Positions 1-64,000 of a stretch of DNA of 64,000 nucleotides are shown one piece after another (positions within the stretch are counted from its first letter, which is position 1; the number at the start of each line of letters is the position of its first letter). The notes below the pieces were generated by a model. The model made no database searches. It worked only from the letters and a program-made list of their open reading frames with translations, and was not told the DNA's origin. The stretch covers positions 15,716,611-15,780,610 of the forward strand of contig NC_049988.1 of NCBI RefSeq assembly GCF_000003815.2. The letters are read 5' to 3'. The position numbers and the translations under genes were made by a program. This DNA is from Branchiostoma floridae. Its lineage: Eukaryota; Chordata; Leptocardii; Amphioxiformes; Branchiostomatidae.

Positions 1-84
1 CATTCAAACCCTACAACTGGATAAAAATGTGAGATATATATACTTACAAATGTCCGAATGTAAATGTTTATGTTTCTACAACAG

Positions 85-3000
85 ATGTAGGAGTGACGCG
101 TTGTTCGTACACCGATGATGACGGCTGCACGGTTCACTACACCTACGGCACGGACTCCTACAAGGGACAAACGTCAGACGACTTCGTGGTGGAGGTCCGC
201 AAGGACAGAGGTAAATGTCATTCATCAGTTTAGTTCAGTTCATCCTCGGAGAGGTGCCACCATCGTCTCCACATGTTCCTGTCCAGCATGATCGAACGGA
301 GCTCGCCGGCCTGTAAACCCGTGTCCTCGAGCAGTAGCTTCCTGAGTGTGGCCGAAGGGCGGCCACGCCTGCGCGGCTCTCCCGGTTCCCAAAGCAAGAC
401 CTCTTCTGCCATTTCCTCGTTTCATTCATATCGTTGCAAAAACGAGATAATGCTATATTGACATAATGTTTTGAAGTATTAGCTTGTTTAATATCAACTA
501 GATTGTCTATACCGTTAGATTAGATTAGATTAGATTAGATTAGATTAGTTGTTAGATTATTTTCAACCCATGATACAAGCAAATGATTGATTTAGATTCT
601 TTAAATAGTACATAGTTCAACCCATATAAATACAGATTGCCATACATTGTACCTGATGATATTGTCGCGCTATATTGACAATTCTCCCATCCTAAAGCCT
701 ATGTTTGGTTTAAAGCAGTCATCAACCTTAACGAAAGATAGTCTTATTGCTACCAAGTACTGTGGGTGTATTTTCACTAGATAACTTCAAACTACGCTTG
801 CAGATAGATGTGCAACGTTACAACCAGTTGCTAACATAATGCGTCCCTGCGAAGCTTGTGTGTCACGCCGGACGGCGGTTATACCGGCTACGCAGACAAA
901 GATCATAAGATAAAGTACGTAAAAGCCTACACAGGAGCAATGTCACAAGAAGTACCAATGTCTTCCACAACCGTGTTATGGGTCTGCTCATGTCCTTATT
1001 CAAAGAACCACATTTGTAGTAAAGGAAAATTAAAAAGCATAGGTGCTATTTAACACATACACTGACAAAACAGCTGTACAAAAATAAATGAAGTTAGATG
1101 AAAGAACGTACCTTCATTCATAGTTAGAGTATAAAAGAGTATAAAAGACCTGTTTCTTCCAGATCACTTCAGTGTCACTGACGAAGGATAGTGGATATAT
1201 CCGAAACGTCTGACCGTTTCCAAAACCATACCCAGTTGCTTGAGTAACTACTTTTTGTTGTATCTTATTACCTGGATGTCTAACCTACATCGACGTACCT
1301 ATTTTGTTTTCTTCCAGACTGTGTGACCCCGTTCCCGTGGTGGTGGCTGGTGCTGGGCATCATCCTGGCCATCCTGCTGCTGGGCCTGTGCTGCCTGTGC
1401 TGCTGGAGATGTTGGGCATACTACAAGGACAAGCAGGAGTTCCTACTCTGGCAGGACGAGATGAAGCAACAAGCTGTCGGATGGGACACAGTGAGTAGAC
1501 TGGATACCTAGTATAGGGGAGAATAAGATGAGACGTGCACTCTTTGGTTGCCTGGTCAGAACTGCTCTGGACAGACTGGGGGTCTGTCCCTTTATTGAAC
1601 ACTTATCAGAAACATATGTGGGGTGGCCCTGTCCTAGCTAGGACCACCTATGGCCAGTTTTATAGATCTTCCTGTTATCTCACATTGCGACATCCATATG
1701 TGCTTCTAAGACTAGTAACGTATTAGTGATGAGGATAGCTAGGGTCACATTGGACATAATCCAGACCATTGGGCAGCCGATGGGTGAACAGCAAACATTG
1801 GTCATTGAGATCGTTAGTCATTGAGATAAATTCAAAGTCAAGGAGTTCTTGCTCTGGCAGGACGAGATGAAGCAACAGGCTGTCGGATGGGACACAGTGA
1901 GTGGACTGGATATTATGTAACGTATTCGTGTTGGTGATAGCTAAAGTCCCATTGGACAGGACTGAGATTGTTGGGCAGCTGATGAGTGAACAGCAATCAT
2001 TGGTCATTGAGATCATTAGTCATATGAGATGATTTCAAAATTAAATCTTTGAAAGATCCTTCAAAAGTCATTTGGAGACGTAGGAAAGTGAAAAGTAATA
2101 GTGATATCGATTCAGTTTCGCTCATTGAAAAGCTATTGTTTTGGACGCTCATTGCTGGTGTGATATGTTTATGTCCTGAATGCTTGGTGAAGTCTTAACC
2201 ACTGTGCTCCGTATGGACTTCATTGAAGTAAGAGCTTTCATGGATTTTTTACATCGACTTTTTTGCAGGCAGAGAGCCCAATCTACACCGGTGCGGTCAC
2301 GACACACCAGAATCCTGAATTTATCGGTGGAGGCGCCGGTAAGATTACAAGTTTGCTCCTCTAAACAAGCTGCATGAAATTTCTAAAAGGGAATCTCAAG
2401 ATACAAACGAGTCCGATAAAAGACTTAGCTTTCAAAGAAATTTGTTCTCAAAGTTGTCACTTGATGCATAAATGTTTTATAGCCATTGCAGGTGCGTCCG
2501 TTGTTGATGCTGGACTAGTAAACGCATCCGCTCCAGTTGCAGCAGGTACGTAACCTCCTGCCAAGCGTCGGTATTTGATATTTCTATGAATCAGACATTG
2601 AAAACAATCTCTTTTCACTCAAGAACGCTATAAACAAACAAAACGTACATGTATTCAATATAACAAAGAAAAAAGAGTCAGCAAGTAGAATTGAATACAT
2701 AGAAGAGAGCACGTATTGATGTAACAGTCACACGCTTCTCTTGATGGCCACCATGTTGGTGGGTTAGTGCGTCATAGTCACGTGATTGCAAACTACAACC
2801 TTACCTTGTACATCTTGTCTCGTGCAGCTGCTCCGATGATTAACCTTGATCTGAAGGACAAGTTGATCGTGAAGACCGGGTCAGTCATCATCCTGGACAT
2901 CCCCTTCAGCGGCCGCCCCTCCCCGGACATCGTCTGGACTAAAGATGACGTGGAGATCTACAGGTGAGGATGTCAATCAATCAATCAATCGGTTAATTTA

Positions 3001-6000
3001 TCAGTCGATCGTTATTGACCAATACGCAGTAGAATACAAAAGAATGAAACTTGAATAATGTTTATTTACAAACAGTTCCAACATCCACAATATAAAACTC
3101 TTTCAGAGAGAGAGGAGAGAGAGAGAAAGAGAGATGGAGATTTGGGATAGTTCCATACTGTAGATGTTGCAACTGTTTTGAAAAAAAAATGATACTCAGT
3201 TTTATTCTAAATTCCCATCGACCATCAAAGTGCTGAAAAAATCACAGAGCATCATTTACTCATGCCAGCTACCATTGCTGCTTCAACTGCTGCTGCCAGC
3301 TCTTTTCCAAGCCTTTCTCCTTATTTTTTTCAGTGGGGATCGGGTGACCATTGAGAACGCGGCCACCTCCACCACTCTGTCTATCAAGAACTGCCAGCGG
3401 TCGGACGCCGGGAACTACAGACTCGCCCTGGCTAACACGGCCGGGCGCGCCAAGGCCGATGTGGACGTCGTCGTCATTGGTAAATATCTCTTGCAATGAA
3501 AATGTTTTACATATTCTACCTAAAGACATTTGATAGTTTGCAATATATCTCAAAGGTTGGCGGATATATGTATGTATGTTTGTTTGTGTGTGTGTGTCTT
3601 GTGGTGTGTGTGTGTGTGTAGGTGTGTGTATATGTGCGTGTGTGTACGTGTGTGTGTGTAGGTGTGTGTATGTAGGTGTGTGAGTGTAGGTGTATGTGTG
3701 TAGGCTTATATGTGGGGTTGGTGTGGTCTGTGTGTTTCTGTTTGTGTGTGTGTGTATGTGTGTGTGTATGTGTGTGTGTATCATGGTGTGTGTGCATCTG
3801 TGTCTGCAAGTGTGTATACACTATTATTACATGTCATCATTTTATCCCACGCAGACAAACCGGGACCTCCAAAAGAAGTGCGTATCGATGACGTCATGCA
3901 GGATTCCGTGGCGTTGTCATGGCGACAGCCAATGGACGACGGCGGCAGCAACATCACTAACTACGCGGTTGAGAAGTTTGATTATGACCGTAACAACTGG
4001 GCCATGGTCAACCCTTATGTCCCAGGTACTGAAGTAATTTTTTTTCAAAAATTACACGTATTAAACTCTAGTATACATATCTTACGTCTTGCTCGACAGT
4101 TAATAACTTTTGCATCGGACCAGACCTGTGCATTGGTAGAGGTCCTCTACAAGGCTCCCAATGTCGCTGAAAATAGTAGAAATCGGACAAATACAAGATA
4201 CAGACAAATAAAACACTAGAGGAAGGGGTTAATCGGCCCAAATTCTATTTTTGAGGCGACCAACTCCTCAAGTCACACATTTGTGTTGTCTATCTGGCCA
4301 ATTTCTACCTTTTCCAGCGACATGTAGAGCCTGGTAGAGGCTGGGCCAAGCCTTGTAACAAAGATTTTGTTGACCTTAAGCTTGTACTGCTATATTTTGT
4401 TGCAGGTTTCAACTACACCGTGCCTAACCTGGTGCCCGGAGCGGAGTACCTGTTCCGTGTGGCCGCTGAGAACCAGTGTGGGCTCGGGGAACCGACAGAG
4501 AGCGAGAGGATCGTGGTCCAGAACCGGCATGGTAAGGGTTGTGCTCCTCAATTTCTGCAGTAAGGTTCAGTGGTTTGAAATAAAACCAGTCAAACTAAAT
4601 CCTAAAAGCATGGCAAGAATTTTTCTCATGTGGTGTGAGGCTAAGTGGTATTGGCAGATATCAAGTCAGTCAAACTAAAGCCCTCCAAAACTACCCAAAA
4701 GGGAAGAAATGTATTCATGACTTACACACCTACATAAACACTATGCATAACAGTACATATACAGTACTGCACAGTCTCTCCGTTTGAAGAATTTCTCTAC
4801 TGTTATATATCTGAATTCGTTTTCACCATTACATGATATACGCTTAAACTACCAAAATGATTGCCACGGTCCAGCCCTTGGAAACAAGAACAGTGAAAGT
4901 AGGAAAAGTAATCTAACATAGATTTGATTGAGATTGAGATAGTATTTACTACATACACGGGTGCAACAATTGCAAATGTTCTTCAATGTCCTTAAACTGT
5001 GCTCAAACTGATCTATCAACCCTTATCTCCAGGCCGACCCCCGGGCGTTCCCGGTACCCTGACCTATGAAGAAGTGACCGGTGACCGGGTGACCCTGCGC
5101 TGGAGCCCGCCATTGGACGATGGAGGTAGCGAGGTGAGTAGGGCACATTTGTGTATGACTCCTGCTGATCAATACTTTGGCTTCAGTAAAAATGTGAAGA
5201 AAAGTTAGAATTCCTTTCTAAAGAAATCTCTCCTAATTACACTGTCCCCTGTTGGGAAAACACAACTGACATAAGTGTATCTACAAGTGAAAGTACGATG
5301 AAATTAAGGCAGGGTGTGTGCGGGTCTGTATGTGCGAGCTTATTTTTTCAACACACGACCTCAAAGTCTTTTTCAAGTCATTTTTTCCACTAGATATCTA
5401 TATCAAACAGGTTAACTCGTGTCTTTGCAGCACAGACATGTTTATGGCCTCCTTCAGTCCATATCGACCATGGTAAAGTTCTAATTTAAGTAGTAATTGG
5501 TGAAATGAACATTCGTCATATTCTCTTTGAAATCGTTCATTCCAGATCACCAACTACGTGATCCAGAAGCGTGACTCTAACGACCCCCACGGTTGGACCA
5601 CGGTGTCCTCCTCCGCCACCCGCACCACTCACCGGGTCGGCAACCTCAACCCCGGCGGTAACTATCGCTTCCGAGTCCGAGCGGAGAACTACTACGGTCC
5701 GGGGCCCTGGACGGAATCCGGCGGAGTCATGCTGGGTGGAGGTTCTCTTGGTAAATTTTCCCATAACTCAGGTCTAACTTCGTAACAACCGCGATCCTAA
5801 CTTGTGTGCAGTCTGGCATTCAGTTCAATGTTTGGTCCAAAATTGTGAAACTACAATGTTTGTAGACTGAACTTCGTCCGAACAATGTTTGTTCCAAAAT
5901 TTGTAAAAATCCGATGTTTGTAGAATTAAATTCATCCTTAACAACCATGATCCTAACTTGTGTGCCGTTTGCCCTAAATTGACATTCAATATCTAATGGC

Positions 6001-6581
6001 TTCTGCCTGTAGCGACATCGATGAAAATCCATCGAATGCATATGTGGCTGCAGTTTAGAGACTTTCACTAATTAAGATCCAAAACGTGGAAAAGAAACAT
6101 GACCGTAACATTTCTCTTGAAAGATGACAGATTGAAGACACAATCACTAATTGAACATTCTGTACTTTTTTGGTTACACGAATCCAGTCTGCCTTATTTC
6201 TAGATTATTGGCAATGGTACTTTTTTTCAAAATCAGCAAAAGAGTGGTTATTAAGAAAGCATTAATTGGCCGCTAGAAGCCACTGCAAATGTCAAATCGG
6301 TGGAGGCCAGCTCACATATCTTTTACAATGCACCACAACTTCATCCACGTTTTCAGGAAGGGGACCGGTGCAACAGAACATGTCGTCGTTTAGCTCGGGG
6401 CAGTTTTCCACTCTGCCCGCCGGGATGAGCTTCCAACAGCCGGCCTACATCATCGCTCAGGCGCCCCCCATGAGCTCGACCCTGCCGTACGGAGCCAGTT
6501 TCCCGTCCATGGCGTCCTGGGGATCATCCATGCAGCAAGAGGTTCCACAACAGCAGGCCCCTCCTCCGAAACCTGATCCAA
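85..6581 (+). CDS. Integrin beta-like receptor, 3' part with titin-like Ig-FN3-FN3 cytoplasmic tail (shared exons)
   Basis: Exons 85-210, 1318-1490, 2269-2338, 2492-2545, 2828-2963, 3334-3479, 3855-4025, 4406-4531, 5033-5133, 5546-5750 and 6357-6581 all have GT-AG ends and matching phases. The 5' exons lie before the window. Visible residues 1-45 are the end of an integrin beta-tail ectodomain (RCSYTDDDGC, RDC). Residues 49-70 are a membrane span ending in CCLCCWRC. Residues 77-117 follow the integrin beta tail: KDKQEF, GWDT, then SPIY and NPEF where vertebrates have NPxY/NPxY. The protein does not stop there. A 24-residue spacer leads to an I-set Ig domain (141-235, with GRPSPDIVWTKDD and SDAGNYRLALAN), two FN3 domains (236-333 and 334-430, each with W-x-P-P/M-x-DDGGS) and a Q/S/P-rich linker (431-510). 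The Ig and FN3 domains resemble titin, twitchin and MyBP-C. Known beta subunits signal through talin and kindlin at these tail motifs; the role of the extension is unknown. Integrin identity is strong; the fusion rests on phase continuity. Confidence 0.85.
515..548. repeat. (TTAGA)n microsatellite
   Basis: About seven uninterrupted copies of the pentamer TTAGA lie in the first intron. It is not the TTAGGG telomere unit. Confidence 0.95.
775..905 (+). mobile_element. Degraded LINE 3' end, copy 1
   Basis: The stretch reading GCAGATAGATGTGCAA and later CGGCGGTTATACCGGCTA matches the better preserved fragment at 45500-45716 and the inverted fragment at 21390-21440. In the 45.5 kb copy this part encodes a typical reverse-transcriptase C-terminus. 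Copy 1 has lost that frame. Confidence 0.6.
1120..1270 (+). mobile_element. Penelope-like element 3' remnant with hammerhead-type motif
   Basis: The core at 1174-1214 reads GTCA, CTGACGA, a 5-bp hairpin GGATA/TATCC, then GAAAC-GTC-TGAC. This follows the layout of the minimal hammerhead ribozymes described in Penelope-like elements: stem I is GTCA/TGAC, with predicted cleavage after GTC at 1210. One extra A (1185) sits between the core and stem II. Assignment to the Penelope group is an inference from the motif alone; no GIY-YIG or reverse transcriptase coding remains. Confidence 0.5.
1716..2036 (+). repeat. Tandem intron duplication including the 3' end of the integrin TM exon
   Basis: About 115 bases at 1716-1832 recur at 1917-2036 (both with GATAGCTA, then TTGGGCAGC, then GGTCATTGAGATC). 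Between them, 1838-1906 is a near-copy of the 3' half of exon 1318-1490 with its donor GTGAGT (phrase GAGATGAAGCAACAGGCTGT). The copied exon part lacks the membrane span and a proper acceptor, so it is probably a dead duplicate. Confidence 0.8.
2979..2993. repeat. (TCAA)n short repeat
   Basis: Four copies of TCAA lie just inside the intron after exon 2828-2963. Confidence 0.7.
3108..3134. repeat. (GA)n microsatellite
   Basis: Interrupted GAGAGA tract within the intron of the Ig domain. Confidence 0.85.
3563..3815. repeat. (GT)n-rich microsatellite tract
   Basis: About 250 bases of interrupted TGTGTG/TATGTG with occasional TAGG. It sits in the intron between the Ig domain and the first FN3 exon. 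Open frames here on both strands are low-complexity Cys/Val or Thr/His artefacts. Confidence 0.95.
4140..4340. mobile_element. Palindromic MITE, TAGTCTCTACCAG family, copy a
   Basis: Left arm CTCTACAAGGCTCCC...GTCGCTGAAAATAGTAGAAAT pairs with right arm ATTTCTACCTTTTCCAGCGAC...GCCTGGTAGAG. It lies in the intron that splits the first FN3 domain. It is degraded relative to the copy at 27952-28138. Confidence 0.7.
4532..5032. other. Intron, no feature seen
   Basis: Unique-looking AT-rich intron between the two FN3 domains. I see no repeat, RNA or exon in it. Confidence 0.6.
5782..5980. repeat. Degenerate tandem repeat in intron
   Basis: The phrase GATCCTAACTTGTGTGC occurs twice, and AATGTTTGT-CCAAAAT twice between them, suggesting an old local duplication. 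The rest of intron 5751-6356 is unremarkable. Confidence 0.6.
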
Positions 6582-7869
6582 GTGAGGCCCCCTACCGTTT
6601 GCAATTGGGACTGCCGCCTTCCTCTGCTGCCCTTCTCTACCACTTCTCCACCTTCCCGATTGCTTTTGATCCGCCGCGTTTCAACAGCACAGCAATTTTG
6701 AATGTCCCATCACTGCAATACATATCTTTGTTCCTTGTCGCGCTTGCTCTGCATTCTCAATGTCGCGCTCATAATCGCGCTGTGCCCCTCCCCTTTAACC
6801 CTTTTAAATAGGCTACAGGATTAGTTTCCAGTATTAGACAGCTTTGCCTATCCCTCTGAGTATTCAAATATCGATCCATTGCTCTCTGAGCAGTAGCGTC
6901 ATTTTCGCTGTAGATAGTCTTTTATCCCGCCCTTGCCTTGGCTAGCGTCTGTAGTGCTTTTGTCATATTCACTTCCACATGTAACGTGCTATGCTGATAC
7001 TGAGACCACTCACACATTGTTGCGGTATCGCTTACCTGTTCTGCAATGATGCAGCTGTGTGCAACATAGGGCACTATTGTGTAGTCTATATCATAGAATT
7101 TAGTTGCCTCCTGCACTAAATGCCCTGCGCCTAGCCTTGGTCATTCCTCTAGCGATACTCACGTTGCTTTTCCTTTGGCGCAACTATACTGTACCCTTGT
7201 AGACATGCAGTAGTGCAATGCATGCGATTCCTTAGCCGTCCAGCCTAATAAACATTAAACGTGCTTCTTGTAGTTTTCATGGTTACCTTCCCTGCCGCTT
7301 TGTAAAAGATTCATGGAGTATCATGTGCGAATGTCATGGGATTGTTGCCTTTATTCCATTGTAGTTTTCTTTTGATAAATGATTATTGCTTCTCGCTGAA
7401 ATATTCCTGTTCCGGTATGCTGCTCATGTAGTTAATGCTGGTAGACATTGAAACATATGTGTTAAGATCCCCCACGTCATAATTTTCTACTTGTACATAC
7501 TATCGGGAATGGCATTTGTATCGAACTTGTAGGATCTCGTGAAATGGCCAGACATCATGTACTTGATTTTTAAAGCCTACTTACAGCTGACAGAAGATGC
7601 TTACCTTGAAATATTACATACGCTTGTACATGCATTAACAAAGATAGTCTTCGATGCCCCCGGACGCTGAGAAAGCTGCTGAATAACCCCGTATTTGCGT
7701 AGACCGACAGAAAGATAGTAATCCTTGCGCCACCAGATTTGTAGTGAATTGGATGAAGTTCCACGATCGAAGCAAGGAGCTCCTTGATCGAAGGGACCAA
7801 GAAGACGGTAAGATGCTTGAAAGGAAGCTAACAAATGACGCTTGCATAGCCATCAGGCAGAGATAACCC

Positions 7870-7977
7870 GCAGTACCTGCAGATAGATCCTCAGTACCTC
7901 CTGATAGACCCGCAATACCTCCAGATAGACCCGCAGTACCTCCAGATAGGCCCGCAGTACCTCCAGATAGGCCCGAC
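7870..7977 (+). repeat. 20-bp minisatellite just upstream of cassette A
   Basis: About five copies of CCCGCAGTACCTCCAGATAG end 27 bases before the cassette A acceptor (8001-8003). The remainder of intron 6582-8003 has no feature I can support; the open frame that runs on past the donor at 6582 is readthrough. Confidence 0.9.
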
Positions 7978-8003
7978 ATTCTGACGTGTGTTGCTCGTCC
8001 CAG

Positions 8004-9544
8004 TTGGCCCGGTGCTGCGCCAGGGAGTGACTCTAGTGGGGAAGGACTTCACCGAGGTGCTGCTGCTGCTGATGCGGGGGGACACGGGCATGCCCAGCCC
8101 GCTGGCACGCTTCTACACGCACCAGCCCATGGACCAGATGGGCGAGCAGCAGCTCAACGACTGCACCGGCGGCCTGTGCGGGTTCAAACCTGCCGAACTG
8201 CTCATCCTCTGCGGACTCACGCCCAACAGGTTAGTTTCTTTTTTTCCCGGGCTTTATTTATTTTGTGTTCTACGGCCAGCGTAGCTCAACTCAGTGTAAC
8301 CACACTGCTTTACAGTGGGGCCCTGGATAATCTTTATAAACAACGAATGAAGACATTGACCTCAGGCACTTGCAAGTACAGTAGAAACTAGTTAATTGCA
8401 CAGCGGATTAACGCACACTTCTGTTGACTACACGATATCCCAAAATCCCGAACCGGTGCGGTCAAGCTGGATAACTTCGCATTATTGCACCAGTCGGATA
8501 ATTGCACGAAATACGGCTTTTACTGTATTGATATTGGCTTGAGTTTGTTTTTGTTAAATTTGGGGGGCTGTTTTTTATTGGCGGTTTCTGCTTATTATGA
8601 CATGGGCATTCGCTGTATGCAATCAGTGAAACGGTAATATCAAAACGACTACCGTATTAAGAGCTGTATGAAGGTCAGCAACACGTATGGATAAGTTAGA
8701 TTAGGAAAACCTTATGAGAACATGATTATTTTGTCATTAGCGGAATATTACAACGCCAAAAACCTTATTTCATAATCAAGAATAAAACCTTACCGTCAGT
8801 ATTGGCCTCCGAGTAGCCGTTTCAGAAGATAAACGTGAAATCCAATGTTTAAAGGCTGACGTTAAGACATTTTAGTAATACATACTGAAGATTTAACTGT
8901 TGTTTTTCGCAGGTCCAACACGCTTAAATTGTGCCATTACCTCATCATTCTGGCTAACGAAGAACGGAGCCACCACCCAAGTTTTAATGTGAGTTTGCTT
9001 TATCTGATAAGGTATACTAATAGTCACAAGCTACATGTAGTCTAACATCGCTGTACAACCAGTAGAGATCAGAGGTTACGTTATGTGAAATCAGATAAGA
9101 GATGAGGGACGGGTTTATGTAGTTGCCCTGTTCCTACATACTCCCCCCCCACGTTTATTTTATGAGAAAGATTGTATCATTATGTAAACAAAGTTGCAAA
9201 AATGCAGTGTTGATGTTTGCTTCACCATACTTTGATTGTAAAAGAAAAGTAAACATTAAACTGCCTTTTTTTTCTTTCCATAGAGCCTGGATGATGTCCT
9301 AGTTACTGTGAAGCAGATCTGTAAGAAGCAGGACCTGTCCTATGACGCCATCTCTCTCATCAACGCCCTGACCATCCTGGTGGATCTCGGTAGGAAGTAC
9401 CACCACCAGGACCTCCAGAAGTTCGAGAAGGCGCTGCACGAGGCTCGCACCAACATCACCAACAGGGAGCTTGGCAGGGTCATCCTTACCATCCTGGGTA
9501 CACTGAGGTTTCCACGTATCTACTGCAAAATGATGGAGGCATAG
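8004..9544 (+). CDS. Alternative C-terminal cassette A of the integrin beta-like gene
   Basis: Three exons, 8004-8229, 8913-8988 and 9284-9544 (stop TAG 9542-9544). The first accepts a phase-1 donor, exactly what exon 6357-6581 leaves, giving a visible protein of 697 residues. The cassette encodes about 187 residues that look alpha-helical after a short beta-like start (VTLVGKDFTEVLLLL). Clear landmarks shared with cassette B are the phrases HQPMDQM, CGFKPAELL, LIILANEE and RELGRVILTILG. I do not recognise the domain. A candidate polyadenylation signal ATTAAA lies at 9841-9846. It could instead be the 3' end of a separate gene, but no start or promoter is evident between 6581 and 8004. Confidence 0.72.
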
Positions 9545-9840
9545 GACAAGCCACTTACTGCTTACAGCGAGGAAATGCTGCTTCAATGCCGTGCATTGCC
9601 GACCACCCCCCCCCGCAATTTAGCCTATTATCCATCCCTATATAGCTCTTTATAGGCTATATCCAGTAGTACCAGTACCCGTCGCAAAATACAAGGCTAA
9701 CCACAATCAAGTGTTATCTATTTCATTCTCGGCTTATGAGCTGAACGTCGATGACTGTAGCAGGGGTAGTAGTAGTTTGTAGTCTCAGTCTTTGTTGCCT
9801 GTAAATATGTTGAGAGCATCAGGCAATGAATAATCTCTTT

Positions 9841-9846
9841 ATTAAA
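9841..9846 (+). terminator. Candidate polyadenylation signal for cassette A
   Basis: ATTAAA lies about 300 bases after the cassette A stop and before the cassette B exons. A signal here is what an alternative terminal exon needs. No transcript end is known. Confidence 0.4.
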
Positions 9847-10394
9847 AGCATTGTCTTTGCGTTCTGAATGGTCGTTCACCATCCTGGATTCATCCAACCC
9901 CTGCCACCATGGTGCCTGCGGCAACAATCTTTGATCGCTCTCGCGTCTTCTTCGCACGCTTTGCAATCGACCCGCGTTTGCTGGTAAAGGCTCAGTGCTT
10001 ATGTGAGATTGCTGCGCCTCTCTTTCCTTTCTTCTTTTCCCCACGAGTATTCGCGTTCTTTCTACACCTCTATTCCGATTTTCCTCACTTATGGTGGGAA
10101 TGTGGTAGGAAGTCACATTATCATTGACAAATTATGTTTTGTAACGTAACGTGAGGAGATTTCAATTATCTTTAAAATGTCATGTGTTGGACTTTATCTA
10201 ATTGTTTCGTCAATAACTTTGAACACATTTCAACACATTGTAATAGATATTTAATCTAAAACGCTTATGGCAAACACAATGTCACTCAGGGATTAAAAGG
10301 GAAATTAATTTCTCCTTATCAAATTATTAACTTCTCGTCAGCCCTATAAAGCCCACAGCCAAATCTAAAACATGACGTCACTATTGCTCCTTAG

Positions 10395-12295
10395 GCTTGA
10401 ACGTCGTTGTCGTCAAGGTGAACGTGACCTTGAAGAACAAGGACATCACCCCTCTCCTGCTGAGCCTGAAGGACGGCGACGTGGACCTGCCGCCTAACGG
10501 CGATGACCTGTGCCGCTTCAAGCTGGACACGCCCCTGGACCAGATGACGGACGACGAGCTGCGTGAGAACATCGAGGAACTCTCGGGCTTCACCCCGGAG
10601 AACCTGCTGGAGCTGATCCAGATGCCGGCGACGCGCCAGAACGTGCTGGCCCTGGCTCACCTGATGATCCAGCGCGCCAACGAGGACCTGCCCGTCACCC
10701 CGGCGGCGCTGACACCAAAGGCCCGCTCACGGACGTCCTCACAGTCAAGTGGCACGGGCCAAGAGGTGGGTATGAAAAGGTCAGTATCGGACACTACCTG
10801 CGGTACGTATCTTATCCGCCGCCGGCCGCCTCGCCTCGGCTGGCGATCTCGTCTTGAACTAACCGCCAACCGTGTCTTCCACAGGGAAAAGGTCGCAAAT
10901 TTTCACGTATTCCTCAGATGAGCAAGACAGGTTTTCACTATTGCAAAGCTGTTATTAATGCCTGTGAACTCCTAGCAGACGTTTTGAAGCATTTTCATAG
11001 GGTAATTTGCCAGAAAAACTGGGTAGACGGAAAGGGGTTGCGGTCTTCTTTACCGGCATCTGCTTTGAGCTTGTTTGTCGTACTTTGTTCTTATGACTCC
11101 TTTGATGAGTATGTGTCAACTGTCAACTACAGCTTACTTTTGGGACACGCTGCCCAACGAATCGGTGACGTCAGTGAATCTTGTTTACACATGCTCATCC
11201 AATGCAACGTCATCAGAACAAATGTTTATCATCTGAGAACCTTTTGAAAACTTGAGACCTTTTCCTGTTACAAAATGCCGCTTACTAAACTTGTCAGACA
11301 TGCATTGAGTTACCATTTCTAAAGCAAGGTTTTGAAATGAGAAAGACCTTCCCTCGGATTTCTTTCTTTGACAAGGTGTGCATGAAATTAAATTACTTCT
11401 GATCATTTTTTTCCTTTTGTGTCAGAGCTAAGGAATGTGTTAATTCTTGAAAAGTACTTACCGTGGACGTGTCAATGTTTGGGGCTTTTGTTGGGTGCAC
11501 TTCTGGAGGTGGCGGTCTTACTGATTATTCTTTCATTTGTTATGATAATTAGAAATCCCGATTTAAGTTTTTCCCATAACTTGGTCAACATTGAAGCTAA
11601 ATATGAAGCACAAAATGGTGCATGTAATACTGCTTAAGTTTTGTTGTTGCTTTCTTTATAAAAGTGCAATCTACGATACAAAAGCACTTTTGTTGTATTA
11701 ATACGTTTCTTCAACGCTTGCATGATCTATTTCTTTGGATCACAGATTTGGTATCACACTTTTAAAATCAATTTGCACCAAAATCCTTATCGTTAAATCC
11801 AAGCCTTAAACACGGTGAATGAAAATTAGCGGTCTCCTAAACTTCGCAGCAACTTTCTTAAAACTCTTCACACTTATCTGTAGTTCTGTTTTCATTTCAC
11901 CGTCAATTGCTAAAGGAAGCAATGTCATTAGACATCTTTCAAAGCCAATGTAAATGTAGTTCTCAAAGTTTTGTATTTCTCTCTTCTGTTAACAGTTAAC
12001 CGGCCCGGAGCGGGCAGCCAGAGTGGGGAGGAAACTTGATTGGTTAGAGACAGCGTTGGAAGAGGCAGCTGTCAAACAAGCGTTAAACTGTGCAAGACTT
12101 TCAGCCTCCAAACCAGCAAAAGACTTTGACAGGGACAGCCTTTTGATCAGTTTAGAAAATCTGCAGGACGTCACGAAACAGTACCAACATCCGGAGTGGA
12201 GATATTACCAGGAAACATTGACGATAGCGAGACAAAGTATGTCGGACCCAAACCTTGGCAAGTTGGTTCTGGCGCTTATTGGAAAACCGAGTTAG
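10395..12295 (+). CDS. Alternative C-terminal cassette B of the integrin beta-like gene
   Basis: Two exons, 10395-10765 and 11996-12295 (stop TAG 12293-12295). The first again accepts phase 1, so exon 6357-6581 can join it directly, giving a visible protein of 733 residues. The protein is homologous to cassette A along its length: VNVTLKNKDITPLLLSL, DTPLDQM, SGFTPENLLEL, LMIQRANED and LGKLVLALIG match A in order. B lacks the intron that splits A after its first exon, and has an extra Ser/Thr-rich stretch (RSRTSSQSSGTGQE) before its only intron. Phase is 0 at the internal junctions of both cassettes, so an A-exon-2 to B-exon-2 hybrid would also stay in frame. Domain function is unknown. The order A-stop-B suggests alternative last exons made by tandem duplication. 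Confidence 0.7.
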
Positions 12296-13914
12296 CACAC
12301 ACATATACTTCATATATATGTATATGTCTAATTTAGACTAAAGCGTCGTTCAAAACGAGCGTCGTTTAAAAAGCACAACTTGAATAGAAAACGTAACAAA
12401 ATTCTGGATCAGATGACATTTGAAGCTACAAGGTGTATTTCGTTGAATACACTAAAACTTTGTGTACTAAATTTTATATCAGATGTCTTACTCGATAGAG
12501 AAAGCAATGATGAGACTTAAGAAAATTAGATACAGTACCAATTCTCTTAATGAATGTGCGATTGTTGGAATTTACACTATTTTTCAGCTAGTTGCAAACA
12601 GTATCGTTCTAGCTGTTCTTATGTACTGTTAGAAAAAAATCGATTTTATTGTTTAAATGAAGAATGCGCGCAATTTTGATCTTGAAAAAAAAGGAAAAGA
12701 GAGTAAATTTGAAAGGAGCTAGAGAGGTACTGAATGTTAGATTTACTACTGTCAAGTTAATATATTTATGCTTTAGAAGTATGGAGAAAACTTAGTACTG
12801 TTGGGCAAATTGGTGGTAGCGTAATTTCTAGCGAGTATATATTTGTAGGGTTGCCTTAGGGCAACGGTGTTTGCCATTTTTCACTGATTCCAATGTAGGG
12901 CGTTGGACAGTTTTAAGATGATTTGTTTGTGTTTTGAATTATTTGTGGCCCCGTGCAAGTTCAGATGCAAATGACAGCGTCTAAGTTATTATGGTGAGGT
13001 TATTGGCTTCAGTGCATTCAACCTTTCGATTGAATAAGACGTATTAAGAAGTAAAGTTACTGTAATTTATGTATGTATATTTGCTTACGTTTTGAATATT
13101 GGATTATTTGGGGTGAATGAAATAGGGTGCTACAGGAGCTGTAATATAAGTTGCAACAGCATCGTAAGCCTGGATGTGCAAAGTCTGTAAAGGTGGGGTC
13201 ACACATGCGTATACATTCAAGTCCTTTTGAGGTGCGTATGAAGCTTTTAGTCTCTACCAGGCTCCACAGGTCGCGGGGAAAATAGTACAAATTGAACAAA
13301 TATAGATACATAACATGCCAGATGAGTTAGCTGACCGAGAAGTATGGCTAGCGACCCAGCTAACTCGTCTGACATGTTACCTGTTTACGTTTGTCCAATT
13401 TCTATTATTTTTCCGACGACCTGTGAGGCCTGGTATAGGTAAATACTCCCATGAGCGCCTCATATATAAGCACGTGTGACCCCACCTTAACAGACGCCTT
13501 AGGTCAGCAATTACCTATAGTAGGGAAATGTGCAAGGCACTCTAACGTCCGTATCTGGCATTCCTTTTGATTGTGTCTGAAAGAGACTAGGGTTTGATAG
13601 GACGGTGATACCGTATCACGCACTTTAGTATCACAAAACAGAATCGTTGCTAAGTTAACAGTTTGCTCGACTGTTAGTTCAGCTTGTCGCTTATACGCTT
13701 ATCAACAGTAGTGGACACGGGTCGATATTGTACATTTGAAAATCCAACGAAGGAAATTATCAAGCTGGCTAAACATTTTCCCTTATTATACATTTACCAC
13801 AGTCTTTTTTTCCTTAATTCAACCATGCTGTAAGCACAAATCATGCTATACGATGCTTTCTTGTTTTAGATTTGAACATTAAGTCCTAGATATTGTTGGG
13901 GATTTTGTATTAAA
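12296..13914 (+). other. Probable 3'UTR of cassette B with candidate poly(A) signal
   Basis: After the stop at 12295 there is an AT-rich stretch without coding signal. ATTAAA at 13909-13914 is followed by a GT/T-rich stretch and is a candidate cleavage signal. A nested palindromic element occupies 13188-13490. The signal lies about 65 bases from the minus-strand signal of the peptide gene, so the two genes would be tail to tail. Confidence 0.4.
13188..13490. mobile_element. Nested palindromic MITE (copy b of TAGTCTCTACCAG family inside a second element)
   Basis: Outer arms AAGGTGGGGTCACACATGCG and its inverse at 13466-13489 enclose an inner pair: TCTCTACCAGGCTCCACAGG at 13251 and CCTGTGAGGCCTGGTATAGG near 13420-13440. 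The inner pair is related to the element at 27952-28138. There is no coding capacity. Confidence 0.75.
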
Positions 13915-13977
13915 TTATTTGAGGTCTCAAAAATGCACGGTGTCTGTTTCATTCATAGTTGTTCATTATTTCATTCG

Positions 13978-13983
13978 TTTATT
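13978..13983 (-). terminator. Candidate polyadenylation signal of the 14-15 kb peptide gene
   Basis: AATAAA on the minus strand, 370 bases beyond the TGA at 14353-14355. Confidence 0.45.
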
Positions 13984-14352
13984 GATGATCTAAAATACAT
14001 GGCAGCCCATCCACTACTTTTACATATATTATACTGGTTGACTACGGAACAAAAGTTCAATATCTTATGCCATTAGCTTTAGATAACAGTAAATGACTAA
14101 TGACAAAATTGCAATCGAACATGCACATATTCTGCAAACAGACCGGTACAGTACAGTTACTGTCAAAAAAGTTACAGTCATGAGACCACTAAGTTTTCAG
14201 ACTAAGCTTACAAAACACAACATTAGATCTGCAAACTTCCTAGCCAATGCGAAGCGTTTCTTTGCTCTATCATTTGTGTGACTACAAAAATATTCCTGCG
14301 TGACGTCATAGATCCGAAGGGCTCTTAGTGCTGTTGAATGCCGTCTTGCTCG

Positions 14353-15359
14353 TCACTGCAAAGAAAAGTAAAAAAAGTTTGATGATTGCATGTGCCAGAT
14401 CAAATGATGAGTAAAACAAGAGAACATTTATAATGTTGAGAACTTGACATTCTGTAAACGAATACTCTTTTGTGCACATACATGTATATGCTATAGTTGG
14501 GACATGAACAAACACATATTTTACGTAACAAGATATTAGAAATACTATTTCTTACTTCTAGTACTCACATAGCTTTTCCAGCACCAATACCAGCTCCCCT
14601 TGCTCCAGTCGATACAGATTGTGCGATACTTCTTCTTCTTGCCTCTTTTCTGAAGTTCCTCTCCCTTGGCGCTATAATCATAAGCCTCCGAATCGATGGG
14701 CAACTCATGTTCAACCGGTGCCATCTTCTTCGAGTAGTCGTCTCCTTGGTCATTGGCGAGGAAAGAGTCCTGAAAAGTTGAAAGTATTTTATCAGTGCCA
14801 GTGCCAATGATTGCTTCCTTCGAGATAAAAATAGTTCACAAGTTAGGGGCCTTGACCTTTGACATATCATCCACAATGCATGTCGCTACCATGCGTAAGC
14901 AGGAACTTGAACCTCGTTGTCTATGGAATCTCAAATAACTTTTAACCAATTTGCCCCTTTTTTTTGCTATTTTCAAGATCCTCTACAATACACACTCTAC
15001 ATAGATTCAAATAAACATTGACTTAATTGGGAAGTAAACTGCAACAGTTTTGAAACGCCTATTTTCAATTTTCTACTGAGGATGTTAACTTTCATATTAA
15101 ATGCGTGCATACGTTCTATTGTCACAGAGATATTTGAGCTAAGATTGTGCTAGAATTCAACATTAAAAGCCAGAGTGAGACTGTCTTTCAAATCTGAACT
15201 TACATCTTTGTCGTCCAATCGTTTGAGGAGATTTCGGAGGGCGGTCAGCCGATCCGGAGAACCGTAGGGCGCAGGCGCAGACTCCGCCGTTGGCAAGGCC
15301 AAACACGTCATTAATAGTGACGTCATGAGAAAGTAAACTGCGACATGTGTGTTGACCAT
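14353..15359 (-). CDS. Secreted loop-peptide precursor 1 (119 aa, unassigned family)
   Basis: Coding exons on the minus strand are 15359-15204, 14769-14569 and the stop codon alone at 14355-14353, with phase-0 GT-AG introns. A splice acceptor sits 6 bases before the ATG, so the 5'UTR is on another exon. Residues 1-28 form a signal peptide (hydrophobic YFLMTSLLMTCLAL, then ESAPAPYG). An acidic pro-region follows (RLTALRNLLKRLDDKD, then DDYSKKM and PIDSEAYDYS), then KR at 93-94 and GKKKK. The C-terminus carries Cys104 and Cys115 enclosing ten residues (CIDWSKGSWYWC) and ends WKSY. Size, leader and a C-terminal 12-residue disulphide ring recall somatostatin, urotensin and MCH precursors, but the ring sequence matches none that I know. 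The gene at 31.05-39.2 kb has the same structure. It probably encodes a hormone-like secreted peptide. Confidence 0.68.
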
Positions 15360-18300
15360 ATTTGTCTGAAATGCAAAAACAATGCAACAATGGTATAAGA
15401 TGCACGCTAGTTTCATTTATATAATGTTTCAACGTTATTCATGTTAAGTTAAGTATTTATCTATTAAAGTGGCACTGATAGAATAAGCTGTATAGATTGA
15501 GTGCAGTGCCAATCCTTGTTATTGTCCTGTATGATAATACAGTATGATAAAAAAATATGTCGAATGTCGGTTCTGCCATATACCCACTGAAAATCCGACC
15601 GGGCCTTTCTCACCAATGCCACTTCTCATGTCTTTCTCCAATCACTCTCTTAACACCGGATACCATATCACGAGCACCACAGCACAGCATATGGGCGTTC
15701 CTTATAACGGAATGACGTATGTGCCTTCTGTCAACGGACGAACCTACCAAAGCCATGATTTCAGTATTAATTAAAAAGCTATCAAAGACCTGAAAGTGAC
15801 GAATGGTTGAAACCCTACTTACATGTCAAATTTGTCCTAAAATTGCAGTCGGTTCTCCTGGTTGGATCAAAGAAACGAATCTTACTCTGCCAGCAAAATT
15901 TGACGTCTTTCCAAATATGATAAATGGAATGCCTACGGCATCAGAAACCGACTTAAGCGTCACATATGACCAAACGATCTCGTTCGACCTATTTTTCCAA
16001 AAAAAGCAATAAAACTCAATAACCAACTAAAGGTGTTATCAATCATGGTCTCGACGCTATTACCTTATGTACCGACATGACGTGAAGACGAGTAATACGT
16101 TGACGTAAGCTTAAGATGCCGCACGAGAAACTGACCTTTACACATGCAATTATATTATCATCGGTCATGTTTATTGGCTTAATGAAACGAACTTGAGTTT
16201 GGTTCTTTTAGTCCACTTTGACATTTCGAAAGGTGAGCAAGGAATTACAAAAGGTTTGAAATAGTTTTCGTCTCAAATGATGAACGTAGGCCTTTTTTAA
16301 CCCCTGGAGCAATAAAATGTCACTGAGAACAGTAAGAACGGTTGCGCTATACTGTAAATGAAACTAGCGTGGATTAAATGCCTTTTGACTATTTTTTACA
16401 TTTTACAACTGTAAGACAGGGATTGTCAGTTAACGTTCCTTCAAAACCTTCAAGTGCCAAACCTTATCATCTCTCTCATAAAGCAATAAAACCTAATAAG
16501 GAACAGAAACAAGATGTCATCCATCTTGAACCCAGCGTATTTCCCTGTTGGACGGGTTCATGTATAAATGACACCTACATCGACGAAGAACTCATAAAGC
16601 CACACGCCCCAGCTGACACGCTAAACCCCCAATCGATACCCATCAAATCTGACATACTTATATGACACGCAGCTCTTGGGTTGAAAAAATCCTATGTGAA
16701 TCTCAATCTCAATGAACGGATGTCAGATATATATTACCTGCTACATGTGTTAACCAGTGGACTTGGGTACAATATCGAGAGAAAGCGACAAGGTTACGTA
16801 TACGTTCGCGCACGCTTTCAGAAACTCGCGTACATATAACGAAAGGTAGAAAAGGCTTTGCTAGCCTGGGCATAGATCTAACACAGACGCTACGCGTCTT
16901 AAACTGGTGTCCAACATACCGTCGAATGACCCAGTGGCTAGCTAGTGGACACGGGATCAAGAGGCCACGGGTGTGATGCATGGTGTTTCTAGTTAGATGT
17001 TATCTCTTAGGAAATGGCACTTAATATGACTTTCCCCACTTCTCCAAGGTGTAAAAATGGGTACCTGTCTTCTGTTTGAGACGTAAAATGTGGTTGAAGG
17101 AGAGGGATGGGCTTCACCTTCCAATATCATGCCGTTGACACAATGCTCAAGAAGGCCATTGTACGACCGTTACCTTTTACCAACCTAACCCATTGCAGGT
17201 TGCCACGATTGCCGTGCAGATATGACATCTTCATGTAGCTCAATTTGGGACACCTGGGTGGCTTGGGTCTTGTCAGCATCAACTGTCATAGCACATGACA
17301 AGATTAGGGCTATGACATTTTGAAGACAAACTAAAACTCTTCGAGGTATAAGATCATTGATGTCTTGCTGCCAGGTTATTTCATATTTTCAAGGTAAATT
17401 TCACGGCACTTTTAATCCTCTTGTGAAGAATAGCATAGAGTGGGAAAAGCTTTTAAGTCTAAGCCGAGCTCGGCCAAAGTAAACTTTGATAATCTTATGA
17501 TCTAACAGTCTCGTCTTCCACATGAGAAATAAAAAGATAAAATCCAAGGGACCTAGACAAAAAGTATCTACTCACGTACCCGAGTCATTAGGTCAATGGT
17601 ACTGTATATACTTAGTAGCTTTATGAGACATTGTAATACATATATATGGATGGATTCACTGGTGATAAGATACGACTGTGACGTACCTTCCCGGGGTTTC
17701 AGTTTTGTAATGGTAATTTTAACCTCTTTTATCAACCGTTCAACTCTGCCCTGAATTTATATTAAAAAAATAATGGTTGCAACTTTTATTATACTTTGTT
17801 CTTCGCAAGTAGCAACAAGAAATCGAGGAACCTATACCCCCGTGACAAAATATTTCACAGCCATTTCTATTTCACATATCACTTGCATGCTCCCCTCCCG
17901 ATTATATGCCATCCTTCGGCTGGTTCCTGCCTTTTGGCTATGGGCCAGAGTTTACTTCCCGCCAGCCTGCAGAAGGAATTTTGACGAACGCCTGTTCAAC
18001 CAGTCTTCGAAGCTTCGGTTACATCTCAGCCAGGGAACAACCTTGGACCCGGACCAGTAGGAACACACATCAAGACAAACAGACTGAAAACAATACCTCC
18101 GTTTTCCCGGAGGTAATAACTGTTTTTGATACATTTCACTCCTTTTCCGTACCGACTTGTCCCTTTGCCTTATTCCTGTGTTCTCTCACGGGCCCAGATC
18201 TGCTTTTCTTCATCATGAGCATATTGCAGATTAGATAATTGGTCGCGGACGATACCCCGTTCTAGAAGGAACTAAAAGGGCATTTGTGCCATCGTCTGCT

Positions 18301-18499
18301 GTATACAATTACCTTAAGATATCCAGTGATATAATCCATCTTCCGGTAATATTCTGACAAATGCCAATGCCAAAGAGGCTTTTATACCAAGCAGATGAAG
18401 CATATTGCATTCACGGTGTCTTTCCGGCTCGGCTTGCTGTTCGTCCAGACCATCGCAGTGCTTGTTAGCACATACATGTAGCAAGTCTCCTTCCAGGGT

Positions 18500-18705
18500 A
18501 TATTTTCGTAGGGAGGAGTTGGCATCCCTACCCTTTAACGTGCTTGTCGCGTGTTGCCCTCCAAATGGTCCCTATTTTATGTCCCTTCCGAAAGATAGGT
18601 GCGGCCCCAACCAAGATGCCCTACCCAGTATTGAGCCGGAGTCTTCAAGTTATTAATTAGTTGCAACCAGCTCAACTGTGAGGCTGCTCCCGATGGAGCT
18701 AGAGG
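18500..18705 (-). mobile_element. tRNA-headed SINE, degraded
   Basis: The inverse of AGCTCAACTGTGAGGCTGCT matches the A-box region of the SINE at 45959. The body phrase TATGTCCCTTCCGAAAGATA matches the shared body of the other copies. Confidence 0.6.
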
Positions 18706-20313
18706 AAAATCCGTTCAATGCATGATTGGCGTTAATAAATTTTACGCTATCCTCTAATGTGCTTATTTGTAATTTATTGCCATGTCTGTTCTGTTTCCCT
18801 CATTGTCTTATTCTTTTGGTTCCGGTTCGGAATTTCAAGTGACCAGATGACCAAATAGTCCCTAAGAATAAGACGCAAGTCAGAGGTTTTCTCCATAGTT
18901 TTGGCTCTAGATTTTTCGGCTATCGCTTTAGAAGTCTATAATCTTTTATACTTCTCCAAATGCTTGTTGTTCGTAGCGTTTTATGGTGTCGGAGATTTGA
19001 TCGTGCGGCGAACACTTCCTGGTATTAGTGCGCGCGATAGCGGTAAAGCGTTTCGTCGCCTGATTACCCAAATCGTGCGTTCTATGTGCGTTTTGGGTGT
19101 TTTAGCGCCATCGGAGCTCGCGGAAAACGTATCGGATAACTTTTTTTCCTTTTTACTCAGTATACAGAAGAAGTCTTGACCTTCATTGCCATATCAGTCT
19201 TTATCCCAGGAAAACTCATTTTTTCCGTGTAGCGGCCTGTAAAAAATGGCCCCAAATTAGCAATTTTTGGATGAAAAGCTTATATTTTTGATGTTTTTTT
19301 ACCAAAAATAACATTTCTACAGAAAATGTCAAATGAGTCTGTCGGTCAGCGACAACACACACTTTTCTATCGGAAACATTGAATTATCCGAAAAACGATT
19401 TTTTGAGAAGCGCTAGTGCTTTTCTCAGAGACAGTCAAATCGGCCCCAAATCCTAAAAAAAACTCCGAACCGGAACCTTTTACGGGAATTTTAAAAATAG
19501 CGTAAGCAAGTCATTTCTACTCATGCCAGCCTTTATTCGTTTGGAAGTATCGAAGCGAACATAACTCGCATGAATTGATCGCAGAACTCATTTACGAAGA
19601 CAAGATCTGCCAAATCACACTCATGCACTTTAGCAGGGTAATTTGTAAGGGAGCTAACTAGGTTAAATCTGTATCAAATGTATCAGCCAAACGCCTTAGC
19701 TGCAATTAGCTGTCACTGTCGGCTGCACCCGATGAGTCCAGGGCGAAAGATCGAGACCTTGTGACACGCCGAAATGGAATTTTGGATAATCCTATTGAGG
19801 TCCCGTACTGAAAAAAAAATGGTCAAAGCGGTGGACCTCAGACTGAGAACGAAACATGGCAATTTTCAATTTAAGAGAGGGTGGCCTCACTACAAGCGTT
19901 TTCCCCAAGCACACTGCATGCATTACTCTACTCTTCGATCGTGAGAAGTGTGTTCGGATTCTTTAACGTTTGGCGCTTGAGGCTTTAGCCTGAAACCCCC
20001 TCATACATGGGCCGTCGCCTTTGTGTCGCCATCCTAAATGAAATGGCTTTACATGTCAGTATTTTTTAAAGTAAGGTTCAGAATACTTGTGAAAAATGTT
20101 TTCATTCTTTATGTTTGAAATACTTTTGCGTTCTTATATGTTGTCTAGCTATTTCGTCATACATAAAGTTTATCGGCGTACCTTGCACTAGATTATTCTT
20201 ACCTTCAGAGCTATTTGATCTTTGCTGGCACGTCTGTGCTTTATCTATTCTCAACAAATCTCTAACAGATACAGTCAAAGTCTCGTTCATCATGACCCTT
20301 TGTCAAGCTATGC

Positions 20314-20543
20314 AGTGATGTACCACAAGTTTTTTTATGAGATGACGTTCAAGTTCGGAAATATACGATCTTTTAAAGATAGGATGAACTTCCTGTTCAC
20401 CGGGTTTCTGAAACCTTTGTAAGATAAACGCAGTGATTGTACAACAAGTCATGAGATGATTTCAAAGTTTAGAAAAATATGACATAATAAAGATAAAATC
20501 AACCTCCTGTTCACCGTGTTTTTGAAACCTTTGTAAGATAAAC
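20314..20543. repeat. Tandem duplication, about 115-bp unit, two copies
   Basis: CAGTGATGTACCACAAG... and CAGTGATTGTACAACAAG... begin two copies. Both end CCTGTTCACCG, then TTTGTAAGATAAACG. Confidence 0.8.
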
Positions 20544-21389
20544 GTAGACTTCTACTGAAGGGCCACGGATCATGTCAAAAGCATATTGAAAATGAACTTC
20601 ACTTTGTTATGAAATGTTCTAGAGTATGATATTTTACGCAATAAGTTATTCGCATTTCTATATCTAGATACTAAGGGTTTCAAGATACTCGATACCAGAC
20701 GTAGATTCGACTATATCTTTAGATCCAACAGCTTTCATAACACTAAAATAGGTAAATACATAAGAGATTGCTTGGTAATTAGAAAGGATTATGGTACTCA
20801 CGTTTAGCCCCACCTAATTTTATGAAGGTTTTAGTTAACATATATTGTTTTTAATGGAATTCTACGACTTACTCCGTATCCCTATTTTATAGTTTATAGC
20901 TGACCGGACCATGCGAAAGTCACTGTACTTTTTGTCGTGTCAATGAAGCTTGCCTATCTCGATCTGTCTCATACATTAGAAATGAATAAAAAATGACATC
21001 ACGAAAACGCCTATGCACATAATCCAGTAAGGATAGTCTAATAAGCCTGGTCCCCTGACATCAATACATTATTGATGCCATCAGAGCATACCTGATGGAA
21101 ACTCAACTGGGCGTGAAAGAAAATCATCGGCCATGAAAAATCCGATATGACGCCTTTTCGTGCAGGTAATGATCCCCAACACATCGGGATTAGACGGCAA
21201 AATAATGGATGTGTTACTGCTCTTTCACGAGTTACCGCAAAATGGTGCTCACCGACAAAGGGGCAATTTAGATATAGAACACGAAGGATCGTAGTGCCAC
21301 TAGTGGAAATGACAAATTGTGAAAATCACGAGTGTGCGTTAGTAGAAGAACAACATATACTGCAGCAGCAAGTTCACTCCAATTACTTC

Positions 21390-21440
21390 TGTATCTGTAT
21401 CTATGTAGCCGGTATAACCGCCCTTCGGCGTAACACACCT
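21390..21440 (-). mobile_element. LINE 3' tail fragment, copy 2
   Basis: On the minus strand GTGTTACGCCGAAGGGCGG and TTATACCGGCTACATAGATA match the LINE end at 45660-45716. Confidence 0.6.
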
Positions 21441-23509
21441 TTGTTCTAAAACAAAGGAGCGATCTGTACAGCTGCATCCGCTGATGACCGACGTTTTGTA
21501 CAAGTACAAGCGCCTATTTTTGAGTGACGGGCTAGAGGTATCTTCATCAACGGTTAGATTTAAATATTAGTTTTAGTATGCAAGGTCTAGATGTTGGCAG
21601 ATCTTTCTGTGTAATATAACCTGTCAGTGTGTAATAAATCCTTCTGTGTAATTTCATAAACATATTGCAAGAAACCAATAAAAGCTATGGGACTTATAAT
21701 GATGATGATGATGCAATAAACCCATTTGGCGTAATTTGGCATGCAGGTACAATCTAACATTAAATGATTGTAGCATTGTCGTGTTAAGGCCTGTGTTCTT
21801 TTGTAGCACAATCATGTTCTTTGGGCATGAGACTGTAATGATTCTACTTATTTACACCGCAAAGCCAACTAGTTATTCACACCGCAAAATAGACGGATCC
21901 AACTGTTTGATGTCACAGGATTTCGCTTTTCTTTGCTGCCAGTCGGACGAAAGCTGCTGGTCAATATCTAGTGAATCATGTACAGTTCCTGCTATACAAC
22001 AAGCTGGTTGTACTCATTCATCTAAGACCTATTGCGTGACTCGGTCTAAATCTTAATAATCAAAATTCAGTTAGACTTTGTATATTTCCTAGCGTGTAGT
22101 AAGCCGGATCTACGTGCACAGGGATCAACTTGTAATCCTATTATCGTTTAGATGGGATCCACTCAATGGAATCTGCTTGTACGATCATCCATCTTGAAAC
22201 CGGACACACATTCTCTTACAAATTCATTGACCACCTTAAGCATTATCATGCTCAAACAGTGTGGAACAGTATCATGTATTAAAACAAGAGGGAAAAGACT
22301 GTCTAGAGTGGTGGGAGTGCGATTTTTCTAAAAAGTGATCGACAGTCTTGTGCTGCTTTAAAGGTCCGGGTCAGCTGATGGAGTCAAGGGGTCGCTGAAA
22401 TATTGTTTTCATAAAATACGTGAGAGAATATAGAGTGCGACCTGGTAATCTTGATGTTTTTAATAGCCCAAGGTCATCGCAGGCCAATAAATGTCTTGTT
22501 TCTTCTTCCCCAAAAATGAGAAGAGTAAAAGAAGAGGTGTGCATTAAGTACGTTGGAAAAGAGCCAAAATTGTGGAAAATTGCAGAGCAGGCCACGGGTG
22601 ACGGTGTAAACCCTAAAACTTGGAAGGAATTCAAATTGAAACAATCCACGAAAGTTTCTTTGAAATACATCTTTCTTTTACCCTTATTTCTCGACACAGG
22701 ATATGTTACTCGCGCTTAACAATAGTTAACAACATTTTTGCTCAAAGGGACCGCGCCCAATTTGCAGGCACACCCGCGTGGGGAGTAAAAAGAACTAAAG
22801 ATTCATGGATTTTTATTGATTCTCATCCCGAATGCACTTGTTCGTATGCGGGCAATTTCGGTCAGGGTTACCAATAGACACAAAACAACACAAAGAGAGC
22901 GGGTGCGTCAAAAGAGGGGGATATAATGCAGGCAATTGTTAAACGTCATCTGAAAATGACGTCTTCAAGATTAGTTTTCCGGTGGTATTTCCTCCGGGGA
23001 TTGTCGTTCTTAGAAACTGTCAAACAGGAGAAAGTAAAAATGACAAAGGCGTCGTAGATGAGGGTTAGGTCCTCACCTTTCTTCTTGCCTCCTTACCGTA
23101 TTGTAGTCACTTGCTGCGTTTACTAGTGCGCCTAGGTATGTGCGTGCCAGCCAAGTGCAATGCGGACATTGTGTTAGAGAACATTGCAAGAATTTGATAT
23201 CTGGTGGCTTTGTCCCGCTTTGTAGACATGCAGCATGTGATAACTCATGAACAAACACCCAAACATCTTTTGGTGTGAGGGATACCAATTTAGAGTTAGC
23301 TCTTTTTGTGCTTGTTTGTGACAGGTACTCGTTATGTTATCTATTGTCAACTTTTTGTATGTTTGGCATTGTCTCGATATGAGCCTGATGCAGTCCATCA
23401 AAAAACAGAATGATATACACGTCTTATACAGCTGCGGGATCCTAACTCTACCTCTGTGAAATACGACTCTTTATACGTCTAAAATAATATGCAACGGAAG
23501 TTGTCTGCA

Positions 23510-23663
23510 TAACTCTCCAAGCAAAGGTTTGCTGCGGAAAATTGTGAACTTCTTATCATATGACGCGTTTTTGTCCACTTTCCCCAACAACAAGAGCGGA
23601 CAAAAAAGGTGGCTTGTGATAAAAAGTAACAGTTTCCCCCCAACAACTTCTGCTTGGAGAGTA
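23510..23663. mobile_element. MITE with ACTCTCCAAGCA terminal inverted repeats
   Basis: Left end AACTCTCCAAGCAAAGGTT and right end TTCTGCTTGGAGAGTA are inverted copies. The 7-bp direct repeat GTCTGCA flanks both sides (23503-23509 and 23664-23670), a target-site duplication. Confidence 0.75.
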
Positions 23664-24569
23664 GTCTGCACGTCTGCCTCGCGATCTGTCAGTACTGTGG
23701 ACGTAATCGCCTTAACAACGGTTTAAGTCACGAATACCCGCCCTCTTAAAACGTCTGCTGAACACCTGGCAAAGGTTATGACTAAAGTTCTTTGCTCGAC
23801 ATAAGTTGAGACTTTCGAAACCGGCTTTTCTCACGATTCTCAGACAAAGGCGATTAAAACTTCCACCTACAGAGGTGTTGCTTATGCCATTAAGTCTTTC
23901 TAGTTTCAAACCCCGTCCTTTGTAATCTTCTTTGGATTTTTGAGCCACTTTTCACGGCTGTCCATTAGTGTTGCAATCTAAGGTCTATGTTTTATCCCTT
24001 CCCTGGAAGCTAATCTTTCTCCGCTTTTCACTCCACTTTTTCCTTAGAAGCGTTTATCCGCAGAACAAATTACAGCTTTAACTTTTTGTGCGTCAAACCA
24101 AAAAAGGGTCTTTCTTTAAGTGGTTATGATAAGAATTTGTGGGATAAGGCAGCTTGAGTGCAGCGTAAACCGGTGCTTCACTCCTCAGGGTACATCATGG
24201 CGAGCGGAACAACGTAGGAACTTTACTTTCCTTACTTCCTACGGGCTGAAACATCACGTCGTTACTGACGTCTTTTAGTCCATTTGGCTCCATTAGATCT
24301 TGGCACGAAAAGAAGCTGCCTTAAATTTGAGCCTTCCTCTCTTCCGTTCTTCCCTATGAGGTTTACTAACGTGGGTAGCGTTGTGTTAGGTAACACAGTT
24401 GCTAATCTTAACGTACAACGAACTCAGAGTCCATGACTGACCATTAGTGTTTCAATCTAAGGTCTATGAAGCTGTTCTTTGTGCTCAGTGGCACATAGGT
24501 TAGCAGGTGAACTTGATGTTTCTGTAACAGGGTATTTTTCACAGAGTTCGAGAGAAGTTGCCTGCCCTT

Positions 24570-24765
24570 CCCCTTAATTTAAACGTGTTCGAGGCACCTC
24601 TTTTAACACTGAACCCCTATTTCACGTCCCTGTCGAAAGACGGGTGCAGCCCCAACCGAGATACCTACCGAGGATTTAACCAGGACCTCCCAGGTACCAA
24701 CTCATTGGAACCAGCAGCTCAACTATGAAACTTCTACCAGTTGAGCTTCAGGGACATCCCCTTCC
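24570..24765 (-). mobile_element. tRNA-headed SINE
   Basis: On the minus strand it has an A-box region AAGCTCAACTGGTAGAAG, a B-box-like region (inverse of TTTAACCAGGACCT) and the body CGTCTTTCGACAGGGACGTG shared with the copies at 18.5 and 46 kb. Confidence 0.65.
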
Positions 24766-25499
24766 AACGTATACAGTATGTGCCAGTCACGTACGACAAT
24801 TATCACACTAGTACAGAAATGGAGCTGATAATAGAGGCGCAGATTGTTACATTTTCTGGCTGCGAAAATTTTGCGTGCGGGCGCGAGTGGCGCCGCGGGG
24901 CCATTACAAGTCGATTTTGTCATCTCTCAATAACGGCTTTTGTGTGACTTGAGGCAAGGATTTGAACTTAATTCTCATTCTGGAGATACCCGGGGTGGCA
25001 CAATTGGATCTGGGAATCTAAAGTGCACTCTTTGACAACTTTCACACTAGTTTGTGTTTAATAATGGAAAGTGACTTGTTAGAGACAGTTCACAATTGTG
25101 TAGATGTGAGGAGGGTGTTAAACGTGTAGTCTTTTCAACTCCCCGACCCAAGTCTAACTTTAACCAATGACGTTATACGTCCTTGCTCAAACTTAAGTCC
25201 CCTCCTAAAAACTGCTACCTTTTACTTCGGTCCCGATCGGAAAAAGGGACCCCGCTATGTAGTTGACGGGCTGTTCTTTGGCACTTTTGGACGTGATCCC
25301 TACGTCGTCGTGTGGGACACCCCGCGCCTACGGGCTACTTTTGGTCACGGTTGGTTTTTACTCGGAGTTAGCATCAACCCTGGGAACCGGTAACAAATAG
25401 ATACCGTATGCTAATCATGAGCACGCCGAAGGGTACCATCGCCGTATCCGGCATTCCACCGGGTCAATGTCGTGGCTTCGGGGCCTGGCCGGCGCCCAA

Positions 25500-25720
25500 T
25501 TCACTTGGACTTCGTTTTGTATTTATGTCTTATTCACTGTGTACATTTTGTATATGAAGTTATATTTTGTTTCCAATTATTATTGTTATATACCATTTTG
25601 TATTATCTACTTGTGTATCTTGTTTGTTTCAGGGAGACAACATGTAGAGGTGACCTGTTTCCTGTTCTGTCTCGCCCTCGTTTGTGATGGACAGTTCAAT
25701 AAACAAATAAACAAACAAAT
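25500..25720 (+). mobile_element. LINE 3' tail ending (AAATAAAC)n
   Basis: A T-rich 3' end finishes TTCAATAAACAAATAAACAAA at 25695-25720, typical of a non-LTR retrotransposon 3' terminus. No reverse-transcriptase frame is recognisable upstream. Confidence 0.5.
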
Positions 25721-26895
25721 AGTCCCTACGAGCACTGGTGCAAGCATGACCGTAGAAAGTTACGAAGACATGGAACAGACCACCACGACTTCTGATTCAG
25801 AGGCGGCATTACGTTACACGCGACAGTATTGTTGAATGAAACAAATATGTGTGGAATGCATTTATTGAACAGCAATTCTAATACCTAGCACGAATAACGT
25901 ATAACAAGCCGTGTCATTTTAGATTGAAAACAAGAGAATGTGTAGCTTTGTGTGTAGCTGTTCTGGCATTGCAAACGTGACGAAAAACGCTGCTTCCGTG
26001 TTGAGTGGAATAGGGAGAGATTACGTTTTGAATATCCATGACAAAACCCTTTTGTAAACAGTAAAGCACAGAAAGTCTGTATCACACGCTAGATGTTTTA
26101 TCAATAGCCATTCTCAAACTGTTATACAGATGACGTAAACTGCCGGTTAAATGACAATAAACCGGCGTCTGCTTAGAAAAACTCGCTCTTTTAATTATGG
26201 ATAGAGTTGACAGCAGACCTTTCACTGCATATAGATACATTTTGAGTTTGATGTAATGCATTCCGTTTCTATCAACTGCAGTCAAGTGGCGTATAGAGAT
26301 TGAGTCCTTCCGCCTTAAAATGGCCTACGTCAGGACCTTTGGGTCCTCTTAAGTCATGTAGTAGACTCTCATTGAGAAGTGGAAATTGTTAGAACTCTCT
26401 ATCATTTTCCTTATTCACTCTACCGTTATACACACCGTTAGTGTGGTCAGAAGTCGTTCAAATATCTCCAAAACTGAAGTGAAATCACTTTCCTCAGAGC
26501 TCTCATATATTCAAAAATATTGTGCTTGACCCAACTGGACATTTATATGAACATTTGAAGAGACTCATGTTAAATCAATTAATCTTTCTTTCACTTTGTG
26601 TAGCTAGTCAAACATACATTACGTTTCATGTCAAGCATCTATCTACAACTCTCCTTGACGTTATTCCATATAACGTTACATAGACATAACCACCATAAGA
26701 TTTTAAAATTACCTAGTTTGATGAGTGACCATACGTTCTACTTTAAAAAGTGGAAAGTTTTTTTATTACAACAAAGATGACATATAGTACACAGTTGTGC
26801 CGCACTCAAGCAAACTGGCTTATATTAACGGCACCACTAGACAGAACATGATACATGACATATAGCAGAAAACAGATAAACTGGAAAGTTCCTAC

Positions 26896-27124
26896 CTGTT
26901 CTGTCTTGTTCTGTACTGTTCCGTTCGTTTCTGGTCGTCTCCAAGTTGACGAAAGCTGCCCTAACGCTGCAATCTTGTGCTCGGCGGTTGTAGTAAGGGC
27001 GGGAGGCGCGAAATATATGGACCAGGTCCGCCCGCGCTTTCCGAAACTGTCTCGTGGTTTCCCAGGAGACCAAAACGTCACGCGCTTGTCTGGCGTCTGA
27101 TTGGTCAACTGTACTCTCGCGAGA
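26896..27124 (-). promoter_or_regulatory. Promoter-like stretch and possible minus-strand 5'UTR exon
   Basis: Within an AT-rich neighbourhood this block is rich in CpG. It holds the palindrome TCTCGCGAGA (27115-27124), a known core-promoter motif of vertebrate TATA-less genes, and ATTGG (27100-27104, a CCAAT box on the minus strand). A minus-strand splice donor CAG|GTAGGAA lies at 26896/26895. The next minus-strand gene is loop-peptide precursor 1, whose start exon has an acceptor right before the ATG, so this may be its distal promoter. That link is an inference. Confidence 0.4.
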
Positions 27125-27559
27125 ATTGCGCGATATCATCGTGTAACAACCGCCCTTGTGTTCTTGGTCTTGTTCCGGCTCTTGGTGTTGTAAGGTCATG
27201 TACCTTCCTTTGTTACTCAAGGCCGTACCGATTTGAATATAATGATGTTTATTTGCAAAATTATGCCCAAAGGCTAATTGCACAAGGATTAAGAGAAGTA
27301 ATCAATGTGGTGGATGGCATCTCAAAACGTACGCGAGCTTGCGAAAAAGTTGAGACCAAAATTCATTCATAGTGAAATCTTAGCGGACGGGAGAGTTGAC
27401 AAAATGACACAGAACATTATATATCAAACCATATATTCTTCTACTTTTGTTCTTTCACAGTTTCAGAGGTCATATTACAGTGAATTATTTCTTTAAGGTC
27501 TACGACATTTCCTGTATTTATTTTGAAATTTATGGCACACATTTGGTCATTTTGCAGCT

Positions 27560-27642
27560 TCGCAAACTTTTGTGAAAAAAAACGAATATTGATGCACGTG
27601 TGGATGTCATCCACATGATAAAGGCAATGTGGCCTGAGTTGT
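27560..27642. mobile_element. Fragment of GATGTCATCC-family element
   Basis: ATTGATGCACGTGTGGATGTCATCCACATG...GTGGCC matches the right arm of the elements at 43274-43666 and 52509-53044. I see no left arm. Confidence 0.5.
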
Positions 27643-27879
27643 TCTGCACAGTTTCGCGTTGACAAAGCAGTAAAGCTGTCCAGACATGCCTCATTACGTA
27701 ACCAGGTCATGCTTGCCGCAATATCTTGCAGCTATCCATGCATTACACTATCATGGCTCTCAACACGAGAGGTATCGAATTTTGGGTCACAGAAAAATAG
27801 TTATTGCAGGGCTGTCCATTCACCTAGCCTCCTTCGTAGACTTCTGGAGCAGCTGCCTTTTCAAGGTGTGCGTGTGTGT

Positions 27880-27898
27880 GTGTGGGGGGGGGGGGGTG
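27880..27898. repeat. Poly-G tract after (GT)n
   Basis: GTGTGTGTGTG followed by a run of about 13 G. Confidence 0.9.
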
Positions 27899-27951
27899 TC
27901 TCTGATTCCAATGTCCAACATAGGCTAAGGTTTACTCCTGCCTAGAAAGCC

Positions 27952-28138
27952 TAGTCTCTACCAGACTCCGAGTCGCTGGAAAAAAATCGTAGAAATGGTA
28001 CAAATAGAGGAGTATGCCGGCCAGAGGAATATAGCCGGCTAGGCAACAGTAACGCGACCTGTTCCCTGGCCGGTTATAATCCTCTCTATTTGTTCCATTT
28101 CTACGATTTTCCAGCGATCCGGAGTCTGGTAGAGACTA
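27952..28138. mobile_element. Intact MITE, TAGTCTCTACCAG family, copy c
   Basis: Perfect terminal inverted repeats TAGTCTCTACCAG / CTGGTAGAGACTA bound a 187-bp element whose arms pair over most of its length (TCGCTGGAAAAA...CTACGATTTTCCAGCGA). The 9-bp direct repeat TAGAAAGCC flanks it at 27943-27951 and 28139-28147, a hAT-like target duplication. No open frame. Confidence 0.88.
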
Positions 28139-28147
28139 TAGAAAGCC

Positions 28148-31051
28148 CATGTTGAGAATCGCAAATCAGAGCTCATAAAATGATAAACGCCGCCGTTCCA
28201 GAAGTCTGTAAAGGGGGCTTTATTTAACCTCTTTGCTACATAAAACAAACATATTCAACGACACTTTCACAAGGCAGATGGAAAGGCAGGCTGTTTAAAC
28301 CACGCCTCCTAGCGGTCCTCACATGACGAGTACCTAGCACATGAAGAGGTCAATGAACTTCTAATTCTAGGCTCTTACAAGCGCATCAAATCATTGAAGG
28401 AACGACTTTGGGAAATTATACAGGACTCGCATAATAAGACCATGACTAAGGACTGAAGAGACAGAAAGACAGACGGACGGACAGACATTAAAACAAAGAT
28501 AGGTCCCTACGAAGACCTCCTAACCAGAGTAAAGAAAAAAGCAACTGAAGTGGTATATACGGTCACGTTTAACGGTTATCGTGCAACAAACGGCCCAGGG
28601 AGGAAGACAGAGAGGCAGGCACTAGAAACGATGGGTTGATAATATTAGAGAATGGACAGGCATCATGGCACCAAGCGAAATATTAGGAAGAACAGAAAAC
28701 TGAGTAGGGCGGAGAAAATGCGTTAACATACCATATCTGTGGACAAATGTTTAGACTGGGATGAGGCAAGACAGAGAGAGAAGTGGTTACACTAATCTCA
28801 CACACTCCCATGATAAAGTTCACCTATCATGTCATTAGTATTGTCATAATTGTTGTTTACTACCACCCCTTACCACGTCTGGCGTAAAACATGGGCATCG
28901 TCAAATGCTACAGGGCTATACTGATGTATCGAACGTTAACGCTTGATTTATCGAAATAAATCCTAGAATTACCTTGGCTTAATAGCTAGACTAACATTAC
29001 AAGCCATTTAGCTAGAGGGGAGAGGGAGGGGGGCAACTCGAACAATGTAAAGTTATGTCACTCTGGTACTCTCACATCTTGGTACTGACACCTATAAGTT
29101 ATGACGTTATGTCTAAATCTTTCGACCATGAATAGTCCAATCAGGTTGGTAGGTCACAGGGTAATGTTACTGAGGTTTTGGTTACTGAGGTTTTGGTACC
29201 CTTTCTGTTGCCCTATCCAGGACATTCAATATTGGCGGTTCTACAGTTACATCTGTCGATATCTCCTACTAACTTGTTCATGTGAAGACTGTATATGGTA
29301 TATATTGTACATACATGAAGTCTATGAACGTTTAAAGTTACTAAGATTTGACCAACCTGTTGCATGTTGATATCACCGCCATGTTGCAGCACTTCGTCTG
29401 AACCGCCAGGAAGGTCAAAGGTCAAAGGAAATTCATATACAGCGGTACAAAGCGAGTTGAGTACAATAGTATCACATTGGTCGATTCTATAGATAAATAA
29501 ACCAACTATCCATGCTGCTAGTGTGCGGCATGTTTTTCTTTTTTTTTTTTTTTTGTTCCTGTAGCACACTGAAGCTGGAGGGATAAATTCTGAACTGTTT
29601 TAAGTGTAGAACTATTTCATGCTACTTAAAATTTGTTCATTTTTGTACTATAACGTTACTTGTATATGTATGAGGTCACGATATCAGCCTGATGCCTAGT
29701 GTCCACATTGTATTATTATTGTCGCAAACTGACTAAACTCTAAGTCAAACTTTGATTTTCAAGTCTTGGTGCTTTGAAGAGAAACACACTATAAGCAAGC
29801 CATATTTCAGCACCAAGGACGGAGCAACGTTATTCTCAACGGTAGAATTCAGAGAAGGGTCCAAAGGCCACAATAGTTCACGTATCATGTGTTGCGGAGA
29901 TGTGCATGGTCTGCTTCAAATGTTAACATCGCTTTTGAAAAAAAAAGATAAGTAGATAGATAGGCTTCCTACCTCCCTAAACTTACGTCAGGGAAGCCAT
30001 TCTTGGTGTAAGAAATTCCTGGAGACAGAAAGGTACCTTACAGTCATGCTCTGCAAGCATCGACATCGCATTGCTCGTGGTGCAGCACGTTCCTGAGCAA
30101 TTCTACACAGCAGTGCTACCTTGCGGAGTCTCTTTAAACTGCAGTGTATCCTATATTAATTCTCAAGTATATCAGTTGGCAAAATGACAAGGAGAACAAG
30201 GAAACTCCGTTTACTGAGTTTGACACAATATCCTTTATTCAACAAAGGAATATCTTTATTCATTACGTACCGTGGCATCCACGCATGTTCGCGAGAAGAC
30301 ATGGTAAAACCAATATTCCTATCCTAACATGTTCAATGCGGGGTTGTGTTTCTTTTTGTTTTAAAATTGATTAAACGGGCGTTGTTGCAATTTTCGGGAG
30401 TATCTAAAGAGCTGGGCGATTAATCCAATATAGTTACATTTTCCGGTCATACTATTTCATGGACGTAGTTCTGATCTCTATACAGTGAGTAAAAACAACT
30501 ACAAAGAAGTACATTTAAGTTGATAGCCCAAAAATCTCGTGTGCTCATTCTGACTGCATTTGGAAGAATGATTAACGGATCGGGCCGAACCAAAAGTTTC
30601 TCATATCACTTTTCTTTTTATTGTGAAGGTGGCTATATTTGAAAATAACTTGATATGGAGAAGTTGCTTATAAATTCATTTTGTGCATCTGTTACGTTTG
30701 GATAGATTAGTAACTCGGACACATTTCAGTCCCAATTTTCTACAAGGGTATAACAACTATTCCATCAAAAGATTGTCACTGTCCATAAACGTTTCTACCT
30801 ATCAAACGGCATTATGCCTCACTCCATGTCCCATATGGTATGTCATGTAACAGTATATATTTATAGACAAATATTAAACAACGATAAATAGTCTTTTACA
30901 ACATTGCTACAGACTGTAGACAACTTTCATAGCATAGAATCGCTCTTGAATTTCGCTGATGTCTTAGTGAAGGTCAGAGGTTAATCCATGACGCATGCGC
31001 TTTGGAGTCGGACAAGGCCACGGCGGCGCTGGGCATGATGGGATTTCCACG
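28148..31051. other. No gene seen
   Basis: Contains a (GACA)n-like tract at 28459-28485 and a poly-T run near 29540. Otherwise I see no exon, RNA or clear repeat. Confidence 0.5.
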
Positions 31052-34000
31052 TCACCAGCGGACCCTGTCCTCGGCCTTACTCGGGTCTCCCTGGAGAAAA
31101 GTAGATAGATATCAAGGTAAGAGTTACTCTTGCTGAATATGTGTTTCAATAAAGGTGATATATCTCACTGCGCTTGGGACACCAGTGTGGCACTACGGGG
31201 TTCGTTCACTGCGGCACTGTTGTGTTATTTTCGCCAATTTTTTAACAATTTAGATATTGCGTAATACGTAAAAATATGACTTTAATGGAAGACAACAAAA
31301 TACACAAAACGCAAGAAAATTCGTTCTTTATCGCTGAAATTCGTTGAGTAATCTTTCGAACCCCGCAGTGTCGCACCGGTGACCACAGCGTGGTGAGATA
31401 CCACCTTTCAGAGACCGTGAATTGATGAATTCTGTCGTCACCTTTAGTAGCAAGGCCCATAATTCTTAGCCTAATGTCATTTTTTAGGTGCCGTTATTTC
31501 TTCCTTCGGAAGCTAAAATAGAAACAGGATGATATTCATTGACTGTAGGATCTATATTGGCACCTATAGAGGTTATAATGACACCTTTAGGAGTTCCCAC
31601 ACTTATATGCTGACATGCCATCCTTGAACATAGCCTTGCTTCAAAATGTATCTATCTCTGGTGTACATGTATAGAACGCAAGATTTACATAAACAGTACA
31701 AGATCTATTGGTTGTACCCTTAAAATGATACCCTTGGTGGTTCCCACATTTGCAGACATCCCTGACATCGTGACTTTGACCAGAGTTTACCTCAAAAACA
31801 CTTACGTATGGTCCCATTGGAAAGAACAAAAACAAATATAGAAACACCCATGGTGCCTTTTACAATGGCACCATAGAGGGATTCTCCATTTCTAAAAGTT
31901 TATGATACTGTATCCGTGACCAAAGGTTTGCCACAAAATGTACTTTTCTCAGAGAAATGCTCAATTGGACATATTTTTACGATCTGAACTATGAAATTTC
32001 TCAAGTCGAACCCTACTATAACATTTTGTAAATGAGCTATCCTGTGCAGTGGGTTCGTTGAAGTTTTGCTTAATTTGAAAGCCTGTGCCTTCGGGAACTG
32101 TAGTTTTTTTCTGGCACTTATTCAAAGCTGTTTGAAAGCAGCCTACAGGAACAATCCTGTTAACCACAAGGACATGCAAAGAACATGTATCTTGGCGTCC
32201 AATCTTCTCTAGTTGAAGCTTCGGTGATTTATCTCTATCTCATTGACGCTTGCAGAATCTTTCTCGAGAGGCAAATTCCCTGTACCCTCCAGCAAGAATA
32301 GCGTTTGTCCATTCTACTGCCATTTGTAGTGTTTCGAGAACACTCTTTCTTCAAAATAAAGCGATTTATAAATAATCTCTTAGATAAGACACGTATATGT
32401 ATCTTAAAACAGATCATAATGTGATGTATATGTAAATCTTAAGATCGTATCTTTTAAGTGCTGAAAAAGATAGTATCTTACGAGCGTTGACTTTCCAGAA
32501 GTCCCATCAGATGTTATCCAGTAAGATCGTTTGAAATGATGCCAGCATTGTCTTTTTCAAGTGATTTATTCTACTGCCCTGGTTCTCACTGGAAACATCT
32601 CTTTGAAGTGTCTAGATACTCATCGTTTCGTGCCGTAGTAAACGCACCGTGAAGAAGAATAAAGTGATACTTTGTTGGAGTACGTGTTACTTGCCTGGAG
32701 ACATATATTCAACCCTTACTTAGGCCTAGGGGAAAACGTTGGGCGTCTGGTTATTTGAGAAGTCCTAGCGAAAACCTGCCGACCTTTTTTCCTTTTGGAG
32801 ATATCTAGCGCTAGACTGAGGGTCATCTGAGCGATTGAATTCAAAACAGACAAATTAAAGTTGATGCAAGAATGTGTAGCAAACAGTCTGTCGCTGCCGA
32901 AATTTGAAAAAAGTGAAAATGAAAGAGTCACCGTACCAACGGGTTCCCAGTATTCCTCAGGGCCCTATGATAACAAACACATATCAGCTTTTTGTGTGTT
33001 TACAAACTTCAAACCATATTTTGACATCGTGTAGCATATTCCACTTTGAATTCATAAGTCAACAAACTAATCCAATTTGGTTTTGGTCAGAGGTTTCCAT
33101 CCGTTGGAAACGGGCCTTCAGACCCCCCAAGTACTGTCTAATTAATATAAATTGGTATAACTTGTTATAATTTGTTAAAGGGAGACCTTCACATAAGCAG
33201 GACTTTCAGCCTCCCTTGCACTGTTATCTCTCTTTTAGATTTCATTGTCACGTATCTGTATTGTTTTTTAAGTGCAAAATAAATCATTTATTTATCTATT
33301 CGAATATGTGACAAATACATTACACAGACTCACAGGCAGCGTTGCTGATAATGGAGTCTACAAGCAGAGACAAGTACACAAGAATGGTAAACCATAACGC
33401 TAAATAAAAAATGATTAGATAAGTATTGCATGTGTTTCTGAGCTTTATTGGTAAGTATTTTACGCTAACCTTCAAGTAGACATTATGTACTACACAACCT
33501 TCGTTGGCATTCCGTGCGATGCTTGTTTATTACTTCATCTTCCTACCACAGATGTGAATATTGTAAGGTCGCACAAAGGTCATCAAGGTCATATAACTGC
33601 ACGGTCCCAGACCACCTTTTGATTAGCGCATCCCAGGGACACAGGATGCCTCTTCCGTCTGGTTCAATGACGCCACCTTTCTGACGTTCCTACAATTAAG
33701 ACTACCTCTTAAGGTTTCTAAGATTTCTCTTAAGGTTTCTAAGATCTCACTCTCAAGGATAGCAATGTCAGAAGGTCAGATCCTTAATGTGCGAACAGGT
33801 GGTTGGAGTAAAGCCAACTTGGAACGAGCTTATTAACTTGCTTGATGGATCTCTGTTTAAGCTAGGGGCACAACCCGCCGTACTTGCATGTGCGTGCTGT
33901 CTACGTTCCAAAGCGTGGGCAATCTTCTTGGATCCGCAAGTGGTAAGTACCGCCTCCGTATGAACACGTAGGGGATCCGACGGATTTGGAGCACGCAGAC

Positions 34001-37000
34001 ACGCCGTATAAATTTACGTGCAGGCAAAACTTTGTGTGCCATCGGGACACCTTGCGCAACCGTGCGAGTGACGTACTCCCTCCCGGCTCTTTCCAGTCGT
34101 TCCCCACGTTTTCAGAAATACGTGGCGGACGTGGCCTCCCCAAAGAAAGTACGGACAAATTGCACGTACGACGGGTTTTGCCCTTAGCTTTACAGATGCG
34201 CCTTGAAGTCTGATGGTTCAGTGAACCAACATGTTTGCCGGGTACAAGGTACCTCATGTAGGAATTAGACTTGTGCAACATGGAGAAACGTAAGCTTTCA
34301 TCTGGGATTATGTGAAGTGCTGTTGTCTATCTTACACAATAAGTTGAATTGTCTATGGCCAGCTATGAGTATCGGGGCGCTGCGCCCCCGTTCCCCGGTT
34401 CAGAAAAACCCCTGCGCGGCGGGCGGGGATCGCGATCGGATGATAGTATGCATCCTTTGTATTTCTCATTAAGGTTTACCACAACATGCATTTGCTATGG
34501 CCTTTCTCGTTAGAACATGCATCGCTTGCATTTCTCTGTAAGATTTACGAGGGTACCCTCGTACCATTAAAACTGACTGTGCCGCCTGACAATATATGAC
34601 CTAGCCATGACCAGGGACTAATTCATATCAGCATGAAGGCACTTAAAGTTCACTACAATGAAACAACCTACAGCTTTTTTTAATATTTGCTGTGGAACAC
34701 ACGAGGACATTGAGAAACTGCACGCAAGTTAGTAACTTATTAGCAAGCATGACGTGGCTTTTAGACACATGCATTTGATTTTTATAGGTCCATTTTGGCT
34801 TGCTTCCAAAAGCGCTTTTAAAGTCTCTACTTTAACTCTGATTGAAGTTCCTAACTAACAAATGTTTACTATTACCATGCTATTATTGCAAACAAACAGG
34901 CATATAAACAAACAATGAAATAAAGAAAGAAAAGAGGACATGACGCGTAGAGTTACAGGCAATGACGTGTCTTTACGGGAAGTGACGAGGACCTTACAGA
35001 AAGTGACGTGTGTCCTTACCCTACAGAATCGCCACTTGCCAGTCTTCTGGTTGTAGCAGACGTACATCCACCCCAGCCTGGTGTGCAGCGGCTGTGCCTC
35101 TACAGGCAGGGCGTCCCTGTCTACATCAAACGGTACCGCAGCCTCCACCGGATCAACCTCCGTGTCGTCTTCGCTCTGTCACAAATGTAACAAAATCAGT
35201 GAGAAATGTTACAAAACTAGTCAGAAATGTGACAAAATCAGTCAGAAATGTGACAAAATCAGTCAGAAATGTAACAAAATTAGACAAAAATATCACAAAA
35301 TCAGTCACAAATGTAACAAAATCAGTCAGAAATGTTACAAAACTAGTCAGAAATGTAAGAGATCAGTCAGAAATGTAACAAAATCAGTCAGAAATATCAC
35401 AAAATCAGTCAGAAATGTAACAAAATCAGTCAGAAATATCAAAATCAGTCAGAAATGTAACAAAATCAGTCAGAAATATCACATAATCAGTCAGAAATGT
35501 AACAAAATCAGTCAGAAATGTAACAAAATCAGTCAGAAATTATTTATGGTTTCGGCCGCATCAGTTGCAACAATATATATCATGCCTATCATATGGATAG
35601 TCCCAGATAGACAAATAATTACGAACAGGAAAAAAATGAAGCCCGGATATCATTGATAGTTTGTATTTGTTTTTTATAACATTGGCATCGCCATCGACCA
35701 ATGCAATGTGCTAGGAAGCCGGAGTCTAACATCTGTTTAAACTTTAGGGATTCCTCTGCCAAGACAGCTGTTCTCTAAATTAGAGAACATATAATCCCAT
35801 ATCTGCTAAGTAATCTGCTAACTATCTACCTAAGTAATTGACTTCATAATTGGAATATCAAAATGTAAAAGTATGTCTGAAAAGACAAAAAAATGCACAA
35901 AGCGAAAAAAATCTATGAAATTCGTGGTACGCTCTGCCAAATCACTGTCGCGGCAAGCTTAACGTCTCAGTAGAATGTGGACGTCATAAAATGACCTGTT
36001 TAAGACGTTGAGTTGAGTTGAGTTTATTTTGATCCACAATTAGCCTCATCAGAGGCTATTCTTCCTGTAGTCACATACATATCTACACATTACATACGTA
36101 CAGTATGACGTCAAATCTATTAAGTCAACGTGGGCACAAAGGGCCCCCTGTGCCTACGTTGACTTAATAGAAGCTTTTGACATGACCTGTTTAAGCCCCC
36201 TTTACAAATCAAGAATTTAGCTCGGCCGAGTTGTCAGCGAGCTATAAATTACGAGAAGTTATGACCCTGATGCCGACGAAGAAACTCTGCCTTTTGTTCG
36301 TAGGTATCAGGGTTATACCTCCTCGTGATTTAGAGCTCGCTGTCAACTCGACCGAGCTAAATTCTTGATTTGTAAAGGGAGTCTGCCAATTTTGTGATCT
36401 ACAACATGTAGAAGATGAACAGCATTTTATTTTACACTGTAAATTGTACCATAATGAACGGATTGTGCTTTATGAATATATCAGAAAAGAGTTCCCATAT
36501 TTTGAACATCTTAATGCAACGGATAAATTTCTATTTTTGATGCGCCTAGACAAACCCTGTATATCAAACATTATATGTTCTTATATCTACACCTGTACAA
36601 AGAAGCGAGAAGATGTCGACCATCCTGTTAGCTTAGTACCTTCAACTAGTTAAATTGTATCCTGTTGTTTTTTCATATATTTGTTACATGTATTCTGTTA
36701 TCAGTCATGTCTGTTATCAGTGACCTGTACCTAGCCCGTCGAGGCATGAATGTACAATAAAGGTCTTTCATTCATTCATTCATTCATTCATTCATTCATT
36801 AAGCCAACATGGGCACAGAAGGCCCTTTGTGGCCACTTTGACTTAATAGGAGCTTTTGACGTTTTAAACAGGTCATGTCATGACTCGGAGCTTACCCTTT
36901 TGACACCAGAGATCACAAACAAGGCTCCAACTAAGCCCTAGTAGTGCAAAAACTGTCCCACATATTTTACAGACTGCGAGGAAAATCCGTCACATTGTTA

Positions 37001-39213
37001 ACGTTTTCTCATAGGATTGAGCATGATGTTCGGTTCTTGCTGTACGGTCTGACAGTTTTGTGAGTTACAAGGCAATAATGAATGGCAGGTCGTAAGAGTT
37101 ACTCGGTGAGTTGAACCAACGCCCCGAGAGAGATAATCAACGCGATTTTGATGCGTTGGTTTTGACAGAAGATATCTTTATTCACATTTCTTTAAATCTC
37201 TTGCTCCATCACAAAGCACTGCTTTGACCCCGAAACACAAGTCTCGTTATAATGAAGAAGCACATCCATATTCCACTTCTGATTGTCTCTCCAATCTTAC
37301 GTGCACTGAGTTGAAAAGGTACCACTTTACTTTGTAGCATTATCTTCCATATCAGAGCCATAACAATATAGGGTTAATGACTCGCCCTGAGGTGAAGACG
37401 GTGCCATAATTCATGGCGGCTCATAAAACCACCGAATGAACAACTGAGTCCACGCAGCACATCGTCTGGCTATATGATAATAAGATATAATCTTATTGCG
37501 TGTTGTGTAGATATATTGCATAAACGTTCAAACCACCAGACGGTCGTCATCTAGAGCGGTTAGGACAGAAAGTTCTAGATAGTTATCGTTCTTTAAAACA
37601 TTAAGTACAGGCATTGATGCCATATTTTGAATGAATGAGGACATTAAATGGTAGATTGTAATGTTTGTTCCCCTGCATCAGTTGTTTGTTTGTTTGTTTG
37701 TTTGTTTTGCATAACCGGCAAACCGCCTTATGTCTGAACAGTATAATCTGCATATCCGGACAGATTTATCATTTGATCCACCCACACCGGAAAGGACCCC
37801 TACTCTTTTCGATAAGTGCAGTGCGTTCTTTAAGGTGCGGCTCTCCTCAAACACAGGACCTCCATTACACGTCTTATCCGAGGGACTGCCCTAACCTAAG
37901 AGCCTAAGAGGTACTCATCTTAACCTGAGTGAAGTGAGGAAAGTCGTGTTAAGTGCCCTTCTCAATGGCACAGGGCTGGTGGCACATCAACGGATTTGAA
38001 CCCCAAAACCCTGCTAATTACGCCACACAACCCCACACTTGTTTGTTTTTTTAGACGACTAAGGGCTCTGTCCAATGTAACAGCAGGGCTGAGCCTTTTG
38101 GCGAAATCGGTTGCGTGTTGGGTTTGTGATCTGGCGGCCCGGGATCGACGCGGGTTCGAATCCCGGGAGTCAGGATATTGTTTCCCCGCTGTTACATGTA
38201 CACCAACAACAAAATAGCGGTTTGAAAATTGTGCGAACCCTTTGAGGGTATCTCTGACAGTTTAATTGCATCAGGTGATCACAAGAGAACTCAGATCGAT
38301 GCCGTAATCATTAACGTGTGCCCAGAGGAAAGAGCGCGATTTCAGGAAAGTCACGATCCGGATGTCATAGATTAATTGCACCACCCCCTAGGAGAATTGA
38401 TTCTTCATCAGTGGCGACGTCCAGTGACGTCAATTATTATGAGGACATGTCAGAGTTCAGAACGTGATTGACAATGATTGGCACATGCCTTAGGCTAATG
38501 TCTGCTTCTATACAAGATCAATCGAAACCACTTTGGAAACTGGAATCTTCTTTACTGGTTAGCATTTCGTTATGAGTCATCGATACATGTTTTTTACAGA
38601 TGACACTCTGTTTACTATGTTAGCACATTTACGCATCGAGTGGCACGGCTGATAATTTCATCTCTTCGAAGTGCATAATTTCCTTCATGCTTTCTTCCTT
38701 TCCATCCATCCATCCATCCTTCCTCTCTCCTACCTCTATCACCTTCCCTCACTTCCCTCCCTTTATCCCCTTCACCCCATTCACCCCATTCACTCCCTTT
38801 CTCACTTCCTGATTCCTTCCAGTCTTTCCTTCCTTCCTTACTTACTTGCAACCTTCTTTCCCCTGTCCCTCCCTCCTTCCTTCCTCCTCCTATTATATAC
38901 CTGTTCCTCCCGTGCTTCCTCCCTCCCTGCCTACCCTCCCTTCCTGTCTGTTCTTCCTTCCCACCTTCTTTCCCTGCCTCCCTACCTCCTTCCTTCCTTC
39001 CTCCTTTTCTTCATTAACACGTACCTGTGGAGAGGTCCCATCCCCGGGCATCATAACGCGGAACTCCTCGCCAGACGCAGGTCTCCTGACCCGGGCCGCT
39101 TCCGCCCTTTTGAACTCGTACCAGGGGAAGATGTGGTTGTGCATCACGGCTTGGGCCAGGCACATGGTGGTGGCCATTACCAAAACCACAAGCGCCATCG
39201 TCGAGGGCCTCAT
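31052..39213 (-). CDS. Secreted loop-peptide precursor 2 (127 aa, unassigned family)
   Basis: Minus-strand coding exons are 39213-39025, 35175-35020 and 31090-31052 (TGA 31052-31054). Both introns are phase 0 with GT-AG ends, and an acceptor lies 2 bases before the ATG, so a 5'UTR exon lies upstream. Residues 1-22 are a signal peptide (MALVVLVMATTMCLAQA). The pro-region has KR (35-36) and RR (43-44), then an acidic stretch from SEDDTEVD. Cys103 and Cys114 enclose ten residues (CYNQKTGKWRFC), and the last exon adds GDPSKAEDRVRW. The loop aligns without gaps to precursor 1: C-x-[N/D]-x3-G-x-W-x-[F/W]-C. No dibasic site precedes the loop directly; a single Arg (96, 115) lies on either side. It is probably secreted and perhaps a peptide hormone. 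Receptor and family are unknown. Confidence 0.68.
31091..35019. other. Second intron of loop-peptide precursor 2
   Basis: Contains a GGGGCACAACCCG MITE (33865-34183) and a GC-rich palindromic patch (34376-34440). The remainder shows no supportable feature. Confidence 0.5.
33865..34183. mobile_element. MITE with GGGGCACAACCCG terminal inverted repeats
   Basis: Left end GGGGCACAACCCGCCGTAC...GCATGTGC is the inverse of right end GCACGTACGACGGGTTTTGCCC. The open frame inside (33901-34281, minus) shows no transposase motif, so it is a non-autonomous element of about 320 bp. Confidence 0.75.
35181..35541. repeat. 20-bp minisatellite abutting the loop exon of precursor 2
   Basis: About 16 copies of AATCAGTCAGAAATGTAACA (variants ATATCACA and ACTAGTC) begin only a few bases beyond the exon edge at 35175. 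On the gene strand the unit reads TTTCTGACTGATTTTGT, and the splice acceptor CATTTGTGACAG looks like a mutated unit. Confidence 0.92.
36112..36176. mobile_element. Hairpin element ATTAAGTCAACGTGGGCAC, copy 1
   Basis: CTATTAAGTCAACGTGGGCAC pairs with GTGCCTACGTTGACTTAATAG around a GGGCCC centre. A diverged copy lies at 36797-36850. Confidence 0.8.
36196..36381. mobile_element. Near-perfect palindromic MITE
   Basis: CCCTTTACAAATCAAGAATT, then TAGCTCGGCCGAG, is repeated inverted at 36332-36380, with further inner pairing. About 185 bp, no coding. Confidence 0.85.
36382..36796 (+). mobile_element. 5'-truncated LINE, zinc-knuckle C-terminus and (TTCA)n tail
   Basis: The frame CQFCDLQHVEDEQHFILHC is the Cys/His motif found at the C-terminus of many non-LTR reverse transcriptases. 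It continues to about 36653 (NATDKFLFLMRLDK). The 3' end is ACAATAAAGG and a run of TTCAT/TTCA. A second fragment of the same family lies at 55825-55932. Confidence 0.75.
36797..36850. mobile_element. Hairpin element ATTAAGTCAACGTGGGCAC, copy 2
   Basis: ATTAAGCCAACATGGGCAC ... GTGGCCACTTTGACTTAATAG is the diverged relative of 36112-36176. The two copies flank the palindrome and the LINE. Confidence 0.65.
37680..37707. repeat. (GTTT)n microsatellite
   Basis: Six copies of GTTT or TGTT. Confidence 0.9.
37780..38205. mobile_element. tRNA-like SINE sequences
   Basis: At 38098-38170 a tRNA-like stretch has an A-box-like TGGCGAAATCGGTTGCG and a perfect B box GGTTCGAATCC. It lies between inverted GTAACAGCAGGG and CCCCGCTGTTAC. 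At 37990-38010 the inverse of another B box (GATTTGAACCCC) lies in a degraded neighbour. Neither folds as a clean tRNA by eye, so I call them SINE-derived. Confidence 0.45.
38690..39015. repeat. Polypyrimidine tract (CCTT/TCCC)n
   Basis: About 320 bases of nearly pure C/T on the + strand. In precursor 2 it is a purine-only stretch directly after the donor of the signal-peptide exon. Confidence 0.95.
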
Positions 39214-41329
39214 CGCTGAAACAGAAGGAAATGGTGTAGTTAAAATGTTTCTCATGCTCAAATCAGCTTTGTTTCCATGGGACGCGGTCACATACGTCGT
39301 ACGATTTTGATGCGGTAGGATTTTTATGCAGCCTGTGACACAACCAACGACTGACAAGAATCCAAGACTTTTGTGTTACAATACAGATGTACTCTGAAGG
39401 AAACATGCATGGCTGTCACCAAAATACTTAAATCGTACGACGACCGCACGACCTTTGTGACCTTGCCCTTATACGTGATTTTCCGTGGGTCGGAAGAGGA
39501 AAGACAGAAGTTACTTGTAGTATACAAGCCCTTCTAGAAAACACAGGTTACTGACGTCACTGAAACGGAAACAGGAAAAAATTAAATGTTTCTCGGTCCA
39601 ACCTAGTTCATTGGATGAGTATAATGTCCACTGATTGTGAGAAAACATACAACACTATGCACGTGAAGGGTGTGATGAGGCGTGAACCACGTCCCGTCTC
39701 AGGGAATACAACCTTTCAAAACAGCAGAGACGATGAGTGAACGGCAATGCCAGAGGAACACATGGCCCTCCCTCTGGCATAAAAGCGATGTTACTAACCG
39801 ATGAACCACACAAGTCCCGGGAAAATATATGGGTACTTTCTAACTAGCAGCAAAGTATTGCAGTCCCCTGCAAGATCATCTAGGTCGGTTCGTTATGACT
39901 GAGAGTGGGCAGACGGGCATCAGGTTGAACTCAGGCAGTAGATTCTTTTTAAGACTTACATCACAGCTTCAGGGGGTAGGGGAGTGAGTTATAGCCGTTA
40001 TCTAACTGGTGAATCTGGAAGTAAGAGTAGCTTTACAGCGCAATTTGCTCATGGTCATAGTTCAGTGATGCACCCAATGTTAAATACAACCACGCCGCGG
40101 GAAAAAACTTTCTTCATTCTCTATTGATAAGACTAGAAAGCGCTACTTGAGATGAGATCGTAGATTTTAGTAAGATGAATTGGTACGTTTTACCTTTGGC
40201 AGCGCGCCAAATGTGACATCTAAACGCCTTGCAATTCCATGTAACGTTATGGCTGACTGGAGATTCGCACAAAACTAACGAACCAGAAAATTAACGCAAA
40301 CCATGTTTGTGCATAAACTTCTAATGCTCTTGCCATGAGTAATCAAGCTCGCCTGGGCTGCAAAATTCAAAAAATATTAGTTTGAGCCCTGATTTAAAAG
40401 GAGAGCATTCTCCGGAGATGGATAGAGTTTTCGATTTCGATTTCTACTGACAGGTTTGTAAAAATCTGAGCTTTACACTACTTAAACCACCACAAGGCCT
40501 GAAACAGCAACGTTCTTGCCATATCCTGTAGGGAACGTGACAAAGCTTAGCTTTGCTCTAAAGTGGTTTGTGCACAGACAGCGTGCGCTGAAGGAGGACA
40601 CCGTAGCCGAAAGGAAAAAGCCTCTGCAATATATCATAGATATAAAAGTTAACACATGGACGCTCCCGGGGACTCAAGTGCTTGGAGACAGACAAACTGA
40701 GGTGGTTGAAAAATGGTTGCAAAGACTTAGAGCTGACAGGCTGAACTACTTTTTACAAAATCGCCAGTCCCGACAATATCGGCACCTTTTCTCCAAAAAA
40801 TAATTAGATATCTTAAATTATTGAATTGTGTACTGAAGTCAAGTGAGAGAGTGAATATTTCCGTAGTTATGATGGCTTGAACTTAATCTGAAACACTGAC
40901 AACTTCCCTTGTCATCATCATAATCATATCCCTTTCCCTTCTTAAAATGTATCAAATACCTGAAGGTGACCAAAACATGATTCCTACGGCAATAACGAAA
41001 GGACCTACCAGTAAGAAAAAGTCACAGTCACGCCTTTTCATCCAATGAAAATTCCACTGCCGTTAGCACTGCCCGTCTTTCCATTCTTGATTACATAACC
41101 TAAAGAGCAGCCGCTTACATCTGCAACACCTTCGGCAAAAAGCCCGCGTCCTCAAAATACGTCTTTTCGAGTGGTCACACTATCCCGTAAATCTTGATGG
41201 ACTTTTGTCATTGTGAACGACATCGCAGTGTTTTAAGATATTTTAATATCTTAAAAGAAGATTGTTGGACATCTGAAATGGTCGCACATATTTTGAGACA
41301 TTTGCTACGTGTCTACGGTCACAAACGGC

Positions 41330-41545
41330 ACTCGTTTGTATTCTAAGATATTAAGAAGATCTTAGATGGTCACACTATCGTACGAATCTTTAAGGAATGT
41401 GGACAGCGACCACAGGCGACACTCATTTGTATTCTAAGACATTTAAGAGAAGATCTTAATGGTCGCACTATCCTACGAATCTTTAAGGAATGTGGACAAC
41501 AACCACAAACGGTACCCAACGTTCTCTAAGACATTACTGAGCAGT
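41330..41545. repeat. Tandem repeat, about 105-bp unit, two copies plus partial
   Basis: GTTTGTATTCTAAGATATTA..., GGTCACACTATCGTACGAAT and CTTTAAGGAATGTGGACA recur about 105 bases later. A diverged partial copy precedes at 41165. Confidence 0.8.
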
Positions 41546-42208
41546 TTGGACATCTTAAGAACACACACTTACCGTATCTTTAAGAGAGGGAAGACGGAGA
41601 ACGACGTCCACTCTGACAATTCCAATCACCCACTCTGCTTCCAGCGACCCTTGCGATCACCAACGCGGGCTTCTCGCCTGTCAGCGGCTGACGGTCTGGC
41701 AGGAAGGTTTTAAACAGATCACCGGAGAGCAGCTCTGCTTGGTTGGTTGTCCCGGAAGATCTCCGTGACGATAAGGTGTGGGAAGGAATGGAGTTTTCCA
41801 GGCCGATCTCAGTCTGCTCCGTTGAGGAAAAGTCACAGAGGACGCGCTCATCGCCCACGTTATACATCCATCAGACATATGCATAGATTTATGTCCGACT
41901 TCTCAATGTTCTGCAACCTATTAAAGTTTCACATGCATCTGGACAATTCTGTAAGGGATAAGAGTTGCTATGTATAGAATTGCAGAGATATCAATCAACT
42001 ACTGTCTAGCATTCCTACAAGAGACGTTTATGATTCGGCCAAGTACAAGTCCCTCTAGCTCGATTACATGTACTTTACAAGTTTACAATATCTGACTAGA
42101 TTGTGGGCATTAACATAACATTACATCTACATCAATCTACGTCCCCCATAGTGATAGGAAAAGTGGAGGAGGTGCATTGTGGGGGCCATGGTTCTCAGCT
42201 TGATTAAA

Positions 42209-42425
42209 TGCTTAGAATGATGTATCTACTAGGCAATGCCGATAGCATCACTGAAAGTTTTGTTACTCTCAAAGCAGAGTTTAGGCCCCGTTTTTTAAAA
42301 ACGTTTTAGGCGTTTTTATCTGGCTTTCTATTTTGTACCATTTTGTTGATGTGGGCCGTGATTGAGTGCTTGGAATGATGTAATAAATAGTATCTTCTAG
42401 GCAATGCCGATAGCATCACTGCGAG
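42209..42425. repeat. Direct repeat pair around a MITE fragment
   Basis: AGGCAATGCCGATAGCATCA occurs at about 42232 and 42399, each preceded by GCTT(A/G)GAATGATGTA. Between them lies TTACTCTCAAAGCAGAGTTT, a fragment of the ACTCTCCAAGCA element family. Confidence 0.75.
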
Positions 42426-43273
42426 TATAGTATCTATACGTTGTGACGCTGGAAGTGGAAAGTTATTTGTGTCCTACGCTCAAATAGTTGTGAACGTTCA
42501 AGGCAAGGGGTCGAAGTTAGCCTGAAATATCGATAAATGGAAAGGTCCTCCAGGTAATGAAGCACGTAGGGACAAGAGCTGCAGATGATTAACTGGCAGC
42601 AATGATGAGTGATGAGACTGAATATGATACAGTGAACTGAATATAAGTTCTTCAATCATATATTGACCATGGTTGCTTTGGGTTTTAAAGACACCGGGAG
42701 CTTTGGAATTAGAACTAATGTGAAGAAGGTTTGCCCGATCAACAACTTTATCCATGTTATATTTTTTTCTTATGACCTCAAGGAAAAACGGCCAGTAGGT
42801 CAATTTGAGCTTGTAATGAATAAACAAAGGCCCAGAAAAATAAAGAAACAATATTGACATGGACTCTGCCTCTATATGGCGACTATTTATGATCATATTT
42901 GCAATAGATGAAATAAGTCAGTTCTAACCCTCATTTGGGGGATCTCAATATAACTTCGAGTTACACAGGGTGGTCTTATGCTAAATGGGTCTCGTGAGGA
43001 CATGATACTTGACAAATTCGCCTTCAGAAATGAGAGCAAATCATCCAACAAACCAGAACGAGTCCTGGGTGTCAAGAGAATCATTAGAGCTCGTTACAAA
43101 CATGGCAATCGTTCTTCGATATCCTTCGGTCCCACTTTGTCCTCCCTGTAGCGACCGTTACATCGATTTGGGATTTGAAAATCTGTCAATTTGTACTTGA
43201 AAGGAACTGTCGGGACTTACGGAGGGATTTAACATAAGGACGGCTAACTTCTGTCGCACTCTGTCACCAGTTA

Positions 43274-43666
43274 GGCCATGTTGCTTTGATCATATGAATG
43301 GCATCCGCGCGCGCATCAATTTTCGGCCGTTTCCAAAAATAAAATTATAAAAAGTTTTTAGGTATACTGTAAATTGTACAAAGCAGCGTCAATTAAACAA
43401 ATATATGCCGTGGATTGCAAAAACAACTTTCGGAAAATGTATACTAATGTCATACAATATTTCAAGGTAAAAGAAGATGTTAAAGAACAAAAATAAAGAA
43501 TCTATTGTTTGGTATACCATATTCTGTGTCTTCAGTCATATGTTCAAATTTCCTGACCAATTTGATTTCATAATGAAGGCAACTTTTCTTTGGTCAATTT
43601 TTTTTTTATTCGCACGCTCGCATCAGTTTTTGAGTATGTCATCCATATGATCAAATCAAAATGGCC
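43274..43666. mobile_element. MITE, GGCCATnTTG...GATCATATG family
   Basis: GGCCATGTTGCTTTGATCAT, then ATGAATGGCAT, is repeated inverted at 43636-43666 (ATGATCAAATCAAAATGGCC). Inside both ends is GCG(C/A)GCATCA. About 390 bp, no coding. Confidence 0.75.
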
Positions 43667-43896
43667 TTTTACCGGGTCATATTGTCACGTACCGTCATGT
43701 GTAGTCTGTCGTATGGGTCCACGGGGACGAAGACACAAACGATTAATCCATTGAAAGATTACGAGAAGTCCCTGAAGACGGTTGAAGACCATCAATCATA
43801 TGTGAACACGTGATCGCGTCGGGCATTGGTCTGCTAATCAATTTGAAAGACTGAATGCAGCTATAGGACTTTCCAAAGACTATAGATGCAGAACGC

Positions 43897-43928
43897 AGTG
43901 AATGATGATGATGATGATGATGATGATG
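43897..43928. repeat. (ATG)n microsatellite
   Basis: About ten copies of ATG/GAT. Confidence 0.95.
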
Positions 43929-44874
43929 TAGAGACTTGCCTTTTTTCATGTACTTAATGGTCCCCACGTAACATGGTCATTTCAAGATGTGGCCCAAGGT
44001 TACGGATTACATTGTAACTGTAACAGCATCTCTTCTCCCTAGGTCAGAAACATCATGATTGAGACCAGCTCAATTGCTCACTCAGAGTGGCTCTCATGCG
44101 TGTACATGACCTCACATATGTCTCACATCAATTCTACGGCGTTGCTTTGATTCTGAGCGTAACCTTGGCAATCGAACACCACATCACTGACGTAACTAGC
44201 CAACCGTTTAGGCACTAATGCGATTTCAAAGACGACGGGATACTTCCCGCACTGGGGTCAATTATTCTAACGCCGGATGACAAGACGTAAAAACCGCCAG
44301 ACCTTTTGATTGTACCTTTGGGAAGAAGACGTTGAAAACTGAGCTTACCTATGATTACTTTTAAGAGTCATTGCACGAGAAAACCAGGAAGAGGCCGGAA
44401 GATGGGGGTCCAAATTAATATTGCCAGTCAATCACGATATTTTGACAAGTATTCATGATTTACAAACAACTACACAAACATTTCTATGATTTACCCCCAT
44501 AGTGTAAATTACTATGTAATATTATCACTCGATTTAGTATAGCCCAAATCCTGAAACAATCCCTATAAAGACCCCCCTCTCACGACTTGCGTTATGTATG
44601 GCCCAATTAGACGACGATTGATTTTGAACATTCAAGTAGACGTTCCTCTATCTAGCAACAGTAAAACCATTCATCAGAACTACCGCTAGTTTCATATTAT
44701 GATCCTTAAAAATGACCAAAATTTGCAGTGATAGAAATTTTGATTTCATTGGTAAGGTAACCTCCGTGTCTGGGGAGAGCCATACCCCGGGCACGTTAAA
44801 GAACCCGCCACATGTGCGATGGTGCGGTGTGAGCGGTTCAAAACCTACAGTACCTTTGCCGCACCTGGGGCAAT

Positions 44875-45000
44875 TACTGTCGTATTGAGGTCACCTGAGT
44901 GGCGCCGAATGGCAGCTTGCTCCAGACACTTGCGACAGTCGTATTGAGGTCACCTGAGTGGCGCCGAATGGCAGCTCTCTCCAGACCCTTGCGATTTAGC
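44875..45000. repeat. 59-bp tandem duplication
   Basis: GTCGTATTGAGGTCACCTGA, then GTGGCGCCGAATGGCAGCT, occurs twice head to tail. Confidence 0.9.
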
Positions 45001-45075
45001 CCCGCCTATTGTAAGCTCCTCGCAATTCAGCCCCTGGCTGCAAAGAGTGAGTAGTCGGCCCACCCAATAACAATA
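45001..45075 (+). mobile_element. LINE 3' tail fragment
   Basis: GCAATTCAGCCCCTGGCTGC resembles the 3'UTR of the LINE at 54815 (ACAATTCAGCCCCTCAGGCT) and ends in an AATAAC repeat. Confidence 0.55.
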
Positions 45076-45499
45076 ACAATAGCACCTCCTAGCATCGTCA
45101 ACTTTTGGTCTGTTAAACTTGAGAACCCATGCTATATGGAAATGCAAATCTTGGCTGAAAATCAGTAATTTTCAGCCATAAATTGTTGGCTTTTAGAGAG
45201 TCATAATGAAAAAATAGATGGGGGGGCTTTAACTATGAGGCTGTTATTAGTTCCACATACCTATTACACATACGAAGTATGAGCCCTGCCTGGTTTTCTC
45301 AATGACTCTTAATCAATAAGAAGAGCTTCTCAGTTTTGACCGGGTTTTACGATTGATATATGTTCATCATCTTTAGCTTGACATATTAGATTTCGACATC
45401 ACATGTTCAAAAGGTCACGTATCTAAATTGATCAGTCATTTCAGCCTCAATAAATAACCGTTGCTCGCTCTTACTTATGATACCGTTAAGCATTTTCCC

Positions 45500-45716
45500 A
45501 GAACAGAACTATCGTAGAGTGGAATATGTTATCACCAAGCACAGTAGGGGCATCTTCTGTGGGTAGTTTTAAAGAACGTTTGCAGATAGATGTGCAAAAG
45601 TTAGGTGTGACGGATCTTTCAGTGTAATATAACCAGCTGCTGCCGCCCCGCGTGCCTGCGAAGCTGGTGTGTTACGCCGAACGGCGGTTATACCGGCTAT
45701 ATAGATACAGACAGAC
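45500..45716 (+). mobile_element. LINE reverse-transcriptase C-terminus and 3' tail
   Basis: The frame NRTIVEWNMLSPSTVGASSV, then GSFKERLQIDVQKLGV, ends at TAA (about 45630). It is the typical end of CR1/L2-like reverse transcriptases. The 3' part GCCGAACGGCGGTTATACCG links it to the fragments at 775-905 and 21390-21440. Confidence 0.7.
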
Positions 45717-45958
45717 ATACCGTTAAGCTATGAACAGTGTTAATCACAGCACACCAACAATCTCATGCTTACACTGGTGGTTGAAATTGACATGAGGTCG
45801 GAAGAGCCTTGGTGATTACGCTAATGATTGACAAGTTACCCTGATACCCAGAGCAATTTGGCAAAGTTCCGATTCTAGGACTGATGAAAATGATCCTCAA
45901 CGTGGGAACCGACATGGGTTTTAACAGTAATTAGGATGGGCGCACCCATAGAATCAGA

Positions 45959-46445
45959 TGCCCCTGTAGCTCAACTGGTAGAAGCCTCACAGTTGAGCTC
46001 CTGTTAAAATAATCATCTGGTGTATTTATAATCATCTGGTGTATTTTGCCAGCCAGTAGGTACCCAGTATGAGTAATGAGGCTGTTTAACGTGGTCGAGG
46101 CACCTCCTCGAGCACGGGACCCCCGTTTTACGTCCCTCCCGGAAGACGATTTCGTGGAAACTTCGTGAGGCTACAGCAATCCGGACGTCCTTGGTTGGTC
46201 CCCCATCCAAGTACTGTCTGGACCGTCGCGTTGCTTAACTTCCGAGATCGAGGGATCGGGTGTACCAACGCGCCACGCGGCCGTAGCAGAATCAGTTAGT
46301 AAATGGGAGGTCCTGGTTCAATCCTGGTTAGGGCATCTCAGTTGGGGTTGTACCCGTCTTTCGGAAGGGACGTAAGATGAGGGTCTTTTGTTCGTGGAGC
46401 TCAAGCAAGTCAATTATTAAAGGGAAGGGCGAGCAACCCCTCCCT
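45959..46445 (+). mobile_element. tRNA-headed SINE interrupted by a 5S-headed SINE
   Basis: A tRNA-like A box GTAGCTCAACTGGTAGAAG (45966) is separated from its B box GGTTCAATCC (46315) by an oppositely oriented element. The body after the B box (CCGTCTTTCGGAAGGGACGT) continues to about 46445. The same body, inverted, follows the 5S-like head of the inserted element. Confidence 0.6.
46167..46287 (-). pseudogene. 5S rRNA-like sequence (head of a 5S-derived SINE)
   Basis: On the minus strand about 121 bases align end to end with animal 5S rRNA: GATCTCGGAAGTTAAGCAAC, then AGTACTTGGATGGGGGACC (internal promoter), ending GCTGTAGCCTC. The 5' third is diverged (CGGCCGCGTGGCGCG). It runs directly into the SINE body at 46080-46145, so it is a retroposed 5S-headed SINE rather than a working 5S gene. 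Confidence 0.75.
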
Positions 46446-47067
46446 GCAGAAACATACCCTGTTACTGAAACAGCAAGGAACCTTCTTCCCTGTATGCAAC
46501 ACAAGACTTTAAACGAACGGATGTACTGTGCAATCATAGGAGTCCTTGAGAAAATACACTCTCAGGTTTTTTTCTCTGTACGCTGCCAATAAGCAAAACA
46601 TCATCACCGTTAGCATCAATTGTTCTTAGTTGCTATGTACATGTACATAAACTAACGAGACGTATTCTATGGTTAGTCATTGGAGACATAACTGTACTTT
46701 ATCCGCTTCTATCTTACGCTAAATCTACTGATGCTAATGGAAAGACGTCAAGCGCTCAAGACATGTTTTCCCAAGCAGATGGAAGTTTTCCCATGCATAG
46801 TGGAAGGAAGAAGCTTTTCCGGTCCGGTTGCTCCGGTTTTCCTTAAACGTCTTTCCAAGCACAAACGGGTCTAGTCAGTCACGGGACGTGTCAGCTGGAT
46901 GACAAAAGAGAAGCTTAAGGATTTGGCCAAATAGGGACAAATAAGTTGCCATGGGATTTTTGTCAATCTTCTGCAGTCTATCCAGCTATCAGTTCACTCC
47001 TAGGCCAATGAACTCCTTCTAGAATTTTATTCCTAACTTGACATAAGTCCCCTATTACTGTTCTGCC

Positions 47068-47095
47068 AGGCTGGAGTCTGGTAGAGACTCAAATG
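47068..47095. mobile_element. Solo arm of TAGTCTCTACCAG family, copy d
   Basis: GGAGTCTGGTAGAGACTC matches the right end of the element at 27952-28138. The rest may be in the adjacent gap. Confidence 0.5.
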
Positions 47096-47128
47096 GGTCA
47101 GCCAGAGATTTTCCGTCCGACTATCTGC

Positions 47129-47228
47129 NNNNNNNNNNNNNNNNNNNNNNNNNNNNNNNNNNNNNNNNNNNNNNNNNNNNNNNNNNNNNNNNNNNNNNNN
47201 NNNNNNNNNNNNNNNNNNNNNNNNNNNN
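47129..47228. other. Assembly gap (100 N)
   Basis: Exactly 100 N, a conventional placeholder of unknown true length. Confidence 0.98.
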
Positions 47229-50200
47229 TTTGAGGTTGACGTGTTAAGACCCAGGTCATTGTACTGTCGAACATCTGATGTATCTCTTCAGACAGCATGG
47301 TGCTGGGTCAGGGTAGGTGAACAGCTAATTGGACGCTACATGAAGACAAGGCTATCTATAACGTTACAGAAACACGTAGGTGCAGATCAGTGACAGCCTC
47401 AGCTAGAGTGAGGATAGTTTGGCAGTATTCCAAACGTTGCTGCCAGATGGATTGATAACGGTTTAAGGCATTGCACCAAACATCATATCATTACCTCCGT
47501 CAAAACGTTTGTAATGCGTTTTTATTTGTTTCTTTGTTTTTGTCTTTGTTGGGTAGCGTGCAAGGATGTAAGGTGCCAATTGTGTATATCTGGTTTGGCT
47601 TTGCTCCAAAGAAGTATACATGCCGGAAATAGTGACTTAACTACATCCGCACATGCCTGTGCTTCAAGCCCCCCGAGCAAGAATCAGCCGGAATGCCGTC
47701 GGTAATTAGTATGTTCCACAAATGCATTCTCACTGCATTCCAGCTATTTGTGCCCGTTCTTTTCATTTTTGGCTGTCCCGAAAGGTTTTGACATGTTAAA
47801 ACTATCGAGGTGCATTCTAAGTGGAGAAATATCGAATGGCATTCAATGTGGATTCTAAGTCCATTCCAACTGCAGTATGGCCGCATTCTGTGGTATTCCA
47901 ACATTATTCGAAATATTCTTATCTCATTCGATGGAGAACCAAAACGGCAAGCCACTTCGAATCCTGCCCGAATGTGGTCATGAATGTGGCCAGAAGAATA
48001 TCTGGAATGCAGTGAGAAATTCTAGAATACACTACGAATTCCCAGGATAGAAAAGACTTTTCATTCTGACGCCATTTTGGCTCATTCCTCCTCGAATTTT
48101 ATGACGGACACAGAGGAGCGAACCTCGGATGGGATAGGATGTATACCAGACTGAATTTAGCACCCTATTCTTGGTGACCATTACGGTAATGACTTTGATC
48201 AAAATACCCCCGTTTGATTGCAGTTTGTCAGGCAACTGCACTGTTGCAGGCAATTGCAAGAAAAAAGGTCAACAGTTGAGAACAATCCATTCAATTTTGC
48301 TTCAAATTGTTCTGGTAGATTGCGAGGAAGCAATTGACATTTCCGTGCCCTGTTGGTGGAAGGGTAACGTTATATCCTATAACGGACACAACTCGTAACC
48401 AACCAAGTCTTGTGTGCTTTATTGACCACCAAGCACCACCTACATATACATGTATCGAATCTAACATTGTAATGCATAAATTGGCCATTTGCTTCACTGA
48501 AAAAAGGAAACAAATACATATCAAGGATAGGCCTTGATAGTAGCCCAAACATTTTTGTTAACATGTTTTCTCTGTTATATCTGCTATCCTCTATTTTCTC
48601 TTAAAGCATTATATTTACATTGTCTTATACATGTTGCACGCATTTTACTGTACAGTTGAATTCTAGCTAACGTGAATACAACGCTAATCTCAATATTTCG
48701 CAAGAAAATTCTCGTGGCACAGTTTGAGTTCATCCACGAAACTGGTTAACTTTTTTTTGCACTAAAACGTTCTCTCCACAACTCCGTGGAATACAACACA
48801 TGAATCTGCTTGGCAAAACTGCAATATTCTATAACTGAACAGGATCATTACTGGAATGTGTGCAACACTATCCAATGTTTCATTTCTTCGAAGAAAATTC
48901 TGTTTCTTTCGCATCTAGAGATAGTAACAGATGGTGTTGTCTCTTGGCTATGGCAACTACTAAAATGACATTATATTTATTGTCTTACACGTCCTTGTAT
49001 TTACATTTTGGAAGACCAAATGTACATATACAATTGGCATTGTGTTCTTGTACTCTGCACTACATAGTGTTTGCTCTGAGCTCTGAGCTCTGTGCAAAAG
49101 GCATCCTTGGTCAAGAGAAATTTTGAACTTTTTGCCTCCTATTATAGTAACGTTACACTGTAAGTCCCCTATACTAATTTTTGGAAACTTCATGCATGTA
49201 CTGTAGTTCTAGAGAAACTACAATGATCCAAAAGGTTTTGCCTGTGAAATTCCTTATTCTATGACAGTGCTTCTTGAATTAACATCACCAGTCTTTTGTT
49301 ACACGAAAATCAACAATAGAGATATCAACTACATAAAGTACATATACATGACCAATGAGTTGTGCACATCCTCACATATGTACCATCGTTAATAAAAAAA
49401 TCTGCACAGAAAAGGATTCCTGATGCTTTTACCGCATTTTTCTTCAACCCTGGATGACAAAACAGTTTCCGTGACTGCGTCAAGTAATTACATGTAGTTG
49501 TATATCTAGCAATCATTTGTGTAATACCATAGAAAAGCATGCTTACGAATGAAGTGCTGTAATGTTATCATAATATACCCGTGTATATGAATGTCTTTCA
49601 ATAGGCATATCTTTCAAAAACATCTGACTGTACAAATTTCTGTGCCTAATTCATTCAAAGGAAAGACATTGAATCGGGCAGAAGGTCATTAACTGAACAG
49701 CAACGGTAGCTCAAAAGTGAACTGTGAAACATGGAGCACCTGTATTCATGGCACATTTGAGGAAAGTCTGAATACTCTCTCCCCACACATCTACATGTTG
49801 TTGTTAAACTGTTACAAATTACACAGAGCATTTATAAAGTCAAAGCAGGCATCCTCAAAGTCAAGCATGCTGATTTTTCAAGGGTGCTAGTAACGTTATA
49901 ATATGCAAATAAAAGTTCATTAACCTCCAAGCTGATATTGGGAAGGACAATAACCAACTCTGCCCTGTTTTAGCCCCGTCCATACATATACCTACAGTAT
50001 CTGCCCTAGATAATCAAGTCAACAGTACCTAGAAGTGTGCAGACCTACACAAAGATTTATCACTTGCTTTAAACACCAGCGATCTCATTAACATGCCTTG
50101 AAACCCAACACCATCAATAATACCTGTTTGTGGAAACACAGAAGCAAGGCCCATGGGGCCAGGGCCGCTTTTCTTGTAAATCTTCCTTAAGTGGTTAAAC

Positions 50201-51504
50201 AATGATTTAAAGCATCCCTTCGGACCATATCACATGTGTATATTTATATTTCACTCCATACCACAGGTATGGGAGTGAAATATATTGTTTTTCATGGTAT
50301 TTTCTTTTCTTTTCCTCCTCTCAGATCTTCAAAAGGAGTCAAGAGTGATTTCGGAACTGTCAATTTTTTTGCATGGTAAGGAATATGACGGGAAATATGC
50401 CATAGTTACTTGCAAATACTACATTCCCAGTTAGTCATTAAACAGCATGCATATGGGGAATATACACCTATAACTGTCTAATATAATCCTTTGATCTTTT
50501 AAAAGTTTGGCAATCATGGTCGTCAGTCATGTTAGATGGGTGATTATAGCACAGCGCAGATCAGATGACAGGTTAACGTTAACAATGGAGAATGTGATTA
50601 GATTTAAATGCTGGGAGATTATGTCTGCCTCCAAATGGCTTGCAGCAATGTATGGAGGTGGATGAACTGAACTTCTGAACTGTGGAGGTGCCAGTTTCAT
50701 GGTAAACGTTTGTTTGGCTACACCTATTAATTATCTTGGTTCTTGTATTTTTTTTAAGAATCTTGTTTAGTATAACATCCTTTGAGTAGGTGTGCAAAAT
50801 GTCATTTCAATTCACTATGACGATTCACTATGATAGCACATACAGTATGTGTACATGTAAAACCTTGGAAGTGCTACTACATTGTATAAAATTACGATAT
50901 ATGTCCAAATTGCAAGACAAGACAACTTACTACACCTTAAGACTTTTGTAGTCTTTTGTGGAACAAAAGTGTCCACATATCCTTGGCAAGTGCAGGTTTT
51001 AAACAGGGAGTATTTTAAGTTTGTTGATAGAAAAAACTTTCTTCTTCAATATTGACGGATTTGTGCACCAAAGTTGTATTGACTACAATATATCTTGGCA
51101 GCATTTAACAGGCGCACATGTACAAAATTTTAATGCAATTCTGCTTTCATTTGCCGTCAAGCTCTTACCTCCATATACATTTTCTAGCTACTGTAATATT
51201 TGAACTACCATAATGATGAAACAAGGTGCATGTAGTATCACCACCTTCTTAAGTATTTGTAATGATTCACATATATCAACTTGTGAGGAATTCATTAAAA
51301 AACCTTAACATTAACAGAAACATAAATTTGACACCAACAAAATTGCACACAATACAACCAACAATAAGATATAAATACAATTATAATGTAACTGCTACAA
51401 TTCTTTTACCGATCCAAAAATTCTGACATTTGACATATCTTCTACTTTACCCATAGAATTGAAAATCACAACAGGCATTTTACTATATCGAACATTCAAA
51501 ACAT

Positions 51505-51510
51505 TTTATT
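51505..51510 (-). terminator. Candidate polyadenylation signal of the golgin gene
   Basis: AATAAA on the minus strand, about 335 bases after the stop at 51843-51845. Confidence 0.4.
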
Positions 51511-51842
51511 TCAGAACTTTTAGAATATTGTATATTATCCTTCTGTTTGTAGGATGCCTGTGTGGCTAATCGGACAACATTTTCCTTGACTTATATTTCG
51601 TATTATAGCATCTTTTAATAATTATGTACAACAATTCTGATACAGTAGCCATAGTGGTTAAGAAATACTGTTGCCATAATATTTCATAATATAATATTAT
51701 ACATCTTTGCAATGAATGTACTAATCAAATACTATATTTTTTGTACATTCTGTACTAACTTTAGCCTTTTACAGTAATTGTTAGTCTTGCTGGACTGCAA
51801 CAGTGAAGAACAGCAAAGTGCTTCTCTGCAGTACTGTTTGAG

Positions 51843-54800
51843 TTAAGGTGAAGTTAGAGGTGACAGCCATCCCTGAAATGCACAGAAGACAAAAAATATT
51901 CATGAAGTTATAAATAATACAAAATAATGCACAACCACTATGCTTATCATAGCTTTGATTGTGTTGCAAAATGTGTTGCAGTATAAATGGACCTGATAAC
52001 TTGAGCAGTATAAGTCCTCTTTAACTTACAAAAGTAACAAATTTGTCTGGTTTCATACACAAATCACTTTTCCTAAACCTATCTTTAGAATTAACAATTT
52101 GTGATCTGTAGAAAAATTGTCATCAGGTGCCATTCCACAGTTTACTATCAACATGTAAACCCCAACCTTACTCCCTATATATAATGTGTAAAAGGTTTAA
52201 GAGATTTACTGTAAAAGCAAAGGCATGACATGGTTTCCCCAGCATTCTGTATTTCATTAGCAAAAAGTGATGGCTGGAAGGTTTGGCTAACTGAGTGAAC
52301 TGGTCTCTGCAAAAGCTTGCACCATTTTTCATGTAGCAGAAGTGGTAACAATGATTGTAGCATGGTAGCAGGACTGTCTCCAGGACCTGTCCCTCCATCC
52401 CAGGACGGAAATTTGCCAATTGGGACAAAACGTTTAAGAAACATTACCCCATCCATCCTCAAAATATGGTCTTCATGACATGAAACTGTTGAAAATCTAT
52501 TTTCATAAGGCCACAGCAAGTAAATTTTATGGATGACATCCTCTGCAGACTGCAAAAATAGTGTGATAGGGCAAAAAAAACAAGATGGGTGAAAAAAAAC
52601 AAGATGGCTACATTTTGAAAAATAAGCACCATAATGTTGTGATGAATGTTGTAACAAGAATTAAAGGGACAAAACATGCTATCAGAGCCAACAAGGTATT
52701 CATTCCTGTATCCAAGACATGTACAGGTGTGGTAAAAGTGACACTAGTGTGGTGGACTGGCATCACCAACAAAGTTGGTAACCACACTCATGGCTTCCAT
52801 ATTGGTGTCACTTTTACAACTATCCAATAAGTTACATTTCTACTACTACAGTCCTGGGAACCTCGCAAGTGTCACTTCTACAAGTACAGTTATTAGGCTA
52901 CAACACAATATATTTGCTCATTTTGGTACTTTATCGTCATGTTGACCATCCATGCAGAAGAAAAAAAATTCTTGTTTTTTTCCTGAAATCAGGCGAAAAT
53001 TAATGCGCGTGCTGATGTCATCCATAAATTTACTTGCTGTGGCCTAAGCTTAAAATGGCATGTTTAAAAAGAAAAATCGACAACATTGGCTCCCAAACAA
53101 AGAGTGGGACATAAAAAAAAGATTTAAAGCTGGAGACGGCCCTGCATGATAGAGAGAAAGGCTTGGCTCAATCACTCCAAACATTTAGCTCCTTACAGCA
53201 CTTTGTCATGTCTGAGCTTGAAAAGACAGCAGTATAAGAAGATAGATGGTAGAGAGAAAGGCAGTTAAATGGAAGAGAAGATCAAACAACAGATGCCAAC
53301 TAACCATCCACGTGTGGCACACCATACAAGCGCACATTATGACTGCATGAAACATGACAAACAAACACAGGGTTAATAAAGGGAATGCAGCACAAATAAA
53401 GAGAGAGGCTACTGCTATAATGTAATCATCTAGTGTAATGACCCCAAACTACAAAATGTACATATTAGTTACTCTCCAAGCAGAGGTTAGGCTCCGGCTG
53501 TTTTGACAATACCAGATACAAAACAAAATAGAAAGCCCGATAAAAACGACTAATATAAAAAAAAACATTCAATAACAGCTGGAGCCTAACCTCTGCTTGG
53601 AGAGTACAGCTTGTATAGTGGAAGAGTTTCCCAGAAGTGCTGTTTATTTAAGTAGCAGAAGTTATGCAATCAAGTTTTACTATTAAAGTTGATATCATGA
53701 CGATAAAAATCAGACATGTACAATGTAGATCTTCCATTCAGTCTACATTAATTTGAACATGTATAGGGAAAAATTGTTTGCTTTGTACAAAAATTTCTAT
53801 GACCTACAACTTATTTCAGCAATGTTGTTCTACAATGTAAAGTTAATTGCAAATTATTGCCTGTGGGTTACTTGCAGGTAACATAACCCAATGTCACTTA
53901 ATCCCAAAAAATGTAAAGCGATGTACTTTTGTTTCATGCGAACCCCTCCTGAGATGCCGCCACTCACTCTTGGTGGTCAGACACTCAGTATCGTCAAGCA
54001 AGCAAAATTACTGGGCCTGCACATACGGTCAGACCTACGCTGGTCTGATCAGGTAGATGCCATGGTGACCAAGGGTAGCAGACGCTTGTTTTTCCTGAAA
54101 AGACTACGCCGAGCAGGTGTCCCTCTCCCTGACCTGATCACTGTATATTGCGGGTATATAAGACCAACACTTGAATATGCCACACCCTGCTGGAATGCTG
54201 GACTCACAAGAAGAGAATCAGACAGAATTGAAAGAGTCCAGAAGCGGGCATGTAGAGTGATGCTGGGCAGACAATATCTCTCATATTCTGATGCCCTGTT
54301 AACACTCGACCTCCAAAGTCTGTCACAACGCAGACTGACCTTGTGCCAGGACTTTGCCCTTGCAGTTACCAAAGCTGGAAGACACGCCCCCTGGCTACCC
54401 CCAGCTCGAAACCCGTCTCACCACATGCAACTCAGGCATACTCGCCAATACAAACTGCCAACCGGGACAAAGCGGTATCTATCTAGTCCAGTCCCAACTA
54501 TTCTTAACCTACTAAACGCTCTGTAGTTTTGGACCACAGTGCTATTCACGACTTGTTCCATTCTATGTCAGAGTCATTTGCTATGATCACACAGTGCAAT
54601 CAATTGTTGTAAATAGCGTGTGTAGTTTTAATTTGTCTTCAGCTGCGATGAACCAAGCATGTATTTTAAATTGTTATTTTAATCTGTCTTCAACTGCGAT
54701 GAATTAAGCATTTATCTTGAATTGTATTTGTTGTGTACTTTGTATTTGTCAATCGTATACTAGTAATCTTGCTTGTGTAACAACGTACAAAAAGATTGTC

Positions 54801-57800
54801 AAGCAAGCAGCACAATTCAGCCCCTCAGGCTGCAAGGCTGTTTTTACTTTGTTACGATTGTTTTCAATCAAACAATAAACCAGTCTACTACTACTACTCT
54901 ACTACTACTACATAAGAGATTCAAACAGTGTAAAAACATATCACAAGTGTCTACTCTAGTCTAAAGCTAGTAAAAGCTAACTCTAGATGCTGGGTTATTG
55001 GGTTTGACTCCTTTTTTGAAGACAGTACACCAAATAGTGTATCGCTCATTCGTGCATTTCCCACACGATGCAGACACAAATTGAAGACTCACACTACCCC
55101 CCGCCCACAACCCACCCACTTATCATTCAAGCAGAGCCTTCTGCACATGTTGAGCAAAATTCAATTTATCATCTACCCTGTGGAGTAAGGAACAGAGTTG
55201 TGGGAAGCCTGGTGTTGAGTTCTAAGTCTCCACAGACAAGTCTACAAGATTATTGCCTACTAGTAAGATTCCATTATCTGTCTCAGGTACATGTATCTAT
55301 AAATCATTTCGTCCCAAAAAAAGGCACCCAAGTAAAAGTTCTGCTAGACCTACTAACTGTACTTGGATCATTCTGCAAGAAATACAACAATTTTACATTG
55401 TATGACCTTAACCTCTGAATTTCACTTTGCAAAACTTGGTAACGTTATCTCCTTTGGAAGGGTGCCATTTTAAGATAATAATTCTCACATATTTGGAAAA
55501 ATTCCAAGTTGCAAATAAAGTCCATAAGAATGACAGTCTCGTGGGCTGTTAAAAGTCTAATTTTCTCCTCGTTAAGGGTGGAAGTGATTAATGGTGGTAA
55601 TTTCAGAAAGAGAAGAAACAAATTTGCGGTGTGACCCCCTGGGGGGAATGGGATATCTTTCTGGAACAAGTAGATGGTATCTTTGCTTATTGAAAGCATG
55701 AGAGAGAGAGCACACTTCGCGCTCAAACTACATGTGGGACATCGAGTGATTTACAAAAGTAGAGAAAGTTAAATGTAAAGAAAGTTCTGGTATGTCTAGA
55801 TGCATATTGTATTAAAAGTAAACTCAACTGTTCTATGAGTAGCACTGAAAAATTCATATTCCTCATGCATTTTGACAAACTGACTTTTGCTAAATCCATA
55901 CAAGCCTACATTTTCACCATTACCAAGACACTGTGGGGACCTGGAGCAAACTCCCCCAGGAAAATTTTAAAATCTAACGCTTTTTCCTGCATTTTGAAGG
56001 GCAAATTTAGCTGGTAGACTTAGCTTGATTCAATTTCTAGAGATCTTCACAAAATCTCATTATCTTAACATGCCAATTTTTGTTCACAGAGGACGGGATC
56101 TGCAAAAATTTTGTCCGTCCCCAGCAGCAAAATTCCACTTAAGGACGCAAAGATGTACGCTGGCTAGAACCCAGTTCCCAACCATTTAACATTACAGGTA
56201 ATAAGCATCTACAGGGTGAGGGTGGCAAAACCCTCAGTTCAAATCCAGTCCGCTGGTGTATCCTAATGATAATGATTGTAAGGGGGACCAGGAGCATGCT
56301 CCCTGAGGAAAATGTCAAAACCTAACGCTGTTTCCTGCATTTTGAAGGGCAAATTTAGCCTGTAAACTTAGCTTGGTTCAATTTCTAAATTAAATTAAAT
56401 TTTCTATTATCTTTACATGCCAATTTTTGTTCCTCACAGAGGACAGAATTGGCAAAAATTTTGTCAAAGGACCAAAAGACAGATGCTGGCTAGAACCCTG
56501 TTCCCAAACCACTTAAACATTAATCAACATCTACAGGGTGAGGGTGGCAAAACCCTCAGTTCAAATCCCGTCCACTGGTGTATCCTGATGATTTCCTGGG
56601 GGCATACGCCACCTCACTCTGCCAATCCGTGAGGTCCGGAAGGTTGACACAAACTGATTGATTAGGTAATTTAGTCGCTGTCACAGAGTCGCTGTATCGA
56701 TCACAGAGCTTGTGCTAGGCTCACTGGGTGTCCCTGATTGTTTTATAATTAAGCTACAGGTAATCTCATACTTGCTTCAATCCATCAAGGTGACAGTTAA
56801 TCGGTTCTTTAAAGTATCCTACAATCCCCCCTTACACCTGCCCTTACATCATAACAACAAACAACTCAAACTTTAAGGATTTGCTTCTGTCTTAATCATA
56901 TGTCTATCAAGATATCAAAGCAAATTTTAGACATCTTTTTTATGTGATTGACTGTGACACAAGAACCATTAGTCCAATGTAAGTGTGCATGTTATTTCAA
57001 TCTGTACTTCATACAAGAATGCCCTTAGGCTTACTACTTGTAGAAAATGACAGTTAGTATGATGGAGTATGGAATTTAGCATACATGTAGGACTATGGTA
57101 GCCTGGAGCCCTGCGTACCATACTATTTCTACCGGGCTCCTTACACTTGCTGCCCTAAAAAGATATTTTGGGGGGCAGCGAATGTAAGGAGCCCCAGTAG
57201 AATTGGATGGTACCCAGGCTAGGACTATGGGGTCTGTAGTGTAAAAATGAGCACATTAAATCTTGCAGTATGGAATTGAAAATTGCTTGCTGAAAATTTA
57301 ACAATTACTTTTGAAGTTAACAATGTCATCATACAATGAGTTTCTTCACATACTGTACAGCATTATATTTGTACCAGAAAGTCTTGTCACTTATGCTTTT
57401 TAGTTTTTCAGTGATTAATATTAGACAAAAGTGTTTACAAAGTACTTCTCAGACATGTGCAAGATAGATTACAAAACAGGTAACCCTCTGTCTTTCTCAT
57501 ATAAGCCGTTTGAAATGCAAGCAAGTCAAGTAGAGCAAAAAGAAGGTTAGAAAATTTGAAACCAAAAATTAAAGAAAGATGAAACAAAATTGATGACAAA
57601 AAGTTTACCGTTGCTTTTGTCTCCTCTTGCTCCAGAATTTGCCTGGTCTGTTCCGCTGGGAACTTCAAGATGGCGGCTATGACCTTGGCCATTGTCTGTG
57701 GAACATGACAAGGTCAAACAATGTTACAGATCTTACAGCTTAGACTGTAAACTTTATCCCAAAATCAAATTTTGTTCCGCTGTGGGTCACAATTCTTATG

Positions 57801-60800
57801 ACTCAAAGAAGATTTAGAATTTGATTTGGATACTGAGTTTTGTGATTTGTGATTCTCATTAAGCTATCAACAGATTTTGAATTCAAATTCATCGAAATAA
57901 AACTGTCACTAAAATTTCACTTCTTTCTTAAATCTTAGCTCACCTTTGTTTCCCTGCCCATCATATATTCAAACATGACCTTCTTTAAGTACTCTGTTTC
58001 TGTGGGTTCTGTCAGCAGGGGGCCGAATGCATCGGCCTCTACGTCCTCCTCTTCTCTACCCATCGCTGAGGCAAGCTGGAGGACAACATCATATCAAACA
58101 TTTATCCAGAACTCCTGAGGAAAAGTTTTAAGACAGGGATAGGGGGGAAAAGACAGCTTATAATAAGTGCTGTGAAACACTTATATAAGATTGATGCTTT
58201 CTCAAGGAATAGCAATAGCTAAGAGAGACTTATTAGTAAGTACTTCTTCAATCTACTTGAGTGCTGCCAAATAGACAATTCAGAAACATTTAAGATGTGT
58301 GAAGACGATAGTCATAGATGAATCCATGTTTCAGCTTCATCACAAAAGCCTAGCACTTCTGAGAGTGTGGCTTTCTTAAGGTACCAGCAGTAGAGGCTTT
58401 AACATTTCTCAAGCACTGACAAGTGTTCAGGAGAGAGTTAGACATGGGGACAGGAGTGACATATTGATTGTTTCATGTTTGTTTCAGCTTCTTTAAATTA
58501 AAAAAAAGCATAGCACCTATGCTAGTGTGGCTTTCTTAAAGTACCCACAGTACCCGATAGAGGCTTTAGCTTTCTTAAGCACTGACAAGTGTTCAGGAGA
58601 GAGTCAGACATGGGGACAGGAGTGACGTATTGATTGTTCAATGAATGTTTGTTTCGACTTCTTTAGATTTAAAAAAGCCTAGCACTTATGCTAGTGTGGC
58701 TTTCTTAAAGTACCTACAGTACCCGGTAGAGGCATTAGCTTTCTCAAGCACTGACAAGTGTTCAGGAGAGAGTAAGACATGGTGACAGGAGTGACGTATT
58801 GATTGTTCTTACCCTCTGCTTCAGCTGTCTCTCTCTCTGCTTCATGGATTCCAGCTCTGCTGTCTGCTGGGACAACTGAGCCTGTAGGGGGGCAGGGAGG
58901 ATAGGCAGGAAGGCACTTCATGAATACAACAACAAGACATTCAACAAAAAGCATGTAGTGGGTTTGTGTTATGCACTGTGTATAGAGCTGTGTACCGGTA
59001 CAATCAATTAGGTACAGGTCCAAAATACCGGAACCCTGGTGTACCGGCACTGGACCTGTATCTAATACTGTAAGTGCAAGCCAGACAGCATAACAGGTCA
59101 GAGAATGGCCACTTTGACAGATAAAATTACTGCGAAATTACCATAGCAGTCTCTGAGCCCCTAGGAACTACATTGTAAATCCGCTAACCTAAAAGTAACT
59201 CATCTCTCAGCCCAACTCTTCAAGAGGTCAAGATAAAGACACTTGTAACAGCTTGCAATCAGGAACCATTAGGGCCTCGAGACACATAGAAATTCTCTGT
59301 CAGAATTCCTCTAGGGTTGACTTACATGTACATTAAAACTTGACATAAATCAAGACTTAAAAAAGTACATTAAGACTTGAATGTTAAGGTCCTGGCGAAC
59401 ATTTCCTAGCCCCAAGGGCCCCATAGGCTCTTTACCAAAGATGGTTATAGCATTTGCTGATTACAGGTGTTGGGCAGGAGTTCTCTCTCCTGGGCCACAA
59501 AAACAGGACTAGGGAATTAAATGAGACCAAAATCTGTACATCTAAAGAGTTATAACGAGTTGCTAGATCCTTGGAAACTCAGGCTATAACTCTCAACAAA
59601 GATTTCAATCATGATGGGATTAAAGTTAGAACAGATCAATGCAACAAAAGCAAGGAAAAACTCATTAAGCATTCAAAAGTTTGTTCCTATTCTTTTACGG
59701 TTGTGCAATTTGAGCATACCACCACAGTGACTATTTTTTTTCTTTTTGTTAAATTTCTAACGAATATGCAATAAACGTTATTGTCATTGTCATTGTTAAA
59801 TTTTTAAACAAAAAAAGGCAATGATGGACTTCCTCAGTGTTGCACAAGTCAGAAACACAGACACCCAAACTGATGGAAAAGCATGTCAAGAACAACACTA
59901 CCAAAAATGATTTTTTCTGTGTATCTTGTTTTTCTTCCTCACAGAAAATTTATCTTCCAGGAAGAAAATTATTCTGTCCCCAAGAAATCTAAGAAAAACG
60001 TGCTTGTCCATGGGGCAAGCAAATTTTTGCTTGAATTTTTTTAGACATTTTTGAGATTAATATTCTTACACCAAGAATACTTTTCTTACATCAAGAGCAA
60101 AAATTCTTGTATTTCTTAAGAGTTTTAAAAAAAACAAGCATTTCTAGATTTTTCTTCTTGCACCATAAGAAAAAACAAGAAGATTTTGCTTAAAGTTCTT
60201 AGGTGTGAGAAAAAAAATTTCTTCACCAAAGAAGAATAAGAAAATTGTTCTTTGCATGAGAATTAAGATTTTTTGGTAGATTCTTGTTTTGCTTGTTTTG
60301 CTTAGAATTTTATTCTACATTTTCTTCCTGCAAGAATATTTTTTCTTCATATAAGAATTGTCCATGGGGTAAGCAAAACAAGCAAAAATCATTTTTGGTA
60401 GTGAATACAGAAACTTCACTCTCCAAGCAAAAACATTTTGTCAGCATTATACTTTAGGTCAGTTTGTCTTCACGATTATATTTGCCTAACATACACAAGG
60501 AAAACTGACAAAATAAATTTAGATAGGCTGAGAGAGTACAGAAGAGATATTTTATTTTGTGCCCCACCTGATGTCGAAAACAAGCTGGTACTTAAATATC
60601 CACTGCTTGCAGTGTACACTCACTACTCACTNNNNNNNNNNNNNNNNNNNNNNNNNNNNNNNNNNNNNNNNNNNNNNNNNNNNNNNNNNNNNNNNNNNNN
60701 NNNNNNNNNNNNNNNNNNNNNNNNNNNNNNNNNNNNNNNNNNNNNNNNNNNNNNNNNNNNNNNNNNNNNNNNNNNNNNNNNNNNNNNCAGTTGCCTGACA

Positions 60801-63177
60801 CTTTTAGTTTGGTGATGGTGTTAATGGTGTACAAAAAAGATATTTTTATTGTCCCCACCTGAAGCTCCCTGTTGAACTCTATCCACTGGGCAGCAGGGTC
60901 CTTACTGACGTCTCCGTCTGGAGGCAGCTGGGGTCGGTTCTGCTGGGCACGCACCGCCTCACGGGCCTGGTCTAGGTCTTTCCTACAAGTACAACATAAG
61001 AGTTCATACATAATATCAATATTATGTGGTCTTAGAAAGCACAAAATTAGATTCACAAACTCTGAAATTTTATAATCAAGTGTTAATGTTATCATAGGCC
61101 CATACAGAGCTGCTGTCCAATGTTAAACGTTATCATAGTTCCAAACAGGACTGTTGTCCAGTGTTAACGTCATTATAGTTCCATACTTCCATACAAAATA
61201 AAAAATATACATGTACTTAGTCTAGTTACAGTACTTTAAATCTTACCAAACTGATCAAATGCATAAATGTTTGTACAATAAAGGAAAACATTACACATCA
61301 TCCATAGCATGGTCTGTATGGCTATGCAGGTTCCCAAGCATGTACATATACCTCATTCATGGACACAACACTTAAAGCATTGAACACAAGTTTTACATGT
61401 AGGTCATCCAGACAGATGCCACCTCTAATAAGAGATCAGCTTCATATTGGCAGATGTCGTGATGACATTGTGAGCTAAATTCCATTGTAAAGACACATTT
61501 TCTTTCTTGTCACCAAATCTAAGCAAGTTTTGTATGAAGTGCTTTGAATCTTGAGTTTACATTGTTTTTCAATTAGCATATCAGATTATATTAGCATACC
61601 TGAGTTGTTTCTTGAGTTGTTTGATCTGTCTTGCATGCTCCTCAGCCTGTGTCTTAAGTAGCTGTGCCACGTCTTCCTTCCCCTCCAGGGCCAGGCGAGC
61701 CAGCATGTTCTGCTCCTCGAGGACCTGAGCAAGGGAAGACTCAAGACGTGAAAGACACTCTCCACACATGTGAAAAAAGAACATAAAATTATAGTATATT
61801 AAGTAAAATATATAACGCTAGTTTACCTTTATCCGGGGGTAACCTATATCCATTGTCTTTAAAAACAGGGTATCTAAGGATATAAAGTCGATGGACCGTC
61901 AAATTGCATTTATGGGGTCAAAATATTGCAGTCTGAAACCTCCATCCATCATTTTGATATCCCTTAAAACCCTGGATTTAAGTAAAATGGATATAGGTTA
62001 TAGAATAAAGCCATACCAAAGGTAAAGCATTATAAGCTGATGATGGCTGATCTTCAAACTGTCTTAGAAAGATGACAACTATACCATCTCCAATTCATGA
62101 TAGTCACTGTAAATCTTTCTCAATATCTGTTTCAACTGTCTGCTAAAAGATGATCCTACAAAATTAAACATTTCCATTCTTTCTTTTGCAATAATGACAA
62201 CGTATCAGTTGCTTCCATTGGTACATGTCAATCATTGTGTAACCATGTCAATGGTAACCATGACAACATGGATGACAACATGAGTTTGCTGCAGTAGTGA
62301 TGATGATGATACTGGTCTGTAATGTACATGGGTCTGAGGGAAGTGGGCATAATGATAGGACACAAATAGACTAAATTTAAAATAAAAATGGAAAATGGTA
62401 AAAAAAAACTGACAACAGCAACATTGAAACTTAATACCACTGCTTGATGATGGATGGTTTTCAAGTTGTGAATTGGCATGAAATGTACAGGAGCCTAAAA
62501 GTACAAACCACTTTTCAGAAAAGGGCAGCAAAAACTTGTTTTGTACTTTTGGGCCTTTGCAAAAATGTGATAACATGTTATGTTTGCATTGTATGGAAAT
62601 GGAAACTTGTTTCATGAGAGTGTTGAGCTTCTTGAAAGTTTGGGTAGCAACTATGTCAAAGTCAGAGCTTTTAAATCTAATCATTCTGAACTTGGATGCA
62701 ATATTATTATTATTCCAGTTCACTACAAATCATAAGATTTGTAGTTGGGGAACTGAAATGATGATAATACTAAACATACTGCCATGCAAACTTGACTTTA
62801 TGAATGACATCAGTAACCCTAAAGGTTTTGTTGTATCACAGAGTACGAAACCTCCTTTTGTTTGACAGACTATCAGAAATCCACTACAAGTCTTCTCTCC
62901 TAGCAAACAGTTACTGCAAATCTACAAGTCAACTTACCCATACGTATAAGTTGTATGTAAATTATCAGCATGAATAACCCCTAAGTTAGTAAAACTTTCA
63001 CGAACTAACACGTTACAACTGACACATGAAATAAGCACCAAACATTGCAAAATACATGTAAGCTGACTCCACTTTTATTATGGGTTTCCATAGGATGTCA
63101 ACCATAAAATCAAGTTTGTTTGGCCTGAAAGTCCAGGGGTGTGGGTTTACCTGTGCCTCAGTGTCTCCTGCCTGCCA
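51843..63177 (-). CDS. GOLGA4: Golgin-245 (GOLGA4)-like GRIP-domain golgin, 3' part
   Basis: Minus-strand exons are 63177-63151, 61724-61600, 60982-60859, 58881-58813, 58075-57944, 57695-57609 and 51872-51843. They join in frame to 197 residues and a stop; the 5' exons lie beyond the window. The N-terminal part is charged coiled coil (VLEEQNMLARLALEG, EEHARQIKQLKKQL, QLSQQTAELESMKQR). The C-terminal part is a GRIP domain: EYLKKVMFEYMMGRETK, then TMAKVIAAILKFPAEQ and ILEQEETKAT, close to human golgin-245 as I remember it. GRIP domains bind Arl1-GTP on the trans-Golgi; the conserved Tyr in EYLKK is present. Golgin-245 tethers vesicles there. A gap at 60632-60787 could hide an exon. The terminal exon (GWLSPLTSP) is less certain but supplies the expected C-terminal Trp. 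Confidence 0.85.
52509..53044. mobile_element. MITE with GGCCACAGCAAGTAAATTT inverted repeats
   Basis: GGCCACAGCAAGTAAATTTT, then ATGGATGACATC, at the left is repeated inverted at 53014-53044. Its GATGTCATCC and GCGCGTGCTGATG phrases relate it to the elements at 43274 and 27560. About 536 bp. Confidence 0.8.
53470..53606. mobile_element. MITE with 32-bp TACTCTCCAAGCAGAGGTTAG inverted repeats
   Basis: TACTCTCCAAGCAGAGGTTA, then GGCTCCGGCTGTT, is matched almost perfectly by its inverse at 53575-53606. This is the youngest-looking member of the family also seen at 23510, 42270 and possibly 60418. Confidence 0.88.
53885..54912 (+). mobile_element. 5'-truncated non-LTR retrotransposon (CR1-like reverse transcriptase C-terminus)
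   Basis: A 211-codon frame (53891-54526) is intact and gives LNPKKCKAM, then LLGLHIRSDLRWSDQVD, RRLFFLKRLRRAGVP, VYCGYIRPTLEYATPCWNAG and RVQKRACRVMLG. These are the conserved thumb and C-terminal phrases of CR1/Rex/Jockey-type LINE reverse transcriptases. A 3'UTR follows, then AATAAACCAG and a (CTA)n tail (54878-54912). Stops appear just before the first Met, so the copy is truncated and not active. It sits sense to the window and antisense to the golgin intron. Confidence 0.88.
55825..55932 (+). mobile_element. LINE C-terminal fragment
   Basis: SSTEKFIFLMHFDKLTFAKS, then IQAYIFTITK, matches NATDKFLFLMRLDK...SYIYTCTKK of the LINE at 36382-36796. Confidence 0.6.
55934..56605. repeat. Tandem duplication, about 340-bp unit, two copies
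   Basis: Both copies start GGGGACC-GGAGCA, contain TTTCCTGCATTTTGAAGGGC and CTACAGGGTGAGGGTGGCAA, and end GGTGTATCCT(A/G)ATGAT. The phrase AGTTCAAATCC resembles a pol III B box, so the unit may be SINE-derived. Confidence 0.8.
57099..57221. mobile_element. MITE, TAGCCTGG...CCAGGCTA, with 9-bp target duplication
   Basis: Ends TAGCCTGGAGCC / TACCCAGGCTA are inverted. Inside, GGGCTCCTTACA pairs with TGTAAGGAGCCCC. The repeat GGACTATGG lies on both sides (57090-57098 and 57222-57230), a hAT-like 9-bp duplication. Confidence 0.82.
58335..58812. repeat. Three tandem copies of an about 165-bp unit in a golgin intron
   Basis: CACTGACAAGTGTTCAGGAG, then AGAGT(T/C/A)AGACATGG and GTGACGTATTGATTGTT, recur three times. 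The third copy ends directly at the splice donor of exon 58881-58813. Confidence 0.88.
59896..60403. mobile_element. Inverted-repeat element with AAGAAAA/CTTGTTTT interior
   Basis: CACTACCAAAAATGATTTTT at the left and AAAAATCATTTTTGGTAGTG at the right are inverse copies. The interior is almost wholly made of A-rich AAGAAAA/AAGCAAAA blocks and their inverses. Confidence 0.75.
60632..60787. other. Assembly gap (156 N)
   Basis: A 156-base gap inside the golgin gene, between exons 60859-60982 and 58813-58881. A small exon could be lost here, although the flanking exons already join in frame. Confidence 0.98.
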
Positions 63178-64000
63178 CTGTAACACAAACACAGCACCAA
63201 CAAAACGTCACAACAAGCAACAGGTCACGACACAACTACACTGCAAAGAATGTGCTAGAAAACATCACTACTACAAAAAAGGTAGCATTGTGCAATGAAT
63301 ACTGCAAAGCAGTGACAAAGTTCAACAAGAATTAAAATGAAGACATCAGAAATACTTGAAGACTACATCTTACAGTAAATTACAGTGGCAAAAAATTACA
63401 ATTTTACAAAGAAAGTAAAATAAAAATTAGCTATAGACAGATAACTTTGTATGTAAAACAAGTACCTAACTGTGGTAGAAATTTACTAACTAGTAATAAA
63501 CAAATTACACAGGTGATAAAATAATTGAAAATATGACAAGGTGCCAGAATAATCTAAACATAAAATCCTTTGTGGGTACAGACCAAGATTGTTAATATAA
63601 AGACAGGGGAAGAGCTGGGAGCAGTAAGATTGTACAGTGTGTATATGGGGTCTCTATTTAAAGAATGTGTGCTTGTGATTGCTGCATAAGAAGCTACAAA
63701 CTATCAAGGTTTGTATTGCATGTACAGGTAGGTATAAGGTGCACAATCTGTTTGTTTTGATTCAACAGTCATACAAATGCAATGTAGATATCTACTAATA
63801 ACCAATGAAAAAAGTAATGCTAGATTCAACAATTCTAGAATTGTTTACTTACCAAATTTTCACAATAAAGTTTTTCTTGAGTTTAAATTACATTTTCTGG
63901 CACAACTTTTTTCAAAATAAAAGGGTATTTCAAAGATATTCCATCAATTGTATAATGCATACAGACCTTGATAATTTGTAAAACTACATGAAACATGCAG
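63178..64000. other. Golgin intron continuing out of the window
   Basis: AT-rich. I see no further exon with convincing coding and splice signals. Confidence 0.5.

Follow-up and report, generated by a model that had tools for sequence, protein, structure and literature searches.

In animals, the integrin tail ranks with the best-conserved short motifs. The FN3 tail of integrin beta-4 ties the receptor to the cytoskeleton in hemidesmosomes and, to our knowledge, vertebrate beta-4 is the only well-studied integrin whose tail has grown into a modular arm. As described in PMC4030831, that tail comprises a Calx-beta domain and four FN3 domains. We analysed 64,000 nucleotides of the lancelet Branchiostoma floridae (NC_049988.1, positions 15,716,611 to 15,780,610; hereafter, the window), for which a sequence-only reading had proposed an integrin beta subunit whose cytoplasmic tail runs on into titin-like Ig and FN3 domains. 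Our results suggest that one lancelet gene probably encodes a beta-1-like integrin with a degenerate tail, a titin-type Ig-FN3-FN3 arm, a Gln/Pro-rich linker and, less surely, two Gag-like repeats (R1 and R2), in which the arm would act as a talin-independent cytoskeletal dock and the repeats in clustering.

The exons between 85 and 12295 lie on the forward strand, and positions are numbered from the first letter of the window, negative positions lying upstream of it. The 11 exons proposed between 85 and 6581 withstood rechecking, as every acceptor is AG, every donor is GT and the outgoing phases are 1, 0, 1, 1, 2, 1, 1, 1, 0, 1, 1. The observation is thereby confirmed for part of the gene: the ectodomain is encoded before the first letter of the window, and the coding region probably continues beyond 6581. 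When all exons were joined, a frame of 1541 codons, from about −8446 to 12292, was open without an internal stop. A home-made gene finder linked the ectodomain, tail, Ig and FN3 exons unaided, leaving out the 54-nt exon 2492–2545 and inserting a mini-exon at 1861–1896; this program enforces phase, and its training set held the other exons of 85–6581. The six Ig/FN3 exons gave coding scores of +31 to +61, while the single-frame 99th percentiles of control stretches of 136–226 nt elsewhere in the window were −10 to −28. An assembly artefact fusing unrelated genes is very unlikely: a single assembly is the source, but the exons are continuous over about 20 kb inside a 23.9-Mb contig, with the frame kept throughout.

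A nearly complete integrin beta ectodomain starts about 8 kb before the window and joins these exons. In the spliced protein, Pfam recognized the integrin VWA (beta-I) domain (PF00362, E=2.1e-92, 246 of 248 positions) and cysteine-rich I-EGF repeats (PF18372, 1.7e-9; PF07974, 8.5e-8, three stretches; PF23105, 1.4e-7), and the best PDB match was integrin beta-1 (E=2e-158). The DxSxS stretch and most adjoining residues of what we take to be the integrin metal site are retained. Where a PSI domain would be expected, the N-terminus carries an unusual Gly-rich region and an RKKR site; the PSI pattern C...C.[WFY]C, present in a paralogue at −42595, was not found in any one frame from −16000 to −6500, a search that an intron-split PSI could escape. 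The exon at 85–210, identified by splice sites and phase, encodes the end of the ectodomain, and its open frame matched the beta-tail region (PF07965) at 24 bits, below the cut-off of 33.6; the alignment with beta-1 runs through this region. PF07965 was not listed for the spliced protein, and the gene was also missing from the six places returned by a genome-wide single-exon Integrin_B_tail scan.

The membrane helix and the membrane-proximal tail up to GWDT are encoded at 1318–1490, as indicated by splice sites, the beta-1 alignment, the gene finder and a hydropathy peak. A partial tandem copy of this exon (KEFLLWQDEMKQQAVGWDT) lies at 1840–1896 (tblastn, 94.7%) and is a possible alternative mini-exon. 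The SPIY and NPEF motifs lie at 2269–2338 (Pfam, beta-1 alignment, splice sites), so that the motifs following the membrane span read W-DT, SPIY in place of NPxY, TT and NPEF. The spliced tail matched Integrin_b_cyt (PF08725) at 4.8e-7 and 29.8 bits, above the cut-off of 23.4, and the gene was not among the four places of a genome-wide single-exon scan for this domain. Judged by its sequence, the talin/kindlin docking tail is degenerate.

Past the NPEF exon, the 54-nt linker exon 2492–2545 (splice sites, phase; coding score −1.7) can be skipped in frame, as the junction between 2338 and 2828 holds the frame both with and without it. Reading through the donor at 2338 gives a short tail, GKITSLLL, ending at a stop at 2362–2364, and a conventional short-tail isoform is therefore possible. 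This stop, together with an in-frame ATG at 2836 within the first Ig exon, would also suit an integrin that ends soon past NPEF, by intron retention or through another last exon, next to a separate small titin-like gene starting near 2836. We consider this arrangement unlikely, as just 489 bases separate 2338 from 2828, the splice sites on either side are in phase, and no AATAAA or ATTAAA was found between the signals starting at 2040 and 4060. The phased splice sites, Pfam and the beta-1 alignment instead support the proposed continuation of the integrin tail into Ig-FN3-FN3.

This cassette, which follows the tail and the short linker, consists of one I-set Ig and then two FN3 domains, and Pfam matched the spliced tail to fn3 in two stretches (E=1.4e-32) and to I-set (1.1e-16). 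Each domain is encoded by two exons identified by Pfam, splice sites and phase: the Ig at 2828–2963 and 3334–3479, FN3-1 at 3855–4025 and 4406–4531, and FN3-2 at 5033–5133 and 5546–5750. In a PDB search with the cassette, titin chains ranked first and second, and a titin-like B. floridae locus (C18) matched it at 37% over query positions 101–378, and at 34% over 291 aa when aligned pairwise with one of its frames. The titin-like character claimed for the added domains thus holds at the level of sequence.

We also examined the other B. floridae integrin-beta loci. The cassette was not found in the stretches examined at the other seven, and high-identity matches were confined to the present locus among the 105 of 526 candidates scored; the C2-minus, C4, C9 and C267 integrin loci yielded poor or no gene-finder models, and their full tails lay outside the comparison. 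No Calx-beta domain was found beside any integrin-beta locus, the nearest of 24 genome matches lying more than 500 kb away on C2, and the Pfam scan found none in the tail of this gene, in agreement with the claim that its layout differs from that of beta-4. Because neither the cassette was found in the stretches examined at the seven loci nor Calx-beta beside any of them, the FN3 tail looks to have been acquired independently of beta-4. A lancelet orthologue of beta-4 with rearranged cytoplasmic domains was set aside on the lack of Calx-beta near integrin loci and the greater proximity of the FN3 domains to titin, and is kept as a minor rival of low probability. An FN3 pair does follow the membrane span, and PMC1145181 reports a Ciona beta-4 orthologue; however, the tail keeps a beta-1-like W-DT/xPIY/NPxF pattern, and no beta-4 chain occurs among the best 60 of the 113 PDB matches of the cassette. 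We infer that the Ig-FN3-FN3 block was donated as one unit by a titin-like gene, separately from the history of beta-4.

Downstream of the cassette, the Gln/Pro/Ser-rich linker exon at 6357–6581 (coding score +55.8, in the training set) ends at a phase-1 donor at 6582, and five further phase-matched exons between 8004 and 12295 encode the two repeats. R1 is encoded at 8004–8229 (part a; homology; +30.5, outside the training set), 8913–8988 (part b; splice sites, phase, R2 homology; −10.6, under the control 95th percentile) and 9284–9497 (second half; R2 homology; +31.7), while R2 is encoded at 10395–10765 (first half; homology; +61.2) and 11996–12295 (second half; R1 homology; −34.9, above the control 99th percentile of −42.3), with a TAG stop at 12293–12295. 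Exons 8913–8988 and 11996–12295 were both missed by the gene finder. The first R1 exon lacks an in-frame ATG upstream and requires a phase-1 partner; the donor after 6581 supplies one, matching the phase-1 acceptor at 8004, which counts for one gene, and the gene finder chose this join. The alternative, in which the integrin gene stops at 6811 after the Gln/Pro-rich exon and a separate Gag-derived gene runs from about 7753 to 12295, is the less probable one but a serious contender: an AATAAA lies at 7247, one candidate start exon was found (ATG 7753, phase-1 donor after 7807; the scan covered GT[AG]AG donors only), and stand-alone Gag-like genes occur at many places. Against it, the score of frame 6582–6811 (−44.5) is close to the −44.3 that marks the 95th percentile among non-coding controls, hence poor yet possible coding, while 8004–8229 scored +30.5. 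On balance, we somewhat favour a single gene reaching 12295.

R1 and R2 share 28% identity (pairwise E=3e-21), and their first halves matched exon 1 of a dispersed two-exon Gag-like family, stand-alone copies of which occur at many places in the genome (hhalign 98.9%, E=1.4e-17, two against five sequences; crossed controls, 0.2 and 0.3%). In both repeats a phase-0 intron follows the first half, as it does, by eye, in the stand-alone copies (donors of three, acceptors of three). The second halves matched gag exon 2 weakly (for the R1 half, blastp within a five-sequence set, E=0.002; for both halves, hhalign 7%, E=0.005). A zinc knuckle is evident in five of eight stand-alone exon-2 regions, and the Pfam scan found no CCHC knuckle in R1 or R2. 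The ALOG domain is a mark of DIRS1-type retroposons; an ALOG ORF follows one of the eight Gag-like copies examined, so we infer the DIRS1-type label for the family as a whole. By eye, no recognized reverse transcriptase or recombinase frame was present in the 5 kb downstream of each of copies L043 and L044, one of these stretches being mostly N. Sub-threshold matches of R1/R2 to named Pfam domains (SASRP1, E=0.0032; DUF6368, E=0.012) and 11 PDB matches (E 0.53–0.76) were taken as chance, and a lancelet signalling domain was dropped as a reading because the eight places examined outside the gene are Gag-like ORFs. Most likely, R1 and R2 descend from a two-exon retroposon gag that was captured with its intron and then duplicated. 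A 19-residue stretch at the R1/R2 junction has a hydropathy of 2.15, a value that would suit a second membrane span, in which case R2 would lie outside.

In the protein we propose, the beta chain would pair with an alpha subunit and bind ligand, in keeping with the retained DxSxS stretch. The Ig-FN3-FN3 block may form a stiff docking arm that, much like the FN3 tail of beta-4 in hemidesmosomes, couples the receptor to a cytoskeletal partner without the need for talin, and the Gag-like repeats may add self-association and thereby favour receptor clustering. The sequence-only reading had raised direct coupling to myosin or thick-filament-type partners as a hypothetical role of these modules. A more specific version, which we put forward tentatively and hold to be rather doubtful as a whole, would unite in one chain a titin-derived arm with a domesticated DIRS1-type Gag that is present in tandem and carries its intron; such a receptor would anchor to contractile or intermediate cytoskeleton via its titin modules, cluster via Gag and have invented the beta-4 strategy a second time, independently. 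If the titin-type arm was independently acquired, the beta-4 solution evolved twice; if the proposal is true, titin modules as direct adhesion links become testable, and the repeats could exemplify the capture of a Gag-like module from a retroposon by a receptor of the cell surface. The statement that no described integrin has this order agrees with our literature search of open-licence full texts on integrins, in which the combination with titin-like modules and Gag-like repeats was not found described; the portion of PMC2607016 available contains nothing on lancelet beta chains. What appears new here is exons 8004–12295, with two putative Gag-like repeats downstream of the linker exon.

Compared with known systems, the lancelet chain shares with integrin beta-1 the VWA, I-EGF, a putative beta-tail region, the membrane span and a W-DT ... 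xPIY ... AVTT ... NPx[FY] tail, while it lacks a recognized PSI and the specificity-loop cysteines, has the Gly-rich region and RKKR site, replaces the first and second NPxY by SPIY and NPEF, and extends far past the tail. Like integrin beta-4 of vertebrates, for which a Ciona orthologue is reported, it has FN3 domains after the membrane span, but these are two titin-type stretches behind one I-set Ig, probably followed by Gag-like repeats, rather than four in two pairs with Calx-beta. With DIRS1-type Gag carrying ALOG it shares a homologous first half followed by a phase-0 intron, whereas R1 and R2 are two tandem diverged copies, probably receptor-fused, without the zinc knuckle. Finally, the cassette resembles the Ig-FN3-FN3 of the titin A-band, also found in MyBP-C and myomesin, in both domain order and sequence; in contrast to titin, it sits in a membrane receptor and an intron interrupts each of its domains, whereas the titin-like stretches that match it best are uninterrupted open frames of about 1900–2400 aa.

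The window covers bases 15716611–15780610 of contig C10, and negative positions lie before its start. Inspection of the splice sites confirmed that the eleven exons at 85–6581 have canonical borders and the intron phases claimed for them in the sequence-only reading. Matching phases prove little by themselves, since the borders were picked to fit and our home-made gene finder enforces phase; the gene model is better supported by its domains, its coding scores and its splice signals taken together. The remaining integrin exons, covering the VWA, hybrid, I-EGF and beta-tail regions, lie upstream in stretch L008, and five more exons of homologous content, coding for two Gag-like repeats (R1 and R2), lie 3' of the eleven (8004–8229, 8913–8988, 9284–9497, 10395–10765 and 11996–12295). 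The joined frame runs from about −8446 (upstream of the window start) to a stop at 12293–12295, giving 1541 codons with no internal stop. Run alone, the gene finder omitted 2492–2545, 8913–8988 and 11996–12295, inserted 1861–1896, a piece of the membrane exon's tandem copy, and closed its model with a meaningless 6-nt exon (11426–11431). The three omitted exons were placed manually, 2492–2545 from the earlier reading and the other two because the alignment of R1 with R2 runs through both. At 1436–1500 and 1832–1930 the membrane/tail exon and its intron are partly duplicated in tandem; the copy at 1832–1930 retains frame and donor and could supply a second W-DT motif.

The Ig and FN3 exons, which are in the training set, had coding scores of +31 to +61. 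The R exons are outside it, and their scores were compared with single-frame percentiles of 500 stretches per length from 14–63 kb of the window, assumed to be mostly non-coding. Four of the five exceeded the control 99th percentile: 8004–8229 (+30.5 against −27.8 at 226 nt), 9284–9497 (+31.7 against −21.6 at 214 nt), 10395–10765 (+61.2 against −65.0 at 371 nt) and 11996–12295 (−34.9 against −42.3 at 299 nt), while the 76-nt exon 8913–8988 (−10.6) fell below even the 95th percentile (−9.3; 99th, −2.9).

The integrin beta gene is real and unusual. Its spliced ectodomain matched the Pfam Integrin_beta VWA family (E=2.1e-92) and I-EGF families, and phmmer against PDB placed beta-1 (2e-158), beta-3 (2.2e-145) and beta-6 (7e-131) at the top, followed by beta-7 (4e-120), beta-2 (1.6e-112) and beta-8 (2e-85), with no beta-4 chain among the best 60 of the protein's 66 matches. 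DLSDSMKDD and NLDAAEGGFD align with metal-site stretches of beta-1, the lancelet EPSPGAA lacks the cysteines that beta-1 has in its loop NPCTSEQNC, and the tail GWDTAESPIYTGAVTTHQNPEF aligns with that of beta-1 (phmmer against PDB); the known roles of such motifs are as metal sites and in talin and kindlin binding. The spliced tail scored above the Integrin_b_cyt cut-off. Speaking against the assignment, the genome-wide scan with this model gave four places, this gene not among them, and for the Integrin_B_tail model neither the spliced protein nor, genome-wide, the beta-tail exon was listed. A tandem neighbour gene (−39.8 to −27.3 kb) ends conventionally, with GENPIYKQATSTFKNPTYGGK and a stop. 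The N-terminus is Gly-rich, with GGGST-type repeats across several exons in L007 and L008 (about −10290..−9830, −8880..−8620, −8446..−8353 and −7979..−7855), and ends in GRKKRQ, a furin-like site, at the position of the PSI domain in other beta chains; ECLADPITCGE, picked out by eye, may be a PSI remnant.

Searching the genome (513 Mb, 431 contigs), we counted eight integrin-beta loci from 34 VWA matches, two each on C2, C4 and C10 and one each on C9 and C267. None of the 110 genome matches of the Ig-FN3-FN3 block (105 of 526 candidates scored) fell at another of these loci, and tblastn with the tail revealed no such cassette around them, the flanks being covered to unequal lengths past the genes. 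Calx-beta gave 24 genome matches (E<=0.001), none near an integrin locus, the nearest being more than 500 kb off, on C2. At C9:18825751–18834117 (minus strand, L022–L023) open frames that look hemopexin-like by eye come after a diverged integrin-beta VWA in the same orientation; the gene finder joined the two, which may be a fusion or neighbouring genes. Against PDB, the block matched titin first and second (8q6t_I, 3.5e-190 over five stretches; 8g4l_bm), then MyBP-C (8g4l_bo, 6e-65) and titin again (8bnq, 8bxr), with no beta-4 chain among the best 60 of 113 matches at E<=1e-6. Its best places in the genome outside the gene were frames of about 1900–2400 codons on C18, with 37% identity over query 101–378, nearly the whole block, and 34% over 291 aa with one frame in pairwise blastp; from these matches the C18 locus is probably titin itself.

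R1 (173 aa) and R2 (222 aa) are mutually homologous (28%, pairwise E=3e-21); neither reached the cut-off of a Pfam family or matched a PDB chain at E<0.5. Their relatives form a dispersed two-exon Gag-like gene family, read in stretches L027–L042, and one member used as query gave 39 genome matches, which include R2 itself once and some fragments of single copies. We sampled eight first-exon places and eight downstream regions (L035–L042); a second piece with a DP-x-I/V-H-x-YP motif was present in all eight of the latter (partial in two), about 1.3–1.9 kb from the first by coordinates, and a CCHC knuckle was evident in five. Behind one of these eight copies, L035, lies an ORF encoding an ALOG domain (PF04852, E=5.7e-28) whose top PDB match is a plant LSH3. 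PMC3266345 lists DIRS1-like elements of B. floridae. With hhalign, the first halves of the R repeats aligned to exon 1 of the Gag-like family with 98.9% probability, compared with 0.2 and 0.3% in crossed controls, and the second halves matched the second exon weakly (7%, E=0.005); R1's second half matched one copy at E=0.002 within a five-sequence set. Both repeats have a phase-0 intron behind the first half, as stand-alone copies apparently do when their genomic sequence is read by eye (three donors, L029–L031; three acceptors, L037–L039), which suggests that the repeats were captured as DNA along with the intron. The transfer may instead have run in reverse, a retroposon picking up a host domain.

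We consider it fairly probable that a single gene continues to 12295, R repeats included. The R1 exon has no in-frame ATG ahead of its domain and requires a phase-1 partner, which 6581 offers, and reading straight on from 6581 until the 6811 stop gives a score of −44.5, close to the 95th percentile of the non-coding stretches, compared with +30.5 for 8004–8229; both points argue against the R repeats forming a separate gene, a division favoured by an AATAAA at 7247 and by a single candidate start exon, ATG 7753 with its donor after 7807, from a scan of GT[AG]AG donors. Elsewhere in the window, small minus-strand frames at 14545–15416 resemble by eye a secreted peptide precursor, with a signal-like start and dibasic sites, and 35007–35656 carries, also by eye, open frames built as a tandem repeat from many copies of a short NVTKSVR-like unit.

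The architecture of the protein is established as a prediction from genomic sequence. In such a protein the beta chain would form a heterodimer that binds ligand, SPIY would give weaker talin docking, the Ig-FN3-FN3 arm would couple the receptor directly to the cytoskeleton and R1–R2 could drive its clustering; the R1/R2 junction is hydrophobic, with a mean of 2.15 over 19 residues, which makes it less certain on which side of the membrane it lies. Myosin binding, proposed in the sequence-only reading, may also occur. Among the open full texts listed in searches on integrins and retroposons, judged by title and abstract opening, no paper was about Ig or FN3 domains in the tail of a lancelet integrin, though the gene may be present in annotated databases, and a passage in PMC8805411 names amphioxus muscle ItgB1/3 without domain detail. 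PMC1145181 reports a beta-4 orthologue in Ciona and, 3' of that gene, short ORFs with homology to a domain shared with Na/Ca exchangers. The closest working parallel to the lancelet integrin is beta-4 itself, in which, according to a passage in PMC4030831, Calx-beta and four FN3 domains carry most intracellular interactions.
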